A stretch of 64,000 bases of DNA from Chlorobiota bacterium (lineage in GTDB: Bacteria > Bacteroidota > Chlorobiia > Chlorobiales > Chlorobiaceae). The stretch covers positions 62,001 to 126,000 of the forward strand of contig VGMX01000005.1 of the NCBI GenBank assembly GCA_016866305.1. The letters run 5' to 3'. Position numbers and translations under genes: made by a program. The first letter of the stretch is position 1; each line of letters starts with the position of its first letter. Of this stretch, positions 1 to 64,000 are shown piece by piece. The notes under the pieces were generated by a model. That model had not been told where the DNA came from and did no database searches. It worked only from the letters and a program-made list of their open reading frames with translations.

Positions 1-557
1 GCGTCGAGCCACTCCTGCCAGGTTTCGGGTTCGAGGATCACCGGCATGCGCTGGTGGATGGGCCGCATGTCGGGGTTCGCCGCCGTGGTGATGATGGTGC
101 AGGAGGTGAGCGGCGGGCGCTCCTCCCCGGGCGGCTGCCAGCGGTCCCAGAGTCCGGCGAGCGCCATGGGGCGTTCGTTTGCGCGATGGATATACCAGGG
201 CGACTTGACACTCGCGTTCCGCTGATCGCTCCACTCGTAAAATCCGCTGACGGGGATGATGCAGTGGCGGCGGTTGAGCATGTGGCGGAAGTAGCGCCTG
301 CCGGCAAGCCCCTCGGTGCGGGCGTTGACGGGTCGGACCTTCGGCATGCTTTCGGCCCAGTGGGGGATGAGGCCCCACTGGGCGTTCGCAAGCACGTTTC
401 TGCCCTCGTCTCCGAGCAGCACGGTGATGGTGCTCCGGGGGGCGACATTGTAACCAGGCATGAAGTGGTAGTGCTCGTCCCGGATGAAGGGAACTCCGCC
501 TTCCCGCAGTTCGTCGAGGAAGCGCAGGAGTTCGAAAAATGCGAATCTGCCGCACAT
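1..557 (-). CDS. yedK: SRAP domain protein (YedK/HMCES family), 3' end cut by window edge
   Basis: SOS-response-associated peptidase family; relatives covalently trap abasic sites in single-stranded DNA through Cys2. The reading frame runs off the left edge of the window, so about 185 codons are visible of a protein usually 200-230 aa long. Seen in the translation: N-terminal MCGRF with Cys2 exposed after Met removal, the NART segment near residue 78, GFYEW with the catalytic Glu near 108, and IHQRMP with the conserved His near 168. The ATG at 557 is fixed by Cys2, which must follow the initiator Met. It is divergently arranged with the SRPBCC gene; the 66-bp gap presumably holds both promoters. 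Identification is firm from these motifs; the 3' end is unseen. Confidence 0.93.
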   Translation of the reverse strand, partial: MCGRFAFFELLRFLDELREGGVPFIRDEHYHFMPGYNVAPRSTITVLLGDEGRNVLANAQWGLIPHWAESMPKVRPVNARTEGLAGRRYFRHMLNRRHCIIPVSGFYEWSDQRNASVKSPWYIHRANERPMALAGLWDRWQPPGEERPPLTSCTIITTAANPDMRPIHQRMPVILEPETWQEWLD

Positions 558-623
558 CTGATCAGGGTTTTGTAGTATGTATGCTATAACGCTGCATGAT
601 GCTCTAAAACTTCCCTTGAACCT

Positions 624-1055
624 ATGGCACATATTTTTACTGAAATAACCATACCGGGTCCGCCTGCCGATGTCTGGCACGTGCTTGCCGACACGGCGGC
701 CTGGCCGGGGTGGAACCCGCTCGTCACGGCAGTGAAGGGTGTTCCGGAAAAGGGGGGTGTGATCCGCATCCGCCTGAAAGTCAGAATGCTTCCCGCGCTC
801 TGGGTTCCGGTCCGGGTTGAGACCCTCAGTCCTCCGGAGAGGCTCTGCTGGAACTTCACCCTGCCGTTCGGCTTCTTCCGCGCCGAGCACTGCTTTTCGC
901 TTGCCCCAGGTCCAGGCGGAAGCACCCGGTTCAGCAACACCGAACGGTTCACCGGGCTGCTCGGCGGTGCTGCGGGCACCATCATGAACCGCTTTTTCCG
1001 GGAGGATTATGCAGGCATGGATCGTGCACTTGCCGGGAGGGTTGCCGCCAGGTAA
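624..1055 (+). CDS. SRPBCC (START/polyketide cyclase-like) family protein
   Basis: 143-aa cytoplasmic protein with the helix-grip fold pattern of the SRPBCC superfamily. It opens with IFTEITIPGPPADVWHVLAD, then AAWPGWNPLV, a run of beta strands with LSPPERLCWNF, and a C-terminal helix (GTIMNRFFREDYAGMDRAL). These proteins bind hydrophobic ligands in a deep pocket; nothing in the sequence identifies the ligand. The gene stands alone. A GC hairpin (GCCGGA at 1070-1075 against TCCGGC at 1082-1087) just downstream lacks a T tract but could end transcription before korA. The family call is solid, the function unknown. Confidence 0.8.
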   Translation: MAHIFTEITIPGPPADVWHVLADTAAWPGWNPLVTAVKGVPEKGGVIRIRLKVRMLPALWVPVRVETLSPPERLCWNFTLPFGFFRAEHCFSLAPGPGGSTRFSNTERFTGLLGGAAGTIMNRFFREDYAGMDRALAGRVAAR

Positions 1056-1171
1056 GCTGTACGATCCATGCCGGAAAAATATCCGGCTTCCGGGGCTACG
1101 AACTGCCGCTTTTCAGGGTTTATATTGTATTGTAGGGCTATGCCGGATGAACCGTTTAACGCAGGAGAACC

Positions 1172-2869
1172 ATGCAGGATCTGTCGATGGTGTTCGAAGG
1201 AGCCGCAGGGCAGGGAGTGCAGACCATCACGAGGCTGCTCCTGCCCGCCCTGAAGCGGAGCGGTCTGGAGGTGTTCGCCTGCACGGAATTCATGTCGCGC
1301 ATCCGTGGCGGCAGCAACTCGACCGAGATCAGGGTGGCGTCAATTCCCCGGCGGGCGTACCTGAAGCGCATCGACCTGCTTTTTGCGCTCTCGACCCGAG
1401 CCAGGGAAAATCTCGGAGAGCGTATCGGCTCCGGCACGCTTGTTTTTGCTGATCCCGCGGAGTGCCCGCTTTTTCCCGAAGGCACCTGCATTGCAGCTCC
1501 GGTCAGGACGCTCGCGCTTCAGGCCGGCAGCCCGGTGTATTCGAACACGGTGGTGGCCGGCATGGTGTTCGGCCTGCTGGGACTGCCGCCGGAACCGCTG
1601 CAGGAAAGCGTCGGCAGGGCCTTTTCCCTGAAAGGGGAGGATATTGCGGAAAGCAACCGGCATGCCGCCATGCTCGGCTATGACTGGGGCGGAAGCTGTC
1701 CTGCCGGGGAGCGCCTTGCCCTGCCGGAGGTGCAGCCGAAGGAGGCAGGAGAGCTCATGATCATGGACGGCATCTCCGCACTCGGTGTCGGCACGGTAGC
1801 CGCGGGATGCAACTTCATCAGCTCATACCCCATGTCACCCTCGACCGGGCTCCTGACCTGGCTGGCAAGGCAGGCGGGAGATTTCGGCATCGTGGTGGAC
1901 CAGGCGGAGGATGAAATCGCGGCAGTCAACGCCGGTCTCGGTGCTTCATACGCAGGAGCGCGTGCCGTGGTGACCACCTCCGGCGGAGGGTTTGACCTCA
2001 TGCAGGAGGGGCTCAGCCTTGCGGGCATCATGGAACTGCCGCTGGTGGTCCATCTCGGACAGCGTCCCGGCCCGGCTACGGGAATGCCCACCCGCACCGA
2101 GCAGGGCGATCTCGGCCTCGTGGTGCATGCGGGTCACGGGGAGTTCCCGCGGGCGGTATTCGCGCCGGGAACGCATGAAGAGCTTGCAACGCTTGCCGGT
2201 CATGCGTTCGGGGTGGCCGCACGTTTCCAGATGCCGGCATTCATTCTCACGGACCAGTTTCTGCTCGATGCTGAAACAACGGTGGACGCCGATGCTCTCA
2301 GGCGTCTCTATCCGGTGGATGGGGTCACCGAAACCGGTGACGCCTACCGACGCTACGCCTTCACTCCTGACGGGCTGAGCCCGAGAGGTGTGCCCGGTTT
2401 CGGCAGCGGCGTGGTACGGGCCGACTCGCACGAGCATACCGAGGAGGGGCTGATCACCGAGCGGTTCGAACTGCGCCACAGGATGATGGAAAAACGGCTC
2501 GGGAGGCTCCGGACGCTCCGGGAGGAGGCGCTCATGCCCACAGCCATCGGCCCGGTCGGGGATGCCCGCACGCTTCTCGTGGGCTGGGGATCGAACCGCG
2601 GAGTGATCGAGGAGGCGCTCGAGCTGCTCGGCGAACCCGCCATTGCAGGACTCCACTTCCCGCAGGTGTTTCCGCTGAACCCTGCTGTCGCCACGCTCAT
2701 CGGGGATCGGAGGGTCGTGGTGCTGGAGAACAACGCCACCGGCCAGTTCGCCGATCTGCTGCTTCCGGAAACCGGCATTCGTGCGGCAAGGCGCATCCTG
2801 AAGGCAACCGGCGAACCGTTTTCCGTCGAGGAGGTTCTTGAAGCGTTACAGGAGGAGGTCAGGCCATGA
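1172..2869 (+). CDS. korA: 2-oxoacid:ferredoxin oxidoreductase, fused gamma-alpha subunit (2-oxoglutarate synthase type)
   Basis: 565 aa, the usual length of the fused subunit. Residues about 1-180 form the gamma domain (FEGAAGQGVQTITRLLLPAL, SRIRGGSNSTEIRV). Residues about 190-560 form the alpha pyrimidine-binding domain (SSYPMSPSTGLLTWLA, TTSGGGFDLMQEGLSLAG, LPLVVHLGQRPGPATGMPTRT). With KorB it would catalyse CoA- and ferredoxin-dependent interconversion of succinyl-CoA and 2-oxoglutarate. In green sulfur bacteria this runs reductively in the Arnon-Buchanan CO2-fixation cycle. There is no ferredoxin-like delta subunit nearby, matching the two-subunit kor form. The stop overlaps the korB start by four bases (ATGA), so translation is probably coupled. 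Substrate is inferred from family and context; a different 2-oxoacid cannot be excluded. Confidence 0.93.
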   Translation: MQDLSMVFEGAAGQGVQTITRLLLPALKRSGLEVFACTEFMSRIRGGSNSTEIRVASIPRRAYLKRIDLLFALSTRARENLGERIGSGTLVFADPAECPLFPEGTCIAAPVRTLALQAGSPVYSNTVVAGMVFGLLGLPPEPLQESVGRAFSLKGEDIAESNRHAAMLGYDWGGSCPAGERLALPEVQPKEAGELMIMDGISALGVGTVAAGCNFISSYPMSPSTGLLTWLARQAGDFGIVVDQAEDEIAAVNAGLGASYAGARAVVTTSGGGFDLMQEGLSLAGIMELPLVVHLGQRPGPATGMPTRTEQGDLGLVVHAGHGEFPRAVFAPGTHEELATLAGHAFGVAARFQMPAFILTDQFLLDAETTVDADALRRLYPVDGVTETGDAYRRYAFTPDGLSPRGVPGFGSGVVRADSHEHTEEGLITERFELRHRMMEKRLGRLRTLREEALMPTAIGPVGDARTLLVGWGSNRGVIEEALELLGEPAIAGLHFPQVFPLNPAVATLIGDRRVVVLENNATGQFADLLLPETGIRAARRILKATGEPFSVEEVLEALQEEVRP

Positions 2870-3735
2870 ACGACCGGCAAACCCGTTTCGACATGCCCCC
2901 GCACACCGACGTGGCCTGGTGCCCCGGTTGCGGCAACCACCTGCTGCTCAGGGCGGTGAAGGGAGCCCTGGAGGAGTGCGGTATCGACCCCCTGCGGCTT
3001 GTCATGGTTTCGGGCATCGGACAGGCGGCAAAAGCGCCGCAATACATCAGCTCACACATGTTCAACGGCCTGCACGGCAGGGCGCTGCCTGCAGCGCTCG
3101 GCATCAGGCTTGCGAACCGCAACCTCACGGTGGTGGTGGAGTCGGGAGACGGAGACATGTACGGTGAAGGGGGCAACCACTTCCTGCACGCCATCCGCAG
3201 GAACTTCGACGTGACCGTGATCGTGCACAACAACATGGTGTACGGCCTCACCAAGGGGCAGGCTTCCCCGACCTCGCAGACCGGCATGAAGACGCCGGTG
3301 CAGGTGCAGGGGGTGATGCTTGAACCCTTCAACCCGCTTGCCGTGGCCATTGCGCTCGATGCACCGTTCGTGGCGCGGAGCTTCGCGGGAGACGAGGCGC
3401 TCACGCAACGCATCATCGCCGAAGCCATCCGGTTCAGGGGGTGCGCCATCGTGGATGTGTTCCAGCCCTGCGTGATCTTCAACAGGCTGAACACCTACCA
3501 GTGGTTCCGCGAGCACACCGCTCCCGTGCCGGAAAGCCACGACCCCACAGACCGGCTTCAGGCCTTCGCGCTTGCCCTGCAGAGCGAGCCGCTGCCGCTC
3601 GGAGTGTTCTACCGCAACGAAAACCGGGCGCTGTACGAGGATTTGGTCGCCATTGCCGAAGAGCCGCTGTTCCGGCAGCCGCCACCGTCCCTGGAGGCCA
3701 TCGAGCGCATGCTCGGCCCTTTCCGGCAAGGCTGA
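2866..3735 (+). CDS. korB: 2-oxoacid:ferredoxin oxidoreductase, beta subunit (TPP-binding)
   Basis: 289-aa beta subunit. It shows WCPGCGNHLLLRAV with the cluster cysteines, the GIGQAAKAPQYI segment, the thiamine-diphosphate/Mg motif VESGDGDMYGEGGNHFLHAI (GDGD followed by N) and VYGLTKGQASPTS, all hallmarks of Kor/Por/Vor beta chains. It joins with KorA in a cytoplasmic heterotetramer that transfers electrons to or from ferredoxin. The start at 2866 overlaps the korA stop and is followed by a long frame ending 35 bp before the next gene. Length and motif order match korB of the reductive TCA cycle. No truncation is seen. Confidence 0.94.
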   Translation: MNDRQTRFDMPPHTDVAWCPGCGNHLLLRAVKGALEECGIDPLRLVMVSGIGQAAKAPQYISSHMFNGLHGRALPAALGIRLANRNLTVVVESGDGDMYGEGGNHFLHAIRRNFDVTVIVHNNMVYGLTKGQASPTSQTGMKTPVQVQGVMLEPFNPLAVAIALDAPFVARSFAGDEALTQRIIAEAIRFRGCAIVDVFQPCVIFNRLNTYQWFREHTAPVPESHDPTDRLQAFALALQSEPLPLGVFYRNENRALYEDLVAIAEEPLFRQPPPSLEAIERMLGPFRQG

Positions 3736-3770
3736 GGGGATATGCCTGTCAATCATACAGGAGAAAAACC

Positions 3771-4109
3771 ATGAGCGGACTTGACAACATGGCCTGCGAA
3801 CCGTGCCGGAAAGGCGCAGTCGCGCTCTCCGGAGAGGAGGTGGCGCAGCTGCTGCAGGAGATTCCCGGCTGGGAGGTGGAGAGCCTGGAGGGCGTGCCGC
3901 GTCTCGGGCGCACCTTCACCTTTCCCGATTTCCGGAGCGCACTTGATTTCACTCTCAGCGTTGGGGAGCTTGCCGAGCTTGAAGGGCACCATCCCAGGCT
4001 CGTGACCGAGTGGGGCCGGGTGCGGGTGGAGTGGTGGACCCATTCGGTGGGCGGCCTGCACCGCAACGACTTCATCATGGCCGCCCGAACGAGCACCCTC
4101 GCTGCCTGA
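3771..4109 (+). CDS. phhB: 4a-hydroxytetrahydrobiopterin (pterin-4a-carbinolamine) dehydratase
   Basis: 112 aa. The family core is visible: PGWEVESLEGVPRLGRTFTFPDFRSALDF, then GELAELEGHHPRL, where the conserved His-His-Pro forms the active site, and VRVEWWTHSVGGLHRNDF near the end. The enzyme dehydrates 4a-hydroxytetrahydropterin. In bacteria without an aromatic hydroxylase, homologues are also invoked in pterin or molybdopterin recycling. The ATG at 3771 follows ACAGGAGAAA, a good ribosome-binding site; a longer upstream frame exists but would overlap korB heavily, so I reject it. It may be the third gene of the kor operon (35-bp gap). No further gene is evident from 4110 to 4339. Confidence 0.88.
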   Translation: MSGLDNMACEPCRKGAVALSGEEVAQLLQEIPGWEVESLEGVPRLGRTFTFPDFRSALDFTLSVGELAELEGHHPRLVTEWGRVRVEWWTHSVGGLHRNDFIMAARTSTLAA

Positions 4110-4339
4110 CACAGGCTTGTCTGAGAGGTAGGGAGCTGGAGTGGAACTTGCCTGAGCCCCGTCTTTGATAAATTGCCAATGGCGCAATTTTTCAGTTCTT
4201 ATGCTTCATGAAATACCGTATTTTCCGGAATGCCGTAAAGCATGTTGCTGGTTCTCTTGAGCACTTGAGCAAGCCTCATGTTATGCGCCTTCATCCCATG
4301 TTGCAGTAAGAGAAACCGGTATAAGCGGAGAAACCCTGA

Positions 4340-4534
4340 ATGAGCAATCCTTTTTTCGATCATCCCGTACTCAACTCCCCATACACCTGTCCTTCACGGC
4401 ACTGGGAACTCGACGAACACGGCCAGCCTACCCGGAAGATCATCGAGACTCGCCGACCGGCGCAGTTCATCACGCCAAACTTGTGTATATATTTTCTATT
4501 TGCTAATATATTACACCAGATTGTTTTGCTGTAA
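4340..4534 (+). pseudogene. N-terminal relic of a type III-like restriction/helicase (Res) gene
   Basis: The frame opens with MSNPFFDHPVLNSPY, then PSRHWELDEHGQPTRKIIETRRPAQFITP. I recognise this as the conserved N-terminus of a large DEAD/DEAH-box restriction endonuclease family (about 1000 aa, type III Res-like). After roughly 45 codons, near position 4472, similarity ends abruptly in AT-rich sequence (CIYFLFANILHQIVLL) and the frame stops. The start has a normal site (GCGGAGAAACCCTG). The rest of the gene has been replaced by a terminator and an unrelated gene. Family recognition is from memory of the N-terminal motif and needs a database search. Confidence 0.65.
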
Positions 4535-4604
4535 GTAACCCCCCAAGTTGAAAGAGCATGAACCCCTCATACGCAGCGCTTATTGCATTGCCATTCTTCC
4601 GTGC

Positions 4605-4641
4605 TCCGGAATCCTGAAGAAATGGATTCCGGATTTTTTTT
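4605..4641 (+). terminator. Rho-independent terminator
   Basis: A perfect 10-bp stem (TCCGGAATCC at 4605-4614, GGATTCCGGA at 4624-4633) with a 9-nt loop is followed at once by eight T residues (4634-4641). It lies between the Res relic and the orphan gene at 4739, so it isolates that gene from read-through. Confidence 0.85.
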
Positions 4642-4738
4642 CGGAGTTCGCTTTGACCGGACCTTGGAAATTTCGGGTCGATCAGGCCTTGTTCTTTTCT
4701 GAAACGACTGTCCCCCAATCAAATCACAGGAGCAGACA

Positions 4739-5146
4739 ATGAGCAACTATCCCGTCACTGATTTTCAGGGAGATTGCGGCGAAAGTTCGCAGCAGGGACG
4801 CCCAAACAGTGTATTCTCTGCCAAAGGGCTGCAATGCAACGAAACCGCAAGTATTCTTGGCAATACCGATCTGAGTACGTGCATGCGCGCCAATAACGAC
4901 GCAAAAGTGTATGGCATAACCCTGACCGGTTCCCCCGGAATCTACGATTTTGTTGTCAATGTCGATGCCCAGGGCCCCCGTGGATTCGGTAGCGGCAGCA
5001 TGTATCTGGCTTTTACCGACGAGTCTGGCGATACCTACTACCTGTCGATCTACAGCAGCACCCGTTCGGTACACACGGTTCGGTACAACAGCGAGAAACC
5101 CGCCATCAAAAGGATATGGTGGAGCGACTACAGCTTTACCGTCTGA
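4739..5146 (+). CDS. Orphan hypothetical protein
   Basis: 135 aa, no family recognised. The ATG at 4739 is preceded by CACAGGAGCAGAC, a good ribosome-binding site. There is no signal peptide or membrane segment. The composition is rich in Ser, Thr, Gly and Tyr with alternating hydrophobic residues (IYDFVVNVDAQ, GSMYLAFTDESGDTYYLSIY, RIWWSDYSF), which suggests an all-beta fold such as a small sandwich. Three Cys lie in the N-terminal half. It sits just behind a strong terminator and the Res relic, consistent with a recently acquired cassette. An effector, lectin-like or structural role would be a guess. Confidence 0.55.
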   Translation: MSNYPVTDFQGDCGESSQQGRPNSVFSAKGLQCNETASILGNTDLSTCMRANNDAKVYGITLTGSPGIYDFVVNVDAQGPRGFGSGSMYLAFTDESGDTYYLSIYSSTRSVHTVRYNSEKPAIKRIWWSDYSFTV

Positions 5147-5228
5147 ACCTTTCCTCGTGATGCCAGTCATGCATTCCCGCACAATGTCATGACTGGCATA
5201 ATTCCTGTTTTCGTTCCGGCACTTCACT

Positions 5229-6296
5229 TTACAGGTGGAGACCGGCAGCATTCGCCTGTTTGGTTTCGTAAGGCTCCATGATGTAGCCGAGGCAATCCTG
5301 CAGGATAACCTTCACGTCGCGGGTGAACATCGACGGGACGACCGGCACCCTGGTGAGGATGCGGTTCCCGCTGAAAAGCAGGTAGTGGTCGGTGACGTCG
5401 CGGTTCTGGTTGTCGATGACAACGAGCGGCGGACGCCCGTTGCGATAACGTCCCAGTTCCGTTCCCCCGGGCACCCGCTCGAAATTGAGCGTTTCGAGGT
5501 CCTCACGAAAACAGGCATCGGTATCGTCGTCGCACGGGCCGAATCCGGGCCGGATGCCTTCGGAGAGGAGGATTCTTGCCGTGGTATGGAACAGATCGTT
5601 GTGGTGATTGGCCGGTGGTGTGAAAAAGCTTTCATCGGGCAGCTCGAGGCAGTGCCGGAGATAGTTTTCCACATGACTTGTCCCTGTCGCGTTGCCTGAA
5701 ACACCGCATTCAAGCGTGACCGCCGGGCATATGGCGGATAGTGCGACCGCAAGAACTTCGTGCGGTTCGGTAAACCAGACGATGGTTTTGCTGAACCGCC
5801 GCGCAAGCGAGAGCGACTCGTGGTCAAGCCGGTTGATACAGCCGTAGTGCGGGTTCCTGCCGGTGTTGTTGTGCAGGTCGATGCCGGCAATCGGATTCGC
5901 CCTCGATATTTCCGCCAGCACATGCCTCGCCAGCAGGTGTTCCGGATAACGTTCCCCCTGCCAGATGCGGTTGTAGTCGGTCTGCCCGTCGAGTTTGCGC
6001 ACGCCCCGTACCGCGGCGGCCACGTTGCCGACAAGGAGCAGCAACGGTCTCGGCAGCGGATACAGTGGAGCGCCATATCCGGCGAGGAGCTGCTGCATGG
6101 CGGCAAACCCGGTGGTTTCGTTGCCGTGCAGCAGGATCGAAACGAAGAGCGGCGAGCCTTTTTCGCCTCCGATACGGATAAGCGAAGGGCCCGGAAGGAT
6201 CGAATCGAGCCGGTCGATCGCGATTCCGGTGAAATTCTCCGGCAACCGGTCGAACAGATGCAGGCCGGGCGGATGAGAAAGGGTCAGATGCTCCAT
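5229..6296 (-). CDS. M14-family zinc carboxypeptidase / succinylglutamate desuccinylase-like protein
   Basis: 355 aa from the ATG at 6296. Zinc-ligand motifs of the M14 (AstE/aspartoacylase) family are visible: ILLHGNETTGF (His57 and Glu60), GIDLHNNTG with the third ligand His, and VTLECGVSG with a conserved Glu. Family members hydrolyse N-acyl amino acids or C-terminal peptide bonds. The start overlaps the 3' end of the GCS2-like gene by 13 bp, so the two are co-transcribed. A longer frame starting at 6392 is possible, but its extra N-terminus overlaps that gene and is basic and unconserved-looking. The pairing suggests synthesis and trimming of a gamma-glutamyl or similar compound; the substrate is unknown. 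Confidence 0.8.
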   Translation of the reverse strand: MEHLTLSHPPGLHLFDRLPENFTGIAIDRLDSILPGPSLIRIGGEKGSPLFVSILLHGNETTGFAAMQQLLAGYGAPLYPLPRPLLLLVGNVAAAVRGVRKLDGQTDYNRIWQGERYPEHLLARHVLAEISRANPIAGIDLHNNTGRNPHYGCINRLDHESLSLARRFSKTIVWFTEPHEVLAVALSAICPAVTLECGVSGNATGTSHVENYLRHCLELPDESFFTPPANHHNDLFHTTARILLSEGIRPGFGPCDDDTDACFREDLETLNFERVPGGTELGRYRNGRPPLVVIDNQNRDVTDHYLLFSGNRILTRVPVVPSMFTRDVKVILQDCLGYIMEPYETKQANAAGLHL

Positions 6297-7717
6297 TCGT
6301 GTACGGGGATGTTTCTTTGCTGGTTTTCGAGGTACGCCTCGGTCATCGCCCTGAAATCGGGGCCGTGCCGCCTGATGAAGGCTTTTTGCCACCAGGCGCC
6401 GTTCCTCTTCGTTGCGATGCGTTCCGAGAGAACATCGCCAAGGTAGTACTGCAGCTCCTGACGGCTGATTCCGCGTTCCCCGAGAGCCTGCATGGCTCCG
6501 GGAATCAGCCGTTGCAGGAGAAGCTTCTCCACCGGCATGGCGTTTCCGGAAGTCCAGGTGAGCAGCGCGTCAAGTCCGGAACGGGCTGCGGCATAAAAAT
6601 TCGTCCGGGCCTGTTCGAACGATATCGCGGCCTGCGGTGCTTCGGGCTGCAGGTACAGGATTGCGCCATAGAAAAAGAGGATATTGGCAACGATGTCCGG
6701 AATCGAGGGGCCTGCCGGAGGGACGCGATGTTCGATTCGCACATGCGGGCGGCCGTCCTTACCGAATCCTATCAGGGGGCGGTTCCAGCGCCAGATGGTT
6801 CCGTTGTGCAGCCGCAGATGGTTCATCAGGCTGAAATCCCCGTCGGAGGTGACCGGCAGCAGCACCGGGAACCCGTCGAGATTTTCGAGGAAGACCTCCC
6901 TGAGGGAATCGCGGACGTAATCACGCCCGAACGTGACGCGCGAAACCACTCTTCCGGAGCGGTCAGTGAAAGCCGGGGATTTCACGGCCTGTTCGAACAG
7001 GGGTATGCGTGTCTCGTCCCAGAGCTCCATCCCGAAAAGATAGGGTGAGTTTGCTGCGAGTGCGGCCATCGGAGCCGACAGCACATGGGCGATGTTGTAC
7101 ACCGCGGCCGCCCTGCTGACGGGAACCTGAAAGTGTATCTGCAGCGATGTCGTGGCCGCTTCGGCCATGACATCATGATGCACGACCTCCAGCGAGTCAC
7201 GGGTTCCCTCGATGTGTATTTTCAGCGGATGACGCGATCTCGAACGCAGGATTTCACGGTTCAGAGCATGATAGCGCTGCAGCGAAGAGATGTTCCGGAG
7301 CGACAGCATCCGGTCCTGCAGGGTCGGCAGAATGCCGATCATGAGGGTATGGCACCCCATGTCGCGTGCATTGCGGGTACAGCTGTTCCAGAGCTTCCGC
7401 AGCTCGCTGTTCAGGAACCCAGGCAGGCGATTATCAAGCGGATGCGGCGCGATATTGAGTTCGAAGTTGTATTTCGACAGCTCGGCGACAACCAGGGGAT
7501 TGCTGACCCTGCGGAGGAACTCCCCGTTTCTCGGTGCGGGATCGCAATGCCGGTCGACGAGCCATCCCTCGAGTTCGAAGCCGCACCTCTCCTGGCGATT
7601 GTCGAAGCGATCGGAGGAAAACCACTCCATCAGAATCCGCGTCTCCTTTCTCAGATTCCGGTGAAACTGCCGGAAATCATCTTCGCTGAACGCTGTTTTT
7701 GCAATTTCACTGCCCAT
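6284..7717 (-). CDS. GCS2-like carboxylate-amine ligase (glutamate-cysteine ligase superfamily)
   Basis: 477 aa. The N-terminal half has FELEGWLVDRHCDPAPRN, an acidic ATP/Mg motif typical of the superfamily, then NFELNIAPHPL and EGTRDSLEVVHHDVMAEAATTSLQIHFQV. The C-terminal half has FGKDGRPHVRIEHRVPPAGPSIPD. These match gamma-glutamate-cysteine ligase-like proteins of the GCS2/YbdK type. Such enzymes ligate an amino group to a carboxylate (often gamma-Glu) using ATP. It is the first gene of a two-gene minus-strand unit with the M14 peptidase. The 180-bp gap to the TPM gene at 7897 must hold divergent promoters. I did not find a glutathione synthetase here, so classical glutathione synthesis is not implied. 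Confidence 0.78.
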   Translation of the reverse strand: MGSEIAKTAFSEDDFRQFHRNLRKETRILMEWFSSDRFDNRQERCGFELEGWLVDRHCDPAPRNGEFLRRVSNPLVVAELSKYNFELNIAPHPLDNRLPGFLNSELRKLWNSCTRNARDMGCHTLMIGILPTLQDRMLSLRNISSLQRYHALNREILRSRSRHPLKIHIEGTRDSLEVVHHDVMAEAATTSLQIHFQVPVSRAAAVYNIAHVLSAPMAALAANSPYLFGMELWDETRIPLFEQAVKSPAFTDRSGRVVSRVTFGRDYVRDSLREVFLENLDGFPVLLPVTSDGDFSLMNHLRLHNGTIWRWNRPLIGFGKDGRPHVRIEHRVPPAGPSIPDIVANILFFYGAILYLQPEAPQAAISFEQARTNFYAAARSGLDALLTWTSGNAMPVEKLLLQRLIPGAMQALGERGISRQELQYYLGDVLSERIATKRNGAWWQKAFIRRHGPDFRAMTEAYLENQQRNIPVHEWSI

Positions 7718-7896
7718 CGATGACTGGTTATGGTCGGTCTGACCCAGAGAGTACCATAAACAATCTGGATAATGGAATCGTCAGTTGCAAATGATTTGCA
7801 GGAAGTTGTAAACAGGAAGCGGCGGATGTTAGCGGACAGAACGATTATATTCAGGGAAACCTCTGAATCGAACATCTTCGGACCCGGGGATTCCCA

Positions 7897-8544
7897 ATGA
7901 AACAAATCGTATCGGATCAGGACCGCAGTCACCTGGATACACGTGTCGCCGAGACGGAACAGCGCACCGGAACCCAGATTGTTTTGAGCGTCATCCAGCG
8001 GAGCGACGCGTATGCGGAACTGCCATGGAAAGCGTTTGCCTTCGGAGCCTCCGCCTCCGGCTTGATTTTTCTTCTGCTCTACCGGCAATTGTCCGGGCAG
8101 TATCATGATGTCCCCGCGCTCATCATGGCGGCAGGCATACTTGCATCCGGATCCCTTCTGGCGCTCCTGAGCGTCATGATACCACGATTTGCCAGATGTT
8201 TCCTGTCCGGCTATCGTGCTGAAGCGGAAGTGCAGCAGTATGCCAAATCACTGTTTCTGGACCGTGAGCTGTTTGCTACCCGAAAAAGGACAGGCATACT
8301 CCTGCTGGTGAGTCTGTTCGAGCGCCGGGTTGTCATTTTTCCGGACAAGGGTCTCGATGCGCATTTACAGGAAGAGGAGAGACGCCGGATGATCGGGGCC
8401 ATGACTCCGTTCCTGAAGCGGAAACAGATCAGGGAGGCATTCGAAGCCGGTCTGGACTGCCTTTCCCGCACACTGACAACCAGCGGCAGGGAAGTGCGTG
8501 ACAACGAGTTACCCGACCAGGTGATCGAGGAGGAGGGACTATGA
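7897..8544 (+). CDS. TPM-domain protein with central membrane hairpin
   Basis: 215 aa. The N-terminal part (RVAETEQRTGTQIVLSVIQRS) and the part after residue 110 (VQQYAKSLFLDRELFATRKRTGILLLVSLFERRVVIFPDKGL) match the TPM (DUF477) domain. It is interrupted by two hydrophobic segments at about 45-65 and 72-98. In this family the domain is associated with acid-phosphatase or assembly functions, for example photosystem II repair in plants and cyanobacteria. The stop overlaps the start of the next TPM gene by four bases (ATGA). A LemA gene often accompanies such pairs but is absent here. Confidence 0.75.
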   Translation: MKQIVSDQDRSHLDTRVAETEQRTGTQIVLSVIQRSDAYAELPWKAFAFGASASGLIFLLLYRQLSGQYHDVPALIMAAGILASGSLLALLSVMIPRFARCFLSGYRAEAEVQQYAKSLFLDRELFATRKRTGILLLVSLFERRVVIFPDKGLDAHLQEEERRRMIGAMTPFLKRKQIREAFEAGLDCLSRTLTTSGREVRDNELPDQVIEEEGL

Positions 8545-9488
8545 AGCTACGATCGGTCTTTCTGTTACTCCCGATCGTGCTGCTCTTCAGCACGATACTC
8601 TCTGGTGCGGATGTCCCCTATCTGACCGGGAGGATCACCGACAACGCACAGCTGCTGTCTCCGGCGGTTAACCGGTCATTGTCGGACAGCCTGCAGGCAC
8701 ATGAAAAACGCACCGGAAACCAGATTGCCGTCCTGACGATTTCCACACTCGACGGGGAGAGCATTGAAGATTACGCAGTCAGGGTATTTGAATCATGGAA
8801 ACTCGGCCAGAAAGGCAGGGACAACGGTGTTCTGATCGTGGTGGTTCCCAACGACCGGCGGATGCGCATCGAAGTGGGTTACGGTCTTGAAGGAACGCTC
8901 ACCGATGCCATGGCAGGACGCATCGTTCAGAACATTATGACCCCGAAATTCAAAAACGGAGATTTTGACGGGGGTATTGCCGATGGAGCCGGGGCGGTGA
9001 TGGAGGTTCTCGAGGGGGGCGAATTGCCTGAGACCGTCGTCAGTACCGGTTCTGCGAGCAAGTCGAATTTCTTTGAAGTCGAAGGGCCGGAGCTTTCGAT
9101 TCAGGAGCGCATTCTCCTGGGTGCGTTTATTTTCGGAATCATCGGACTGTTTACCGTGATCGGGATACTCACACCGGGTGTCGGATGGTTTTTATACTTC
9201 TTTCTGATACCGTTCTGGGCGGTTTTTCCGATTGTTGTCCTGGGGTCAGGAGGTGCGTTCTCTTGTTTTATCGCTTATATAATCGGCTTTCCGGTAGCGA
9301 AACTCTTCATACGAAAAAGCGAATGGTACCGGAAGGCTCAAAAAGATCTGCGCACCAAGGGACGGGCTTCGATCGGAGGCTTTTCGATCGGTTCCGGCAG
9401 TTCCGGTTCATCATGGTCGTCAGGCGGATCGGGTTTTTCGGGCGGTGGCGGATCATCGGGCGGAGGCGGTGCATCCGGCAGCTGGTAG
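8541..9488 (+). CDS. Secreted/membrane TPM-domain protein with Gly-Ser tail (YgcG-like)
   Basis: 315 aa. An N-terminal signal peptide (LLPIVLLFSTILSGADVPYL) precedes a complete TPM domain (DNAQLLSPAVNRSLSDSLQAH, TGNQIAVLTISTLDG, LGQKGRDNGVLIVVVPNDRR, VGYGLEGTLTDAMAGRI). Two membrane segments follow (about 190-215 and 220-255) and then a low-complexity Gly/Ser tail ending GASGSW. This architecture is typical of YgcG-type proteins, in which the TPM domain lies outside the cytoplasmic membrane. Translationally coupled to the preceding TPM protein, so the two probably work together. Function in bacteria is poorly known; the domain call is secure. Confidence 0.85.
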   Translation: MKLRSVFLLLPIVLLFSTILSGADVPYLTGRITDNAQLLSPAVNRSLSDSLQAHEKRTGNQIAVLTISTLDGESIEDYAVRVFESWKLGQKGRDNGVLIVVVPNDRRMRIEVGYGLEGTLTDAMAGRIVQNIMTPKFKNGDFDGGIADGAGAVMEVLEGGELPETVVSTGSASKSNFFEVEGPELSIQERILLGAFIFGIIGLFTVIGILTPGVGWFLYFFLIPFWAVFPIVVLGSGGAFSCFIAYIIGFPVAKLFIRKSEWYRKAQKDLRTKGRASIGGFSIGSGSSGSSWSSGGSGFSGGGGSSGGGGASGSW

Positions 9489-9527
9489 GAATTCACGGAT
9501 AGTGGGGGAAGGCAAGAGGCTCCCGCG

Positions 9528-9965
9528 TTATTTTGTTTTCCTGATTTCCATCAGTCCGATTCTGGAGTTATGGTCACTGTCACCGTCATTGATCATGATG
9601 AGTTCGATGACGTTGTCGCTCAGAATGTCTCCGACCAGAATATCCTCATCGTGGTCGACCATGTACAGCCGCTTGCCGTCTCTGGCGATAACTCCTGAAA
9701 AACCTTCCGTTATGTTCTTTCCGTCATGGGGCTTCCTTGTGTAGGTACGCTCTCCGTAAAAGATACGGCCATCCTGTTTTTTTATCTCCCATTTGCCATT
9801 TGCGTCCGATGTCGAAGCAAAGCCTCTTTTTTCGTGGTGGTGGCCGTATGTCACGGTTTTCCACTTTCCTGTAAGATCGGGAATTGACGGATCCGCCGAA
9901 GCAACGCCGGAGGAAAAAAACATGCTGGCGCCAAGAAGCGCAGGAACGGCTCCTGAAAGTTTCAT
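9528..9965 (-). CDS. Secreted small beta-rich protein (unknown function)
   Basis: 145 aa from the ATG at 9965, chosen because the sequence then begins with a clear signal peptide (MKLSGAVPALLGASMFFSSGVASA, cleavage after ASA). The mature part has PDLTGKWKTVTYGHHHEKRG, KWEIKKQDGRIFYGERTY, GVIARDGKRLYMVDHDEDILVGDIL and VIELIMINDGDSDHNSRIGLMEIRK. This is a repeating strand pattern reminiscent of lipocalin/YodA-type or DUF-class barrels (the GKW motif near the start is typical). Putative export to the periplasm. It converges with the YgcG-like gene across 39 bp. Confidence 0.65.
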   Translation of the reverse strand: MKLSGAVPALLGASMFFSSGVASADPSIPDLTGKWKTVTYGHHHEKRGFASTSDANGKWEIKKQDGRIFYGERTYTRKPHDGKNITEGFSGVIARDGKRLYMVDHDEDILVGDILSDNVIELIMINDGDSDHNSRIGLMEIRKTK

Positions 9966-10375
9966 GGTAAGGTCTCCCTGTTTTGGGGTGAGCAAGATGC
10001 TCCATCAAATCCGGGTTGCCGGATTGCGGGGGTTTGAAGAAACAATGTACATGATTCCTTGTGGATCAGCAATCAGCAGTTCCGGTTTTACTTCCGTATA
10101 CACGGGCTTCATGACATTGCGGATGTTCGGCAGGAAAGGCTCCCAGCGCGGCATGAATGGATGGTGCGTGTGGGAGAGAGAGTGAACCGGGAACCCGATG
10201 TTTCATGTTCTGAAGCAAAGCCGCATGAGCGTTTCGGCGGTTGTTTTTTCCCTCGCTTTGCGGAAATTTCGTAATTTCGATACTGCGGTACCTATATCCC
10301 GCAAGCCGATCTGACGGAATTTTGTATTGGAACACCGGAATTCCTGTTTATCAACCCTGTATTGAGGAGGTTATC
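9966..10375. other. Intergenic region, no gene supported
   Basis: About 410 bp between the start of the secreted protein (minus strand) and the small repeat peptide (plus strand). Frames exist in both directions but none has a convincing ribosome-binding site or protein-like composition. The region should contain two divergent promoters. The stretch 10244-10360 is richer in A/T (runs of T, AATTTCGTAATTTCG) and is the likely promoter area for the downstream peptide/HAD operon. Confidence 0.5.
10365..10370 (+). promoter_or_regulatory. Consensus ribosome-binding site of the SPKPKPN peptide gene
   Basis: AGGAGG, a perfect Shine-Dalgarno sequence, sits five bases before the ATG at 10376. It is the main evidence that the very short, low-complexity gene behind it is translated. 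Confidence 0.75.
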
Positions 10376-10528
10376 ATGACACCGTCAACGGAGCCCGCCA
10401 CTCCTGCCGTCAGCAGTCCCAAACCGAAACCGAATGTGGCCGTTGCCTCATCCACTACCGCTTCAGGGATGAGTCCGAAGCCGAAACCGAACGTTGCAGG
10501 ACGGATTTCAGGTAATCCGGCCGGGTGA
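10376..10528 (+). CDS. Small Pro/Lys repeat peptide (two SPKPKPNVA units)
   Basis: 50 aa. It consists of Ala/Thr/Ser/Pro-rich sequence containing the nonapeptide SPKPKPNVA twice (around residues 14-22 and 33-41), with no Cys, Trp or membrane segment. It is therefore probably extended and basic. A perfect AGGAGG precedes the ATG. The gene ends next to the HAD gene (start ATG 10559), suggesting one transcript. I do not recognise the family. It could be a nucleic-acid- or polyanion-binding peptide or a secreted peptide precursor, but no motif decides. The strong ribosome-binding site and internal repeat argue that it is real rather than a chance frame. Confidence 0.55.
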   Translation: MTPSTEPATPAVSSPKPKPNVAVASSTTASGMSPKPKPNVAGRISGNPAG

Positions 10529-10558
10529 GTGAGGGTGGAGCCTGAACAATTGAAGATA

Positions 10559-11239
10559 ATGGACATAACGGTCGCCTTTGATGTATACGGAACCCTGATC
10601 GATCCGCAGGGTATAACGGAAATGCTGCATGAGCATCTGGACGGTCCGGTTGCATCGGATTTCGCAAGGGTTTGGAGGGAAAAACAGCTCGAGTACTCCT
10701 TCAGACGCGGTCTCATGCAGAATTATGAAACGTTTGCGGTTTGTGCCGTTCAGGCTTTTGCCTACACCTGTTCCCTTTTCGGCCTGCATCCGGATGAGGA
10801 GGAAAGAGAACGGATCATGAGCGCCTACGCTGTTCTGCCTGCATACCCCGATGTACAGGCCGGCCTTGAAAAGGTCAGGAATGCAGGGTTCAGGATGTAT
10901 GCATTCTCGAACGGAAGCGCCGAGGCTGTTGACAGGTCGCTTTCCCATGCGGGGCTTGCTGAATATTTTCTGGATATCGTAAGCGTCGATGAAGTGCGCA
11001 CATTCAAGCCGGATCCGGGAGTGTATTGCCATTTTCTGAGAAGAGCTGCAGTTTCATCCAGGAGCGCCTGGCTGGTATCAGCCAATCCTTTCGATGTTAT
11101 CGGAGCGCTCTCTGCGGGCATGAATGCTGCCTGGGTGAAGAGAAGTGCGGATATGATCTTTGATCCGTGGGGCATCGAGCCGATGCTTACTCTCTGCAGC
11201 CTTGAAGAGCTTGCCGGTAAACTGGAAGCATATCGATGA
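10559..11239 (+). CDS. HAD-superfamily hydrolase, type II (S)-2-haloacid dehalogenase-like
   Basis: 226 aa from the ATG at 10559, which gives MDITVAFDVYGTLIDP with nucleophile Asp8; a GTG at 10529 would add ten residues. Motif II Ser/Asn appears in MYAFSNGSAEAVDRS, and motif III Lys in TFKPDPGVY. The last motif, AWLVSANPFDVIGALSAGMNAAWV, is typical of L-2-haloacid dehalogenases rather than ordinary phosphatases (SAN.FD in place of GDs..D). The predicted reaction is hydrolytic dehalogenation or a related ester hydrolysis in the cytoplasm. It overlaps the next HAD gene by four bases (ATGA). The physiological substrate is unknown; many genome homologues are not true dehalogenases. Confidence 0.8.
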   Translation: MDITVAFDVYGTLIDPQGITEMLHEHLDGPVASDFARVWREKQLEYSFRRGLMQNYETFAVCAVQAFAYTCSLFGLHPDEEERERIMSAYAVLPAYPDVQAGLEKVRNAGFRMYAFSNGSAEAVDRSLSHAGLAEYFLDIVSVDEVRTFKPDPGVYCHFLRRAAVSSRSAWLVSANPFDVIGALSAGMNAAWVKRSADMIFDPWGIEPMLTLCSLEELAGKLEAYR

Positions 11240-12027
11240 CCTACAGGCTCCTGATTTTTGATTTTGACGGGACGCTGGCCGATAGCGAAGCGAGTATCAT
11301 GGAGACGCTGCAGCTTGTCGCCCGCGATCTGGGACTGCCGGCGGTTGATCGTGCCGGAGCCAGGCGGAGTATCGGTTTGCCGTTGCGGCGTACGATTGAA
11401 GCCGGGCTTGGTCTCGGCCCTGAAGATGCTCCCGAGGCGGTTGACCTCTACAGAAAGCGTTACCATGAGGTGGCTTTCGACTCGACGTTTCTGTTTCCGG
11501 GGGTGAAGGATACCCTTGACCGCTTGCGGCCCGATTACCTGCTGGCTGTCGCTTCAGGCAAGAGTACCGAAGGGGTGTTGACCATGATGCAGCATCTCGG
11601 TATTTACGGGCATTTTTCCTTTATTGCCGGCGCTCAGGATGTACGGCAGCCGAAGCCTGCTCCCGATATGGTGCTGCTTATGCAGGAAACACTCGATATT
11701 CCGGCTCATGAGTGCCTGGTGGTTGGTGATACCGTTTTCGATATTGAAATGGGTCAACGCGCCTTGGCCGATACCTGTGCCGTTACCTATGGCAACAATT
11801 CAGCCGATGAGCTCCGCTGCATCAATCCGACATTTATCATAAATGCATTCCCGCATCTCATGAACTGTCTTCGAGTAAAGGCGAGCAGTCGGGAACGGAA
11901 ATTTCCGGCCTGCAACTGGCGGCTCCGGAAAGGACAAAAAAAGGAACGGCAAGGCCGTTTCATCAATACGTGCGGGCCAGCGGTCGAACTTGTTGGTAAA
12001 TCGCCTCTATTCCGCTTTTCCCCCTAA
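11236..12027 (+). CDS. HAD hydrolase, phosphoglycolate phosphatase-like, with odd C-terminal extension
   Basis: 263 aa. HAD motif I is LIFDFDGTLADSE (Asp nucleophile at residue 9), motif II AVASGKSTEGV, Lys in RQPKPAPDM and motif IV LVVGDTVFDIEMG, as in Gph/PGP phosphatases of 210-225 aa. Residues about 218-263 are strongly basic and unlike the family (SSRERKFPACNWRLRKGQKKERQG); they probably read through former intergenic sequence after a lost stop or frameshift. Translation is coupled to the upstream HAD gene. The likely activity is small phosphate monoester hydrolysis; phosphoglycolate is the default guess. Confidence 0.82.
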   Translation: MTYRLLIFDFDGTLADSEASIMETLQLVARDLGLPAVDRAGARRSIGLPLRRTIEAGLGLGPEDAPEAVDLYRKRYHEVAFDSTFLFPGVKDTLDRLRPDYLLAVASGKSTEGVLTMMQHLGIYGHFSFIAGAQDVRQPKPAPDMVLLMQETLDIPAHECLVVGDTVFDIEMGQRALADTCAVTYGNNSADELRCINPTFIINAFPHLMNCLRVKASSRERKFPACNWRLRKGQKKERQGRFINTCGPAVELVGKSPLFRFSP

Positions 12028-12036
12028 AGAGGTGAA

Positions 12037-13047
12037 ATGCACATTCCTGAGAAAATCATGCGAAGAAGCCTGCACCTGATTCTGCTGCTGCCGGTGATTG
12101 CCTTGGTTACCGCATTTGCCTGGCATGCGATGTCGCCCGGCAGATCCGTTACCGAGGGTAGAGCTGACCTGCGAACCAACGGCATCTGGCTCCAGCACGG
12201 CTGGATCGGGGACGATGAATGGTTCCTGCGGAACAGGAGGGACCGGTCGAAGTTTCGTAACGATGCCAGAATTGGCGAACTGGCGCATCTCCTTGCCGGG
12301 CAAGGGGTGAGGGACGTTTTTCCGCATCTCTGTCCCTGCATGCCCACAGGGCGGATATCGCCGGCGGATTTCCTGCAGACAAAACGGTTTCTCGACGGGT
12401 TTTCCGGATTCAGGGTTCTGCCCTGGATCGGCGGAGCCCTCGGCAAGCACTGTTTTCCGGAATCCCCGGAGTGGCGCCAGACCTTCGTCACCTCCGTGGT
12501 GGAGTTGCTCGATGCCCATCCGCGCCTGGCAGGCATCCATCTCAATATTGAACCCATGCCAGACGGCAGCAAGGAATTCCTCATGCTGCTCGACGAGCTT
12601 CGCCGTGCATTGCCGCGCGGAAAGATCATTTCCGTGGCGGCGTTTCCGCCTCCGACGGTTTTTCATCCCTATCCTGAAGTCCACTGGGGCAAGACCTATT
12701 ACGGAGAGGTTGCCCGGCGATCCGACCAGATGGTTCCCATGTTGTACAATACGTCGATCCGCTCGGGCAGGCTCTACCGTCATCAGATGCGTGTCTGGGC
12801 TGTGCAGGCGCTTGACTGGTCCGGCAGGACGGAGGTGCTTTTTGGTGTTCCGGCTTACGACGACCCCGGCGTCGGTTACCATGACGCTGATACGGAGAAC
12901 CTCGAAAACGCGCTTTCCGGGATTCATGCAGGGCTGGAAACGTACCGGGCGCTTCCGGAAAACTATGCCGGGGTGTCCATCTACAGCGAGTGGGAGATGG
13001 ACAAGGGCGAGTGGGCCTTTTTCAGGAGGGAGTTCGGTAGTCAGTAG
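12037..13047 (+). CDS. Membrane-anchored or exported GH18-like TIM-barrel protein
   Basis: 336 aa. An N-terminal hydrophobic signal/anchor lies at residues about 11-28 (LHLILLLPVIALVTAFAW). The body has barrel-like strand signatures: GIWLQHGWIGDDEW, VRDVFPHLCP, FRVLPWIGG, LAGIHLNIEPMPDGS, KIISVAAFPPP, QMVPMLYNTS and VLFGVPAYDDPG, ending with GVSIYSEWEMDKGEW. The GIHLNIEP segment resembles the DxDxE active strand of GH18 enzymes, with Glu kept but Asp replaced by Asn. Peptidoglycan- or chitin-related hydrolysis is possible; loss of the Asp may mean altered or no catalysis. The stop codon lies inside an inverted repeat. Confidence 0.6.
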   Translation: MHIPEKIMRRSLHLILLLPVIALVTAFAWHAMSPGRSVTEGRADLRTNGIWLQHGWIGDDEWFLRNRRDRSKFRNDARIGELAHLLAGQGVRDVFPHLCPCMPTGRISPADFLQTKRFLDGFSGFRVLPWIGGALGKHCFPESPEWRQTFVTSVVELLDAHPRLAGIHLNIEPMPDGSKEFLMLLDELRRALPRGKIISVAAFPPPTVFHPYPEVHWGKTYYGEVARRSDQMVPMLYNTSIRSGRLYRHQMRVWAVQALDWSGRTEVLFGVPAYDDPGVGYHDADTENLENALSGIHAGLETYRALPENYAGVSIYSEWEMDKGEWAFFRREFGSQ

Positions 13048-13108
13048 GCAGTAGTCGGTAGATCAAAGATTGAAGACTTAATACTTAATACCCGATACTG
13101 CCTACTGA
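13041..13108. repeat. Inverted repeat behind the GH18-like gene
   Basis: A perfect 13-bp inverted repeat: TCAGTAGGCAGTA at 13041-13053 and TACTGCCTACTGA at 13096-13108, with a 42-nt spacer. The left arm contains the stop codon of the preceding gene. The surrounding 13040-13115 is built from degenerate CAGTAG/TACTG words. Possibly a dispersed intergenic repeat or a weak transcription terminator; there is no T tract. Confidence 0.6.
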
Positions 13109-13272
13109 CCACTGATGTTGAGCCGCTTGCGCTTTCCGGCTTGCTGCTGAAACGAAAATGGTTCTGGAAAAGTGCCGAATTATTAAATTGTCCGGAGGGA
13201 CCGTGGGAATACTCTGGCGCAGCGCCGGACCCTGTAATTCATAACCGATCAATAACCATTAGAGAGAAGAGT

Positions 13273-14154
13273 ATGAAGATGAAACGTGTGGTTCTGTTTT
13301 TGTTGACCAACCTTGCCGTGATGCTGGTGCTGTCGGTGAGCGCCCGTTTTCTGGGTGTCGACCGCTTTCTGACCCAGAATGGACTGGATATGGGCATGCT
13401 GCTGGCATTTGCCGCGCTCATCGGTTTCGGAGGGTCCTTTATTTCTTTGCTGATGTCCAAAACCATGGCGAAGTGGAGCACCGGTGCACGGGTTATCGAG
13501 AGGCCGGCCAACCAGGACGAGGCCTGGCTTGTGGACACCGTCAGACAGCTTTCAAAAAAGGCAAATCTGCAGATGCCCGAGGTGGCCGTCTACGACGGTG
13601 CGCCCAATGCTTTTGCCACCGGCCCCAGCAGGAACAAATCGCTCGTGGCCGTCTCGACCGGGTTGTTGCAGAGCATGAATAAACAACAGGTTCAGGCGGT
13701 GCTTGCCCACGAGGTCGCCCATGTTGAAAACGGCGATATGGTGACCCTGACCCTGATACAGGGGGTGGTCAATACCTTCGTGATCTTTCTTTCCCGTGTG
13801 TTTGCCTATGCGGTGGACAGCTTCCTGCGCAGGGACGATGACGAATCAGGCAGTCCCGGCATCGGCTACTGGATCAGCAGCATCGTCTTTGAAATCGTTT
13901 TCGGCCTCCTTGCAACCATGGTCGTCATGTACTTTTCACGAAAGCGTGAATATCGGGCGGATGCAGGCGCGGCTGCACTGATGGGCGACCGTCGTCCGAT
14001 GATCGACGCCCTGAAGGCTCTCGGCGCTCTCCAGGCCGGCCAGTTGCCGAAGGAGATGGCGGCAAGCGGTATTGCCGGCGGCGGCATGATGGCGCTGTTC
14101 AGCAGTCACCCGCCACTCGAGTCGCGGATTGCGGCGCTGGAATCGGTCCGCTGA
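13273..14154 (+). CDS. htpX: HtpX membrane metalloprotease (M48B)
   Basis: 293 aa from the ATG at 13273, whose first residues [21 protein letters not shown] start the first membrane helix; a longer frame has an uncharacteristic N-terminus. Four hydrophobic segments are visible (about 8-25, 39-60, 158-180, 198-220). The zinc motif HEVAH is at residues 146-150 and the third ligand lies in [11 protein letters not shown]. HtpX is an inner-membrane protease that degrades misfolded membrane proteins together with FtsH. The length is standard. The gene stands alone between an inverted repeat and a good terminator, and the upstream 165 bp should contain its promoter. Confidence 0.95.
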
Positions 14155-14176
14155 GATGAACCCGTTTTGAAACAAT

Positions 14177-14201
14177 GCCCTGCAAAACGCGGGGCTTTTT
14201 T
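14177..14201 (+). terminator. Rho-independent terminator of htpX
   Basis: Stem GCCCTGC (14177-14183) with GCGGGGC (14189-14195), seven pairs including one T-G, loop AAAAC, followed by six T (14196-14201). It lies 22 bp after the htpX stop. Confidence 0.8.
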
Positions 14202-14233
14202 ATGATTCAACGCGCGCTCAGGCGGACGCGGAG

Positions 14234-14407
14234 ATGACCGCGTATCTGTGGATGTCGATGATCGGGCGGATTTGCCGTCAGTACGGAAAGGCGACGGCTT
14301 TCTTCGGCCAGATGACCGAGATATCGGGAATCGACAGGCTCCACGCCTACCGGTATCTTGCCGCCCTGGCGGATGGACGATCAACTTCAAACCAATACCG
14401 GACATGA
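14234..14407 (+). CDS. Possible micro-ORF coupled to the next gene
   Basis: 57 codons from ATG 14234 (MTAYLWMSMIGRICRQYGKA...) to a TGA at 14405-14407. That stop overlaps the ATG of the following gene in an ATGA, the arrangement used for coupled genes throughout this window. No ribosome-binding site stands out and no family is recognised. It could equally be the surviving 3' piece of a longer gene. Weak call. Confidence 0.3.
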   Translation: MTAYLWMSMIGRICRQYGKATAFFGQMTEISGIDRLHAYRYLAALADGRSTSNQYRT

Positions 14408-14865
14408 AGAGAAATCCTGCTGGCCATCTCATGCTGTCGGCTGCCGTTTTTCTGGTAGTCGGTACTGTACTTGCCTATCCGTTCTCCGCCCGTGCAGCAA
14501 CGGGAAAAACGACAGGGGTATACACTCCGGCTCCGGGCACCGTGGAGCGCAAGGCGATACTCGATGCCATGCGCCGGAAGGTGAAGGAGCTGCACCAGCT
14601 CGATGTGGTCTTCGTCGTTGTGACCATGAAGGTCGGTAACGGATGGTCCTGGGTGCATACCCGGCCGCAGTCGAAGGACGGCAGCAGTCATTATGAGGAT
14701 GTTCTTGCCCTGCTGAAGAGAACCAAAGGATCGTGGCACGTCGTTGAAATACCCTGCACCGAACCCGATAATCCCGATTGCATCGACAGTCCCGGATATT
14801 TCGGGAAACTCGCCGGCCGCTTTCCCGGAATGCCCCCCGGCCTGCTGCCGGAGGACGGACGGTGA
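14404..14865 (+). CDS. Exported protein of unknown function
   Basis: 153 aa from the ATG at 14404, which begins a signal peptide (MKRNPAGHLMLSAAVFLVVG...FSARA). The mature protein contains GTVERKAILDAMRRKVKEL, VVFVVVTMKVGNGWSWVHTRPQ and HYEDVLALLKRTKGSWHVVEI, followed by two Cys in CTEPDNPDC that could form a disulphide. This pattern (a helix, a strand with GW.WV..RPQ, then W.VVE) recurs in small periplasmic proteins of unknown function. The longer upstream frame is rejected because it would bury the signal peptide. The next gene starts 114 bp downstream and is also exported. Confidence 0.65.
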   Translation: MKRNPAGHLMLSAAVFLVVGTVLAYPFSARAATGKTTGVYTPAPGTVERKAILDAMRRKVKELHQLDVVFVVVTMKVGNGWSWVHTRPQSKDGSSHYEDVLALLKRTKGSWHVVEIPCTEPDNPDCIDSPGYFGKLAGRFPGMPPGLLPEDGR

Positions 14866-14979
14866 GATGATTGCTGCCGCGGTTTTTTCCGGGTGTCCGG
14901 TTTTCCTGCACAAGAGGGAAGCGCATCCGGCGTCCTACTTTCGTAGGAGTATCGTCAACCCTATTTCACACGAAAGATC

Positions 14980-16215
14980 ATGAAAAACCCTTTTTTGCCG
15001 TTTCTTGTGGCTGCCAGTCTCCTGCCCGGAAGCACCGTTCTTGAAGCCGGGCCTGCAGCCGATGCCGGATGTGCCGAGCCGGGCAAGATACGGGACGCAT
15101 CGCTGAAAAAGGCCATGGAGAACTACGCGCTTCAGTACGACAACCTGAGGCCGATCGAAGGCCGGTGCCCATCCGACTACAAACTGGTGCAGCTTGCGCT
15201 CCTGCTCGACACGAGCAACAGCATGGACGGGCTGATCAGCCAGGCGAAAAGCCAGCTCTGGCGCATCGTCAACGAGATGTCGCGCATGCACAAGAGGGGT
15301 GAGCATATCCGCCTGCAGGTGGCGCTGTACGAATACGGCAATAACTCGCTTTCTCCTGCATCCGGTTACATCCGCCAGGTCACGCCCTTCACCGAGGACC
15401 TTGACCTGCTCTCCGAAGCGCTCTTTTCGCTCACGACCAACGGCGGCTCGGAGTATTGCGGCCACGTCATCGGCAGCAGCCTGAACCGGCTGCGTTGGAA
15501 CAGCTCCCGCCAGGGTCTGAAACTGATCTACATCGCCGGCAACGAACCTTTCAGCCAGGGTTCCGTTAGCTACGAGGCCGCATGTCGCTGGGCAGCGGAG
15601 CGGGACATCACGGTCAATACCATCTACTGCGGCGATTACCGTGCCGGGGTCGAGACTTTCTGGAAAAGAGGGGCCGAGATCGGTCGCGGAAGCTATTTTT
15701 CCATCGACAGCGACATGGCCACGCAGGGGATCGTCACCCCTTACGATCAGGATCTCATGATGCTCAACAGCCGGATCAACACCACCTATGTGCCTTTCGG
15801 CAGTGAGGGAAAGGCGCATCAGGCCAGGCAGGCAAAGCAGGACATGAATGCGGCTGCGGTTTCAGCTCCTGTTGCCGCCGAGAGAGCGGCTTCGAAAGGT
15901 TCGAAACTGTACGAGACTTCCGGGTGGGATCTCGTGGACGCCCTCGACAGAAAAGCCGTAACGGTTGACAAGCTTGAAAGAGAGAGCCTGCCCGATGAGC
16001 TGAAGGGCAAGTCCCCTCAGGAAATCGTGAGCTATGTTGAAAGGAAGAAGCTGGAAAGGGAGGTATTGAAGCAGCAGATTGCGGAGCTTGGCCGCAAGCG
16101 CGACGCCTGGGTGCAGCAGAAAGAGCGGAAGATGCCAGGAGGTCGGAGTCTCGGGGCGGTTATTCTCAAAGACCTGCACACCCGCGCTGCATCGAAAAAC
16201 TTCGGATTCAAGTGA
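14980..16215 (+). CDS. Exported von Willebrand factor A-domain protein
   Basis: 411 aa. The signal peptide is MKNPFLPFLVAASLLPGSTVLEAG. The VWA domain spans about 65-270 with the MIDAS motif LLDTSNSM (Asp77, Ser79, Ser81), YEYGNNSLS, TTNGGSEYCGHVI supplying the conserved Thr/Gly-Gly, and LIYIAGNEPF. The C-terminal third (about 315-400) is charged and helical (DKLERESLPDEL, SYVERKKLEREVLKQQIAELGRKRDAW) and likely forms a coiled coil. Probably a periplasmic metal-dependent protein-binding module. No partner such as an AAA+ MoxR gene is adjacent. Function unknown beyond the domain. Confidence 0.82.
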   Translation: MKNPFLPFLVAASLLPGSTVLEAGPAADAGCAEPGKIRDASLKKAMENYALQYDNLRPIEGRCPSDYKLVQLALLLDTSNSMDGLISQAKSQLWRIVNEMSRMHKRGEHIRLQVALYEYGNNSLSPASGYIRQVTPFTEDLDLLSEALFSLTTNGGSEYCGHVIGSSLNRLRWNSSRQGLKLIYIAGNEPFSQGSVSYEAACRWAAERDITVNTIYCGDYRAGVETFWKRGAEIGRGSYFSIDSDMATQGIVTPYDQDLMMLNSRINTTYVPFGSEGKAHQARQAKQDMNAAAVSAPVAAERAASKGSKLYETSGWDLVDALDRKAVTVDKLERESLPDELKGKSPQEIVSYVERKKLEREVLKQQIAELGRKRDAWVQQKERKMPGGRSLGAVILKDLHTRAASKNFGFK

Positions 16216-16230
16216 TTTTTAGCGGGGAAA

Positions 16231-16275
16231 GCCTGAACGCCGAACCGCGGCATGACGTTTCAGGGCGGTTCAGGC
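16231..16275. repeat. Strong intergenic hairpin
   Basis: GCCTGAAC (16231-16238) pairs with GTTCAGGC (16268-16275), extended by GCC/GGC next to the arms. It is 16 bp after the VWA stop, without a T tract. A factor-dependent terminator or mRNA end is plausible. The rest of 16216-16459 shows no gene. Confidence 0.5.
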
Positions 16276-16459
16276 GTCCTGGCCTCAGGCGCTGGGCTCC
16301 GGAAAGGAGTCGGTGATGTGAACGAACCGTGAATTTTTCCTGCAAAAACCTCCGGTTCCTTTTTCCGGAAATTCCTGTGTATATTTAAAAATGATGTTTT
16401 AAAGCCAGTAGGCAGAGTGCGCCCATTCGGCCTGTAACCCAAACTTCAAAAGGAGTTGC

Positions 16460-16708
16460 ATGATGCTGAAGGACGCTGCTGCTGCGGCTGGAGGTGCAAT
16501 TCTCCTGACGCCTTTGGGAATGCCTCTTGTCCTGCATGGAGTTGCCGGGGTGCTTGTGGGCGGTGCAGGACTTTTTATCGTCGATTCGGTCTTGAAACAG
16601 GTCATGGAGAGCATCGGCTCTCCCCAGGACAGTCCTGATGCCCGGGCCGGTACCGCCGGCGGAAGCGGTGTGGTTCACGTGGATGTGACCACTCAGGAAG
16701 GCGATTAA
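16460..16708 (+). CDS. Micro membrane protein, Ala/Gly-rich (paralogue 1)
   Basis: 82 aa. The ATG at 16460 follows AGGAGTTGC, a good ribosome-binding site (ATG 16463 is equally possible). One long hydrophobic stretch (residues about 6-45: GGAILLTPLGMPLVLHGVAGVLVGGAGLF) could form one or two helices. It is followed by DSVLKQVMESIGSPQ and an acidic tail. It shares layout with the gene at 16951 on the other side of the tRNA: Ala-Gly-rich start, P-L-x-x-P, G-h-A/G-h-G-h-F, then a short S-h-h-x-Q-V segment. Unknown function. Confidence 0.6.
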   Translation: MMLKDAAAAAGGAILLTPLGMPLVLHGVAGVLVGGAGLFIVDSVLKQVMESIGSPQDSPDARAGTAGGSGVVHVDVTTQEGD

Positions 16709-16787
16709 ACGTTTGTTGCAAGAAGTTTTCTGTTCATCCGGGTGTAACCGGGGCGAAGGGCTTCCGGATGCGGAAGAGGGGAGGGAG

Positions 16788-16861
16788 TGGACAATAAAGG
16801 ATTCGAACCTTTGACCTCTCGCGTGTGAAGCGAACGCTCTAACCAGCTGAGCTAATTGTCC
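16788..16861 (-). tRNA. tRNA-Val (anticodon CAC)
   Basis: A complete 74-nt cloverleaf reads on the minus strand: acceptor GGACAAT/ATTGTCC, D arm GCTC-AGCTGGTTA-GAGC, anticodon stem TTCGC/GCGAG with loop TTCACAC giving anticodon CAC, T arm AAAGG-TTCGAAT-CCTTT and discriminator A. The CCA end is not encoded. It decodes GUG. It lies between two paralogous small genes transcribed in the opposite direction. Confidence 0.96.
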
Positions 16862-16950
16862 GTCATAAAGGGGCATACCGCCGCCGATATGGCGTAAGGT
16901 AAGGATTGCCGTCGATTTGTCAAAATAATCTTCCAAAAACAGGAGTACCT

Positions 16951-17184
16951 ATGGAATCAATGAACCCTCCGGATGGGCTGCTCAAAACCGTAGCGGGAGT
17001 TGCCGGTGCAGCGGTGGTTGGCCCGCTGGTCGCTCCGTTCATGCCGGTGCTTGCCGGTCTTGCGGTTGCAGGTCTCGGCATTTTTGCTGCCGGATCGATT
17101 ATCGGCCAGGTTGCCGACAGCGTGATGCACAAGGAGCGGCAGGAAGAGGGGGATATCGAGGATCGACTCCCCTTCAACGGGTAA
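16951..17184 (+). CDS. Micro membrane protein, Ala/Gly-rich (paralogue 2)
   Basis: 77 aa. The ATG at 16951 is preceded by CAGGAGTACCT. The hydrophobic part (about 12-52: [41 protein letters not shown]) is followed by a charged tail ([13 protein letters not shown]). Similar in length, composition and motif order to the gene at 16460, so the two look like an old duplication around the tRNA. The 3' end overlaps the convergent yyaL gene by 11 bp. Single or paired membrane helices; function unknown. Confidence 0.6.
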
Positions 17185-19315
17185 GCTCCAGCAGCAGTTT
17201 TTCTGCCGCTTCCGGTGTTTCTGCCGGGAGCCGGCATGACCGGTTCTGGCAGAGGTGTACGGCAGGCGTCGGGGCGTCCGGTTCAATTCCTTCGGAAACG
17301 GTGATTTCCGGAAGGCTTTTTGCCGATGCGTGCATGATGGTCATGCCCGGCAGGTAAGGCCGGTTGAGTTTCCGAAGGAAAAGCCCCATTTCCGCAGACT
17401 CCCTGTCTCCGGACAGCACGGCAAGGATTCCGCCTTTGCGGGAGCGGTTCATTGCCGCCAGCATGAGCGGCAGGGCGTGGCTGTTCAGGGACAGCATGCC
17501 GCTGAAGCTTCTGAAGCAGGCTTCGGCCATTTCATTGTACCGTTCATTTCCGGTCAGCAGCGCGATGTCCTGCAGGTTCAGGATGCCGACCGAAGTCGCC
17601 GCGGGTTCGGCCCCGTCATATTCCTCCTTGAGCCTCACGGGCACCGTGTCGTCGTCGATGGCGGTACTGTAATACCCTCCCGATTCATGGTCGAAGAACA
17701 GCCTGTTCTGTGTTTTCTGCAGGGCGATTGCCGTTTCGAGGTACCGGTTGTCGAAGCATGCCTGGTACAGGTCGAGCAGCGCCCTGATGAGGAATGCGTA
17801 ATCCTCGGCTTTTCCGGCGATGGCGGCCTGGCCGTCCCGGTATCGGCGCAGCAGGCGTTTATCCCGCTCATTGCAGAGATGACCGAGCACGAAATCCGCT
17901 GCCCGTCTCGCGGCATCGAGGTACTCGTGCCTCTCCAGCACCCTGAACCCCTTTGCCAGCGCTGAGATCATCAGGCCGTTCCATGAGGTGATGATCTTGT
18001 CATCGCAGAGCGGCCTTGGACGCAGCAGGCGCTTCGCGTACAGCAGTTCCCGGATGCGCTCGAGGGCTTGAGCGGCAACTGCTTCGTCCAAACCCGCTTC
18101 TTTCGCGCCTGTTTCGGAAGGGAGCGCCTGCATGAGCACGTTCTTTCGGGTGAACTCCCCGTGAGGGTCGTTCACGATATTTCCTTCCCGCTTCATGCCG
18201 TAAACGCGGGAGAACAGTTCGAGATGCTCCTTCGGCTCCGGAAGCGCGAAAAGTTCCTCCCACGTCCAGACATAGAACGCACCCTCGGTTTTGCCAGGGC
18301 TTTCATGACCGGAGAAGCTGTCGGCGTCCTCGGCAGAATAAAAACCCCCTTCGGACGACTGCATTTCGTGCAGCGCATAGTTGATGGTGTCCTCGGCCAC
18401 CGATGCGAAAAACCGTTCGCCGCTGATCTGGAAGGCTTCAATATAGCCCAGGGCGAGCTGGGCGTTGTCGTACAGCATCTTTTCGAAATGGGGCAGATGC
18501 CACCGCTCGTCGGTCGAGTAGCGGGCGAACCCGCCACCGCCCTTTCCGGGAATGCCGAGCTGGTCGTGCATGCCCCCTTCGGCCATCTTCTGCAGGGTGT
18601 GCAGGGCCATCGCCTCAGCCTCCCGGCTGCCGGTATGGAAGGCGTGGCTGAAGAGAAATGAAAAAACCGCCGGACGAGGAAACTTGGGCGCGGGGCCGAA
18701 CCCTCCCCAAAGCGGATCGTAGGCGGCTTTCAGCCATTCGAAACAGGCTTCCTGTGCCTCGTTTTCCTCAAGGAAGGGAGCTTCCGACAGATGCCCGGTA
18801 TCTTTTCGAAGCTGTTCGAAAAAAAATGCCGATGCAGCTTTGAGACGGTTCCGGTCGTTTGCCCAGAGTTCGGCCAGGGAGCGGAGGATGGTTCCGAACC
18901 CGGGCATTCCGTAGCGGTCTTCAGGCGGAAAGTAGCTGCCGCCGTAAAAGGGCTGCAAATCCGGCGTGAGCCATACCGACATCGGCCATCCTCCGCGTCC
19001 TGTTGAGGCTTGCACGTAGGTCATGTAGAGGCGGTCAAGATCGGGATGTTCCTCACGGTCCACTTTGACCGGTATGAAATGCCGGTTGAGCAATCCGGCT
19101 ATCCTTTCGTTTTCAAACGATTCCCGTTCCATCACGTGGCACCAGTGGCAGGTTGCGTAACCTATGGAGAGAAAGATCGGCAGGTTACGTGCTCGGGCTT
19201 CTGAGAACGCTGCTTCTCCCCATGGATGCCAGTCCACGGGGTTGCCGGCATGCTGCAGCAGATACGGGCTTTTCTCCTGTGCCAGACGGTTTGGTTGTGT
19301 GTTTCTGCTGTTCAT
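17174..19315 (-). CDS. yyaL: Thioredoxin-like/glycosidase-like protein (YyaL, DUF255, SPATA20 family)
   Basis: 713 aa from the ATG at 19315; another ATG at 19360 would add 15 residues, and I prefer the start close to the conserved [21 protein letters not shown]. The N-terminal thioredoxin-like domain contains [14 protein letters not shown] with a CxxC pair and [12 protein letters not shown]. The remainder is an alpha/alpha-toroid resembling six-hairpin glycosidases ([55 protein letters not shown]). Widespread and nearly universal in shape, but its activity is not established; redox-linked or N-acylglucosamine epimerase-like functions have been proposed. Convergent with the micro membrane gene at its 3' end. 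Confidence 0.92.
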
Positions 19316-19469
19316 GGCTGTGCACTGTTTTTCCGGACCCGCGGGATCATGTTCATTCATCAAACAACCATTGCCGCAAGGAAAGTTCTTCCTGAACCGG
19401 AAACAATCTGCAATGGCATCAAGTTATAGGGGTATGAATGTTGCAAAACAGAATTAAAAGTGTCAGAAT

Positions 19470-20483
19470 ATGGGTTCAGGATCGGATACCGGTTCCGTCA
19501 GATGTCTCCGGAACATGTTTGTCTGCACCGTTCTGGTGTCTGTGCAGGTTTTTCTTGCCTCCTGCTCAACGGCTCCCGTTCCTGAACCCCCGGAATTGTC
19601 ATCACAGCAGACGCAAAAGGAGGAGAACATGTCATACCATGAGCTTACGCCGGAAGAGGAACGGGTGATCGTGCAGAAAGGCACCGAAAGGCCATTTTCG
19701 GGCAAATACTATCTTCTTAAGGAGGATGGCACCTATCACTGCAGGCGCTGCGACGCACCGCTTTTCCGTTCATCGGACAAGTTCGAATCCGGCACGGGAT
19801 GGCCGAGCTTCGACGATGCCCTGCCCGGTGCGGTCAAAGAGATTCCCGATGCCGACGGACGGCGCACCGAGATCGTTTGCGCCAGTTGCGGCGGCCATCT
19901 GGGCCATGTCTTTTTCAATGAAGGGCTGACCTCGAAGAACGTGCGTCATTGCGTGAACTCGGTTTCCCTGCATTTCCGTCCGGAGGCGGAAAAGGCCGGC
20001 GCAACACGTACGGCGGTATTCGCGGGCGGCTGCTTCTGGGGGGTGGAGTACCATTTCAGCCGTGTGAAGGGCGTGCTCGGGGTGAAATCGGGTTATACCG
20101 GGGGAGAGACCCCGAGTCCTTCTTACAAGCAGGTTTGCACCGGCCGGACAGGCCATGCCGAAGCGGTTGAGGTGACCTACGATCCTTCGGTGGTAAGCTA
20201 CGACACCCTTGCGAAGCTCTTTTTCGAGATCCATGATCCCGCGCAGGTGAACCGCCAGGGGCCAGACATCGGCACGCAGTACCGTTCGGCGGTGTTCTAC
20301 GCCGACGAGGAGCAGCGGAAGATTGCCGAAAAGCTTATTGCCGAGCTGAAGACGAAGGGGTACCGGGTGGCTACCTCTGTTGAAAAAGCCGGAACCTTCT
20401 GGGAGGCTGAGGATTACCACCAGGATTACTATGACAGGACGGGGCATCAGCCGTATTGTCATGTATACACGAAACGATTCTGA
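19470..20483 (+). CDS. msrBA: Fused MsrB-MsrA methionine sulfoxide reductase, probable lipoprotein
   Basis: 337 aa. The N-terminus carries a lipoprotein signal (VLVSVQVFLASC, lipobox LASC), followed by the MsrB domain (about 55-175) with zinc cysteine pairs CRRCDAP and CASCGGHLGH and catalytic RHCVNSVSLHF. The MsrA domain (about 180-335) has the active-site GGCFWGVE, GYTGGETPSPSYKQVCTG and YHQDYYDRTGHQPYC. It reduces both R- and S-methionine sulfoxide, here most likely in the periplasm on membrane-anchored enzyme. The MsrB-first domain order is the less common one. ATG 19515 is an alternative start giving a shorter signal. Monocistronic. Confidence 0.92.
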   Translation: MGSGSDTGSVRCLRNMFVCTVLVSVQVFLASCSTAPVPEPPELSSQQTQKEENMSYHELTPEEERVIVQKGTERPFSGKYYLLKEDGTYHCRRCDAPLFRSSDKFESGTGWPSFDDALPGAVKEIPDADGRRTEIVCASCGGHLGHVFFNEGLTSKNVRHCVNSVSLHFRPEAEKAGATRTAVFAGGCFWGVEYHFSRVKGVLGVKSGYTGGETPSPSYKQVCTGRTGHAEAVEVTYDPSVVSYDTLAKLFFEIHDPAQVNRQGPDIGTQYRSAVFYADEEQRKIAEKLIAELKTKGYRVATSVEKAGTFWEAEDYHQDYYDRTGHQPYCHVYTKRF

Positions 20484-20726
20484 CATTCGCACTCCTGAAT
20501 GTTGCCTGGGCCGGGGTAATCCCCGGTTCTGACATCGGCAGCTCCTTTCTCCCTTTGTTGATGTTGCGAATAAAGAACTTTAATAATCAAAGTATTCGCG
20601 GACAGGGAGAAGAAGGGAACAGGACAATATGCCCGGGATAGCTGATCATGTCGGGAGGGCGTGCATTTTTCTCCGCTTTGTATGTATTTTGCAGAAAAGT
20701 AAGGCGTTGCCCCAACCGAAACCGAT

Positions 20727-22022
20727 ATGAGCGATTCCTTGATTCTCTTTCTGCTGCTGCTTGTGCTGCTGCTGATTGTTTTCATCCTTTTCCGCCAGTT
20801 CGGCGATGCGCCCCGCAAATCAGAACTGATGCGCCTGCAGGGTGCCGAAGCGGAGCGGGACCGTGCGCTCGCGCGACTTGAAGCGGCAGGAGGGGAACTG
20901 GAGCGGCTCAGGGTCGAGCAAGCGCGTCTCGAAGCCGACCTGCAGCATGAGCGGCGGAGCGCCGCCGAAAAGATCTCCCTGCTTGAAGAGTCCGAGGTCC
21001 GTTTGCAGAAAGAGTTTGAAAACCTTGCCGGGCGTATCCTCGAAGAGCGGGGCAGGGCGCTCGGCGAGGAGAACCGGGAGCGCATGGCGACCCTGCTGCA
21101 GCCTTTCCGGGAGCAGCTCGACGGCTTCCGGCGCAGGGTAGACGAATTGCACGAAGCAAGTATCGCTGGTTCGGCAGGTCTTCGGGAGCAGGTCAGGCAG
21201 CTTATGGAACTCAGCGGCCGGTTAAGCGACGAGGCGAACACCCTGGCCAGGGCCATCAAGGGGGAGGCCAAGAAGCAGGGTGACTGGGGTGAGATGATCG
21301 TCGAGCGGATATTCGAGGCGTCGGGACTTGAGAAGGATCGGGAATATGTCGCTCAGGGAAGTTTCCGCAATGAGGACGGCATGCTGAGGCGTCCGGATTT
21401 CATGGTGATGCTTCCGGGCGGAAAGGCGGTCATTGTCGATTCCAAAGTATCGCTGACCGCCTACGAGCGGTTCTGCAGCGAGGAGGACGAGTCACGCAGG
21501 GAGCGGCACCTGAAGGAGCATGTACAGTCGGTAAGACGCCATATCTCGGGCCTGCTTGAAAAGGATTACCACGATATCGGGGGAAATCGCACGCTCGATT
21601 TCGTGATCATGTGCATACCGCTCGAACCAGCATGGCAGGCGGTCATGCAGGCCGATCCGGAGCTTCTGTACGATCTTTCCGGAAAAAATGTCGTGCTCTG
21701 CGGTCCGGCGACACTGATGATCACGCTCAAGCTCATCGCGCAGATATGGAGGAGGGAGAACGAAAACCGGAACGCCGAGCTTATCGCCGACAAGGCCGGC
21801 AGAATCTATGATCAGGTCGCTCTCATCGTGGATGCCATGGACGAAGCCCGCAAAAGGCTTTCAGGCGTGTCGGATTCCTTCGATCTTGCTTTGCGCCGTC
21901 TTTCGGAAGGGCGTGGCAACCTGGTCGGCAAGGTGGAGGAGATACGCAGGCTCGGAGCGAAGGTGAGCCGAAGGATTGCGACCGATGCCGCAGAAGATGC
22001 GCAAGAGGGGAGCGAAGGGTAG
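20727..22022 (+). CDS. rmuC: RmuC-family DNA recombination protein
   Basis: 431 aa. The single N-terminal membrane helix is LILFLLLLVLLLIVFILF. A long coiled coil follows (about 40-180: AERDRALARLEAAGGELERLRVEQARLEADLQ and further Glu/Arg heptads). The RmuC nuclease-like core is EAKKQGDWGEMIVERIFEASGL, RRPDFMVMLPGGKAVIVDSKVSLTAYERF and FVIMCIPLEPAW, a PD-(D/E)xK signature with the DSK triad residue. The family limits inversions and small rearrangements in E. coli. The length is normal. It is separated by one base from the oppositely oriented higA-like gene. Confidence 0.93.
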   Translation: MSDSLILFLLLLVLLLIVFILFRQFGDAPRKSELMRLQGAEAERDRALARLEAAGGELERLRVEQARLEADLQHERRSAAEKISLLEESEVRLQKEFENLAGRILEERGRALGEENRERMATLLQPFREQLDGFRRRVDELHEASIAGSAGLREQVRQLMELSGRLSDEANTLARAIKGEAKKQGDWGEMIVERIFEASGLEKDREYVAQGSFRNEDGMLRRPDFMVMLPGGKAVIVDSKVSLTAYERFCSEEDESRRERHLKEHVQSVRRHISGLLEKDYHDIGGNRTLDFVIMCIPLEPAWQAVMQADPELLYDLSGKNVVLCGPATLMITLKLIAQIWRRENENRNAELIADKAGRIYDQVALIVDAMDEARKRLSGVSDSFDLALRRLSEGRGNLVGKVEEIRRLGAKVSRRIATDAAEDAQEGSEG

Positions 22023-22023
22023 G

Positions 22024-22338
22024 TTATGCTTCCGTTTCCGAGTGGTCGTATACCGGGATATCCCGTTCTATGGAATTACCGGCCTCGTTCATGGCGACTT
22101 TCAGGTCGTAGTCCATCTGCAGACCGAACCAGAACTGCGCAGGAGTGCTGAAGTACCGGGCAAGACGCAGGGCGGTATCGGCGGTAATGCACCGCTTTCC
22201 GGTAATGATGTCGTTGATTCTCCAGACCGGGATGCGGATATCCTCTGCAACCTGTCTTTCCGTCAGGTTCAGCGGGTTCAGGAAATCTTCAAGGAGAACG
22301 GTTCCCGGGTGAAGGGGATTGTTTTTTCTGGCAATCAT
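22024..22338 (-). CDS. higA: HigA-type antitoxin / XRE regulator, orphan
   Basis: 104 aa. LHPGTVLLEDFLNPLNLTERQVAEDIRIPVWRINDIITGKRCITADTALRLARYF is the characteristic HigA helix-turn-helix, followed by FWFGLQMDYDLKVA. The ATG at 22338 is preceded on its strand by AAGGAGAGCC. In HigBA loci the toxin gene sits immediately upstream. Here only 214 bp separate this gene from the sqr 3' end, and no HigB-like frame is visible. It is therefore an orphan antitoxin or a solitary regulator. It would bind its own promoter and repress. Confidence 0.85.
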   Translation of the reverse strand: MIARKNNPLHPGTVLLEDFLNPLNLTERQVAEDIRIPVWRINDIITGKRCITADTALRLARYFSTPAQFWFGLQMDYDLKVAMNEAGNSIERDIPVYDHSETEA

Positions 22339-22500
22339 GAGTCGGCTCTCCTTCCGGTATGGAGCATAGGAAAAAATGGGGATATGTATGTGCAGATTAC
22401 CACTTTTTTCGGGATTTCAAACCTTCTGAACACCTGTTTTTTTCAGTGATCCTTCATTTCTTGCCGGCTCATGATTACTCCCGGGGGCAGAGGAGCCCTG

Positions 22501-22528
22501 AAAAAAAAAGCCGGGATCGTGTCCCGGC
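22501..22528 (-). terminator. Terminator of the sqr gene
   Basis: Stem GCCGGGA (22510-22516) with TCCCGGC (22522-22528) and loop TCGTG. On the minus strand it ends in nine T (A tract at 22501-22509), 24 bp behind the sqr stop. On the plus strand a weaker T-rich stretch follows, so it may work both ways. Confidence 0.85.
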
Positions 22529-22552
22529 CTCTTTTATTATTTCCCCGTTCGT

Positions 22553-23779
22553 TCATCCAACCTCTTTTCCCGCCATGACGAGCGTGGGAGGAGCACCAAG
22601 ATGCTTTCCGGCCAGCAGCACGTTCCAGTAAAGCCACTCGAAGCCGGTCTTTCCGTACCAGTTCATTTTTGTCTCCTTCAGCAGCGTGAAGGGGCCGAGC
22701 TTCGGCATGGGGAACTTGCCGGGAAGCGGTTCGATCTTGTAGTTGAAGTCGATGACCGACGAGGTGCCTTTCGAATACACGATGAAGCATGTCGAGTGTC
22801 CGTCGAATATCTCCTCCGGTTTTGCTCCGAGTATTTCCGCCATGATGTTGAACACTACCACGTCGGCCTCGTAATGCGCTACCGATCCGGCTTTCGAGGT
22901 GGGCACGTTTGTTGCATCCCCGATAACGTAGACTCCTTCGTGCTTGAGTGCTTTCAGGGTGTTCTGGTGTGTCGGCACGTATCCGATGCCGTCGTCGATG
23001 CCCGAATCGCTGATGACCTTGCTGCCGAGTGTTGTAGGGATCGATACCAGCATGTCGTACTTCACCCGGTCGCCCTTGACCGATTCGATGTATTTTTCCT
23101 TGCCGTTGACTTCGCCCAGCTCGAACGATGGCGTGATCCTGATGTTCTTTTCCTTGGCGACCTGAGTGAAGACCGCAGTGGCTTTCGGTTTGGTGAAGGC
23201 TCCCGCCAGCGGCGTGACCAGTTCTATTTCCACCTTGTCCCTGATCCCGCGGCTCTTGAAATACCAGTCGGACATGAAGATGAACTCGATTGGGGCTACC
23301 GGACACTTGAAGGGTAGTTCCGCGATGTTCAGCACCACTTTCCCGCCGTCGAACTCCTTCATTTTAAGGCGCAGCAGTTCCGAATCCTCAAGGGTGTAGA
23401 AGGTGAAGGCGTTCTTGCCCCATGCGTCGAGCAGGCCGTCATTTTCCTCGGGTGCGATCCTGCAGCCTGTGCTGATGACCAGGAAGTCGTAGGAGAACTT
23501 ATGATGCGCGGTTGTAACCTCCTTTTTGTCGGGGTCGATGCGGACGATCTCGTCAATGACGAAATTCACGCCCGGCAGGATGTATTTCTTTCTCGATTTG
23601 GTAAGGGTTCCGACTTTCTGGAGACCGAACGGAACGAATATCATTCCCGGCTGATAGATGTGCGTGTCGTCACGGTCGATAACAGTAATCTCCCATTCCT
23701 CGGGCAAATGACGCCTGAGATTGTTCGAAATGATGGTTCCGCCTGTTCCTCCGCCCAGTACAACGATTTTTTTCGGCAT
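22553..23779 (-). CDS. sqr: Sulfide:quinone oxidoreductase-family FAD enzyme
   Basis: 408 aa from the ATG at 23779, which has GGAGG nine bases upstream on its strand; the longer upstream frame lacks this. The FAD-binding motif is VVLGGGTGGTIISNN (residues 7-20). Three Cys are suitably spaced at 106 (STGCRIAP), 159 (LPFKCPVAPIEF) and 331 (GHSTCFIVY). The second dinucleotide motif is EGVYVIGDATNVPTSKAG. SQR oxidises sulfide at the membrane and passes electrons to quinone, yielding polysulfide; this is a core reaction of phototrophic sulfur bacteria. The subtype among the several chlorobial SQRs cannot be set by eye. Flanked by a strong terminator. Confidence 0.88.
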   Translation of the reverse strand: MPKKIVVLGGGTGGTIISNNLRRHLPEEWEITVIDRDDTHIYQPGMIFVPFGLQKVGTLTKSRKKYILPGVNFVIDEIVRIDPDKKEVTTAHHKFSYDFLVISTGCRIAPEENDGLLDAWGKNAFTFYTLEDSELLRLKMKEFDGGKVVLNIAELPFKCPVAPIEFIFMSDWYFKSRGIRDKVEIELVTPLAGAFTKPKATAVFTQVAKEKNIRITPSFELGEVNGKEKYIESVKGDRVKYDMLVSIPTTLGSKVISDSGIDDGIGYVPTHQNTLKALKHEGVYVIGDATNVPTSKAGSVAHYEADVVVFNIMAEILGAKPEEIFDGHSTCFIVYSKGTSSVIDFNYKIEPLPGKFPMPKLGPFTLLKETKMNWYGKTGFEWLYWNVLLAGKHLGAPPTLVMAGKEVG

Positions 23780-24284
23780 GCTGCAGCCTCCGTTTATGGT
23801 TTGATAAGGTGAAGATCGTGTTCGATGATTCCGATTGTTCCGGCTGTAACCGCAGTTGTGCCCTGCAGAGCCGCAGCCTCCTGTGCGGGATAACCGTGCG
23901 TACGAAGCCGCCACCGGTCATTCCGTGTTCAATGCCGTACCGGATAGGGAATTTCAAAGGTCCTGCGAAGCATTCTTTTCGCAGTCGGAAGGAGCAGTTC
24001 TTCTTTGTGCGGTTTGTTTCGCCCATACTCCAGACCTGCGCTCTTGCCGGAGTTATTCAAAAATTACTATATAATTTAATAATTGAATGGTTATATACAA
24101 GAATAGTTTCATCCGTTACCGTTATCGCCCCGCATCCGGCAGCTCCCGGGCAGCTTCAGAAAAAAGGGGACGAATCGTGTTTTTGTTGCACAGGTAAGCG
24201 GCATGCGACTATATTGCCGTAAAGAACGGGAAGAGAACATCGGTTCCTGTCGTTTCCTGAACATGATGCAATACCGGAGGACTC
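23780..24284. other. Long intergenic region upstream of sqr
   Basis: About 505 bp between divergently transcribed genes. Short frames here lack ribosome-binding sites and protein-like composition. The part 24058-24097 is markedly AT-rich (AAAATTACTATATAATTTAATAATTG), unlike the GC-rich flanks. The region probably contains the promoters for sqr (leftward) and the YbjN-like gene (rightward). No gene or RNA is supported. Confidence 0.45.
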
Positions 24285-24782
24285 ATGAGCTTTGCCGGAC
24301 TTCTGGAGGAGTTTGTTGCCGATATCGGCTGGAAAGACGAGATAGAAACGCTTGAAGATGAAGCTCTCAGCCGTCTGGCCGTAAGGCTGAAGGTCGGCGC
24401 CGGCTCCTTCCGCCTGCTTCTGGAAGGGTACGAGGCGCAGCAGTGGCTCGTGCTCTCTCTTTATGCGCCTTTTCCGGCCAGGCAGGAGACGCTTGTCGAT
24501 CTCTGTCTGCTCTTCAATTACCTGAACGCAACCTTCAGCTATCCGGGACATATCTGCGCGGAGGACGAGGCCGTCTGCTACAGGCATATTGTTGATGCGG
24601 GAGCTTCAGGTTCCGGATTCGGGTTCATCTACAATATGCTCGGCGCCGCAACCGACCTGTTCGAACGTCATGCAGCCGTGATAGAGGCTGTTGCTGCAGG
24701 AGAGGCCGGCTATGAGGATGCGCGCATGATGATTGAAAGGGGGAGCCAGAGCAGGGGCCTGTCAGAAGAGGAAACACATTAA
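24285..24782 (+). CDS. YbjN-like domain protein (type III secretion chaperone-like fold)
   Basis: 165 aa. The ATG at 24285 follows CCGGAGG, a strong ribosome-binding site. The sequence (LRLKVGAGSFRLLLEGYEAQQWLVLSLYAPFP, ETLVDLCLLFNYLNATFSYPGHI, ICAEDEAVCYRHIVDAG) has the alternating helix-strand layout of YbjN/T3SS-chaperone-like domains, in which an N-terminal helix precedes an antiparallel sheet. A C-terminal helix contains FERHAAVIEAVAAG. Family members are cytosolic with no enzymatic motif. Its stop overlaps the convergent radical SAM gene by four bases. Family assignment is by pattern only. Confidence 0.5.
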   Translation: MSFAGLLEEFVADIGWKDEIETLEDEALSRLAVRLKVGAGSFRLLLEGYEAQQWLVLSLYAPFPARQETLVDLCLLFNYLNATFSYPGHICAEDEAVCYRHIVDAGASGSGFGFIYNMLGAATDLFERHAAVIEAVAAGEAGYEDARMMIERGSQSRGLSEEETH

Positions 24783-25828
24783 GGTTTCCCGTTCGGACGA
24801 TCATGGCGGACCGCTTCGAGGATTCCTCTGCGAATGGTCAGTTCCGCGGCTTTTTCTTCTGCAAACGAAGCAAGCACTTCGCGGGTTTCGGTTCTGGTAA
24901 AGATGTCATTGCACAGATGACAATGGTTCACATACCGTTCCCTGAAGGCAATGGAAGGGTTTTTCTCCAGGATGAATTTTCTTATTCCGTATGGCCCCTC
25001 GAGAGCCAGCCAGTTTGCGATCAGGTCGCTGTTTGCGGTTTCCAGCAATTCCGCGATTCTCGATGCATCCCAGAAGCCTGCTCCAAGTTCAGGGACATGC
25101 TGTTCCATCATGCCGCAACAAATGCGCAACTCCCCGGATGGCGAAATCACGAGGCTCTCAAGAACGCTGCAGCATGGAGATGACCATGCTGCGGGACTTT
25201 CGGGATAGATGATGTAATCCTCTTCACGCAGGAGGTCGCAACCATGGCCGACCGGAACGGTAAGGGATGAGCTGTACAGGTTTTCCCCATCCTGAGCGGT
25301 CCTGCCCGGTTTGAATTCGCTCAGATGCACGCCCAGAAACTCTCCAAGATATTCGGGAGTAATTCTGGTGCCGACAACCCGTTTATGGGCAATGAGCAGC
25401 GGCATCCCGATCTCTTTGGCCGCCCGGAAGGCATGGCGAAGGTTGGCGAGAGGGATGAACTCCTGATGGAGATCGTCGCAACTGAAGTTGATTTCGCTCA
25501 GACCCTTTTCCTGCAATCTTCCGAGGATGTTCCTGGCCTTTTCTGCCGTTGTTGCCCAGAAAGCGTTGGTGACCACGCGGGTTCCCATGCCCCGGGCGCT
25601 GGCGAATGCGATCGCTTCCTCCACGTCGTGCATTTTCAGCAGTGGTTCTCCACCGGTGAAAACAGCAAGGGATAGCGGGAGGTAACGATCAAGGGTTTCA
25701 ATCACCTCCCGCATGAATGCCGCATCAAGAAAAGGGCCGCCGAAAGGTCCGGAGCGGGTTACGCAGTACTTGCAGCTTACCGGACAGTCATAGGTTACTG
25801 AAAAAACAATACTGTAACTTTTTGCCAT
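24779..25828 (-). CDS. Radical SAM enzyme with extra C-terminal cysteines
   Basis: 349 aa. The [4Fe-4S]-SAM motif is CPVSCKYC (Cys15, Cys19, Cys22, CxxxCxxC), with the SAM-binding segment FTGGEPLLKMHD at about 58-69. The C-terminal third has two further Cys groups: SSPCCSVLESLVISPSGELRICCG and NHCHLCNDIF. They are arranged like auxiliary clusters of SPASM/Twitch-type maturases, and the SPSGELRICC phrase is typical of that domain. The gene lies 20 bp behind, and on the same strand as, a protein with an NHLP-like leader motif, so peptide maturation is a good hypothesis. No protease or ABC exporter is adjacent. Its convergent partner overlaps by four bases. Confidence 0.88.
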   Translation of the reverse strand: MAKSYSIVFSVTYDCPVSCKYCVTRSGPFGGPFLDAAFMREVIETLDRYLPLSLAVFTGGEPLLKMHDVEEAIAFASARGMGTRVVTNAFWATTAEKARNILGRLQEKGLSEINFSCDDLHQEFIPLANLRHAFRAAKEIGMPLLIAHKRVVGTRITPEYLGEFLGVHLSEFKPGRTAQDGENLYSSSLTVPVGHGCDLLREEDYIIYPESPAAWSSPCCSVLESLVISPSGELRICCGMMEQHVPELGAGFWDASRIAELLETANSDLIANWLALEGPYGIRKFILEKNPSIAFRERYVNHCHLCNDIFTRTETREVLASFAEEKAAELTIRRGILEAVRHDRPNGKP

Positions 25829-25848
25829 TGCATCAGAAGCGGAGCGTT

Positions 25849-26418
25849 TCAGAATTTAATGGCTACCGAGTCGATGACCTTTTTCAGGGTATCAGCCGAA
25901 AGCAGCGGTGTTCTGTCGAAGCGTTCACGGATATTGTCCGGAAATATCGAGGAGCCGCTGAACTTGGTGGTACTCCATGATTCGGTTTTGCTGTTTGCCA
26001 CGGCTTCCGTTTTCGGATCGAATTCCGTGGATCTGCCCCTGTTTGATTCGCTCTTCGTATCCGAGTAATAGATATCAGTGGAGGCAGCGGCTGCCACGGC
26101 AACTTCCCTGATTCTGATGCGTCCTGCATCGATTTCAAGCAGCGGCAGCCTGAAAATGTCCTCGAAATGAAGCTTCTTGCGTGATTTCCGTACGGCATTC
26201 CGGATCCGTTCAATGGTAAAGCGGAATGCAACGACCATCTCTCCGGTCACATCACCGGCAATTTCCAGCCCATGGCGGCTCATGGCTCCTTTCGGGTTTT
26301 CGAGAAAAACAAGGTATGCCTCATCATCGAAAATGATGTTTTTCAGAAATGTCTGGAGGGTCGGCGAGGGGAGCCCTATCGAGGCGTTGATGCGGCCGGG
26401 TTTTGCTTTTTTTTCCAT
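25849..26418 (-). CDS. NHLP-leader-like protein, possible RiPP precursor for the radical SAM enzyme
   Basis: 189 aa with a clean GGAGG site before the ATG at 26418. Residues 30-53 (FDDEAYLVFLENPKG, MSRHGLEI) resemble the nitrile-hydratase-type leader peptide (NHLP) pattern: acidic residues, hydrophobic helix, (D/N)P-K-x-A/G, G-h-E-h. Residues 60-110 form a basic helical-strand part (FTIERIRNAVRKSRKKLHF). Residues 112-157 are Ser/Thr/Lys/Asp-rich and low in hydrophobics, a plausible modified core, with no Cys at all. The C-terminus is short and hydrophobic (VIDSVAIKF). The neighbour is a radical SAM protein. The precursor idea is an inference; a substrate protein of other kind is possible. Confidence 0.55.
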   Translation of the reverse strand: MEKKAKPGRINASIGLPSPTLQTFLKNIIFDDEAYLVFLENPKGAMSRHGLEIAGDVTGEMVVAFRFTIERIRNAVRKSRKKLHFEDIFRLPLLEIDAGRIRIREVAVAAAASTDIYYSDTKSESNRGRSTEFDPKTEAVANSKTESWSTTKFSGSSIFPDNIRERFDRTPLLSADTLKKVIDSVAIKF

Positions 26419-26656
26419 GAAGGTTTCCTCCGTGTCGGTTAATGAGTAATTGAGGGTGATTTTTCCCGCGCATTTCCGCGCCCTAAGGCGGTGAATCCGG
26501 AGCGGTTCACGCGAGTTGAGGCACTATGGGGTTTCGGAAATCCTTGGGGGTACTGCATACCTTGAAAGTAGAAAAAATAGAGCATTCTCCAACGAAAATA
26601 TCATGGATCGGTCCTGCCGCAAGGTATCCGTCACACGCTTGCCCCGGCGGCAGGAT

Positions 26657-27310
26657 TCATTGAATCCGGACGGTCCTGCCGGGATTGATCTGTTTCAGCC
26701 GGAGACTCGCGTTTGCACCCACGTTGACCAGCAGGTGCATCTTTTTGCTGTCGAGCACGATGTCGCATTTTTTCACCCGGAGCGAGTCCATTTTCAGATC
26801 GATCACCTTGCCGGCCCTGCCTTTGGCGATTGCGTTGTTGATGATGCCCGGTACTTTGCCGATGAGTGTGTCGAGCCGGAGGTTCAGTTTCGTTGCAACC
26901 GTGTCGCGCACGAATTCGTGCAGCAGATCGTCTCCGGAGCGGACAATGGCGTTTTCCGTCCGGAGCGAGTAATCGAAATCCCGTATATGCACCACCTGCT
27001 CAGGAACATCGAAAACCACCCGGCCGCTTGTCACGACATATCCGGCCAGATCTCTTCCCGTGCTGATACCGATGGAGAGGCCTTTCTTGGAGGCATAGGC
27101 TTTTATTGCCGAAATGGTAACGGTGTATCCCTTTTTCGAAAGGGTTTTTCCCCTGAGATGCCGGTTAAGCTGATCGTTGATCTCTTCGAAGGTGGTGAAT
27201 GCGTAAAGCGTGATGTCGGAGTCCTGTTTCCTCTCTCCTGATCCGAGTTTCCTGAATTCGGGCAGAGGATTCGGGGCTGCGATTGCCGTGGTGTCGGGAA
27301 GCAGCGTCAT
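26657..27310 (-). pseudogene. C-terminal half of a split DUF4403 protein
   Basis: 217 codons from ATG 27310 (MTLLPDTTAIAAPNPLPEF...). LYAFTTFEEINDQLNRHLRGKTL, TVTISAIKAYASKKGLSIGIS, LAGYVVTSGRVVFDVPEQVVHIRDFDYSLRTENAI and NLRLDTLIGKVPGIINNAI match the C-terminal domain of DUF4403 proteins, which are about 450 aa in one piece. The N-terminal half lies immediately upstream in another frame (27307-27903), and the start here overlaps its stop as ATGA. About 80 residues expected in the middle (the W/P-rich linker) are missing. An internal deletion plus frameshift, or a functional split, is possible. Confidence 0.65.
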
Positions 27311-27903
27311 TTGAGCATCGATACGGGTAAAACAGGTGATACTTTCTCGACAAGAGGGCGGAGGTTTTTTCTGAAAGGGCCGATCCGTGTGACGGGGTCG
27401 CTGATCCACCGGATCTTCCTGATGCGGAACCCTGTGACGATGTTCCAGTTCCGGTCGATACTTGCCGGTGTCGATAACGTGACGATGAAGGTGCTGTGAA
27501 CCGGTTTTACCTGGCGTGAGATCGTTCTGCCGAACCGGCTGTCGAGGAGCTCCGCATCGACTTTAAGCGGAAAGGTGCAGATCAGTTCTTTACCGTTCGA
27601 GCCGATACTGATGTCACCGTTTCTGGTGAGCGCCAGTGCGATTTTTTCTTTTCCGCCGTTGCCGGAAAGAAGGTTTTTCTGCAGAAAGGTGCCCCGGATC
27701 TTGCCGTTCAGATATTCTGAAAGCGTTCGTGTTTCGAAGTGCACCGGCAGGTTGAATGTCGAAGGAGGAATCCTGACGGCTGTCGTGTCTTCAATGGGGT
27801 CGGGTGCCCGGTCATGATCGGACTGCGAGATTCTCCGGATGAGCAACAGTGCGCACACGGCTGCGGCAAGCAGGATTCCTGCCGTCACGAGGGCTTTTTT
27901 CAT
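27307..27903 (-). pseudogene. N-terminal half of a split DUF4403 protein
   Basis: 198 codons. An N-terminal membrane anchor or signal (MKKALVTAGILLAAAVCALLLI) is followed by FNLPVHFETRTLSEYLNGKIRGTFLQK, LTRNGDISIGSNGKELICTFPLKVDAEL, STFIVTLSTPASIDRNWNIVTGFRIRKIRWISDP and FRKNLRPLVEKV, the N-terminal part of DUF4403. Reading ends at a TGA inside the next half's ATGA. Such proteins are exported or anchored and of unknown, probably lipid-binding (tubular lipid-binding-like) function. Together the halves account for the family except the central linker. Confidence 0.65.
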
Positions 27904-27986
27904 AGACGGGCCGTCATGAATTCACTTCAGCCGGCAGCGGCAAGCGGAAGCGCCCTGCTGAACAGGATCGGATGCAAATCTGCCGC

Positions 27987-28166
27987 TTACCCGGCGGGTT
28001 CCCAGTAGCACCGTTTCGGAGAGACGATCTTTTCTTCCTCCCTCAGCGTTTTCATGGCCTTGTCAACCTCTTTCCGGTCGATCCCGCACGCATCTGCAAT
28101 CTGCCCCGCGCTCATGGGTTTCCCCTCTTTTTTCAATATATCCAGAACAGCCTGTTTGACGTTCAT
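27987..28166 (-). CDS. Small winged-helix DNA-binding protein
   Basis: 59 aa from the ATG at 28166. [56 protein letters not shown] is a compact winged helix-turn-helix with recognition helix [10 protein letters not shown] and a wing KRCYW. Longer frames upstream are rejected because they add a basic, unlikely N-terminus. It is probably a stand-alone regulator and lies just upstream of the split DUF4403 gene on the same strand. Its target is unknown. Confidence 0.65.
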
Positions 28167-28349
28167 AGGATTGTTTCGTTGATGGTTGTGGTTTTTATCT
28201 CCGCCGGGAAACGGTTTTTTTATGATACAGGTAAACGATACCGGGGCATAAAAATTCCCGCTCAAGAAAACTTTGCGGATGTTTTTCTCCGGGCTTGTCG
28301 AAGATGGTTTTATGATGCGTCTATGCATCGACCGTTCAGGGAGGGACTG

Positions 28350-28517
28350 CTATTGAACGGTTTTGGAAAGAAGCAGGAAAAGCGTGATCCCGAAAACAAG
28401 AAAATGGGCGAGTGCATACATTTTGTATTTCAAGCCCGATGAAAACGTATAATGAACCCCTAAAAGAAGGGAGTATACCATTGTACCTGAAACCATGTAG
28501 AGCATAACACGTGACAT
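28350..28517 (-). CDS. Possible two-helix micro membrane protein
   Basis: 55 aa from the ATG at 28517 (AAGAG upstream on its strand). Two hydrophobic helices are visible: VMLYMVSGTMVYSLLLGVHY and MYALAHFLVFGITLFLLLS. The upstream in-frame extension is Cys/Arg-rich and unlike a start. No family recognised; the membrane pattern supports a real gene, but the evidence is thin. Confidence 0.4.
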   Translation of the reverse strand: MSRVMLYMVSGTMVYSLLLGVHYTFSSGLKYKMYALAHFLVFGITLFLLLSKTVQ

Positions 28518-28619
28518 GTTTCTCTTGAAGAAAGCACCTATATGCCGGTTTCCGATATGCTGCGAACCGTATTGATAGAATGAACGGCATCCGTTCTTGA
28601 AAGACGCGGCAGGCAGCAC

Positions 28620-29129
28620 GAAACATTTCTTTCAGGCTTTTCAGGAATATTCATGCCTGATTCAATGGGGGATGGCATAATAGTTTTGGGGGTATTTGTA
28701 ATACAGAAAATTATGATATTTCCGGATAGTTGTTTTCTATGCGATTCATATCTGTCGCCGGAAATGCTGTGCAATTACCTTATTGCACGGACTCCGGAGT
28801 ATTGCCGTAACACGCATCCGGAATATTTTCCGGTGGATATTGTTCTGCAAACGCAATGTGTTGACCATGGGGGTAATGGTTATTTCAAGCTATAAAATGA
28901 ATTCTATAATTCAAAATCTGCTGATCCGAATTTTCGGATTGCAGAGAATAACTGACGAGATGAAGGACGCATATCATTGTTTTGATATATCCGGTTTTTC
29001 CGGCTGTATGAAAGAAACCTCTGAAAAGTTATTGCGCACCCGAATTGCCCGGATTGGTCGGTGCTCGAAATCCGGGGCAATTCGTTTCGATGTTCCGCTT
29101 CGGTCAGGCCGGATCGGAACGGGCGAAGT
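28620..29129. other. AT-rich region with dispersed repeat and one weak ORF
   Basis: About 510 bp between small genes and the photolyase. An 80-codon frame at 28653-28895 (plus) has an AGGA before its ATG but no recognised family and a Cys-rich, odd composition; I regard it as unlikely. Positions 29017-29048 hold a repeat also seen at 54538-54569. The region is A/T-richer than its flanks, which suggests old insertion debris. Confidence 0.4.
29017..29048. repeat. Dispersed repeat, copy 1
   Basis: A 32-bp stretch (core AAGTTATTGCGCACCC) matches 54538-54569 at 29 of 32 positions, and both are followed by TCGAAATCC about 30 bp later. Probably a fragment of a mobile or palindromic intergenic element. 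Confidence 0.6.
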
Positions 29130-30557
29130 TCAGGATTCCGTTTTTTTTCTGATGGAGTTGTATGCGTCGAGCGCTCTGCGTCGTGATGCTTCAAGTCCGG
29201 TGAGGGGAGCAGGATAGACCGGACCGGGGGTGATGCCCGAAGATCGCTGGAGGCCGGCGGGCGCTTCCCAGGGAGAGAAGAGATAGCGGTCGGGAAGGCC
29301 GGAGAGCTCAGGCACGAAACGGCGGGTATAGATGCCGTCGGGATCGAATTTCCGTCCCTGCAGCACCGGGTTGAAGATCCGGAAGTACGGTGCCGCGTCG
29401 GCTCCACATCCCGCGATCCATTGCCAGCTTGCGCTGTTGATGGCCAGATCCGCATCGGCAAGGCAATCGGAAAACCACGCTTCACCCTCGCGCCAGTGCA
29501 GCAGCAGGTTCTTGACGAGGAACGATCCTGCGATCATGCGTACCCGGTTGTGCATGTATCCGGTCTGCCAGAGTTCCCGCATGCCGGCATCGACGATCGG
29601 ATAGCCGGTCATGCCCTGTTGCCACCGCCGGAGCGCTTCCGGATTTTCCGTCCAGGGAAACCGGTCGAATGAGTGCTGCAGGTTCATTTTCGGCAGCCCG
29701 GGGTTGTCATGCAGCAGGCTGTAGGAGAACTCCCGCCATCCGAGTTCACCGAGGAAGTGGTCGAGGTCCCGGCCGCTTCCCGCGGCTTTTGCACCGTACC
29801 AGACCTGGTTCGGGGACAGTTCCCCGAAATGCAGCGAGGGCGAAAGCCGTGAGACATTCGGCCGGGAGGGAAAGTCCCGACCCTCCCGGTACCCGTCGAG
29901 GCCATGCAGCAGAAATGTCGTGAGCCGCCCGGCAGCGCCGTTTTCACCGATTGTCCAGTGCGGTTCGAGCTGCCTGTTCCAGCGGATGCGGGGAAGCAGA
30001 CCAAGCGCTTCGAGCGGCAGGCTCTCCGGCGGGGGGGAGGCGGTATCGAGCTTTTCCGGTTTCGGGATGGGAATGCGTGGCGGCTCGGCTGCGAGGCAGC
30101 CGTTCCTGAAGTAGGGTGTATATACCCTGTATGGAGTTCCGTCGGCTTTCCGTACCTGCCGGGGTTCCCAGAGCAGCGAGCCGTTGAAGCTTTCGGCGGC
30201 GATGCCCATTTCCCTGAGTTTCTCTTTGAGCAGGGTATCCCGCTTTATCCGCCAGGGCTCATAGCAGCGGTTCCAGTGTACTGCAGCGGCTCCGCTCGAT
30301 CGGACGAGAGCCGGAAGGATTTCGAGCGCGTCGCCCCTGAAGAGCGCGAGCCGGCCATGCAGCGATCGGATGAGGGATTCGAGACTGTGATGCAGCCACC
30401 ACCGGTTTGCGCCTCCCATACGGTATTCTCCAGCGTTGCGTTCATCGAGAATGTAAACCGGCAGCACCCTGCCTCGCAAAGCGGCGTGGTAAAGCGACGG
30501 GTTGTCTGTAAGGCGCAGGTCCTGGCGGAACCAGTGTATGGAAAGGATGTCGTGCAT
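29130..30557 (-). CDS. phrB: Deoxyribodipyrimidine photolyase
   Basis: 475 aa from the ATG at 30557 (SIHWFRQDLRLTDNPSLYHAA). The N-terminal Rossmann domain (about 1-130) binds the antenna chromophore. The C-terminal FAD domain contains SRLSPSLHFGELSPNQVW, LGWREFSYSLLHDNPGL, DAGMRELWQTGYMHNRVRMI and DADLAINSASWQWIAGCGADAAPYFRIFNP, all diagnostic of class I CPD photolyases. It repairs cyclobutane pyrimidine dimers using blue light, useful in a phototroph. A longer upstream frame is discarded as it opposes the DUF389 promoter region. Divergent from DUF389; the 144-bp gap contains both promoters. Confidence 0.94.
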   Translation of the reverse strand: MHDILSIHWFRQDLRLTDNPSLYHAALRGRVLPVYILDERNAGEYRMGGANRWWLHHSLESLIRSLHGRLALFRGDALEILPALVRSSGAAAVHWNRCYEPWRIKRDTLLKEKLREMGIAAESFNGSLLWEPRQVRKADGTPYRVYTPYFRNGCLAAEPPRIPIPKPEKLDTASPPPESLPLEALGLLPRIRWNRQLEPHWTIGENGAAGRLTTFLLHGLDGYREGRDFPSRPNVSRLSPSLHFGELSPNQVWYGAKAAGSGRDLDHFLGELGWREFSYSLLHDNPGLPKMNLQHSFDRFPWTENPEALRRWQQGMTGYPIVDAGMRELWQTGYMHNRVRMIAGSFLVKNLLLHWREGEAWFSDCLADADLAINSASWQWIAGCGADAAPYFRIFNPVLQGRKFDPDGIYTRRFVPELSGLPDRYLFSPWEAPAGLQRSSGITPGPVYPAPLTGLEASRRRALDAYNSIRKKTES

Positions 30558-30701
30558 GGGTTCATGAATCCTGATTCGGTCTTCGTGACAAAATAAACAT
30601 TTTTTCAGCGGTACGCTTGATGAACGAATCGGAGAAATTGATGTATTTTTCAGTGATGAAAAAGCACTGCGGGCAATCAGCATACCAATCACATCCGGTT
30701 T

Positions 30702-32032
30702 ATGATCACCAATCTGTTCCGTTACCTCAGCATCAGCAGGGATGCCGAATCGTTCAGGGATATCCACAGTGCGGTTGAAAACGACATCGAGTTCAAGGGA
30801 GCCCGTCTCTGGATCCTGATCTTCGTCATCGTGCTCGCTTCGGTCGGTCTCAATACCAACTCCACGGCGGTTATCATCGGCGCCATGCTGATTTCTCCTC
30901 TCATGGGCCCCATAAACGGCATAGGGGACAGCATCGCCACCTACGATTTCGTGCTTCTGCGCCGCTCGATCAAGCACCTTTCGTTCGCCATTGCGGCCAG
31001 CCTCTTCACTTCAACACTGTATTTCGCGGTGAGCCCGGTTTCAAGCGCCTACTCGGAACTGCTGGCCCGGACCAGTCCAACCATTTATGATGTGCTGATC
31101 GCGCTTTTCGGCGGTCTTGCCGGAACGATGTCACTCACGACGAAACTGAAAGGCAATGTCGTGCCGGGCGTCGCCATCGCCACGGCGCTCATGCCGCCGC
31201 TCTGCACCGCCGGGTACGGCCTTGCCTCCGGCCAGTTCACGTTCTTTTTCGGAGCCTCTTACCTTTTTACCATCAATGCGGTTTTCATCGGTCTCTCGAC
31301 GGTGATCGTATCGCAGTTCCTGAATTTTCCCATCAGAAGCGATATCGACGAAGCGCAGAAAAAGCGCATCAACCGCTGGATTACCGCGGTCATGCTCGTC
31401 ACCCTGATACCGAGCATCTATTTCGGCTATCTTCTTGTCGTCAAGGAGCGGTTCACCGAGAACGCCGCAAGGTTTGTCGATGCCGTGCAGTTCTTCCGGG
31501 GCGATTACCTGCTGCGCAACGAGATCGATGCTGATAAACGGCAGATCATGCTCATCTACGCCGGCCGTTCGCTCACCGGGGAAAGCAGGGAGGAACTGAA
31601 GAAACGGGCTGCGTCATTCGGCCTCGACGATGTGACGCTTTCTTTTGAACAGGGCATTTCGTTTGCCGATATTACCGGAGAACTCGGCGAGAAGGAGAAG
31701 ATGCGCTCGCAACTGAGAAATCTCTCCCTTACTCTCGATAAGGCGCAACGGGTCCGTGACAGCCTTCAGCGCCGGACCTATACCGGTCAGCGCCTGCTCA
31801 GGGAACTGCGGGCGGTCTTTCCGTCGGTGAGCTCATGTGTCTGTTTGCCGAGCCTTACCGGTTCAGCGTAGCGGATGGTGAGGAACCACGGAAGCTTGCC
31901 TACGTGGTGGTGTCTTCGTCCGATGGCCTTGTCGAAAGCGAACGGGAAAAAGTGAAGGCATGGCTCAGGGCCCGCCTGCAGAACGATACACTGCGTATGG
32001 TGTTCGAGCAGGAAGGCGAATTGTTCAGGTAA
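30702..32032 (+). pseudogene. DUF389 membrane protein with apparent frameshift near the 3' end
   Basis: The first frame (30702-31871) encodes 389 aa with about six membrane helices and the DUF389 core: LWILIFVIVLASVGLNTNS, AVIIGAMLISPLMGPINGIG and VVPGVAIATALMPPLCTAGYGLA. Near 31835 similarity continues in another frame (LFAEPYRFSVADGEEPRKLAYVVV...), which ends at 32032 with KVKAWLRARLQNDTL. Restoring a single product needs removal of two bases in the short TGTGT run around 31833, so a slippage insertion or sequencing error is likely. The membrane part is intact and may still be made. Cytoplasmic-membrane protein of unknown function. Confidence 0.75.
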
Positions 32033-32065
32033 CGGGACAACAGGTCCGGAAAAACAGAAACCATT

Positions 32066-32584
32066 ATGGGATACGTCGAAAAAAATCTCATGCAGGGCGA
32101 AAAGCTCTATGCGAAAGCCCGGCTGCACTGGACGGTATTCGGCAGGGCGATCCTTTTTGTTGCGGTATCGCTTGCACTGATTGCCTACTCGTTCACGGCC
32201 TCTGTTGACGGCAATCAGGAGCTGTCGTCGGCAGCCTGGTATACCGGTATCGTGATTCTGCTTGCAGGGCTCTGGTTTGCCGCAGAGGCATTCGTCAGGC
32301 GCCAGTCCACCGAGCTTGCCGTCACGTCCAAGCGGGTGATCGCCAAATTCGGCTTCATCCGGCGCAGCACCATCGAGCTGAACCACAGCAAGGTCGAGAG
32401 CTTTCATGTCGATCAGAGCGTTCCGGGCCGCATACTCGGCTACGGCACCCTCAGCATTACCGGCACCGGAGGGGGCATCACCCCGATACCGGGCATCGGC
32501 GATCCGCTCGGGTTCCGCCGGAAGGCCATGGAAGCGATCGACGCCTTCCAGGAGACCCAGGAACCGCCGTTTCACCGTTCATGA
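32066..32584 (+). CDS. Membrane protein with bacterial PH domain
   Basis: 172 aa. Two N-terminal helices (AILFVAVSLALIAYSF, TGIVILLAGLWFAAEAFV) precede a PH-like domain of the YdbS/YdbT type (ELAVTSKRVIAKFGFIRRSTIELNHSKVESFHVDQSVPGRILGYGTLSITGTGG). The short helix-helix-PH layout is common in bacterial PH proteins of unknown role. Its stop overlaps the recC start by four bases (ATGA), so it is translated with the recCBD genes. This may be accidental packing or a functional link to the membrane. The ribosome-binding site is not strong (CCATT upstream). Confidence 0.8.
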   Translation: MGYVEKNLMQGEKLYAKARLHWTVFGRAILFVAVSLALIAYSFTASVDGNQELSSAAWYTGIVILLAGLWFAAEAFVRRQSTELAVTSKRVIAKFGFIRRSTIELNHSKVESFHVDQSVPGRILGYGTLSITGTGGGITPIPGIGDPLGFRRKAMEAIDAFQETQEPPFHRS

Positions 32585-35500
32585 CCCTTCACCTCTACAC
32601 GGGCAACCGGATGGAGGCGCTCATTGACGCGCTTGCCGCTGTTTCGGGTCGCGATCCGCTCCCTGTTTTCGAACCTGAGTACATCGTGGTGCAGAGCAGG
32701 GGCATGCAGCGCTGGGTGTCCATGGAGCTCGCCAGGCGCCTGGGCGTCTGGGCAGGTGCGGCGTATCCGTTCCCGAACAGGCTGGTGCAGCAGCTCTTCG
32801 AACGGCTTGAGCTCTGGCAGCCCGATGCCGCGAAGTTTTCGAAAGAGGCGATGTGCTGGAGCGTCATGCGCCGGCTTCCGGGAATGCTCGGGCGCGAATC
32901 GTTCACACCCCTGCGCGCCTATCTGCAGAACGACCGTGACGGCCTCAAGCTTTTCCAGCTCTCCGGCCGTATCGCCGATACCTTCGACCAGTACACGCTG
33001 TTCCGTCCCGACCTGCTTGAATCGTGGGAAGAGGGGAGAGATGACGGCGCCCGCGACTGGCAGCCGGAGCTGTGGCGGGCGCTTGCAGAGGAGAGTCCCG
33101 GCCTGCATCGCGGACGCCTGAAAACGGAGTTCTGCCGGAAGGTGCGGCACGTCCCGCTGCCGCCCGGATTTCCCGGACGCCTGTCGCTTTTTGGCATCTC
33201 CTACATGCCGCCGTACCACATCGAAATCCTCGAAGCCCTGGCCGCCAGGATACCGGTGAGCATGTTCCTTCTCAGCCCCACCCGCGAGTACTGGTCCGAC
33301 ATCGTCTCCCGCAGGCGGCTGTTCAGGATGAACGAAAGCGAACGGGAGCTGAGCACCGAGGGCAACCCGCTGCTCGCCTCGCTCGGCAGAAGCGGAAGGG
33401 AGTTCGCCGATCTCCTGCTCGAAGCCGCAGGCATCGAAAACGGGCATGACCTCTACATCGAACCCCCCGCCGACACCCTGCTGCACGCCCTGCAGTCCGA
33501 CATGCTCGAGCTGCGGGGTACCGGCGAGGAGGGAGCTCGCCGCCCTGCGCCCGATGCCCGAGACCGCTCGGTGCAGGCGCACTCCTGCCACAATCCGCTA
33601 CGCGAGGTGGAGGTGCTGCACGACAGCCTGCTCGACCTGTTCGAACGCCTTCCCGGTCTGGAGCCGCGCGACATCGTGGTGATGACGCCCGACATCGAGA
33701 CCTACGCCCCCTATATCGCCACGGTTTTCGGTGCCCCGGCTGATGGTGTGCCGCGCCTGCCGCACTCCATCGCCGATCGCCGGATGCTTGACGAAGGCGG
33801 CCTCACCCCGGCCATGCTGAAGCTGCTGGAGCTGTACGGCAGCCGCCTGACCGCCCCTGCACTCTTCGACCTGCTCTCCTCACCACCGGTAAGCCGCCGC
33901 TTCCGGCTCGATGACGAAGCGATCGACACGATCCGCCGCTGGGTGGAGGAGACGCGCATCCGGTGGGGGATGGACGAGCGTTCGAGGAGCCGCCTCGGTC
34001 TGCCCCCCTTCCGCGAGAACTCCTGGCGTGCCGGGCTGGAGCGGCTGCTGCTCGGCTGCGCCATGCCGGACGAAGGGGTGCTGTATGAAGGCGTGCTGCC
34101 TTTCGAAGTCGGGGGGGACGCCGAAACCCTCGGCAGGCTTGCCGATTTCATCGATGCCGTCGATTGGCTTTCGGTGCAGTTCGAGCGGCCCCGCACCCTC
34201 GAAGGGTGGAGGGAGCTGTTCCTCTCGATGCTTGGCGCCTTCATCGAGGCCGACGGGGAGTCCGAACGCGAACTGGCGCACATCACCGCTGAAATCGACA
34301 ACCTGACGGAACTCGCCGGACTGGCGGCATTCGAGGGGGAGGTGCAGGCTCCGGTGATGATCGCCTGGCTGCGCAGCCGTCTCGAACGGTTCGAAATGGG
34401 TCTCGGTTTCATGACCGGCGGCATCACCTTCTGCGCCATGCTCCCCATGCGGAGCATCCCGTTCCGCGTGGTGGCCATGATCGGCATGAACGATGGAGCC
34501 TTCCCCCGCCAGCAGCGCCCGCCCGGTTTCGACATGATGGTCCGCGAGCCGCGCAGGGGCGACCGCTCGGTGCGGGGCGACGACCGCTACCTGTTTCTTG
34601 AATCGATCCTTTCGGCCCGCGACGTGCTCTACCTGAGCTGGGTCGGCCAGAGCGTCCGCGACAACAGCGATCTTCCGCCCTCGGTGCTCGTGAGCGAACT
34701 GCTCGACGCCATCGACCGGGGATTCGAATTTCCCGAAGGGGAGAGTGCAACTTCTCGCCTTGAGGTGCGCCACCGGCTTCAGGGGTTCAATCCCGTCTAT
34801 TTCACCGCAGGGTCGCCCCTCTTCAGCTACTCGGCGGACAACTTCCGGGCGCTTCGGCATCGGAATTCGGCAGAAACCCGACCCTTTGTCGATGAACCGC
34901 TTCCGGAGCCCGCCGACGGGGAGCGCACGGTGAGCATCGACGATCTGGTTTCGTTCTTCGCCAACCCGGCGGCATTCTTTCTCGACAGGCGGCTCGGCCT
35001 CAGGCCGTCGGCGGCGCTTCAGCCGCTCGAAGAGCGCGAACCGTTCGGGGCTTCGGGGCTCGACGCTTACCTGATGCGGCAGGAACTGCTCGATGCGGTG
35101 CTCGAAGGGCGCAGGGCAGGGGAGCTGCTGCCGCTTTTCCGTTCGCGAGGCCTTCTGCCTCCGGCCATGCACGGCGAACTGCTTTTCGGGGAACTGCTTG
35201 CCGAAGTCGAAGCGTTTGCCCGCAAGGTTCGGGAACAGCAGGAAGGGCAGCTGTTCGAGGCTCTTGACGCCGATCTCGACATCGGCGGCTGGCGGCTTAC
35301 CGGCAGGCTCGAGCGTCTCCTGCCATCCGGCCAGCTGCTCTGGCGTTGCGCGAAACTGAAGGAGAAGGATCGCATCCGCTCATGGATCCATCACCTCGTG
35401 CTTGGCGCTTCCGGCGCGAGCCGTCCGCAGGAGACGCGCCTCGTCATGCTCGACCGCGCCGTGCGGTACACTCCCGCAGCCGATGCCGCCGCTCATCTCG

Positions 35501-35778
35501 AAACCCTGCTTTCGCTCTACCGTGAGGGGCAGAGGGAGCCGCTCCCCTTTTTTCCCCGCGCCTCGATGGCCTGGGCCGCCAAAGCGGACAGGCCGGAGCG
35601 CGAGCGCCACGAGGCCGCCGTTGCCGCATGGCGTGAAGGGTTCGACGGCCGGGAGGGCGAGGGCGCCGACGCCGCCTTCCGCCGCTGTTTCGGCACGGAA
35701 CCGCCCATCGGCGAGCGCTTCGCAAGCATCGCGGAATCCGTGCTTCTGCCCATGCTTGAATATGGAGGGAAGCTGTGA
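32581..35778 (+). CDS. recC: Exodeoxyribonuclease V gamma chain RecC
   Basis: 1065 aa, a normal length. The first 40 residues (LHLYTGNRMEALIDALAA, PLPVFEPEYIVVQSRGMQRWVSMELA) are the RecC N-terminal signature. NPLREVEVLHDSLLDLFE, GFMTGGITFCAMLPMRSIPFRVVAMIGMNDGAFPR and RYLFLESILSARDVLYLSWVGQS follow in order. RecC recognises Chi-type sites and channels the 3' strand in the RecBCD helicase-nuclease. recC, recB and recD are linked by 4-bp overlaps, so they form one operon, in the order C-B-D rather than the E. coli order. It is also coupled to the PH-domain gene. Confidence 0.97.
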   Translation: MTLHLYTGNRMEALIDALAAVSGRDPLPVFEPEYIVVQSRGMQRWVSMELARRLGVWAGAAYPFPNRLVQQLFERLELWQPDAAKFSKEAMCWSVMRRLPGMLGRESFTPLRAYLQNDRDGLKLFQLSGRIADTFDQYTLFRPDLLESWEEGRDDGARDWQPELWRALAEESPGLHRGRLKTEFCRKVRHVPLPPGFPGRLSLFGISYMPPYHIEILEALAARIPVSMFLLSPTREYWSDIVSRRRLFRMNESERELSTEGNPLLASLGRSGREFADLLLEAAGIENGHDLYIEPPADTLLHALQSDMLELRGTGEEGARRPAPDARDRSVQAHSCHNPLREVEVLHDSLLDLFERLPGLEPRDIVVMTPDIETYAPYIATVFGAPADGVPRLPHSIADRRMLDEGGLTPAMLKLLELYGSRLTAPALFDLLSSPPVSRRFRLDDEAIDTIRRWVEETRIRWGMDERSRSRLGLPPFRENSWRAGLERLLLGCAMPDEGVLYEGVLPFEVGGDAETLGRLADFIDAVDWLSVQFERPRTLEGWRELFLSMLGAFIEADGESERELAHITAEIDNLTELAGLAAFEGEVQAPVMIAWLRSRLERFEMGLGFMTGGITFCAMLPMRSIPFRVVAMIGMNDGAFPRQQRPPGFDMMVREPRRGDRSVRGDDRYLFLESILSARDVLYLSWVGQSVRDNSDLPPSVLVSELLDAIDRGFEFPEGESATSRLEVRHRLQGFNPVYFTAGSPLFSYSADNFRALRHRNSAETRPFVDEPLPEPADGERTVSIDDLVSFFANPAAFFLDRRLGLRPSAALQPLEEREPFGASGLDAYLMRQELLDAVLEGRRAGELLPLFRSRGLLPPAMHGELLFGELLAEVEAFARKVREQQEGQLFEALDADLDIGGWRLTGRLERLLPSGQLLWRCAKLKEKDRIRSWIHHLVLGASGASRPQETRLVMLDRAVRYTPAADAAAHLETLLSLYREGQREPLPFFPRASMAWAAKADRPERERHEAAVAAWREGFDGREGEGADAAFRRCFGTEPPIGERFASIAESVLLPMLEYGGKL

Positions 35779-38700
35779 CGAGACGCATCCTCGACCACGC
35801 CACGGTGACGCTCTCGGGCATGAACCTCATCGAAGCGAGCGCCGGCACCGGCAAGACCTGGGCCATCGCGTCGCTCTACCTTCGCCTGCTGCTTGAACGG
35901 CAGCTGCGTCCCGAAGAGATTCTCGTGGTCACCTATACCGAAGCCGCCACAAAGGAACTGCGCGCCCGCATCCGCCGCCGTATCCGCGAGGCGCTCGACG
36001 CCATGCGGGGAGCGGAGACCGGGGACGACTTTCTTGCCGGTCTCCGCGACCGGGCAGCCGCAACCGGCCGGCTCGAAGGGCAGGCGCTCCTGCTCGAAGC
36101 CGCCCTCGCGGAGTTCGATACCGCCGCCATCTTCACCATTCACGGATTCTGTCTGCGGGCATTGCAGGATCACGCCTTCGAGAGCGGTGCGCTGTACGAC
36201 ACCGAGCTGGTCACCGACCAGTCGGCTCTTGCCGGGGAGGTGATCGACGACTTCTGGCGGGAGCGCTTTTTCGGCGACGCCAACCGGCTGCTCGGTTACG
36301 CCCTGCTCAGAGGGTGGTTGCCGGACTCCCTGAGGACCTTCCTGAATTCCCTGCAACTCTCCGAACGGGACGAGGTGATCCCGCTCTACGGCGAAGCCGG
36401 GATTGCCCGGATCGAAGCGGCGGCACAGGCCGCGTTCGACGGGGTGTGCCGCATCTGGCGGGAGGAGCGCGGGGCGCTTGAAACGCTCCTCCGCAGCGAC
36501 AGGGCGCTCAGCCGCGCCGAAAAGGCCTACCGGGCGGACAGGGTGGAACAGCTGCTCGATGCGATGAACCGCTTCGTCGCCGGCGGCAATCCCTTCGGCC
36601 TCTTCGAGGGGTTCGACAAACTCACCGCTGCCGGTATCGCGGCAGGCACGAAATCCTCCGGCACGCCTCCCTGGCATCCGCTTTTCGAAGCCTGCGGGAC
36701 CCTGCAGGCCTCCGCCGACGAACGGCTGCTGGCCCTGAAGTCCGAGCTGGTGACCTTTTTCCGCAAGCGCCTTCCGGAGCGCAAGCGCGAAAACAACCTC
36801 CGCTTCTTCGACGACCTGCTCGCCGACCTCTGCCATGCGCTTCGGGAAAATGCACCCGCAGAAGCCGTCTCACTTGCCGAAGCGCTCCGCAACCGCTACC
36901 GTGCGGCCCTGATCGACGAGTTCCAGGATACCGACCCGGTGCAGTACGATATTTTCCGGCGCATCTACGCCGGTTCCGATGCGCCGCTCTTCCTCATCGG
37001 CGACCCCAAGCAGGCGATCTACAGCTTCCGCGGAGCCGACATTTTCGCCTACCTGCAGGCTGCCCTTGACATCGCCGGGGAGCGCCGCTTCACGCTCGGC
37101 ACCAACTGGCGCTCGGTGCCGAAACTGCTTGGCGGCTTCAATCTGCTTTTCGACGAGGCCCGCACCCCCTTCGTATTCGACGCCATCCCCTCGCCGCCGC
37201 TCGTGGCCGGCCGTCCCGAACCCGACAAGGGAGAATCCGGCGGGCCGCCGCTTGAAATCTGCCTGATCGCCTCCCGGGAGGGCGACGGCAGCCTGAAGGG
37301 AGGAGAGTCCGAACGTTTCGCCGCCGAAGCCTGCGCCGCGATGGTGGCCAAAACCATCAGCAGCGGCACGGATGCGGGAGAGATCGCGGTGATCGTGCGC
37401 ACCCACCGGCAGGCCCGCATGATGCAGGCGGCGCTACGGGAGCGGGCCGTCGTCTCCGTCATGCAGAGCGACGAGAGCGTGTTCGCCTCCATAGAGGCCG
37501 AGGAGGTGCGCATTCTCGTGACGGCGCTTGCCGAACCCGGTCGCGAACCGCTCGTGCGGGCAGCTCTCACGACGCTGCTCTTCGGGCAGAGCGGCAGCGA
37601 CATCGCCCGGCTCAACGACGACGAGAACGCATGGGCGGAGCGGCTGCACACCTTCCGCGAGTACCGCCGCATGTGGCAGGAGCGCGGCTTCATGGTGATG
37701 GCCCGCGAGCTGATGCGCCGCGAGAGCGTACGCGAACGCCTGCTGGCCCCTGAGGGTGCTTCCGGCGAGCGCGCCCTGACCAACGTGCTGCACTGTTTCG
37801 AGTTGCTGCACCAGGCGGCGCACACCGGCGGGCTCGGCATGGAGGGTCTCGCGGCGTGGTTCAGCGAACGGGTGGTCTCCAGGGAGCCCGGCGAGGAGTA
37901 CCAGATACGGCTCGAAAGCGACGAACCGGCGGTGCGCATCCTCACCGCCCATGTCAGCAAGGGGCTCCAGTTCCCGGTTGTCTTCTGCCCCTTCCAGTTC
38001 GGAGGCGTCGGCGGCAGCCGGGAGGTGGTGCTCTTCCATAATGATGATGGACGGATGACGAAGGATTTCGGGTCGCGGGAGATCGAGCGACACCGGAGCA
38101 TTGCCGCGCGCGAAACGCTTGCCGAAAACCTGCGCCTCTTCTACGTGGCCCTGACGAGGGCCGAACGGCGCTGTGTTTTCTTCACCGGCAGGATCGTCGA
38201 TGGACGGCACTCCGGACGCACCCCGCAGCTCTCGCCCTCCTCCTGTCTGCTCTACGTTTCGGAAGAAGCACGCAGGAGCTCCCGGGCGGTCGGTCTGGCG
38301 CAGGACGAACTTTCCGGCATGGATGTGGCCGCGATGGCCGAAACCCTGCAGGGCGTGGCCGACGCTTCGGAGGGAGCTATCGGTTTCAGGCGGGTCAGCC
38401 TTGGCGACGATCTCCGCACGCCTCGTGTCGGGTCAGGAACCCCGCAGCTCCCGAAGCTCGTGCTCCGCGAGTTCGAAAGGAGCCTCGACAACGACTGGCG
38501 CATTGCGAGCTTCACCACCCTCAGCTGCCACCGCGCCATGACCTTCGAGCTGCCCGACCGCGACGAAAGCGCCGCCGTGCCGCCTGCCGCACCGGCGCTG
38601 CCCGCCGAAGCGGATGACGGATCCATCTTCGCCTTCCCGAAAGGAGCCGCCGCAGGCATCCTCATACACTCGATTTTCGAAACGCTCGATTTTGCCCAGG

Positions 38701-39545
38701 CTCTTGACGATACCCCGGAGAGCCCCGTAGCCCAAGCTGCTGGCAGCAGCAGCGCGAGTGAAAAGACTGCTGGCAGCAGCAGCGCGAGTGAAAAGACTGC
38801 TGGCAGCAGCAGCGCGAGTGAAAAGACTGCCGCCACCGAAAGCGTTATCGCCCAAGCTGCTGGTAACAGTAGCGCGATTGATAATGCCGCCGCCAGGGCG
38901 CTCGACCGGTACGGATTCGACCGCCAGTGGCAGCCCTGCCTGACGGAGATGGTGCAGCAGGTGCTCCGGACGCCACTCTCCTCGCCGGAGGGGAGCTTCA
39001 CTCTCGGCGGGCTCCGGCAGGGAAGCTGGAGCACCGAGCTGGAGTTCTTCTTTCCGCTCAGGCGCATCACCTCTTCCCGCCTTTCGGAGCTGCTCATGAG
39101 GCACGGCGTCATCCCGGACACCACCAATACGGCCGCCGCCCTGCAGGCGCTCGATTTCGCTCCGGTCAAGGGGATGCTGATGGGATTCATGGACATGGTG
39201 TTCGAAGCGAAGGGGCGCTACTATCTGCTCGACTGGAAATCGAACCACCTCGGCAACGCCGTCGAAGCGTACCATCGGGACCATCTCGGCAAGGCGATGC
39301 AGGAGAACCTTTACCGGCTGCAGTACCTGCTCTACACGGTGGCGCTCGACCGTTTTCTCTCGCTGCGCGTGCCGGGCTACCGCTACGACAAGCACTTCGG
39401 CGGTGCGATCTACGTCTTTCTGCGGGGCGTCAGCGCCGAACGGGGCGAGGAGTACGGCTTCTACCGCGACCTGCCGTCGGAAGCGCTGATCCGCGAACTG
39501 CAGGGGCTGCTGATCGAAACGGAAACAGGGGAGAGCGAAGCATGA
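35775..39545 (+). CDS. recB: Exodeoxyribonuclease V beta chain RecB
   Basis: 1256 aa. UvrD-like helicase motifs: Walker A LIEASAGTGKTWA (Lys27), ATKELRARIRR, Walker B ALIDEFQDTDPVQYDIF, FLIGDPKQAIYSFRGAD, GTNWRSVP and LTAHVSKGLQFPVVFCP. The C-terminal nuclease carries GFMDMVFEAKGRYYLLDWKSNHLG with the Asp/Lys catalytic residues. A linker between the domains contains a threefold 10-residue repeat (AGSSSASEKT), encoded by a 30-bp DNA repeat (38738-38827). The enzyme degrades linear and phage DNA and loads RecA. The overlap with recD is ATGA. Confidence 0.97.
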   Translation: MTRRILDHATVTLSGMNLIEASAGTGKTWAIASLYLRLLLERQLRPEEILVVTYTEAATKELRARIRRRIREALDAMRGAETGDDFLAGLRDRAAATGRLEGQALLLEAALAEFDTAAIFTIHGFCLRALQDHAFESGALYDTELVTDQSALAGEVIDDFWRERFFGDANRLLGYALLRGWLPDSLRTFLNSLQLSERDEVIPLYGEAGIARIEAAAQAAFDGVCRIWREERGALETLLRSDRALSRAEKAYRADRVEQLLDAMNRFVAGGNPFGLFEGFDKLTAAGIAAGTKSSGTPPWHPLFEACGTLQASADERLLALKSELVTFFRKRLPERKRENNLRFFDDLLADLCHALRENAPAEAVSLAEALRNRYRAALIDEFQDTDPVQYDIFRRIYAGSDAPLFLIGDPKQAIYSFRGADIFAYLQAALDIAGERRFTLGTNWRSVPKLLGGFNLLFDEARTPFVFDAIPSPPLVAGRPEPDKGESGGPPLEICLIASREGDGSLKGGESERFAAEACAAMVAKTISSGTDAGEIAVIVRTHRQARMMQAALRERAVVSVMQSDESVFASIEAEEVRILVTALAEPGREPLVRAALTTLLFGQSGSDIARLNDDENAWAERLHTFREYRRMWQERGFMVMARELMRRESVRERLLAPEGASGERALTNVLHCFELLHQAAHTGGLGMEGLAAWFSERVVSREPGEEYQIRLESDEPAVRILTAHVSKGLQFPVVFCPFQFGGVGGSREVVLFHNDDGRMTKDFGSREIERHRSIAARETLAENLRLFYVALTRAERRCVFFTGRIVDGRHSGRTPQLSPSSCLLYVSEEARRSSRAVGLAQDELSGMDVAAMAETLQGVADASEGAIGFRRVSLGDDLRTPRVGSGTPQLPKLVLREFERSLDNDWRIASFTTLSCHRAMTFELPDRDESAAVPPAAPALPAEADDGSIFAFPKGAAAGILIHSIFETLDFAQALDDTPESPVAQAAGSSSASEKTAGSSSASEKTAGSSSASEKTAATESVIAQAAGNSSAIDNAAARALDRYGFDRQWQPCLTEMVQQVLRTPLSSPEGSFTLGGLRQGSWSTELEFFFPLRRITSSRLSELLMRHGVIPDTTNTAAALQALDFAPVKGMLMGFMDMVFEAKGRYYLLDWKSNHLGNAVEAYHRDHLGKAMQENLYRLQYLLYTVALDRFLSLRVPGYRYDKHFGGAIYVFLRGVSAERGEEYGFYRDLPSEALIRELQGLLIETETGESEA
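38738..38827 (+). repeat. 30-bp tandem repeat inside recB
   Basis: Three perfect 30-bp units (start TGCTGGCAGCAGCAG) at 38738-38767, 38768-38797 and 38798-38827, with degenerate neighbours up to 38887. Each encodes one AGSSSASEKT decapeptide in the helicase-nuclease linker. The unit is a multiple of three, so changes in copy number keep the frame. Confidence 0.9.
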
Positions 39546-41275
39546 GCATTGAGTTTTGCCAGCGATCCATAGACCGCCAGATAGCGGAATATCTCTGCCG
39601 GGGCGCAAGGGACGAATCCGGAGTCCTGCGCACGGTCGTTTCGCTGCTCAGCCAGGCGGTAGGGCAGGGGCACGTCTGCCTCGACCTCGAAGAGATCGCC
39701 GGAGAGGCTGTACGGATTCCGGGCCGGGAGGAGTCGCTGCGTCTGCCCGATCTCGCAGGCCTGCGGGCTGCGCTCCTTTCGCTCAACACGCTCGGCAGGC
39801 CGGGGGAGCACCGCCCGCTGATTCTCGACGACGCCGGACGGCTCTACCTCTACCGCTACTTCCGCTACGAGGAGACGCTCGCCGGGGCCCTTCTTGCCCG
39901 CGTTGTAACGGCGACCGGCAGCCCCGACGAAGCCGCGCTTGCCGAACGGCTCGACCATTACTTCGGCCCCGACGATTCGGGAGAGGATCGTCAGCGGCAG
40001 GCCGCCCTGACGGCCATCCGGAGAGGTTTCTCGGTCATCTCCGGCGGACCCGGCACGGGAAAAACCACCACCGTGGTGCGCATTCTCGGACTTCTGCTGG
40101 AACAGAGTGGCGGAGAGCGGATGCGCATCGCCATGGCCGCTCCAACCGGCAAGGCCGCCGCACGCCTCGCCTCGTCGATCGCCACGCTCCGGGAGTCGTT
40201 GCCCTGCTCCGAAGAGGTGAAGCTCCATCTGCCCGGCCAGGTCACCACCATTCACCGGCTGCTCGGCACCATTCCAGGTTCGACCGGATTCCGCCATAAC
40301 GCCAGGAATCCGCTCCCGTACGACGCCGTCATCGTCGATGAAGCCTCGATGGTCGATCTGCCGCTCATGACCGCCCTCGTCACGGCGCTCATGCCTCAGG
40401 CCCGTCTCATCCTCATCGGCGACCGCGACCAGCTCGCCTCGGTCGAGGCCGGAGCCGTGCTCGGCGACATCTGCCGCGCTGCAGAATCTCCCGGTTCAGC
40501 CGTGGAGGGGTGCGTCACCGTGCTTGAGCGCAACTACCGCTTCGGCGCCGGTTCCGGCATCGCCGCCCTCAGCCGCGCCATCAACAGCGGAGACGCCGGC
40601 GAAGCCATCCGCCTTCTTGGCGACCCGGCCGATGGCACCATCGCCCTCGAAGCCACGCCGACGCGCGAAACCGTCAGGAAGCGCCTCGCAACACCGGTAC
40701 TCGAAGGCTTCCGCCCCTATCTCGAAGCCGAAACCCCGGAAGAAGCCCTGCGCCTTTTCGAGCGCTTCCGCATCCTCACAGCTCTCCGCGAAGGCCCCTG
40801 GGGAGCCGCAGGCATGAACCACGCCGTCGAAACCCTGCTCAACGAAGCGGGACTCCTCAAGGCCGACACCCCGTTCTACCGGGGCAGACCCGTTCTCGTC
40901 ACCGAAAACGACTACATCCACAAACTCTTCAACGGCGACACCGGCATCATCCTCCCCGACCCGGAAACCGGCAACCTGAAAGCATATTTCACCGCCCCCG
41001 ACGGCACCGTCCGCTCCATTCCCCCGGAGTTCCTCCCGGCGCATGTAACAGCTTTCGCCATGACCGTGCACAAAAGCCAGGGCTCGGAGTTTGACAGGGT
41101 GCTCATGGTTCTGCCGCCGGAGGATACGCTTCTCCTGACGAGGGAACTGATCTATACAGGCATTACGAGAGCACGGCAGGCCGTTACGCTCTGGAGCGAT
41201 GAAGCTGTTTTTTCGGCAGCGGTAAAGCGCAGGACGGAGCGGAGAAGCGGGTTGAGGGAAAGGCTGACTTTATAG
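39542..41275 (+). CDS. recD: Exodeoxyribonuclease V alpha chain RecD
   Basis: 577 aa from the ATG at 39542, which overlaps the recB stop. The SF1B helicase motifs are Walker A VISGGPGTGKTTTVVRIL (about residue 166-180), AAPTGKAAARLASSI, Walker B AVIVDEASMVDLPLM, LILIGDRDQLASVEAGAVLGDIC and the UvrD_C-like FAMTVHKSQGSEFDRVL, followed by LIYTGITRARQAVTLW. Standard length. Third gene of the operon; the reading frame ends 120 bp before hsdR. RecD supplies the fast motor of the complex. Confidence 0.96.
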   Translation: MSIEFCQRSIDRQIAEYLCRGARDESGVLRTVVSLLSQAVGQGHVCLDLEEIAGEAVRIPGREESLRLPDLAGLRAALLSLNTLGRPGEHRPLILDDAGRLYLYRYFRYEETLAGALLARVVTATGSPDEAALAERLDHYFGPDDSGEDRQRQAALTAIRRGFSVISGGPGTGKTTTVVRILGLLLEQSGGERMRIAMAAPTGKAAARLASSIATLRESLPCSEEVKLHLPGQVTTIHRLLGTIPGSTGFRHNARNPLPYDAVIVDEASMVDLPLMTALVTALMPQARLILIGDRDQLASVEAGAVLGDICRAAESPGSAVEGCVTVLERNYRFGAGSGIAALSRAINSGDAGEAIRLLGDPADGTIALEATPTRETVRKRLATPVLEGFRPYLEAETPEEALRLFERFRILTALREGPWGAAGMNHAVETLLNEAGLLKADTPFYRGRPVLVTENDYIHKLFNGDTGIILPDPETGNLKAYFTAPDGTVRSIPPEFLPAHVTAFAMTVHKSQGSEFDRVLMVLPPEDTLLLTRELIYTGITRARQAVTLWSDEAVFSAAVKRRTERRSGLRERLTL

Positions 41276-41394
41276 AGGTATATGGACTTCTTTTCACCGT
41301 CTTTTCCTTGCCGTGCTTTGTTGGTAATCGTATATTTCCTTTTTGCAAAAGCAGTTATTCCTTTGCAACCGAGACGAAATGAAGTCGCTTGCTC

Positions 41395-43776
41395 ATGGAT
41401 AAAAAAGCTCTTTCCGAGCGGGACATCTGCACGAAATTCATTACTCCGGCGCTTGAGCGTTCGGGCTGGGATATCGCATCCCAGGTCAGGGAAGAGTTTC
41501 CGCTTACCAGCGGCAGGGTTATTGTGCGAGGCAAGATGCACATGCGCGGGACGCGCAAACGAGCGGACTATGCTCTTTTCTACAAGCCGAACATTCCGAT
41601 TGCCGTCATAGAGGTCAAGGATAACAACCACTCCCTTGGAGACGGGATGCAGCAGGCCCTTACATATGCCGACATGCTGCAGGTTCCTTTCGTTTTCAGT
41701 ACGAATGGTGACGGCTTTTTGTTCCACAATAAAGTAACCTCTGACGGCGTCATCGAGAAGGAGCTGGACCTCGAAGGGTTTCCTTCAGCGGAAATGCTCT
41801 GGAAGCGTTGGGCCGAGCATCGGGGACTTACCGAAGAGCAGAATATCCTTGTCATCGAGGATTACTACAGCGACGGCAGCAACAAGACACCGCGTTATTA
41901 CCAGCTTACGGCCATCAACAGGACAATAGATGCCATAGCTCAGGGACAGAACCGTATACTGCTGGTAATGGCCACAGGTACCGGAAAGACCTTTACCGCA
42001 TTCCAGATTATCTGGCGCTTATGGAAGGCCAAAGCCAGGAAGCGGATACTGTTTCTTGCCGACCGCAACATTCTGGTCGACCAGACCATGACCAACGATT
42101 TCAAGCCTTTCGGTCAGGTGATGACGAAAATCCAGAAGCGACAAGCCAACAAGTCCTATGAAATCTACCTTTCGCTCTATCAGGCAGTCACCGGCACCGA
42201 AGAAGAAAAAAATATTTACAAGCAGTTCAGTCCCGACTTTTTCGATCTGATTGTCGTTGACGAGTGCCATCGGGGCAGTGCCGCGGCTGATTCCGCATGG
42301 CGCGAGATCCTTGCATATTTTTCGTCAGCAACACAGATAGGCCTGACCGCCACACCCAAGGAAACCAAAGAGATTTCCAACATCGATTACTTCGGCGATC
42401 CTGTTTACACCTATTCCCTCAAGCAGGGGATTGACGATGGTTTTCTGGCTCCGTACAAGGTTGTTCGCATCGATCTCGATAAGGATATGGAAGGATGGCG
42501 GCCCGACAAGGGGATGCTTGACAAGTATGGCAACGAAATCGAAGACCGCATCTACAACCAGAAGGATTTCGACAGGTCACTGGTACTCGAAAAACGCACG
42601 GAACTTGTGGCAAAAAAGATCAGCGATTTTCTCCGACGGACAAACCGCTTCGATAAAACCATCGTCTTCTGCGAAAATATCGACCATGCAGAGCGCATGC
42701 GTCAGGCTCTGGCCAACGAAAACAGCGATCTTGTCTCGCAGAACAGCAAGTACGTCATGCGCATTACCGGAGACAACGAGGAGGGTAAGGCCGAGCTCGA
42801 TAATTTCATTTTTCCGGAGAGCAGATACCCGGTTATCGCTGTCACGTCCAAACTGATGACCACCGGCGTCGATGCTCAGACCTGCAAGCTTATAGTGCTC
42901 GACCAGCGTATTCAGTCGATGACCGAATTCAAGCAGATCATCGGGCGCGGAACCCGCATCAACGAAGAGTACGGCAAATATTATTTTACCATTATCGATT
43001 TCAAGAAGGCGACAGAGCTTTTTGCCGATCCTGATTTCGATGGCGATCCGGTACAGATATATGTGCCTGAAGGCGACGATTCTCCGGTGCCTCCTGATAT
43101 TGACGAATGCGATCCTATGGAAGGGGGCCCTTACCCGGAAACCGGTCACGACCGGACATGGACAGACGTTGAAGAAACAGGAACCGGTGACGAGGGGTCA
43201 GGCGTCCGGCGCTATGTTGTCGCCAATGTCGCCGTGAGCGTGGTAGCCGAACGGGTCCAATATTTCGATGTCAATGGCAGACTGATTACCGAATCGCTCA
43301 AGGATTACACCCGCAAGGCACTCTCCGGTGAGTTTGCTTCGCTGGACGATTTCCTTAACTGCTGGAACGGCAGCGAAAAGAAGCAGGCAGTTATCGAGGA
43401 ACTTGAGAAACAGGGAGTTTTTTTCGATGCCCTTTCAGACGAGATAGGCCGCAGTTCCGGCAAGACCTTCGATCCGTTCGACCTGATCTGCCATGTTGCA
43501 TGGGGCATGCCGCCTCTTACCCGGAAGGAACGGGCCGAGCAGGTAAGAAAACGCGACTATTTTACGAAATACGGCGCAGATGCCCGCCGGGTGCTGGAGG
43601 CGCTGCTCGACAAGTATGCCGACGAAGGCGTTACGCATATAGAGGAAACACAGGTGCTCACCATAGCGCCGTTTACCGATTTCGGCACGCCCATGGAGAT
43701 CATCCGCGCCTTTGGCGGGCTGGATAACTACCAGCATGCCCTTCACGAACTGGAACAAGCGCTCTACAGCGCCTGA
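41395..43776 (+). CDS. hsdR: Type I restriction enzyme R subunit (HsdR)
   Basis: 793 aa from the ATG at 41395. The N-terminal nuclease is [23 protein letters not shown] (PD-(D/E)xK with IEVK). The SF2 translocase has Walker [16 protein letters not shown] (about residue 192), [19 protein letters not shown] (about 289), GLTATPKET and [14 protein letters not shown]. The C-terminal part ([32 protein letters not shown]) is the EcoEI/HsdR-C-type module. It translocates unmodified DNA and cuts it at collision sites. It opens the type I operon, 38 bp before hsdM. Motifs look intact, so the enzyme should be active. Confidence 0.96.
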
Positions 43777-43814
43777 ATTTTATTATCACGGCACAATTCA
43801 ATCAGTAACCGGAT

Positions 43815-45293
43815 ATGTCCATAACTTCACTCATCAAATCCATTCAGGACATCATGCGCAAGGATGTCGGCGTCGATGGAGACGCACAGCGCATCAGTCA
43901 GATCGTCTGGCTGATTTTCCTGAAGATTTTCGATGACAGGGAACAGGAGTGGGAGCTTACTGTGCCCGGCTACAAATCGCCGCTACAGAGCCGCTTCCGC
44001 TGGTCGAACTGGGCAAAGGATCCCGAAGGAATCACCGGAGAGGAGCTGATAGATTTCGTGAACAACGACCTCTTTCCTTCGCTGAAGAAACTTGCTGTTA
44101 CCGCCGGCGTTTCACCATACGGACGGGTTGTGGGTTCGGTGTTCGAGGATGCCTACAACTACATGAAGTCCGGCACCCTGCTGCGCCAGGTGATCAACAT
44201 CATCGAGGAGGACGTTGATTTCAACCTGTCAGGCGACCGCCATCTTTTCAACGATATCTACGAAAAGCTTCTCGCCGACCTGCAATCGGCAGGTAACGCA
44301 GGTGAATACTATACACCCCGCACCGTCACGCAGTTCATGGTTGATATACTCGATCCTCAACTGGGCCAAACCATCCTCGATCCTGCCTGTGGTACCTGCG
44401 GCTTTCTGACCTGCGCCATCGATCACCTGAAAGAGCAGGTCAAAACCGCCGACGACCGCAGGATGATTCAGGAGTGTATTCACGGGGTTGAGAAAAAACC
44501 GTTGCCGCACATGCTTGCCATGACCAACATGATGCTGCACGGCATCGATGTGCCCACCAATATCCGGCACGACAACACCCTTAGCCGCCCCCTCAAGGAC
44601 TACGGCCCTCGCGACCGCGTGGACATGATCATCACCAATCCGCCCTTCGGCGGCATGGAGGAGGACGGCATCGAGAACAACTTCCCGAAAAAATACCAGA
44701 CCCGCGAGACCGCCGATCTCTTTATGGCGCTGATCATGCACCTCCTGAAACACGACACCGGTAAGGCTGCCGTGGTGCTGCCCGACGGCTTCCTGTTCGG
44801 CGAAGGAGTCAAGACAACGCTCAAGCGTGAGCTGCTCGAAGAGTTCAATCTGCACACCATCGTCCGGCTGCCGAAAGGGGTGTTCAGCCCCTACACGAGC
44901 ATTGCCACCAATATTCTGTTTTTCGAGAAGGGCGGCCCGACCAAAGACGTCTGGTTTTTCCAGCACCCCTACCCGGAGGGTTACAAATCGTACTCCCGCT
45001 CGAAACCGCTCACCATCGGCGAATTCGATCTCGAAAAAGGGTGGTGGGGAGGCGCAGCGCGACGCGGACGCAAGACCACCCGGTATGCATGGACGGTCAG
45101 TGCCGGAGAGATCGCTGCAAAAAACTTCAATCTCGACAGCAAGAACCCGCACGAAATCGAAGTGAACCACAGGGATCCCGAAGAGCTGATGCAGGAGTAC
45201 CAGGAAATCGTCAGGAGGCTCGAAGCCGCACAGCAGGCGCTCAAGGTCGAACTGATGGCCTGCCTTTCGACAGACAAACGGGACGAGGCATGA
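43815..45293 (+). CDS. hsdM: Type I DNA methyltransferase subunit (HsdM)
   Basis: 492 aa. The N-terminal HsdM_N domain (VDGDAQRISQIVWLIFLKIFDDRE) is followed by the N6-adenine methylase core: SAM-binding motif I ILDPACGTCGFLTCAI (Asp189) and catalytic motif IV MIITNPPFGG (Asn275). SAGNAGEYYTPRTVTQFMVDIL precedes it, typical of HsdM. With HsdS it methylates adenine on both strands of the recognition site. The final TGA overlaps the start of the AlbA-type gene (ATGA), so an accessory gene is translated between hsdM and hsdS. The length is usual. Confidence 0.96.
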   Translation: MSITSLIKSIQDIMRKDVGVDGDAQRISQIVWLIFLKIFDDREQEWELTVPGYKSPLQSRFRWSNWAKDPEGITGEELIDFVNNDLFPSLKKLAVTAGVSPYGRVVGSVFEDAYNYMKSGTLLRQVINIIEEDVDFNLSGDRHLFNDIYEKLLADLQSAGNAGEYYTPRTVTQFMVDILDPQLGQTILDPACGTCGFLTCAIDHLKEQVKTADDRRMIQECIHGVEKKPLPHMLAMTNMMLHGIDVPTNIRHDNTLSRPLKDYGPRDRVDMIITNPPFGGMEEDGIENNFPKKYQTRETADLFMALIMHLLKHDTGKAAVVLPDGFLFGEGVKTTLKRELLEEFNLHTIVRLPKGVFSPYTSIATNILFFEKGGPTKDVWFFQHPYPEGYKSYSRSKPLTIGEFDLEKGWWGGAARRGRKTTRYAWTVSAGEIAAKNFNLDSKNPHEIEVNHRDPEELMQEYQEIVRRLEAAQQALKVELMACLSTDKRDEA

Positions 45294-46702
45294 ACGAGCA
45301 GTTGATACCACTCTTGCAGGCGGGTGAAGGGTATCTCACCGAATTCAAGCAGAGCCTCGACAAATCCTTTGTGGAGGAGGCCTGCGCATTTGCCAACTCC
45401 GGTGGCGGCAGGATTCTCCTCGGTGTCGCCGACAGTGGCGTCATCAAGGGTATCGATACCGGCAACATCATGCGTTCCCGCGTGCAGGACATGCTGGGGC
45501 AGATCGAGCCGCTTTTGCACTGCGAAATCGAAGCGGTGGACGATGTCCTCGTCGTAAAGATCCCCGAGGGGTCGGAAAAACCCTATGGATGTTCCAGGGG
45601 ATTTTTCATGCGCATGGGCGCCAATTCGCAAAAGCTCACCCGCAACCAGATCATTGAGTTTTTCCAGAAGGAAGGCCGAATCCGCTTCGATGAGCTGAGC
45701 CATCCGAAAGCCGTCTATCCCGACGATTTCGATTCGGATGCATTTGCCCGCTTTCTGAAACTGGCCGGCATCAGCCCGAGCATCGAGAGGGAAACCCTGC
45801 TGCACAACCTCGATTGTCTGACTGCCGACAACCGTTTCACAAACCTCGGCGTGCTGTTTTTCGCCAGAGACATCGACTTTCTTCTCAATCATGCAGTGGT
45901 CGTCTGTGTGCTCTATCGAGGCAGTGAAAAAGTCACCATCCTCGACAAAAAGGACTTCACGGGAAACATCGTGGAAAACATCGACAACGCCCTGCTCTTT
46001 GTGAAGCGGCATACCAAGGTGCGCCTCAAGATCGAGCACCTGCAGCACGAGGAGATCCCGGATTACCCGGAAGTCGCTCTGCGGGAAGCCATTATCAATG
46101 CGGTCTGTCACCGTGATTATTTCGACAAGCGAGCCAACGTAACGATAGAGGTCTTTGCCGACCGGGTGGTTATCACCAACCCCGGTGGCCTGCCGAGCGG
46201 TCTCTCACCGGAAGAGTTCGGCACCAAGAGTGTGGCCCGAAATCCACGCATTGCATCCCTGCTTCATCGCATCGACTACATCGAAAAAATCGGCACCGGC
46301 ATCAGCCGTATCCGCCAGGCGGTCGCTGAACACGGCGGCACTGAACTGGAACTGCGCTTCAACGATTTCTTCACCGCGACATTCCGGTCAAAGATACAAG
46401 TTGCCCAGGATGTTACGGGAGAAGTCAGTGAGCAAGTCAGTGAGCAAGTCAGTGAGCAAGTCAGTGAGCAAGTCGCGAAAATATTGATTACCTGTAAAAC
46501 TCAACCAAAGACAAAGGGCGAATTGCTTGAGGTACTTGGCTTGGCGAATGTTTACATGAATTACAAGCGCCATGTTTTTCCGTTGATTGAGAAAGGACTC
46601 ATAGAAATGACCATACCGGAAAGGCCCCAGAGCCGACTGCAGAAATACCGCCTCACCGATAAGGGCCGCGAAATTCTGCGGCAGGAGGGGCTCGATGAAT
46701 AA
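45290..46702 (+). CDS. AlbA_2/Schlafen-type ATP-binding regulator within the type I R-M operon
   Basis: 470 aa. The N-terminal AlbA_2 (Schlafen-like) domain reads GYLTEFKQSLDKSFVEEACAFANSGGGRILLGVADSG. The central part is the HATPase_c_4 region with ALREAIINAVCHRDYFDKRANVTIEV and IEKIGTGISRIRQAV. A linker has four SEQV repeats (about residues 380-395), encoded by a 12-bp DNA repeat. The C-terminal helix-turn-helix is TKGELLEVLGL...VFPLIEKGLIEMT. Such RecG-like/AlbA proteins are usual companions of type I loci; they may regulate expression or act in defence. The start at 45290 overlaps hsdM and the end overlaps hsdS by 8 bp. Confidence 0.88.
   Translation: MNEQLIPLLQAGEGYLTEFKQSLDKSFVEEACAFANSGGGRILLGVADSGVIKGIDTGNIMRSRVQDMLGQIEPLLHCEIEAVDDVLVVKIPEGSEKPYGCSRGFFMRMGANSQKLTRNQIIEFFQKEGRIRFDELSHPKAVYPDDFDSDAFARFLKLAGISPSIERETLLHNLDCLTADNRFTNLGVLFFARDIDFLLNHAVVVCVLYRGSEKVTILDKKDFTGNIVENIDNALLFVKRHTKVRLKIEHLQHEEIPDYPEVALREAIINAVCHRDYFDKRANVTIEVFADRVVITNPGGLPSGLSPEEFGTKSVARNPRIASLLHRIDYIEKIGTGISRIRQAVAEHGGTELELRFNDFFTATFRSKIQVAQDVTGEVSEQVSEQVSEQVSEQVAKILITCKTQPKTKGELLEVLGLANVYMNYKRHVFPLIEKGLIEMTIPERPQSRLQKYRLTDKGREILRQEGLDE
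46424..46471 (+). repeat. 12-bp tandem repeat (four copies)
   Basis: GTCAGTGAGCAA is repeated four times without mismatch and encodes SEQV x4 in the linker of the AlbA-type protein. Unit length is a multiple of three, so copy-number change alters only linker length. Confidence 0.95.
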
Positions 46703-48383
46703 ACAGATTGCCAACCTGCTTGAGCAGCACTTCGACACCGCTTTTGCCGCCCCTGATGGCATCAAAAAGCTCCGTGAGCTGATTCTCACCCTCGCCATGC
46801 AAAGCAAGCTGGTGGAGCAGGACCCGAATGATCCGCCCGCTTCGGAACTGCTGAAGGAGATCGAGGTCGACAAAAAACGCCAAGTCAAAGCAGGTAAAAT
46901 CAAGAAACCAAAATCTCTTCCTGCTATTGATCAGTCGGATGCCGCCTATGTTTTACCGCAAAGCTGGACATGGACGCGCCTCGGCACCATCGGCAATATT
47001 TTTAACGGCAACAGCATCAATGCCAGAGAGAAGGAAACCAAATACGCTGGAGCCAATGGTTTGCCCTACATTGCAACCAAGGATGTTGGCTATGGGCTTG
47101 ACGCGCTGGATTATAAAAACGGGATATATATTCCTGAGTCCGAGGAAAAATTCAAAATTGCCCACCAGGGTGCGGTGCTGATCTGCGCTGAAGGCGGCAG
47201 TGCTGGCAAAAAATGTGGCATCACAGAGCAGGATATCTGTTTTGGCAACAAGCTGTTCGCCAATGAACTTTTTGGCGGGATTCCCTCGAAATTCATCCTC
47301 TATCTGTATCTCTCTCCTGTATTCAGAGAATCCTTCAGCGCAGCCATGACTGGCATCATAGGCGGCGTATCCATTGCCAAATTTGTGGAACTGCCGGTCC
47401 CTCTTCCTCCGTTGGAGGAACAACACCGCATCGTCGCCCGCATCGACCAGTTGATGGCCCGTTGCGAAGAGCTGGAAAAGCTGCGCAGTGAGCGGGACGA
47501 GAAGAGGCAGACTGTTCACGCTGCAGCCATCAAGCAACTGCTCGACGCACCGGACGGTTCAGCTTGGGGTTTCATTCAGCAGCATTTCAATGAACTCTAC
47601 AGCGTCAAAGAAAACGTCGCCGAACTCCGCAAAGCTATCCTCCAACTCGCCGTTATGGGCCGCCTCGTTCCCCAGAATCCGAATGATTCTCCTGCTTCGG
47701 AGTTGTTGAAGGAGATCGAAGCTGAAAAGCAGCGGTTGGTTAAAGAAGGTAAAATCAAAAAACCCAAACCCCTGTCGCCGATCAATGCTGAGGAAATATC
47801 CTATGATTTGCCCAAAGGGTGGGAATGGGTAAGATTGGGCGATATTGGGGTCTGGAAATCTGGTTCAACTCCCAGTCGTACTAATTCAAGTTTTTATGGT
47901 GGTGATATTCCATGGGTTAAATCTGGCGAGGTTAAGCAAGGGCGCATTAAAACTACCGAGGAAAATATAACTCAAGCTGCATTAGATAAATGTTCGTTGC
48001 ACATTAATGAGAAAGGCTCTGTTCTCATTGCTATGTATGGAGCAAATATTGGCGAAGCCGGTATCCTGGAGATAGAAGCCGCGACTAATCAGGCTGTATG
48101 TGCTTGTAAAACTTATACATACTTCGACGATAACTATTTACTTTATCTGATTACTTCTCTCAAGCCTTATTTTATCAGTCAGGGCGCGGGCGCGGCACAG
48201 CCTAATATTTCTCGGGAAAAAATTGTAGAAACGATCTTTCAACTTCCCCCGCTTCCTGAACAGCACCGGATTGTAGCCCGAATTAACCAGTTGATGGCGC
48301 TGTGCGACCAACTCGACCAGCAAATCAATGCCGCCAACAACAAAAAGACCGAATTGCTGAATGCCTTGACGGCCCATCTATAA
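46695..48383 (+). CDS. hsdS: Type I specificity subunit (HsdS), two target-recognition domains
   Basis: 562 aa. Two Methylase_S repeats are visible: TRD1 around residues 75-240 (SWTWTRLGTIGNIFNGNSI ... SIAKFVELPVPLPPLEEQHRIVARIDQLM) and TRD2 around 365-530 (GWEWVRLGDIGVWKSGSTPS ... PNISREKIVETIFQLPPLPEQHRIVARINQLM). The matching coiled-coil conserved regions in each half end in QLMARCEEL and QLMALCDQL, plus paired KLVEQ/RLVPQNPNDSPASELLKEIE segments. The TRDs look A/T-richer than the conserved parts, consistent with shuffling by recombination. It sets the bipartite recognition sequence of the HsdRMS complex. Confidence 0.95.
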   Translation: MNKQIANLLEQHFDTAFAAPDGIKKLRELILTLAMQSKLVEQDPNDPPASELLKEIEVDKKRQVKAGKIKKPKSLPAIDQSDAAYVLPQSWTWTRLGTIGNIFNGNSINAREKETKYAGANGLPYIATKDVGYGLDALDYKNGIYIPESEEKFKIAHQGAVLICAEGGSAGKKCGITEQDICFGNKLFANELFGGIPSKFILYLYLSPVFRESFSAAMTGIIGGVSIAKFVELPVPLPPLEEQHRIVARIDQLMARCEELEKLRSERDEKRQTVHAAAIKQLLDAPDGSAWGFIQQHFNELYSVKENVAELRKAILQLAVMGRLVPQNPNDSPASELLKEIEAEKQRLVKEGKIKKPKPLSPINAEEISYDLPKGWEWVRLGDIGVWKSGSTPSRTNSSFYGGDIPWVKSGEVKQGRIKTTEENITQAALDKCSLHINEKGSVLIAMYGANIGEAGILEIEAATNQAVCACKTYTYFDDNYLLYLITSLKPYFISQGAGAAQPNISREKIVETIFQLPPLPEQHRIVARINQLMALCDQLDQQINAANNKKTELLNALTAHL

Positions 48384-48392
48384 GGAAATGCT

Positions 48393-50258
48393 ATGCGCCT
48401 GACATCGCTCTATATCGGCCAGTACAAGAACCTTCGGGACTTTTCCCTGAGCTTCGACGGCAGCAGCTTTATCGATGTCTTTGTTGGCAAAAACGGCACC
48501 GGCAAGTCCAATCTGTTCGAGGCGCTCATCGAGATCTTCCGCCATATCGTCGAGTTTGACCGTGACAAGGCCTCCTGCGATTTCAATTACCGCATCGGCT
48601 TCGACATCGACGGCAAGGCCACCGAGATCGTCTGGAATTCCGGCAAGCTGACCATCAGTGGCAAGGAGCGAAAAACGATCGGCAAGACGCCGCTGCCAGA
48701 CAATGTGCTGATCTACTACTCCGGCCACAACGACACGGTGGCAAAGCTAGTCGAGCAGTATGAAGAGGCCTTCCGCAAACGCATCAAGCGCGCCGATTTT
48801 GACGAGGCCCGGTATTTCATCGGCATCGGTCCGGAATACAAGGAGCTGTTGCTGGCAGTGCTGCTGATGCAGCCCGACACCTGCAAGGCGCGGCAGTTCA
48901 TCTGCCAGAAGCTCGGCATTGCAACCGTGGCCTTAGAAGCGAAGGTGGTGCTGGAACGCCCCGCCTACGCTGCCGATTCCCGTTTTGACATCGAATTGAA
49001 CGATGAAACCGACCGTTACTGGCAGCCGGAGGGGATCACCAAAACCTTTCTCGACCGGCTCCATGGCTGCATCAACACCGCCACCGGCAGCCCGGTGCGC
49101 TCCGAGGGTTATTTCGCTGAACCAGATCGTTACATCCTCTATTTCGATATCGCCAAAATCCGCCAGGAATTCGCCGACCTAACCACCCAGGAGCTGTTCC
49201 GCCAGTTCGACAACCTGAAGACGCTGGGGATGCTGACCGAGATCACCATCCCCCTGCAACTGACCGGCGGCGTGGACGCCACCATCGCCCATTTCAGCGA
49301 CGGCCAATTCCAGTCGGTGTACATCTACTCCATCGTCGAACTGTTCAAGGACCGAAACTGCATCACCCTGCTCGACGAGCCCGACTCCTTCCTCCACCCG
49401 GAATGGCAGTTCCTCTTTCTCTCACAGGTTTTCGAGATCACCGGCACCACCGCCAAAAACAACCATGTATTGATGAGCAGTCATAGCGCGGTGACGTTGA
49501 TCCCGCACGACAAAAAGAAAATTAAATTTTTCGATATCAAGGAAAGTCAGGCAAATTGTTACGACTTACCAAAGGCAGTTGCCATCAAAAAGCTGAGTGC
49601 CGACATCATCAAGTATTCCGAGCAGGAGCAGCTGCTCAGCATAATCAACACCATCCAGATAGAAAAGAAACCGGTTTTATTTACTGAGGGTAGCACCGAT
49701 CCGGTAATTATTAAGGAAGCGTGGTTCAAACTATTTGAAGATGAGATTCCCTTTATTCCTTTTTATGCTTTCAGTTGCACATACATTAAGCAATTATTGA
49801 CTGACAGACGTATTCATGCTGAAATGCGTGGATTGCCGGTTTTCGCACTGTTTGATTTTGACAAAGCCTATGATCAGTGGAACGGATTGAACGGCACTGT
49901 CAGTGAAGCAGATCCATTGAAAGGAATGATAAAAAAATGGGCAGAGGGGGAATCATACGCATTGATGCTGCCTGTTCCTGTAAATGCGGATATACAAAAA
50001 CAGGTTATTCGGAATTCAACTACCAATGAAACCTTTGGCGGCGACTCATGCTGTGAGATAGAGCACCTGTTTTACGGGTATAATGCCACCAATGATTATT
50101 ACCTGCAGGAGCCATGTGTTGGCGGAAGCAAGATTGTCTTCAAATCAGATAGAGATAAAACAGATTTCGCCAAGCAAGTAGTCCCAATTCTTAGCCCTGC
50201 ATGTTTCGAGGTTTTTCGCCCGATGTTTGAGTTTATCAAGTCGAAATGTTTAATTTGA
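48393..50258 (+). CDS. AAA ATPase with C-terminal TOPRIM-like domain (OLD-like)
   Basis: 621 aa, 9 bp behind hsdS. Walker A is FVGKNGTGKSNLFEALIEIF (Lys38) and Walker B CITLLDEPDSFLHPEWQFLFLS, followed by NNHVLMSSHSAV, an ABC/SMC-type head of the OLD-nuclease-like class. From about residue 420, PVLFTEGSTDPVII and GLPVFALFDFDKAYDQW give the Glu and DxD of a TOPRIM domain, as in OLD-family nucleases. Base composition shifts from GC-rich (48393-49480) to clearly A/T-richer (after about 49490), so the two halves may differ in origin. Likely a defence ATPase-nuclease that forms part of the restriction locus. Confidence 0.8.
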   Translation: MRLTSLYIGQYKNLRDFSLSFDGSSFIDVFVGKNGTGKSNLFEALIEIFRHIVEFDRDKASCDFNYRIGFDIDGKATEIVWNSGKLTISGKERKTIGKTPLPDNVLIYYSGHNDTVAKLVEQYEEAFRKRIKRADFDEARYFIGIGPEYKELLLAVLLMQPDTCKARQFICQKLGIATVALEAKVVLERPAYAADSRFDIELNDETDRYWQPEGITKTFLDRLHGCINTATGSPVRSEGYFAEPDRYILYFDIAKIRQEFADLTTQELFRQFDNLKTLGMLTEITIPLQLTGGVDATIAHFSDGQFQSVYIYSIVELFKDRNCITLLDEPDSFLHPEWQFLFLSQVFEITGTTAKNNHVLMSSHSAVTLIPHDKKKIKFFDIKESQANCYDLPKAVAIKKLSADIIKYSEQEQLLSIINTIQIEKKPVLFTEGSTDPVIIKEAWFKLFEDEIPFIPFYAFSCTYIKQLLTDRRIHAEMRGLPVFALFDFDKAYDQWNGLNGTVSEADPLKGMIKKWAEGESYALMLPVPVNADIQKQVIRNSTTNETFGGDSCCEIEHLFYGYNATNDYYLQEPCVGGSKIVFKSDRDKTDFAKQVVPILSPACFEVFRPMFEFIKSKCLI

Positions 50259-50397
50259 GTTGGACGTGGGGCTATTATGCAATCAAAACATTAAACTGTT
50301 ATTAGATATCAAAAAACGGGGGAGCAAATCGATTTCCTGTTGTTTCTTTTGTGTGAATATAGGATATGAAGCTCTTTGATTCGTAAACAAATAAAGC

Positions 50398-52335
50398 ATG
50401 CCACTAATAAGTATATTAGCTGTTGATAATTTCAAAGAAGTTCGAGGTGTTCACCCAAGAGTAATCAACGATAATGTTTTAGCAACTGTACGCAGATTGC
50501 ATGAATCTGATGAAATTGAGCCTTGGCTTCAAGCGATTCTTTTTGATACTAATTCTACCCCACACGGCCCGTCTGAAATTGTAGACATTCTAACACATAA
50601 AGTTTCGATTAGAGGGCGAGAAGGTCTTGCTGCATTTATTTTAAAAGGTCGATCTTTTCCTACTGTTCGTCCTGCTGATGTAGCACATCAGATAATTCGG
50701 CTCGATAGAATTACCGGGTTAGACTTCGCATTTTTTGCTGCTTCTGGTAATGTTTTAGATGAGGCTAAAGAATGTTTTCTCTCTACATCTCAGCATTTGA
50801 ATGTTGATTATTGTTTTCTTGATTGCCACGACCTAGCCCGGATATTTGTAGCCTATGGATTTCTTTGCCCTCGCGATGGAGAGAAAATTAGTGGAGGGCG
50901 CTGTTCTTGCGGATTTTCACCGACGAATCGTACCTCAAATATTCTTCAGCAAGCAGCTCTCCATGAGCTTCGAGTTACCCACGAACTAAATCAACCGTCC
51001 GGTGCAGTTATTCTTCCAACTGGATCAGGAAAAACTCGTGTAGCTGTACTCGATATTGTTCGGAGTAATTCAAAGTGTGTTGTTTATACAGCTCATTCCC
51101 ATGAAATCTTAGAATCGGCTGAAGAAGAGTTCCTTAAAGAGATTCCCAAAGAACACGTAATCCGTTTCAGCAATAGGCCATCAGCAGAATGCCTTTGTCG
51201 AATTAACCTATTAACAATCCAAACTCTTGCGCGGAATCTTGAAATATTTAGAAACAAGACAGTAGACTATTTTGTTGTTGACGAATTTCACCATGCAGTA
51301 GCTAAAAGTTACCGTAGCGCACTCAATATACTGAGCCCTGTTTTTCTGCTTGGATTGACTGCAACTCCGTTTCGAGGTGATCAGCAAGATGTATTAGAGC
51401 TTTGCAACAATAATGTGATTGTCGATTATGATTTGCGTCAAGGAATAGAATTTGGTGTTCTTTCTCCATATCATTACTTCGGATGTTTTGATGATGTTGA
51501 CTATTCAAATATTCGACATAACGGGATTAGATACGAAATTAGGGACCTTGAACGAGCATTAATTATACCTGAACGTGATCAAAGTATAATCCGTAAGTGG
51601 AGGGAAAAGGCCGAGGGAAAACCAACAATTGCTTTTTGTTGCTCACAGAGACATGCTGAACGTGTTGCCAATAGTTTCCGAGATGATGGTATCACAGCGG
51701 CTACATATCTGGCACATACATCACAAGAAGATCGGTTAAAGTTGAGGACACAGCTACAACGTGGAGAATTGAAATTGCTGTGTGCGGTGGATATTCTTAA
51801 CGAGGGTATTGATTTACCTTTTGTAGAATGCCTTCTTTTTCTTCGCCCAACAGAGTCCAAAAGAGTTTTTTTCCAGCAGTTTGGTAGAGGGCTTCGGCGT
51901 TTTGTTGGTAAAGAAATCTGTGTGGTTATAGATTTCATTGGCAACTTTAAAAATGCATATACCATTGTTGAACATCTTGGACTTGAGCCATATGAGCACG
52001 AAGATCAAGCCCCGGAACTCATCCGTAGGTTGTTGCCTAAAGACATTCTGAACCTTCCTACCGGATGTGAGGTCGAATTTGATGAGCGAGTTATTGATAT
52101 CTTTGGAAATCAGACACTGAATCCACAATTTGCAACCCGTCATAATATAGCACGGATTCTTATCCATCAGTATGTCAAACTTGAGCTGCGTTTAGGACGT
52201 AAGCCTACAAAAACGGATATTGACAGAAACTATCTGGTTGATAGCGAATTTTATGGTATGGTGTTTGGTAGCTGGCAAAAGTTTCAGCAACATATGGGAA
52301 TATCCGGGACATCACGTAATGAAAACTCCAAATAA
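50398..52335 (+). CDS. SF2 DEAD/DEAH-type helicase with restriction-endonuclease-like N-terminal domain
   Basis: 645 aa, strikingly A/T-rich compared with the chromosome, hence likely recent transfer. The N-terminal part (about 60-170: GREGLAAFILKGRSFPTVRPADVAHQI, GLDFAFFAASGNVLDEAKECFL, YCFLDCHDLARIFVAYGFLCPRDG) looks like a restriction-endonuclease-fold domain, then a Cys-containing SGGRCSCGFS. The helicase has Walker A ILPTGSGKTRVAVLDI (about 207), VVDEFHHAVA (Asp295), GLTATPFRGDQQD and FFQQFGRGLRRFVGKE. It follows the R-M operon by 139 bp. It may be a nuclease-helicase acting on foreign DNA; the exact system is not named. Confidence 0.75.
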   Translation: MPLISILAVDNFKEVRGVHPRVINDNVLATVRRLHESDEIEPWLQAILFDTNSTPHGPSEIVDILTHKVSIRGREGLAAFILKGRSFPTVRPADVAHQIIRLDRITGLDFAFFAASGNVLDEAKECFLSTSQHLNVDYCFLDCHDLARIFVAYGFLCPRDGEKISGGRCSCGFSPTNRTSNILQQAALHELRVTHELNQPSGAVILPTGSGKTRVAVLDIVRSNSKCVVYTAHSHEILESAEEEFLKEIPKEHVIRFSNRPSAECLCRINLLTIQTLARNLEIFRNKTVDYFVVDEFHHAVAKSYRSALNILSPVFLLGLTATPFRGDQQDVLELCNNNVIVDYDLRQGIEFGVLSPYHYFGCFDDVDYSNIRHNGIRYEIRDLERALIIPERDQSIIRKWREKAEGKPTIAFCCSQRHAERVANSFRDDGITAATYLAHTSQEDRLKLRTQLQRGELKLLCAVDILNEGIDLPFVECLLFLRPTESKRVFFQQFGRGLRRFVGKEICVVIDFIGNFKNAYTIVEHLGLEPYEHEDQAPELIRRLLPKDILNLPTGCEVEFDERVIDIFGNQTLNPQFATRHNIARILIHQYVKLELRLGRKPTKTDIDRNYLVDSEFYGMVFGSWQKFQQHMGISGTSRNENSK

Positions 52336-52911
52336 AAAGAGAGAGTACCGAGGGGACATCCTGAAAGCGCCGATGAAAACCGGTAGAGCGTTGAGAATGA
52401 AAGTTTCTTACATAAAAGGCCCAGCTAGCCATTATTGGACGGAGTCCTCAGGGACGTAGATGATTGAGGTGACTTTGAACGGTTCGGGGACATCCTATAC
52501 AGACAAATCAAAACAAAAAGTTTTTTTACTGACGAACAGTTCCTCCAAGTGCATGAAAAAGCACGATAGAGAGCGGTGGGTTGCTCACCTTTAAAGAATC
52601 TCGTACCTTATCGTTATCTGGTATGCGACATGCTGATGAACGGCAGTCAAGCATCCTTTGTCCAGGTTCCAAGATTCGCGTGAGAGTCCCGAAATGTCCC
52701 GCACGAGGTCACAGCCTCAACGCTCACGAAAACGGGCTCCTCTCTACCGAAGTTTATCTCTCGGCAAACAGTCTGCTCAAATACATAAAAGATCTCCTCG
52801 AACACTTCGGTCTCGATCCCAAAACCATGAAAATCTACCTCCGTGAAGACCGCGATGCTGATATAAATCAAGCGAAATAATCTGATGTAATTATGAGCCG
52901 ATATATAACAT
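52336..52911. other. Degenerate mobile-element or gene debris
   Basis: About 575 bp with no intact gene. Around 52397-52455 a frame reads MKVSYIKGPASHYWTESSGT, which resembles the leader-like MKVSYSEGxAxHxGPESC segments that accompany some mobile elements; this parallel is from memory. Two GGGGACATCCT-type words (around 52352 and 52487) may be element ends. A 99-codon frame at 52581-52880 ends with a protein-like tail (SLLKYIKDLLEHFGLDPKTM) but no family is seen. Confidence 0.4.
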
Positions 52912-53721
52912 ATGAATAAAGATTCTTATAGTTATCACCGGTTTTTAGATGAAGCCGGAGATACAACTTTTTTTGGCAAAGGGAAGATTCCTGTCATAGG
53001 CAACGAGGGATCTTCTTGCTGCTTTATTCTCGGGATGCTGAAAATCAATGAACCGCTCGATGAGGTCAGGAAAAAGGTCATAGAACTTCAGCAAGCCATT
53101 GCAGAAAACTCTTACTTTAACGGAGTGCCGAGTATTGAAAAAAAGAAAGCTGCTTATGGCTATTTCTTTCATGCAAAGGATGATCTCCCCGAAGTCAGGA
53201 AAATGGCTTTTGATCTGATAAGAAATATTGATTGCAGTTTTGAAGCTGTTGTAGGCAGGAAAATTCCGGAACTTTATGAAAAAAAACACAATGGAAAAGA
53301 GGCTGAATTTTATGCCGACATGCTATCCCATTTGCTGAAAAATAAACTGAATGCTTATGAGAGGCTTGTGCTCAATATCTCTCACCGCTCAAAATGCACG
53401 TCGCATACCAATCTGCAAAAAGGGTTAATGAAAGCCGTTCACAGGGCAAATTCAATATCACCTGAAAAAGCGAACAGCTGCACAGTCGTCTTCAACGTTC
53501 AGCAACCGACAACAGAGCCGTTACTGAATATCTCCGATTATTTCTGCTGGGCAATACAACGGGTTTTTGAAAGAGGAGAAACGCGATACTACGATTATAT
53601 CAGCGAACAGGTCGCAATGGTGCAGGATATTTATGACTTCGAAAAGTGGGAGAGTGGCCGAAATTATTACAACAGAAAAAGAAAGCTGTCGAGCGATAAC
53701 TGCTTAAAAAACAATAAATAA
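52912..53721 (+). CDS. DUF3800 domain protein
   Basis: 269 aa. The N-terminal YSYHRFLDEAGDTTFF is the acidic DUF3800 signature (FxDE/SG). Further conserved elements are AYGYFFHAKDDLPEVRKMAFDLI in the middle and PLLNISDYFCWAIQRVFERGETRYYDYI near the end, consistent with the RNase H-like fold assigned to the family. These genes are frequent in accessory and defence regions; the biochemical activity is not established. A plain ATG at 52912 has no clear ribosome-binding site. A/T-rich like the helicase, so probably part of the same acquired segment. Confidence 0.8.
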   Translation: MNKDSYSYHRFLDEAGDTTFFGKGKIPVIGNEGSSCCFILGMLKINEPLDEVRKKVIELQQAIAENSYFNGVPSIEKKKAAYGYFFHAKDDLPEVRKMAFDLIRNIDCSFEAVVGRKIPELYEKKHNGKEAEFYADMLSHLLKNKLNAYERLVLNISHRSKCTSHTNLQKGLMKAVHRANSISPEKANSCTVVFNVQQPTTEPLLNISDYFCWAIQRVFERGETRYYDYISEQVAMVQDIYDFEKWESGRNYYNRKRKLSSDNCLKNNK

Positions 53722-53790
53722 AAAAAGCCCATCATTGCACTGAGAAGGATACCCTTCAACGGCTTGGAGCCGACCTTCATGCAAAACAGG

Positions 53791-54190
53791 CTACACATAA
53801 TATAAAAAAGAAGGTGAAACAAGCAATATAATACTCACTATATCAGCAATGAAACAACCTCGCCCGAAAATCTCATCCATAACGACCTTCAGATAATGTG
53901 CTTCATTGTCATCAACAGAAACCCAAATGCTCCCATCTTCGGCCAGTAACTCCCGCAACAATTCAAGACGCGGGTACATCATGGCAATCCATTGGGTGTG
54001 CTCAAGGTTGTCGTCGTAATGCTCGAACGCGCTGCGGGTGTTGTAGGGCGGATCAATGAAAGATGCACTTCACCTTTCCCGCATAGTAGGGAAGTAAGGC
54101 TTTCAGCGCATCAAGGTTGTCGCCCTGAATGAGCATGTTGGGCGTTTCTCGGTCGCCGTGTGAAAACTCCGGTGCTTCCTCTATCGCGAC
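53791..54190 (-). pseudogene. Fragment of a type III-like DNA methyltransferase (Mod), frameshifted
   Basis: On the minus strand the translation gives IQGDNLDALKALLPYYAGKVKCIF. After one inserted base (near 54055) it continues with DPPYNTRSAFEHYDDNLEHTQWI, then MMYPRLELLRELLAEDGSIWVS and DDNEAHYLKVVMDEIFGR, the motif-IV-containing N-terminal part of adenine-specific Mod-type methylases. The 5' end is cut exactly where the duplicated block begins (54191), and the 3' side diverges after FGRGCFIAD near 53845. Clearly dead. It is the second relic of a type III-like restriction system in this window (the first at 4340). Confidence 0.85.
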
Positions 54191-54423
54191 TCCGTTGCTA
54201 AGAATTCCACTATCAAGTCAGCTACAGATTACTGTTCCGTCTCAACGGGGCGTGATGGTGCTTCCAGGGTGAAGCCATGCCGTTTTTGCCTGGATAGTAT
54301 GGGAAAGTCTGGATTATGTTCCGATAATCTCATTGAGGCCTTCGATAACCCGAATCGGCTCTTCGGCAGAAAGCCTTCCGATTCTGCTTCCGATCCGTTC
54401 TGTTGACAGGGTTCTGATCCGGC
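54191..54423. repeat. 233-bp direct duplication, copy A (contains mazF tail)
   Basis: Matches 55294-55526 at roughly 97% (about seven substitutions by eye, no indels). The minus-strand part 54314-54423 is the last 36 or so codons of the mazF gene (QIRTLSTERIGSRIGRLSAEE, stop at 54314), here without the rest of the gene. Its left end coincides with the break in the Mod relic. Confidence 0.9.
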
Positions 54424-54537
54424 CCTGAACTGAATCACCGCTGACCGGTCATCGTCGGAGTCCGTTACTTTTACTTTAAACCGGAATTCCATCAGGCGTC
54501 ATTCCATGTGATAAACGTCCTGCAAGAGCTCATGGGT

Positions 54538-54569
54538 ACCTCTATAAAGTTATTGCGCACCCAAATTGC
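54538..54569. repeat. Dispersed repeat, copy 2
   Basis: Partner of 29017-29048 (29 of 32 identical, core AAGTTATTGCGCACCC). The following sequence to about 54640 contains further short palindromes (TCCCGACAAGTCGGGA at 54577-54592, CCCGAAAGCTTTCGGG after it), typical of intergenic repeat elements. Confidence 0.6.
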
Positions 54570-54852
54570 TGCGCTGTCCCGACAAGTCGGGATCGAAATC
54601 CTCATCCCGAAAGCTTTCGGGACTCTGCACCGCTATACTCGCGTTCCGTCCGCCTTGCACTTTGATCGCTCATCACACTTTTTTGAGATGCCCTTAAGTA
54701 TATGTTATAAATGATCCTGGAGAGGAGTAAAACACGGCATCTCCGATACCTTTACGTTTTGTGGCTTTTTTTCTATCTCGTTTTCTGCTTATATTTGGTT
54801 GTGCTATCTCGTTGATTATCAATTTTTTATCAACAAAATTCACGGAAGTGCC

Positions 54853-55215
54853 ATGCTTAAACAAACATTGAAGGCGTTTTCGGTTATCATTCTGGCGGTC
54901 ATCTTTGTCTCGTCCGTTTCCTATGCAGCAACTGTATCCGGCAGCGGGAGGCAAAGCAGAGGGTACCCTGGTCATAATGCGGAAATCAGCGGTCAGTTAT
55001 TTACCCTGCCTGCGACCGGGACTATATCAAACATCGACAGTCAGGGGGCAAGCGGATTCTGGATCGAAAAGGAGTCCGGAGAGATGGTCAGAAATTTCGA
55101 TACAATCGGCGAATCTGCAGGTTATTCTCTTCCTGCAGGGAGGTACAGGGTGATCCCCAATATCAAAGATGGTTTCAATACATGCTGGGTGAACGTTACC
55201 TTCACATATCCCTGA
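54853..55215 (+). CDS. Small exported protein of unknown function
   Basis: 120 aa from the ATG at 54853, beginning with a signal peptide (MLKQTLKAFSVIILAVIFVS, cleavage after SYA). The mature part is beta-rich with no family recognised: EISGQLFTLPATGTISNI, GASGFWIEKESGEMVRNF, ESAGYSLPAGRYRVIPNI, CWVNVTFTYP. A longer frame from 54799 would bury the signal. It lies between the two copies of the 233-bp duplication, so it may have been carried in with that event. Probably periplasmic or secreted. Confidence 0.55.
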   Translation: MLKQTLKAFSVIILAVIFVSSVSYAATVSGSGRQSRGYPGHNAEISGQLFTLPATGTISNIDSQGASGFWIEKESGEMVRNFDTIGESAGYSLPAGRYRVIPNIKDGFNTCWVNVTFTYP

Positions 55216-55293
55216 AGCGATTTCATATCTGCGGGGGACTTGTGAACAGTTCCGGGATGTTGTTGCCTGCGAAGCAACAAGAGGCTCCGTTGA

Positions 55294-55526
55294 TCCGTTG
55301 CTGAAAATTCCACTATCAAGTCAGCTACAGATTACTGTTCCGTCTCAACGGGGCGTGATGGTGCTTCCAGGGTGAAGCCATTCCGTTTTTGCCTGGATAG
55401 TATGGGAAAGTCCGGATTATGTTCCGATAATCTCATTGAGGCCTTCGATAACCCGAATCAACTCTTCGGCAGAAAGCCTTCCGATTCTGCTTCCGATCCG
55501 TTCTGTTGACAGGGTTCTGATCTGGC
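55294..55526. repeat. 233-bp direct duplication, copy B (3' part of intact mazF)
   Basis: Pairs with copy A (offset 1103 bp). Its right part includes the 3' end of the intact mazF gene, so copy B is the ancestral location and copy A the derived one. Confidence 0.9.
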
Positions 55527-55755
55527 TGATTTTAACCCGCGTTTTTTTCGGAAGATCGGCTGATTCAATTGGCATGGTAAGCGGAAAGCCCGCTTTTTGC
55601 GGCTGGCTTGTCAACGCGATTGCAATAACAGTTCCTGATCGGTCATTAAACACGTCATGGCTTACAACCAGTACTGGTCGGAGGCCGGATTGCTCATTTC
55701 CCCGCGTCGGGTTGAGGTCGGCCCATCGGATATCACCCCTCAGTATTCCGGCCAT
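55417..55755 (-). CDS. mazF: MazF/PemK-type mRNA interferase toxin
   Basis: 112 aa. LRGDIRWADLNPTRGNEQSGLRPVLVVSHDVFN is the canonical MazF start. TVIAIALTSQPQKAGFPLTMPI and TRVKISQIRTLSTERIGSRIGRLSAEEL follow, with the basic residues of the catalytic surface. It cleaves mRNA at short sequences unless held by its antitoxin. The start overlaps the antitoxin gene by 16 bp, and the antitoxin precedes it, as usual. The tail of the gene is duplicated 1.1 kb away (54314-54423). Confidence 0.93.
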   Translation of the reverse strand: MAGILRGDIRWADLNPTRGNEQSGLRPVLVVSHDVFNDRSGTVIAIALTSQPQKAGFPLTMPIESADLPKKTRVKISQIRTLSTERIGSRIGRLSAEELIRVIEGLNEIIGT

Positions 55756-55982
55756 GCCTCAATTTCTCCGTTCATCCCCTCTTCCGCAAGTTGGCGCTCT
55801 TCGACAGCATCAAGTTTTGCGCATTCTTCGGCCAGTCTGCTGTGCTCGATGCGTTCGATTTTTTCATGGAGCGCTTCCTGTATTGCCTGACTGCGATTGG
55901 CAAAAACCTTCGCATTGACAAGCCGGTCAATTTTTATGATGGTTGCGGCATCAATGGTTACGGCAACTTTTGTTTTTCCCAT
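55740..55982 (-). CDS. MazE-like/ribbon-helix-helix antitoxin
   Basis: 80 aa. The N-terminus KVAVTIDAATIIKIDRLVNAKVFANRSQAIQEALHEKI is a ribbon-helix-helix DNA-binding unit (CopG type). The acidic C-terminus (EERQLAEEGMNGEIEAWPEY) would wrap the toxin. It pairs with the MazF gene, overlapping it by 16 bp. It should autoregulate the operon. The nearest upstream gene on this strand is far away, so the promoter is likely in 55983-56100. Confidence 0.85.
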   Translation of the reverse strand: MGKTKVAVTIDAATIIKIDRLVNAKVFANRSQAIQEALHEKIERIEHSRLAEECAKLDAVEERQLAEEGMNGEIEAWPEY

Positions 55983-56185
55983 CTGCTCACCTCATTGCAT
56001 GGTTATCATACTTTTTATCATACCGATTCCTTTTGATTAAAACAACGGTCGATCATCATTTTTCTTTGGAAAGCTGCAGTCACTGAGCACTTGGGAGTCG
56101 GTGACGGTCGTGAGTGAGATCCTTTTGGAAAAGCAGAACGTGTCTTGTATTATCAGGTAATACCCGGTAATGCCATGAGGTTTCG

Positions 56186-56488
56186 ATGAAAAAGGAGGTG
56201 CGTGTGAGTCCAGGCGCAAAAAAAACGGAATCGCGCGAGCAGGTCAGTTTTAAAATGCCTGCCACAATGAAAATGCGCGTTGATCGTCTTGCCGAGGCTA
56301 CCAGACGATCCAGGTCTTTCGTGATAGAAGAGGCTATCGAGCACTACCTCACCATGAATGAATGGCAGGTGCAGAGCATTATTGCGGGTTTGAGCGACCT
56401 CGACAAGGGACGGACAGTTTCGCAGGAGGAGATGGAAAAACTCTGGGATGAAAAGCCTGCTGAAAGTCCGGTGGACACAGACCGCTAA
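56186..56488 (+). CDS. Ribbon-helix-helix antitoxin (ParD/RelB-like)
   Basis: 100 aa. EQVSFKMPATMKMRVDRLAEATRRSRSFVIEEAIEHYL is a CopG-family ribbon-helix-helix, followed by an acidic tail (DLDKGRTVSQEEMEKLWDE) for toxin binding. A second possible start, the GTG at 56204, is preceded by the stronger AAGGAGGTGC. It overlaps the toxin gene by 41 bp. GGTAAT is repeated just upstream (56155-56170) and might be the antitoxin's operator. Together with the MazEF pair next to it, this makes two toxin-antitoxin loci head to head. Confidence 0.85.
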   Translation: MKKEVRVSPGAKKTESREQVSFKMPATMKMRVDRLAEATRRSRSFVIEEAIEHYLTMNEWQVQSIIAGLSDLDKGRTVSQEEMEKLWDEKPAESPVDTDR

Positions 56489-56759
56489 GCAGCGGCTGGA
56501 GGAGATCGAGGCGTATGTCTCTCACGACAATCCTGTCGCCGCAAGGAAGATCATTCGAGCCCTTATCGGAAAGACTGCCCTCAAACTCTCTCAATATCCG
56601 CAAATCGGTAGGAGCGGGCGTATTGACGGTACCCGTGAACTTGTTTTTCCAGACAATCCTTTCATCGTGATCTACACTGTTCGCCAGGATAGCATAACGG
56701 TTTTGACGGTTTTTCATGCTGCACAGAAGTTTCCGGACGTAATCAGCATCGAGCATTAA
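56448..56759 (+). CDS. ParE/RelE-family toxin
   Basis: 103 aa. KVRWTQTAKQRLEEIEAYVSHDNPVAARKII is the ParE start, followed by YPQIGRSGRIDGTRELVFPDNPFIVIYTVRQDSITVLTVFHAAQ with the characteristic RELV, Y and H-A-x-Q residues. It targets gyrase or ribosome-bound mRNA depending on subfamily, ParE being likelier from the sequence. It is encoded directly behind and overlapping its antitoxin. Appears complete. Confidence 0.92.
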   Translation: MKSLLKVRWTQTAKQRLEEIEAYVSHDNPVAARKIIRALIGKTALKLSQYPQIGRSGRIDGTRELVFPDNPFIVIYTVRQDSITVLTVFHAAQKFPDVISIEH

Positions 56760-57062
56760 GCGCATCCTGACGTCTCTTTTCCTGAAGCCGAAACGAGCGC
56801 AAGCAATCGCACTCTTTGGCGCTCCCGAAGCAATCATCCTTTTATATCGCCGCGGGTTGCACCCCGTGCTGCCGACAGGCCATCCCTGCGGGATGTGCAG
56901 AAAAGCAGGACAGGCGAGACAGCGAACTCTTCGTTGCAGCCGTTTCACGATTCCGAATTCGGGGAACGGGTTCCCTGAACAGTTTCTTTGGCTCGGGAGG
57001 ATCGGTATATTGCCGGAGAATGGTGTTTCAGCCGGCCAACCCGATTACAGAAAATTTCGAAC
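56760..57062. other. Intergenic region, no gene supported
   Basis: About 300 bp of GC-rich sequence with short palindromes (for example CCATCCCTGCGGGATG near 56880). Frames here have no protein-like composition. It marks the end of the accessory island; the channel gene starts at 57063. Confidence 0.45.
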
Positions 57063-57755
57063 ATGATGGGCTCCCTACTCGAATTCCTGAAAACAAACCG
57101 GCAGATACTGGCCACGGCGGGATTCTGCCTGTTTCTCTGTGCCGGCTTTGTGGATCTGTCGGAGTTTTTATGGGTTTCCGGGCAACTGTTCGGCGACAAC
57201 ATTTCGTTCGAACTCGTGGTGTTTTCTGGTTTCTTCTATTTCCAGTGCTCGATAGGGGACCTGAACGAATCGATGGCGGAGTACCGGTATTACGAGAAGC
57301 TTCGCACTCCCTCGATGCGGGGCTCCGTGAAACGGTACGACGAGGCGTTCAGGCGCAAGGCGTCCGTGCGGGCCTTTCAGGGCGTTTCCCCCGCCATGTG
57401 GCGTGGCATTGGCGACAAGGTTGCCGGATGGCCTGAAGAGGCCGGGCCGCCGCCGGCAGAAAAACTGCTGGAGGCAAGCCGCATTCCCCTGAACGAGGTG
57501 ATCTCGTTCAACCACCAGGCCAAGGTTCCGGTTTTTCTCGACTGCCTCTACTTCAGCGAGGTCACCATAACCTCGACCGGATTCGGCGATATCATTCCTC
57601 AGGGCCGATTTTCAAAGATTCTCGTCGTCATCGAGTCGATTTCGGGAGTCCTGCTGGTGGCCATAGGCATTGCCATCGCCCTTGGAGGGCTCGGCTCCGG
57701 AACATCCTCCGCTGCCGCTCCGCCGAACGGGCATGAGGAAGGGGAGAGCCGGTAG
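57063..57755 (+). CDS. Two-helix potassium channel-like protein
   Basis: 230 aa from ATG 57063. Two membrane helices (ATAGFCLFLCAGFVDL, VFSGFFYFQCS) and then a pore segment near residue 170 onward: FLDCLYFSEVTITSTGFGDIIPQGRFSKILVVIESISGVLLVAIGIAIALGG, in which TSTGFGD is a K+ selectivity filter variant (TVGYGD class) followed by the last helix. A soluble region (about 85-155) links them. Closest to ion-transport proteins of the IonTrans_2 type. It ends one base before sbcD, so they may share a transcript. Confidence 0.82.
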   Translation: MMGSLLEFLKTNRQILATAGFCLFLCAGFVDLSEFLWVSGQLFGDNISFELVVFSGFFYFQCSIGDLNESMAEYRYYEKLRTPSMRGSVKRYDEAFRRKASVRAFQGVSPAMWRGIGDKVAGWPEEAGPPPAEKLLEASRIPLNEVISFNHQAKVPVFLDCLYFSEVTITSTGFGDIIPQGRFSKILVVIESISGVLLVAIGIAIALGGLGSGTSSAAAPPNGHEEGESR

Positions 57756-57756
57756 C

Positions 57757-58986
57757 ATGAAACTTCTCCATACCTCCGACTGGCATCTGGGCCACACGCT
57801 TTACGGCAGAAGCCGTTACGACGAATTCTCGGCATTCCTCGACTGGCTTTTCGAGCTGATCGAGAAGGAGCATGTCGATGCCCTGCTCGTTGCCGGCGAC
57901 GTGTTCGACAGTGCCGTGCCTGGCAGCCGGGCGCAGGAAATCTATTACGGCTTTCTCAACCGCGTGGCCCGTTCGAAGGTGTGCCGCCATGTGGTGATCA
58001 TAGCCGGAAACCACGATTCCCCCTCGTTTCTCGACGCTCCCAAAGCCCTGCTTTGCGCGCTCGACGTGCATGTTGTCGGCTCGCCGGGTGACGATCCCAT
58101 GGACGAGGTGATGGTGCTCCGCGACCGGAAAGGAAAGGCCGAAGCCATCGTGTGTGCGGTGCCGCACCTGCGCGACCGTGACATCCGCATGGTGGGACCG
58201 GGAGAGAGCATGGAGGAGAAGAACCGCAAGATGATCGATGGCATCGAACGCCACTACCGCGATGTCTGCCAGGCAGCCGAGCAGGTGCGGCTGCAGGAGG
58301 GAGGCTTCCTTCCCCTGATCGCCATGGGTCACCTCTTCACGGCGGGGGGAACGACCGTCGAAGGCGACGGAGTACGCGAAATCTATGTCGGTTCCCTGGC
58401 TCATGTCAGCCGTTCGGTTTTTCCCGCAGGGATCGACTATCTCGCTCTCGGCCACCTGCACGTTCCGCAGCAAGTGGCAGGTGAGGAGCACCTGCGCTAC
58501 AGCGGCTCGCCAGTTCCGATGGGGTTCGGAGAGGCCGGGCAGCAGAAAGAGGTTGTGCTTGTTGAGTTCAGCGGAAACGAACGAACGATCTCCGCTGTTT
58601 TCGTGCCATGCTTCCAGCAGCTCGAACGGATCGGCGGCACGCTTGAAGCCATTACCTCGCGAATCGTTGACCTGAGGGCTGCAGGCAGCAGTGCCTGGCT
58701 GGAGATCGAGTACACCGGCAACGATCTGCCGGGTGATCTCAGGGGTCTGATTGACGAAGCTGTAAAAGGTTCGTCGCTTGAAATCCGCAGGATCCGAAAC
58801 AGCCGGGCCGCATCGCTGGCCATCGGGCCGGTGTCGCAAGATGAGTCGCTCGAAGACCTCGATGAACTTGACGTTTTTCTGCGCCGCCTTGATGCCGCCA
58901 ACGTTCCCGAAGCCCAGCGCCCCTCACTTCTGCTGGCATATCAGGAGATTGTCGAACTGGTCCGCAATGAAAAGAAGGGGGAGTGA
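57757..58986 (+). CDS. sbcD: SbcD nuclease subunit
   Basis: 409 aa from the ATG at 57757. The metallophosphoesterase motifs are complete: LHTSDWHLGHTLYG (DxH), ALLVAGDVFDSAVPG (GDxFD), IIAGNHDSPSFL (GNHD), ALGHLHVPQ and YSGSPVPMGFGE. The C-terminal SbcD domain contains LEDLDELDVFLRRL. With SbcC it cleaves DNA hairpins and trims protein-blocked ends. sbcC lies 1.3 kb downstream, with a flavoprotein gene between them, so the pair is interrupted. A GTGA overlap joins sbcD to a possible early start of that gene. Confidence 0.95.
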   Translation: MKLLHTSDWHLGHTLYGRSRYDEFSAFLDWLFELIEKEHVDALLVAGDVFDSAVPGSRAQEIYYGFLNRVARSKVCRHVVIIAGNHDSPSFLDAPKALLCALDVHVVGSPGDDPMDEVMVLRDRKGKAEAIVCAVPHLRDRDIRMVGPGESMEEKNRKMIDGIERHYRDVCQAAEQVRLQEGGFLPLIAMGHLFTAGGTTVEGDGVREIYVGSLAHVSRSVFPAGIDYLALGHLHVPQQVAGEEHLRYSGSPVPMGFGEAGQQKEVVLVEFSGNERTISAVFVPCFQQLERIGGTLEAITSRIVDLRAAGSSAWLEIEYTGNDLPGDLRGLIDEAVKGSSLEIRRIRNSRAASLAIGPVSQDESLEDLDELDVFLRRLDAANVPEAQRPSLLLAYQEIVELVRNEKKGE

Positions 58987-59021
58987 CGCCGGTATCCTGC
59001 AGTTCTTGTTTCAGTTATGCG

Positions 59022-60281
59022 ATGGTAAAACCTATGATGCATCCCGACCTGTTCAATCCCGCTGCCATTGCCGGCATCCCCCTCCGGAACCGCCTGCTGC
59101 GTTCGGCGACCCATGAAAGCATGGCAGAGCAAAGCGGAGCGCCGGGCCCCGCCCATGAAAAGCTGTATACGGCTATCGCCCGCGGAGGAGCGGGGGCCAT
59201 CATTACCGGTTATGCCGGGATACAGCAGGACGGGCGCAGCAGCCTGCCCGGCATGCTGATGATGCATGAAGACAGCCTCGTTCCGGCTTACCGGCGGCTC
59301 ACCGGAGCTGTTCACAGCCACGGCTGCCCGATCATCCTGCAGCTTGCCCACTGCGGCCGCCAGACCCGCTCGGCTGTAACCGGCATGAAGCCTGTTGCAC
59401 CTTCGGCGCTGAAAGACCGCATTTTCAACGAAGAGATCCCCAGGGAACTCGACGAGGAGGGAATTGCGGCCATCATCGCCGACTTTGCGGCGGCTGCCGG
59501 ACGTGCCGCCCGCGCGGGATTCGACGGCGTGCAGCTCCACATGGCGCACGGCTATCTGCTGGCGCAGTTCCTTTCGGGCTACACCAATCGCCGCCGCGAC
59601 CGCTGGGGCGGCTCGCTCGAAAACCGGTTCCGCATCGTTTCGGAAATCCTGCTGCGCATCAGGCGGGAGCTGGGCGACTATCCCGTGCTGGCCAAAATCA
59701 GTGCCTACGACCGGAGGCCCGGAGGGATGCGGATCGACGAAGCTGTCGGGATCGCCCGTCTGCTCGAAGCTTCCGGATGTTCCGCCATAGAGGTTTCATC
59801 CGGTACCGTCGAGGAGGGGCTCTCGATCATGCGCGGGCCCGAACTGCCCGTTGCGCCTCTTCTTGCCTGCAATTTCAGGTTTACAGCAATACCTGTGCCG
59901 CTCAGAAAGGCTGTTGTTGCGCCCCTGCTTCGTCTCGGCATGCCCCGTCCTCAACCCGTAACGAACTACAATATCGATGCGGCCCGGACCATCAGGCAAG
60001 CTGTTTCGATTCCGGTGATCACGGTAGGGGGGATTCATACGCTGACAGACGTTTCCGATGCACTCGACACCGGCGCTGCAGACTTTGTCTCCATGTCGCG
60101 TCCCTTCGTTATCGAGACGGACATTGTCCGGAAGTTCCGGGAAGGCATCCGGACCGCTTCGTGCTGCATCAAATGCAACTACTGCGCCATCCTGATCGAG
60201 CAGGGCCCGCTCAGGTGCTGGTACGGAAAACTGCCGGAGCGGCAAACGATTCCGGAGGGGCAAGGACGGTTTTGTCTCTGA
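59022..60281 (+). CDS. Old yellow enzyme-family NADH:flavin oxidoreductase
   Basis: 419 aa from the ATG at 59022 (homologues begin close to HPDLFNPAAIAGIPLRNRLLRSATHESM). FMN/substrate features are visible: VAPSALKDR, GFDGVQLHMAHGYLLAQFLSGYTNRRRDRWGGSLENRFRI and VITVGGIHTLTDVSDALDTGAADFVSMSRPF. The C-terminus carries a Cys cluster SCCIKCNYCA...LRCWYG resembling the iron-sulfur segment of the 2,4-dienoyl-CoA-reductase-like subgroup, but the following domains are absent. It probably reduces activated C=C bonds. It is inserted between sbcD and sbcC, which are normally adjacent. The exact start is uncertain (59022, 59034 or GTG 58983). Confidence 0.85.
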   Translation: MVKPMMHPDLFNPAAIAGIPLRNRLLRSATHESMAEQSGAPGPAHEKLYTAIARGGAGAIITGYAGIQQDGRSSLPGMLMMHEDSLVPAYRRLTGAVHSHGCPIILQLAHCGRQTRSAVTGMKPVAPSALKDRIFNEEIPRELDEEGIAAIIADFAAAAGRAARAGFDGVQLHMAHGYLLAQFLSGYTNRRRDRWGGSLENRFRIVSEILLRIRRELGDYPVLAKISAYDRRPGGMRIDEAVGIARLLEASGCSAIEVSSGTVEEGLSIMRGPELPVAPLLACNFRFTAIPVPLRKAVVAPLLRLGMPRPQPVTNYNIDAARTIRQAVSIPVITVGGIHTLTDVSDALDTGAADFVSMSRPFVIETDIVRKFREGIRTASCCIKCNYCAILIEQGPLRCWYGKLPERQTIPEGQGRFCL

Positions 60282-60332
60282 AGAGCCGTATTTTAAGTTG
60301 TTTGTGCCATTGCACAGGGTAGAGCCAACAGC

Positions 60333-63300
60333 ATGAAAATCCTCTCCTTACACTTCAAAAACCTGAACTCCCTCTTCGGCGAGTGGTTTGTGGATTTCAG
60401 TGCGCCTGAGTACATGTCGGACGGGATCTTTGCCATTACCGGACCGACCGGTTCAGGCAAAAGCACGCTGCTCGACGCGGTTTCGCTTGCCCTGTACGGC
60501 CAGACACCCCGTCTCGGCAGGATTACGAAAAGCTCGAACGAAATCATGTCGCGCCGCACGGGGGAGTGTTTTTCGGAAGTCGTTTTTGAAACCGCCACCG
60601 GAAGGTATCGCTGCCGCTGGTCGCAGCACCGGGCACGAAAAAGCCCCACCGGCGAACTGCAGCATCCGAAGCACGAGATTTCAGACGCCCTGACAGGAAA
60701 AATCATCGAATCGAAGCTTCAGGAGACGCTGGCGGCGGTCGAAAGGCACTCCGGCATGGATTTCGGGCAGTTCACCCGCTCCATGCTGCTTGCACAGGGG
60801 GATTTCGCGGCTTTTCTGCAGGCATCCTGCGATGAACGGGCTCCGGTGCTCGAGCAGATCACCGGCACGGAAATCTATTCGCTTGTATCGGTGAGGGTGC
60901 ATGAACGAACCCGTACCGAGCAGATGAAGATCGATGTGCTCCGGTCGGAGTGCGCCGGAATCCTGCCGCTCGGAGAGGAGGAGCTTGCCGCGACTGAAGC
61001 CGCCGTGAAGGATAAAGAGGCCGAGGAGTCCGGGCTGTTCCGCATGCAGCGTGAAACTGAAGCCGCGCTTGGCTGGCTCCGGCAGATTGCCGTCATGAAG
61101 GCTGAACTGACTGCGATGGAGGATGATTTCAGGGAGCTTGCACGCCTTGAAGAGGGGTTCCGTTCCGAGCTGGAGCGGCTGGAACTTGCCCGGTGTGCGG
61201 CGCCCTTTGAGACCGTCTGTGCGGAGATACAGCAACTGCAGCTGCTTCAGGATCGTGAGTCTGCAGAGCAGGCCGCCCTCAGGACAGACCTCGAACAGGC
61301 GGAAACCGTTCTTGCCGAACGGACGCAGACGTTCCTGCAGGCCGGAAAGCAAGTCGGAAAGCTGAAGGAAGAGGTGCAGAACCTCATGCCGGTTATCCGC
61401 AGGGTAAGGGAACTTGACCATGAACTGTCGGCGAAGCGGGAGATGTGCCGTGAAATGGAGCGCACGATAGGGGATATTCGTGACAGGATGACGGCATCCG
61501 TGACCGCAACGCTCCGTCTGCAGGAGGAGACCGCCCGGGAGCGAAAGACTGCAGGCGAGTCTGAGGCCTATCTTGCCGCCCATGCGCCTGATGCGGCGCT
61601 TGCCGCTTCCCTGAGCGGTATCGAGGAAGGCATCCGCCGGCTCGATGATCTGCAGGTCGTGGAACGGGATGCACTGCTGGAGTGCGAAAAGGTCCGCAAG
61701 CAGCGGGATGAAGCCGGAGAGATCCTCCGGAATCTGGAGCCGGAAAGCAAGCCATCGAAAAGCGCTCTCGAAGCATGCCGCAAGCGGCTGCAGGCGCTTG
61801 CAGAAAGCCTCGATGCACTGCTTGCCGGATCGGACATGTCTGCATTGCGCCGGAAAACGGAGGGTCTTGCTGAGCGACTGAGAATGCTTGAATCGCTTTC
61901 GGAACACTTTTCCGCCGAGGCTGACCTGACGAGGCGGCTGGCATCATGCACGGAGAGAATGCATCTCATCGGCACGATGGGCTCCGCTGCCCGAAAGGAG
62001 ATCGAAAAACTTGTTCTGGTGCAGCAGAGGGAAGAAGAGATTGTCGAAGGGCTCGAGCGGGAGGCGGGACTGCAGGTGAAAATACGCTCGCTCGAAGAGC
62101 AGCGCACAAGGCTGCAGGAAGGTGATCCCTGCCCGCTCTGCGGCTCCTTGCATCATCCCTATGCCGTCGGGGGCGTTCCGGTGAAAGGGGATGAAGGCGA
62201 AAGGCTTCGCCATGCCAGAACGGCGCTTCAGGAAACCGTGGTCCGCGTGCATGCGCTGCATGTCGAGATCGCCGGACTGGAGAAGGAACGGGAACACCAC
62301 GAACTGGAAACCGGCAATCTGCAGACAGCCCTCGGCCGGGAGCGGCGGGACTCCGGTGATCTTCTCCACCGGCTTGGCATCGGGGGCGAACCGGTTCCGG
62401 AGGAGACAGACGTACTGGTTTCCCGGGCACGCTCCGGACTTTCGGAACTTCGGGAAAAGCTTGAGGAAGCGGAGCGGCTGTTTGCAGAGCGTGCACTCTT
62501 CGAGGAAGAGGAGCGGCAACTGTCCGGGACATGCAATGCTGCGGTCCGGAGCGAGGAGGCTGCCGCATATGCCCTGAAAAGTGCTTCCCTGGAGGTCGAA
62601 AAGGCGGAGCAGTCGCTCTTTCTTGCTTCGGAGCGAAAATCGGCGTTCAGGAATACGCTCTGGCGTCAGCTTTCGGTTTTCGGCATCAGGCCGGAAACGG
62701 ATCAAACTCCGGCGGACGCACTGCAGCACCTGAAAGTCCGCCTGGACAGGTGGCGGAAAGCCGAGGAGCGCCGGGTTGCGGCACATCAGCGCATCGATCT
62801 GCTTGCCGGTACCCTCAGGGTGCAGCAGGAAGTGCATGAGGCGGCATCGAAGGAACTTGCCGAAAAACAGCACCAGCTTGCCACTCTGGAGCAATCGGCA
62901 CATGTTCTCGGCGAGGAGCGCAGAAAACTGTTCGGAGAGAGGTGTCCGGATGACGAGGAACTGCAGCTCGCCCGAGCCTGCCGACAGGCTGAAACGCTTC
63001 TCGAAGAGACAAGAAGCCAGAGAGACGACCAGTCACACCGGATCGGTGATCTGTCGGCGCGCCTTGCCATGCTTGCCGGATCGTCGGACAGGAGGGCGAA
63101 GGAGATCGACGGCAAACGTGCACGGCTTTTGCATGAGATTGCCCTGAAGGGCTTTCCTGATTTCGGGAGCTTGCTTTCCGCCCTGCTCGGCAGGGAAGCG
63201 ATGCAGGCGCTGGAGCGGCAGGCTGAAACGCTTTCCGCTCGCCGGATCGGACTACAGACCCTGCAGGGCGAACGCCGGAGCAAGCTGCAGCAGGAGGAAG

Positions 63301-64000
63301 CCCGGGCGCTGAGCGCTAAATCCGCTGAAGCCCTTTCGCAGGAGCTTGAAACTGTTTCGGAAAAACTCGCCACATTGCAACCTGCTGTTGCCGGACTGCG
63401 GTTGCGCCTTCAGGAGCATCGGCAGGCAGAGGAACGGCTGCGTGAAAAAAAAGCGGCGCTTGCGGTACAGCAGGCTGAATATGTGCGATGGACGGCTCTC
63501 GACCAGATGATCGGTTCAGCCGACGGCAAGAAATTCCGCAACTTCGCACAGGGGCTCACCTTCGAGATCATGCTCGGTCATGCCAACCGGCAGCTTGCCT
63601 CCATGACCGACCGCTACCTGCTTGTCCAATCCGCGGAACATCCTCTTGATCTCGACGTGATCGATACCTGGCAGGCCGGGGAGGTGCGTTCCACAAAAAA
63701 CCTTTCGGGAGGGGAGAGCTTCATCGTAAGCCTGGCGCTTGCGCTCGGACTTTCGCAGATGTCGAGCCGCAAGGTCCGGGTCGATACGCTCTTTCTCGAC
63801 GAAGGATTCGGAACACTTGACGAAGAGGCGCTTGATACCGCGTTGCAGACGCTTGCCGCTCTGCGGCAGAACGGCAAGGTCATCGGCATCATCTCCCATG
63901 TGCCGGCCATAAGGGAGCGCATTCCGGCCCGCATCCGCGTGCACCCTGTTTCCGGCGGTCGCAGCCGCCTTTCCGGTCCCGGCGTAAGCGGCAGGATCGA
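60333..64000 (+). CDS. sbcC: SbcC ATPase subunit (3' end cut by window edge)
   Basis: More than 1220 codons visible, running off the window. Walker A is AITGPTGSGKSTLLDAVSLALYGQTPR, followed by FGQFTRSMLLAQGDFAAFL (Q-loop). Long coiled coils flank the zinc-hook motif LQEGDPCPLCGSLHHP near the middle. The C-terminal head has STKNLSGGESFIVSLALALGLS (signature) and VDTLFLDEGFGTLDEEALDTALQTL (Walker B and D-loop). SbcC-SbcD is the bacterial Rad50-Mre11 nuclease. Size and order match the family, and only the last residues should be missing. Confidence 0.96.
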   Translation, partial: MKILSLHFKNLNSLFGEWFVDFSAPEYMSDGIFAITGPTGSGKSTLLDAVSLALYGQTPRLGRITKSSNEIMSRRTGECFSEVVFETATGRYRCRWSQHRARKSPTGELQHPKHEISDALTGKIIESKLQETLAAVERHSGMDFGQFTRSMLLAQGDFAAFLQASCDERAPVLEQITGTEIYSLVSVRVHERTRTEQMKIDVLRSECAGILPLGEEELAATEAAVKDKEAEESGLFRMQRETEAALGWLRQIAVMKAELTAMEDDFRELARLEEGFRSELERLELARCAAPFETVCAEIQQLQLLQDRESAEQAALRTDLEQAETVLAERTQTFLQAGKQVGKLKEEVQNLMPVIRRVRELDHELSAKREMCREMERTIGDIRDRMTASVTATLRLQEETARERKTAGESEAYLAAHAPDAALAASLSGIEEGIRRLDDLQVVERDALLECEKVRKQRDEAGEILRNLEPESKPSKSALEACRKRLQALAESLDALLAGSDMSALRRKTEGLAERLRMLESLSEHFSAEADLTRRLASCTERMHLIGTMGSAARKEIEKLVLVQQREEEIVEGLEREAGLQVKIRSLEEQRTRLQEGDPCPLCGSLHHPYAVGGVPVKGDEGERLRHARTALQETVVRVHALHVEIAGLEKEREHHELETGNLQTALGRERRDSGDLLHRLGIGGEPVPEETDVLVSRARSGLSELREKLEEAERLFAERALFEEEERQLSGTCNAAVRSEEAAAYALKSASLEVEKAEQSLFLASERKSAFRNTLWRQLSVFGIRPETDQTPADALQHLKVRLDRWRKAEERRVAAHQRIDLLAGTLRVQQEVHEAASKELAEKQHQLATLEQSAHVLGEERRKLFGERCPDDEELQLARACRQAETLLEETRSQRDDQSHRIGDLSARLAMLAGSSDRRAKEIDGKRARLLHEIALKGFPDFGSLLSALLGREAMQALERQAETLSARRIGLQTLQGERRSKLQQEEARALSAKSAEALSQELETVSEKLATLQPAVAGLRLRLQEHRQAEERLREKKAALAVQQAEYVRWTALDQMIGSADGKKFRNFAQGLTFEIMLGHANRQLASMTDRYLLVQSAEHPLDLDVIDTWQAGEVRSTKNLSGGESFIVSLALALGLSQMSSRKVRVDTLFLDEGFGTLDEEALDTALQTLAALRQNGKVIGIISHVPAIRERIPARIRVHPVSGGRSRLSGPGVSGRI

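Follow-up and report, generated by a model that had tools for sequence, protein, structure and literature searches.

A candidate two-gene peptide-modification cassette pairing an EpeE-type radical SAM enzyme with a proteusin-like precursor protein in a Chlorobiota bacterium

We analysed a stretch of 64,000 nucleotides (the window) from a Chlorobiota bacterium and found two adjoining genes that probably form a peptide-modification cassette, in which an EpeE-type epimerase would act on a 189-aa substrate, a proteusin-like precursor. All features of the pair lie on the reverse strand. The precursor gene (25849–26418), recognized from its ORF and a leader-profile match, encodes a Cys-free protein and has a strong ribosome-binding site (GGAGGAAACCTTC-ATG). 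After a spacer of 20 bp (25829–25848) follows the gene of a 349-aa radical SAM enzyme (24779–25828), assigned to the EpeE/YydG-type peptide epimerases from Pfam, NCBIfam TIGR04078, a PDB profile and Foldseek. The initial annotation had described this arrangement correctly and proposed a RiPP system; we support that reading, and a survey of the neighbourhoods of related enzymes is the decisive evidence. Its word "new" is fair for the combination, each element of which has a known counterpart. We add to it the EpeE/YydG type of the enzyme and a predicted modification, L-to-D epimerization. The gene pairing, the enzyme's family, fold and catalytic cysteines, the leader relationship and the register of the core were all established by computation.

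The enzyme is of the EpeE (YydG) type by family, fold and catalytic cysteines. Pfam Radical_SAM matches it (E 1e-11), and its best NCBIfam match is TIGR04078 (YydG epimerase), as was the case for all five relatives scanned. The TIGR04078 score of 66.6 bits does not reach the equivalog cut-off of 300, and by sequence the enzyme is best classed as a relative, not an equivalog. We built a profile from the window enzyme and 22 relatives; its sequence identity to relatives is only 20–32%. Eight cysteines are invariant in the 23 aligned sequences: C15, C19, C22, C219, C237, C238, C303 and C306. Against the PDB, the profile matched EpeE/YydG over its full length (E 2.4e-39) with all eight cysteines aligned; the identity between the window enzyme and EpeE is ~16%. 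The CxxxCxxC motif of the radical SAM [4Fe-4S] cluster (C15, C19, C22; 25763–25786) is as first annotated, and the "two C-terminal Cys groups" noted behind it are in fact three (C218/C219, C237/C238, C303/C306). From the EpeE alignment, C219 and C237 (25115–25174, a segment that includes C238) and the CxxC pair C303 and C306 (24911–24922) are predicted ligands of an auxiliary cluster. C238 aligns to PDB position 248, which is EpeE Cys223 (the PDB numbering carries a 25-residue tag offset, verified by the D210A variant at 235). In EpeE, Cys223 is the proposed H-atom donor, with recycling of the thiyl radical ascribed to the auxiliary cluster (PMC8326336, PMC5682303).

The fold agrees with the family. 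An AlphaFold model of the enzyme (pLDDT 87.7) was obtained from an alignment of the window enzyme and the relatives' locus rows, with the nine annotated-record rows of the 23 left out. Its best Foldseek match was EpeE (E 8.6e-19, TM 0.77/0.84). The nine best PDB matches were all EpeE (E 8.6e-19 to 4.6e-18, TM 0.76–0.77) and the next was SkfB (E 2.9e-8, TM 0.49).

The initial annotation had seen an NHLP-like leader in residues 30–53 of the precursor, which read FDDEAYLVFLENPKGAMSRHGLEI as quoted, and had held that the lack of any leader-model hit would refute the proposal. Taken literally, that is what the search returned: no Pfam or NCBIfam model, NHLP models and the proteusin leader model TIGR03793 included, matched the 189-aa protein at E <= 1, and PHROGs gave no match either. 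The direct leader claim is to that extent weaker than first put forward. A significant resemblance emerged only with a profile trained solely on partner proteins that adjoin distant relatives of the enzyme, the window protein being left out. This profile matches the 189-aa protein at residues 21–51 (11.7 bits, E 1e-5), with a score above that of 2000/2000 shuffles, and the protein is its sole match in the whole window genome. Alignment of the leader to the relatives' leaders with hhalign gave P 2.6e-5. AlphaFold was confident in the leader only (helices 19–30, 32–40 and 42–47, pLDDT about 86–92) and left the remainder disordered. From these three lines we place a putative NHLP-clan-like leader at residues 19–53 (LQTFLKNIIFDDEAYLVFLENPKGAMSRHGLEI; 26260–26364). 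The top Foldseek matches of the modelled leader, none of them significant, were the RiPP precursors SonA, Os1348 and a proteusin, for which a common fold has been described (PMC10858898). The 189-aa protein has no Gly-Gly cleavage site ahead of its core.

Do the relatives of the enzyme also adjoin such proteins? A neighbourhood survey of the family had been suggested at the outset, and it bore the proposal out. With the leaders of each locus removed from the profile in turn, a leader-bearing partner was found beside the enzyme in 14 of 26 relatives (E <= 1.5e-4, 7.8–43 bits), and 0/1032 ORFs from other radical SAM loci matched (best 3.1 bits). Seven further loci (L036, L039, L048, L051, L055, L133, L134) have a partner candidate by eye only; L038, L040, L042, L045 and L047 have no partner or an unclear one. 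Allochromatium L038 was rejected as a paired locus, having a different neighbour and no leader match. The partners share a helical leader segment, "F..[DN]P...L...". Unlike the window protein, relatives' leaders match the NHLP-related RiPP model TIGR04509 (E 2.6e-4, 1.2e-3) and the Os1348/NF038399 NHLP clan (E 3.8e-4), all below the curated cut-offs. A Thermogemmatispora locus (L051 3573–5761) encodes four tandem precursor paralogues whose leaders are 72–91% identical and whose cores are 6–44% identical; conserved leaders with variable cores are a RiPP hallmark. The same paralogues differ in their hydrophobic C-termini. The family as a whole thus combines a conserved leader, a variable core and an adjacent maturase in several genomes, and the window protein joins it through leader homology.

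Parity tests and a MAFFT alignment with the relatives' NANANA/VAVAVA cores place the predicted core at residues 106–157 (25948–26103). The alignment and the low model confidence set off a C-terminal follower, residues 158–189 (25852–25947); several relatives' precursors also align with a tail after the core. The core proposed at first therefore starts at about 106, not 112, and gains a follower; the view that it is Cys-free and would need a non-thioether modification holds. Thioether (sactipeptide/ranthipeptide) chemistry was rejected because the substrate contains no Cys at all. Within residues 107–151, A/S/T occupy 17/23 odd positions versus 5/22 even ones (Fisher 9e-4). A parity scan of the whole protein gave p 0.0026 and an earlier class-based parity test p 0.006. 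By register score the protein shares 8th place among 897 proteins, tied with one family precursor (L033) and close to three others (L044, L032, L036). The parity classes were chosen after inspecting the sequence, so we treat the register as supportive evidence only. PoyD epimerizes at each 1,3-position (PMC8326336), and the odd-position register would fit such a pattern.

The cores of the relatives are of several kinds. Asn-Ala repeats occur in partners from Rhizobium, Collinsella, Klebsiella and Acidobacteria, the Thermus partner has Asn at alternate positions, and other partners have alternating V/A-rich stretches. The window core is hydrophilic, unlike these hydrophobic or Asn-rich cores. 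The C-terminal part of the Asn-Ala precursors corresponds to Pfam DUF5969 (L032 aa 140–231, gene 257–955; L033 aa 160–239, gene 3231–3956), and this domain of unknown function thereby gains a context.

From these features we infer how the cassette might work. The helical NHLP-clan-like leader (about residues 19–80) would mark the substrate for the enzyme. The enzyme would cleave SAM and take the C-alpha hydrogen from core residues; the C238 thiol would give a hydrogen back on the opposite face, yielding D-residues, and the auxiliary [4Fe-4S] cluster (C219/C237/C303/C306) would regenerate the thiol. Repeated epimerization at every second core residue (odd positions 107–151) would produce a D/L-alternating segment, which could form a polytheonamide-like beta-helix. 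The product may remain a full-length modified protein or be released by general proteases, because genome-wide searches found neither Peptidase_C39 nor, in a search run without a positive control, a partner methyltransferase, and because we saw no immunity gene for the pair and no signal sequence in the 189-aa protein. The absence of an adjacent transporter or protease, noted in the initial annotation, was confirmed among the window neighbours. We tentatively raise a more specific outcome, which we think possible but on balance unlikely: an intact cytoplasmic protein with an internal segment of ~45 residues carrying some 20 alternating D-residues, a D/L beta-helix flanked by L-protein. If true, this would be radical SAM epimerization put to work at the scale of a protein.

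Several relatives' loci point to another role, that of a secreted, membrane-active antibacterial peptide or protein such as a bacteriocin-like pore. In some of the clusters, genes for a methyltransferase (MTS), a B12-radical SAM enzyme and SdpI join the pair; others are gene pairs only, as in the window. By eye, several partners carry Tat- or lipoprotein-like N-terminal signals, with Tat-like ones in Thermus, Eleftheria, Xanthomonas and on a prophage contig; such signals would suit a protein that is exported folded and already modified. Where relatives have SdpI, Tat signals and hydrophobic, alternating cores, their products probably are membrane-active antibacterials. The SdpI-family genes recall the SdpC/SdpI toxin-immunity system, but the window has no SdpI, and SdpC is not known to rely on a radical SAM enzyme. 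For the window protein itself a secreted antibacterial is unlikely: signal sequence and immunity gene are lacking, the core is hydrophilic, and no C39 peptidase-transporter was found in the genome.

The pair might instead be a RiPP system whose EpeE-fold enzyme installs a different modification, a cross-link, cyclopropylglycine or dehydrogenation, at C-alpha or on a side chain. One radical SAM fold can give differing outcomes, identity to EpeE is low, and TvgB forms cyclopropylglycine on repeat cores (PMC9062424). We nevertheless consider this quite unlikely, given that the EpeE H-donor Cys and all auxiliary-cluster Cys are invariant, that other maturases (SkfB, CteB-like 5why, TigE 8vpo) give much poorer fits (TM about 0.45–0.50), and that a substrate without Cys permits no thioether.

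The distribution of the cassette raises the question of decay. The host genome (2.24 Mb) encodes the FMO protein (PF02327, E 2e-226), which marks the host as a green sulfur bacterium. The pair is present in 1/86 genomes of its family. A homologue of the 189-aa protein was not found in the 85 other family genomes, and closer homologues were absent from plasmids and from genome contigs covered by a pattern scan; matches at E 0.02–0.4 look like chance. The best full-length enzyme relatives in those 85 genomes are 27–28% identical, and none better appeared in 297 sampled genomes of the phylum. This chlorobial enzyme group (L002–L008) was not counted in the family because no comparable partner adjoins the enzyme. 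Plasmid-borne relatives (20–33% identity) occur in Rhizobium, Collinsella, Streptomyces, Thermus, Klebsiella, Eleftheria, Enterococcus, Lactococcus and the archaeon Halocatena. Sixteen further loci came from scanning genome contigs; relatives with a related precursor also lie on proviral contigs, and none were found in phages.

The neighbours of the pair encode an FAD-dependent oxidoreductase resembling sulfide:quinone reductase (SQR), YbjN, a DUF4403 protein, whose gene is broken, a helix-turn-helix protein and a photolyase. A sister genome keeps the SQR-like gene, YbjN, DUF4403 and the helix-turn-helix gene in the same order (52–89% identity) with a short YbjN–DUF4403 gap and without the pair. 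This conserved order and short gap mark the two genes as one lineage-specific insertion. The DUF4403 gene (26657–27903, reverse strand) has its N- and C-terminal parts in different frames and misses ~60 residues found in the sister genome. An imperfect 13-nt direct repeat (12/13; 24777–24789 and 26416–26428) lies exactly at both cassette ends; as a special signal it was dismissed, since its strength does not exceed that of seven other chance repeats nearby.

An acquired cassette whose core has lost its original sequence would explain why it occurs in one family genome only, next to a broken gene and with a hydrophilic core unlike those of the relatives. We find such a remnant very doubtful, since neither ORF is disrupted, no catalytic Cys has been lost, the ribosome-binding site is strong and the A/S/T register spans 45 residues. 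That the two genes are chance neighbours and the enzyme acts on another substrate is highly improbable: the 189-aa protein lacks a direct family-model match, but both genes share one insertion missing from the sister species, the relatives' enzymes adjoin leader-bearing proteins, and no other protein of the genome matches the leader profile.

An epimerase cassette, our preferred reading, resembles two known systems. The window enzyme shares with EpeE/YydG of the Bacillus subtilis epeXEPAB (yydFGHIJ) system its fold, a full-length profile match, the radical SAM and auxiliary-cluster Cys and the Cys223 equivalent. However, the substrate of EpeE is a short peptide and that of the window enzyme a 189-aa protein with an NHLP-like leader and an internal core; the window pair also lacks adjoining protease and ABC genes, and its enzyme stays below the TIGR04078 cut-off. 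Proteusins such as polytheonamide (precursor PoyA, epimerase PoyD) have an NHLP-clan leader, to which the putative leader of the window protein is probably related, and a repetitive Cys-free core in common with the window protein, whose every-second-residue register is like the 1,3 pattern of PoyD (PMC8326336). PoyD-type epimerases lack an auxiliary cluster and bear an RRE at the C terminus (PMC8326336), whereas the window enzyme is EpeE-type, conserves the auxiliary-cluster Cys and finds its best fold match in EpeE. Unlike in proteusins, the core lies inside the protein, ahead of a follower, and the window holds no tailoring enzymes.

EpeE and the proteusin epimerases have no significant homology (PMC8326336), and EpeE-type epimerases and proteusin-type precursors have so far been treated as separate lineages. 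The family described here unites an EpeE-type enzyme with NHLP-clan leaders and polytheonamide-like cores, in Bacteria and Archaea, often as the pair only; we found no description of this combination in the open-licence literature. Through this family, the ways in which leader class, epimerase type and D/L pattern are combined become open to experiment, and its compact two-gene systems could serve to produce proteins that contain D-residues.

Some relatives' loci are richer. Polytheonamide is tailored by PoyE and PoyB/C (PMC11285071), which the methyltransferases and B12-radical SAM genes beside relatives' Asn-rich cores resemble. Three clusters (L032 257–6144, L042 3917–9180, L044 5989–9879) contain an EpeE-type epimerase and a B12-radical SAM gene, with a methyltransferase in L032 and L042 and Asn-Ala repeat precursors in L032 and L044; these are polytheonamide-like sets with another epimerase class. 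In a Thermoplasmata archaeon (L055 268–1518), a 115-aa precursor ending in LAVAVVIAVAVAAA is followed by the enzyme and ABC genes. Finally, proviral contigs (L118 4971–7574, and L119–L123) carry a related epimerase, a Tat-signal precursor and a PH-domain membrane protein behind tail genes, much like a phage cargo gene set.
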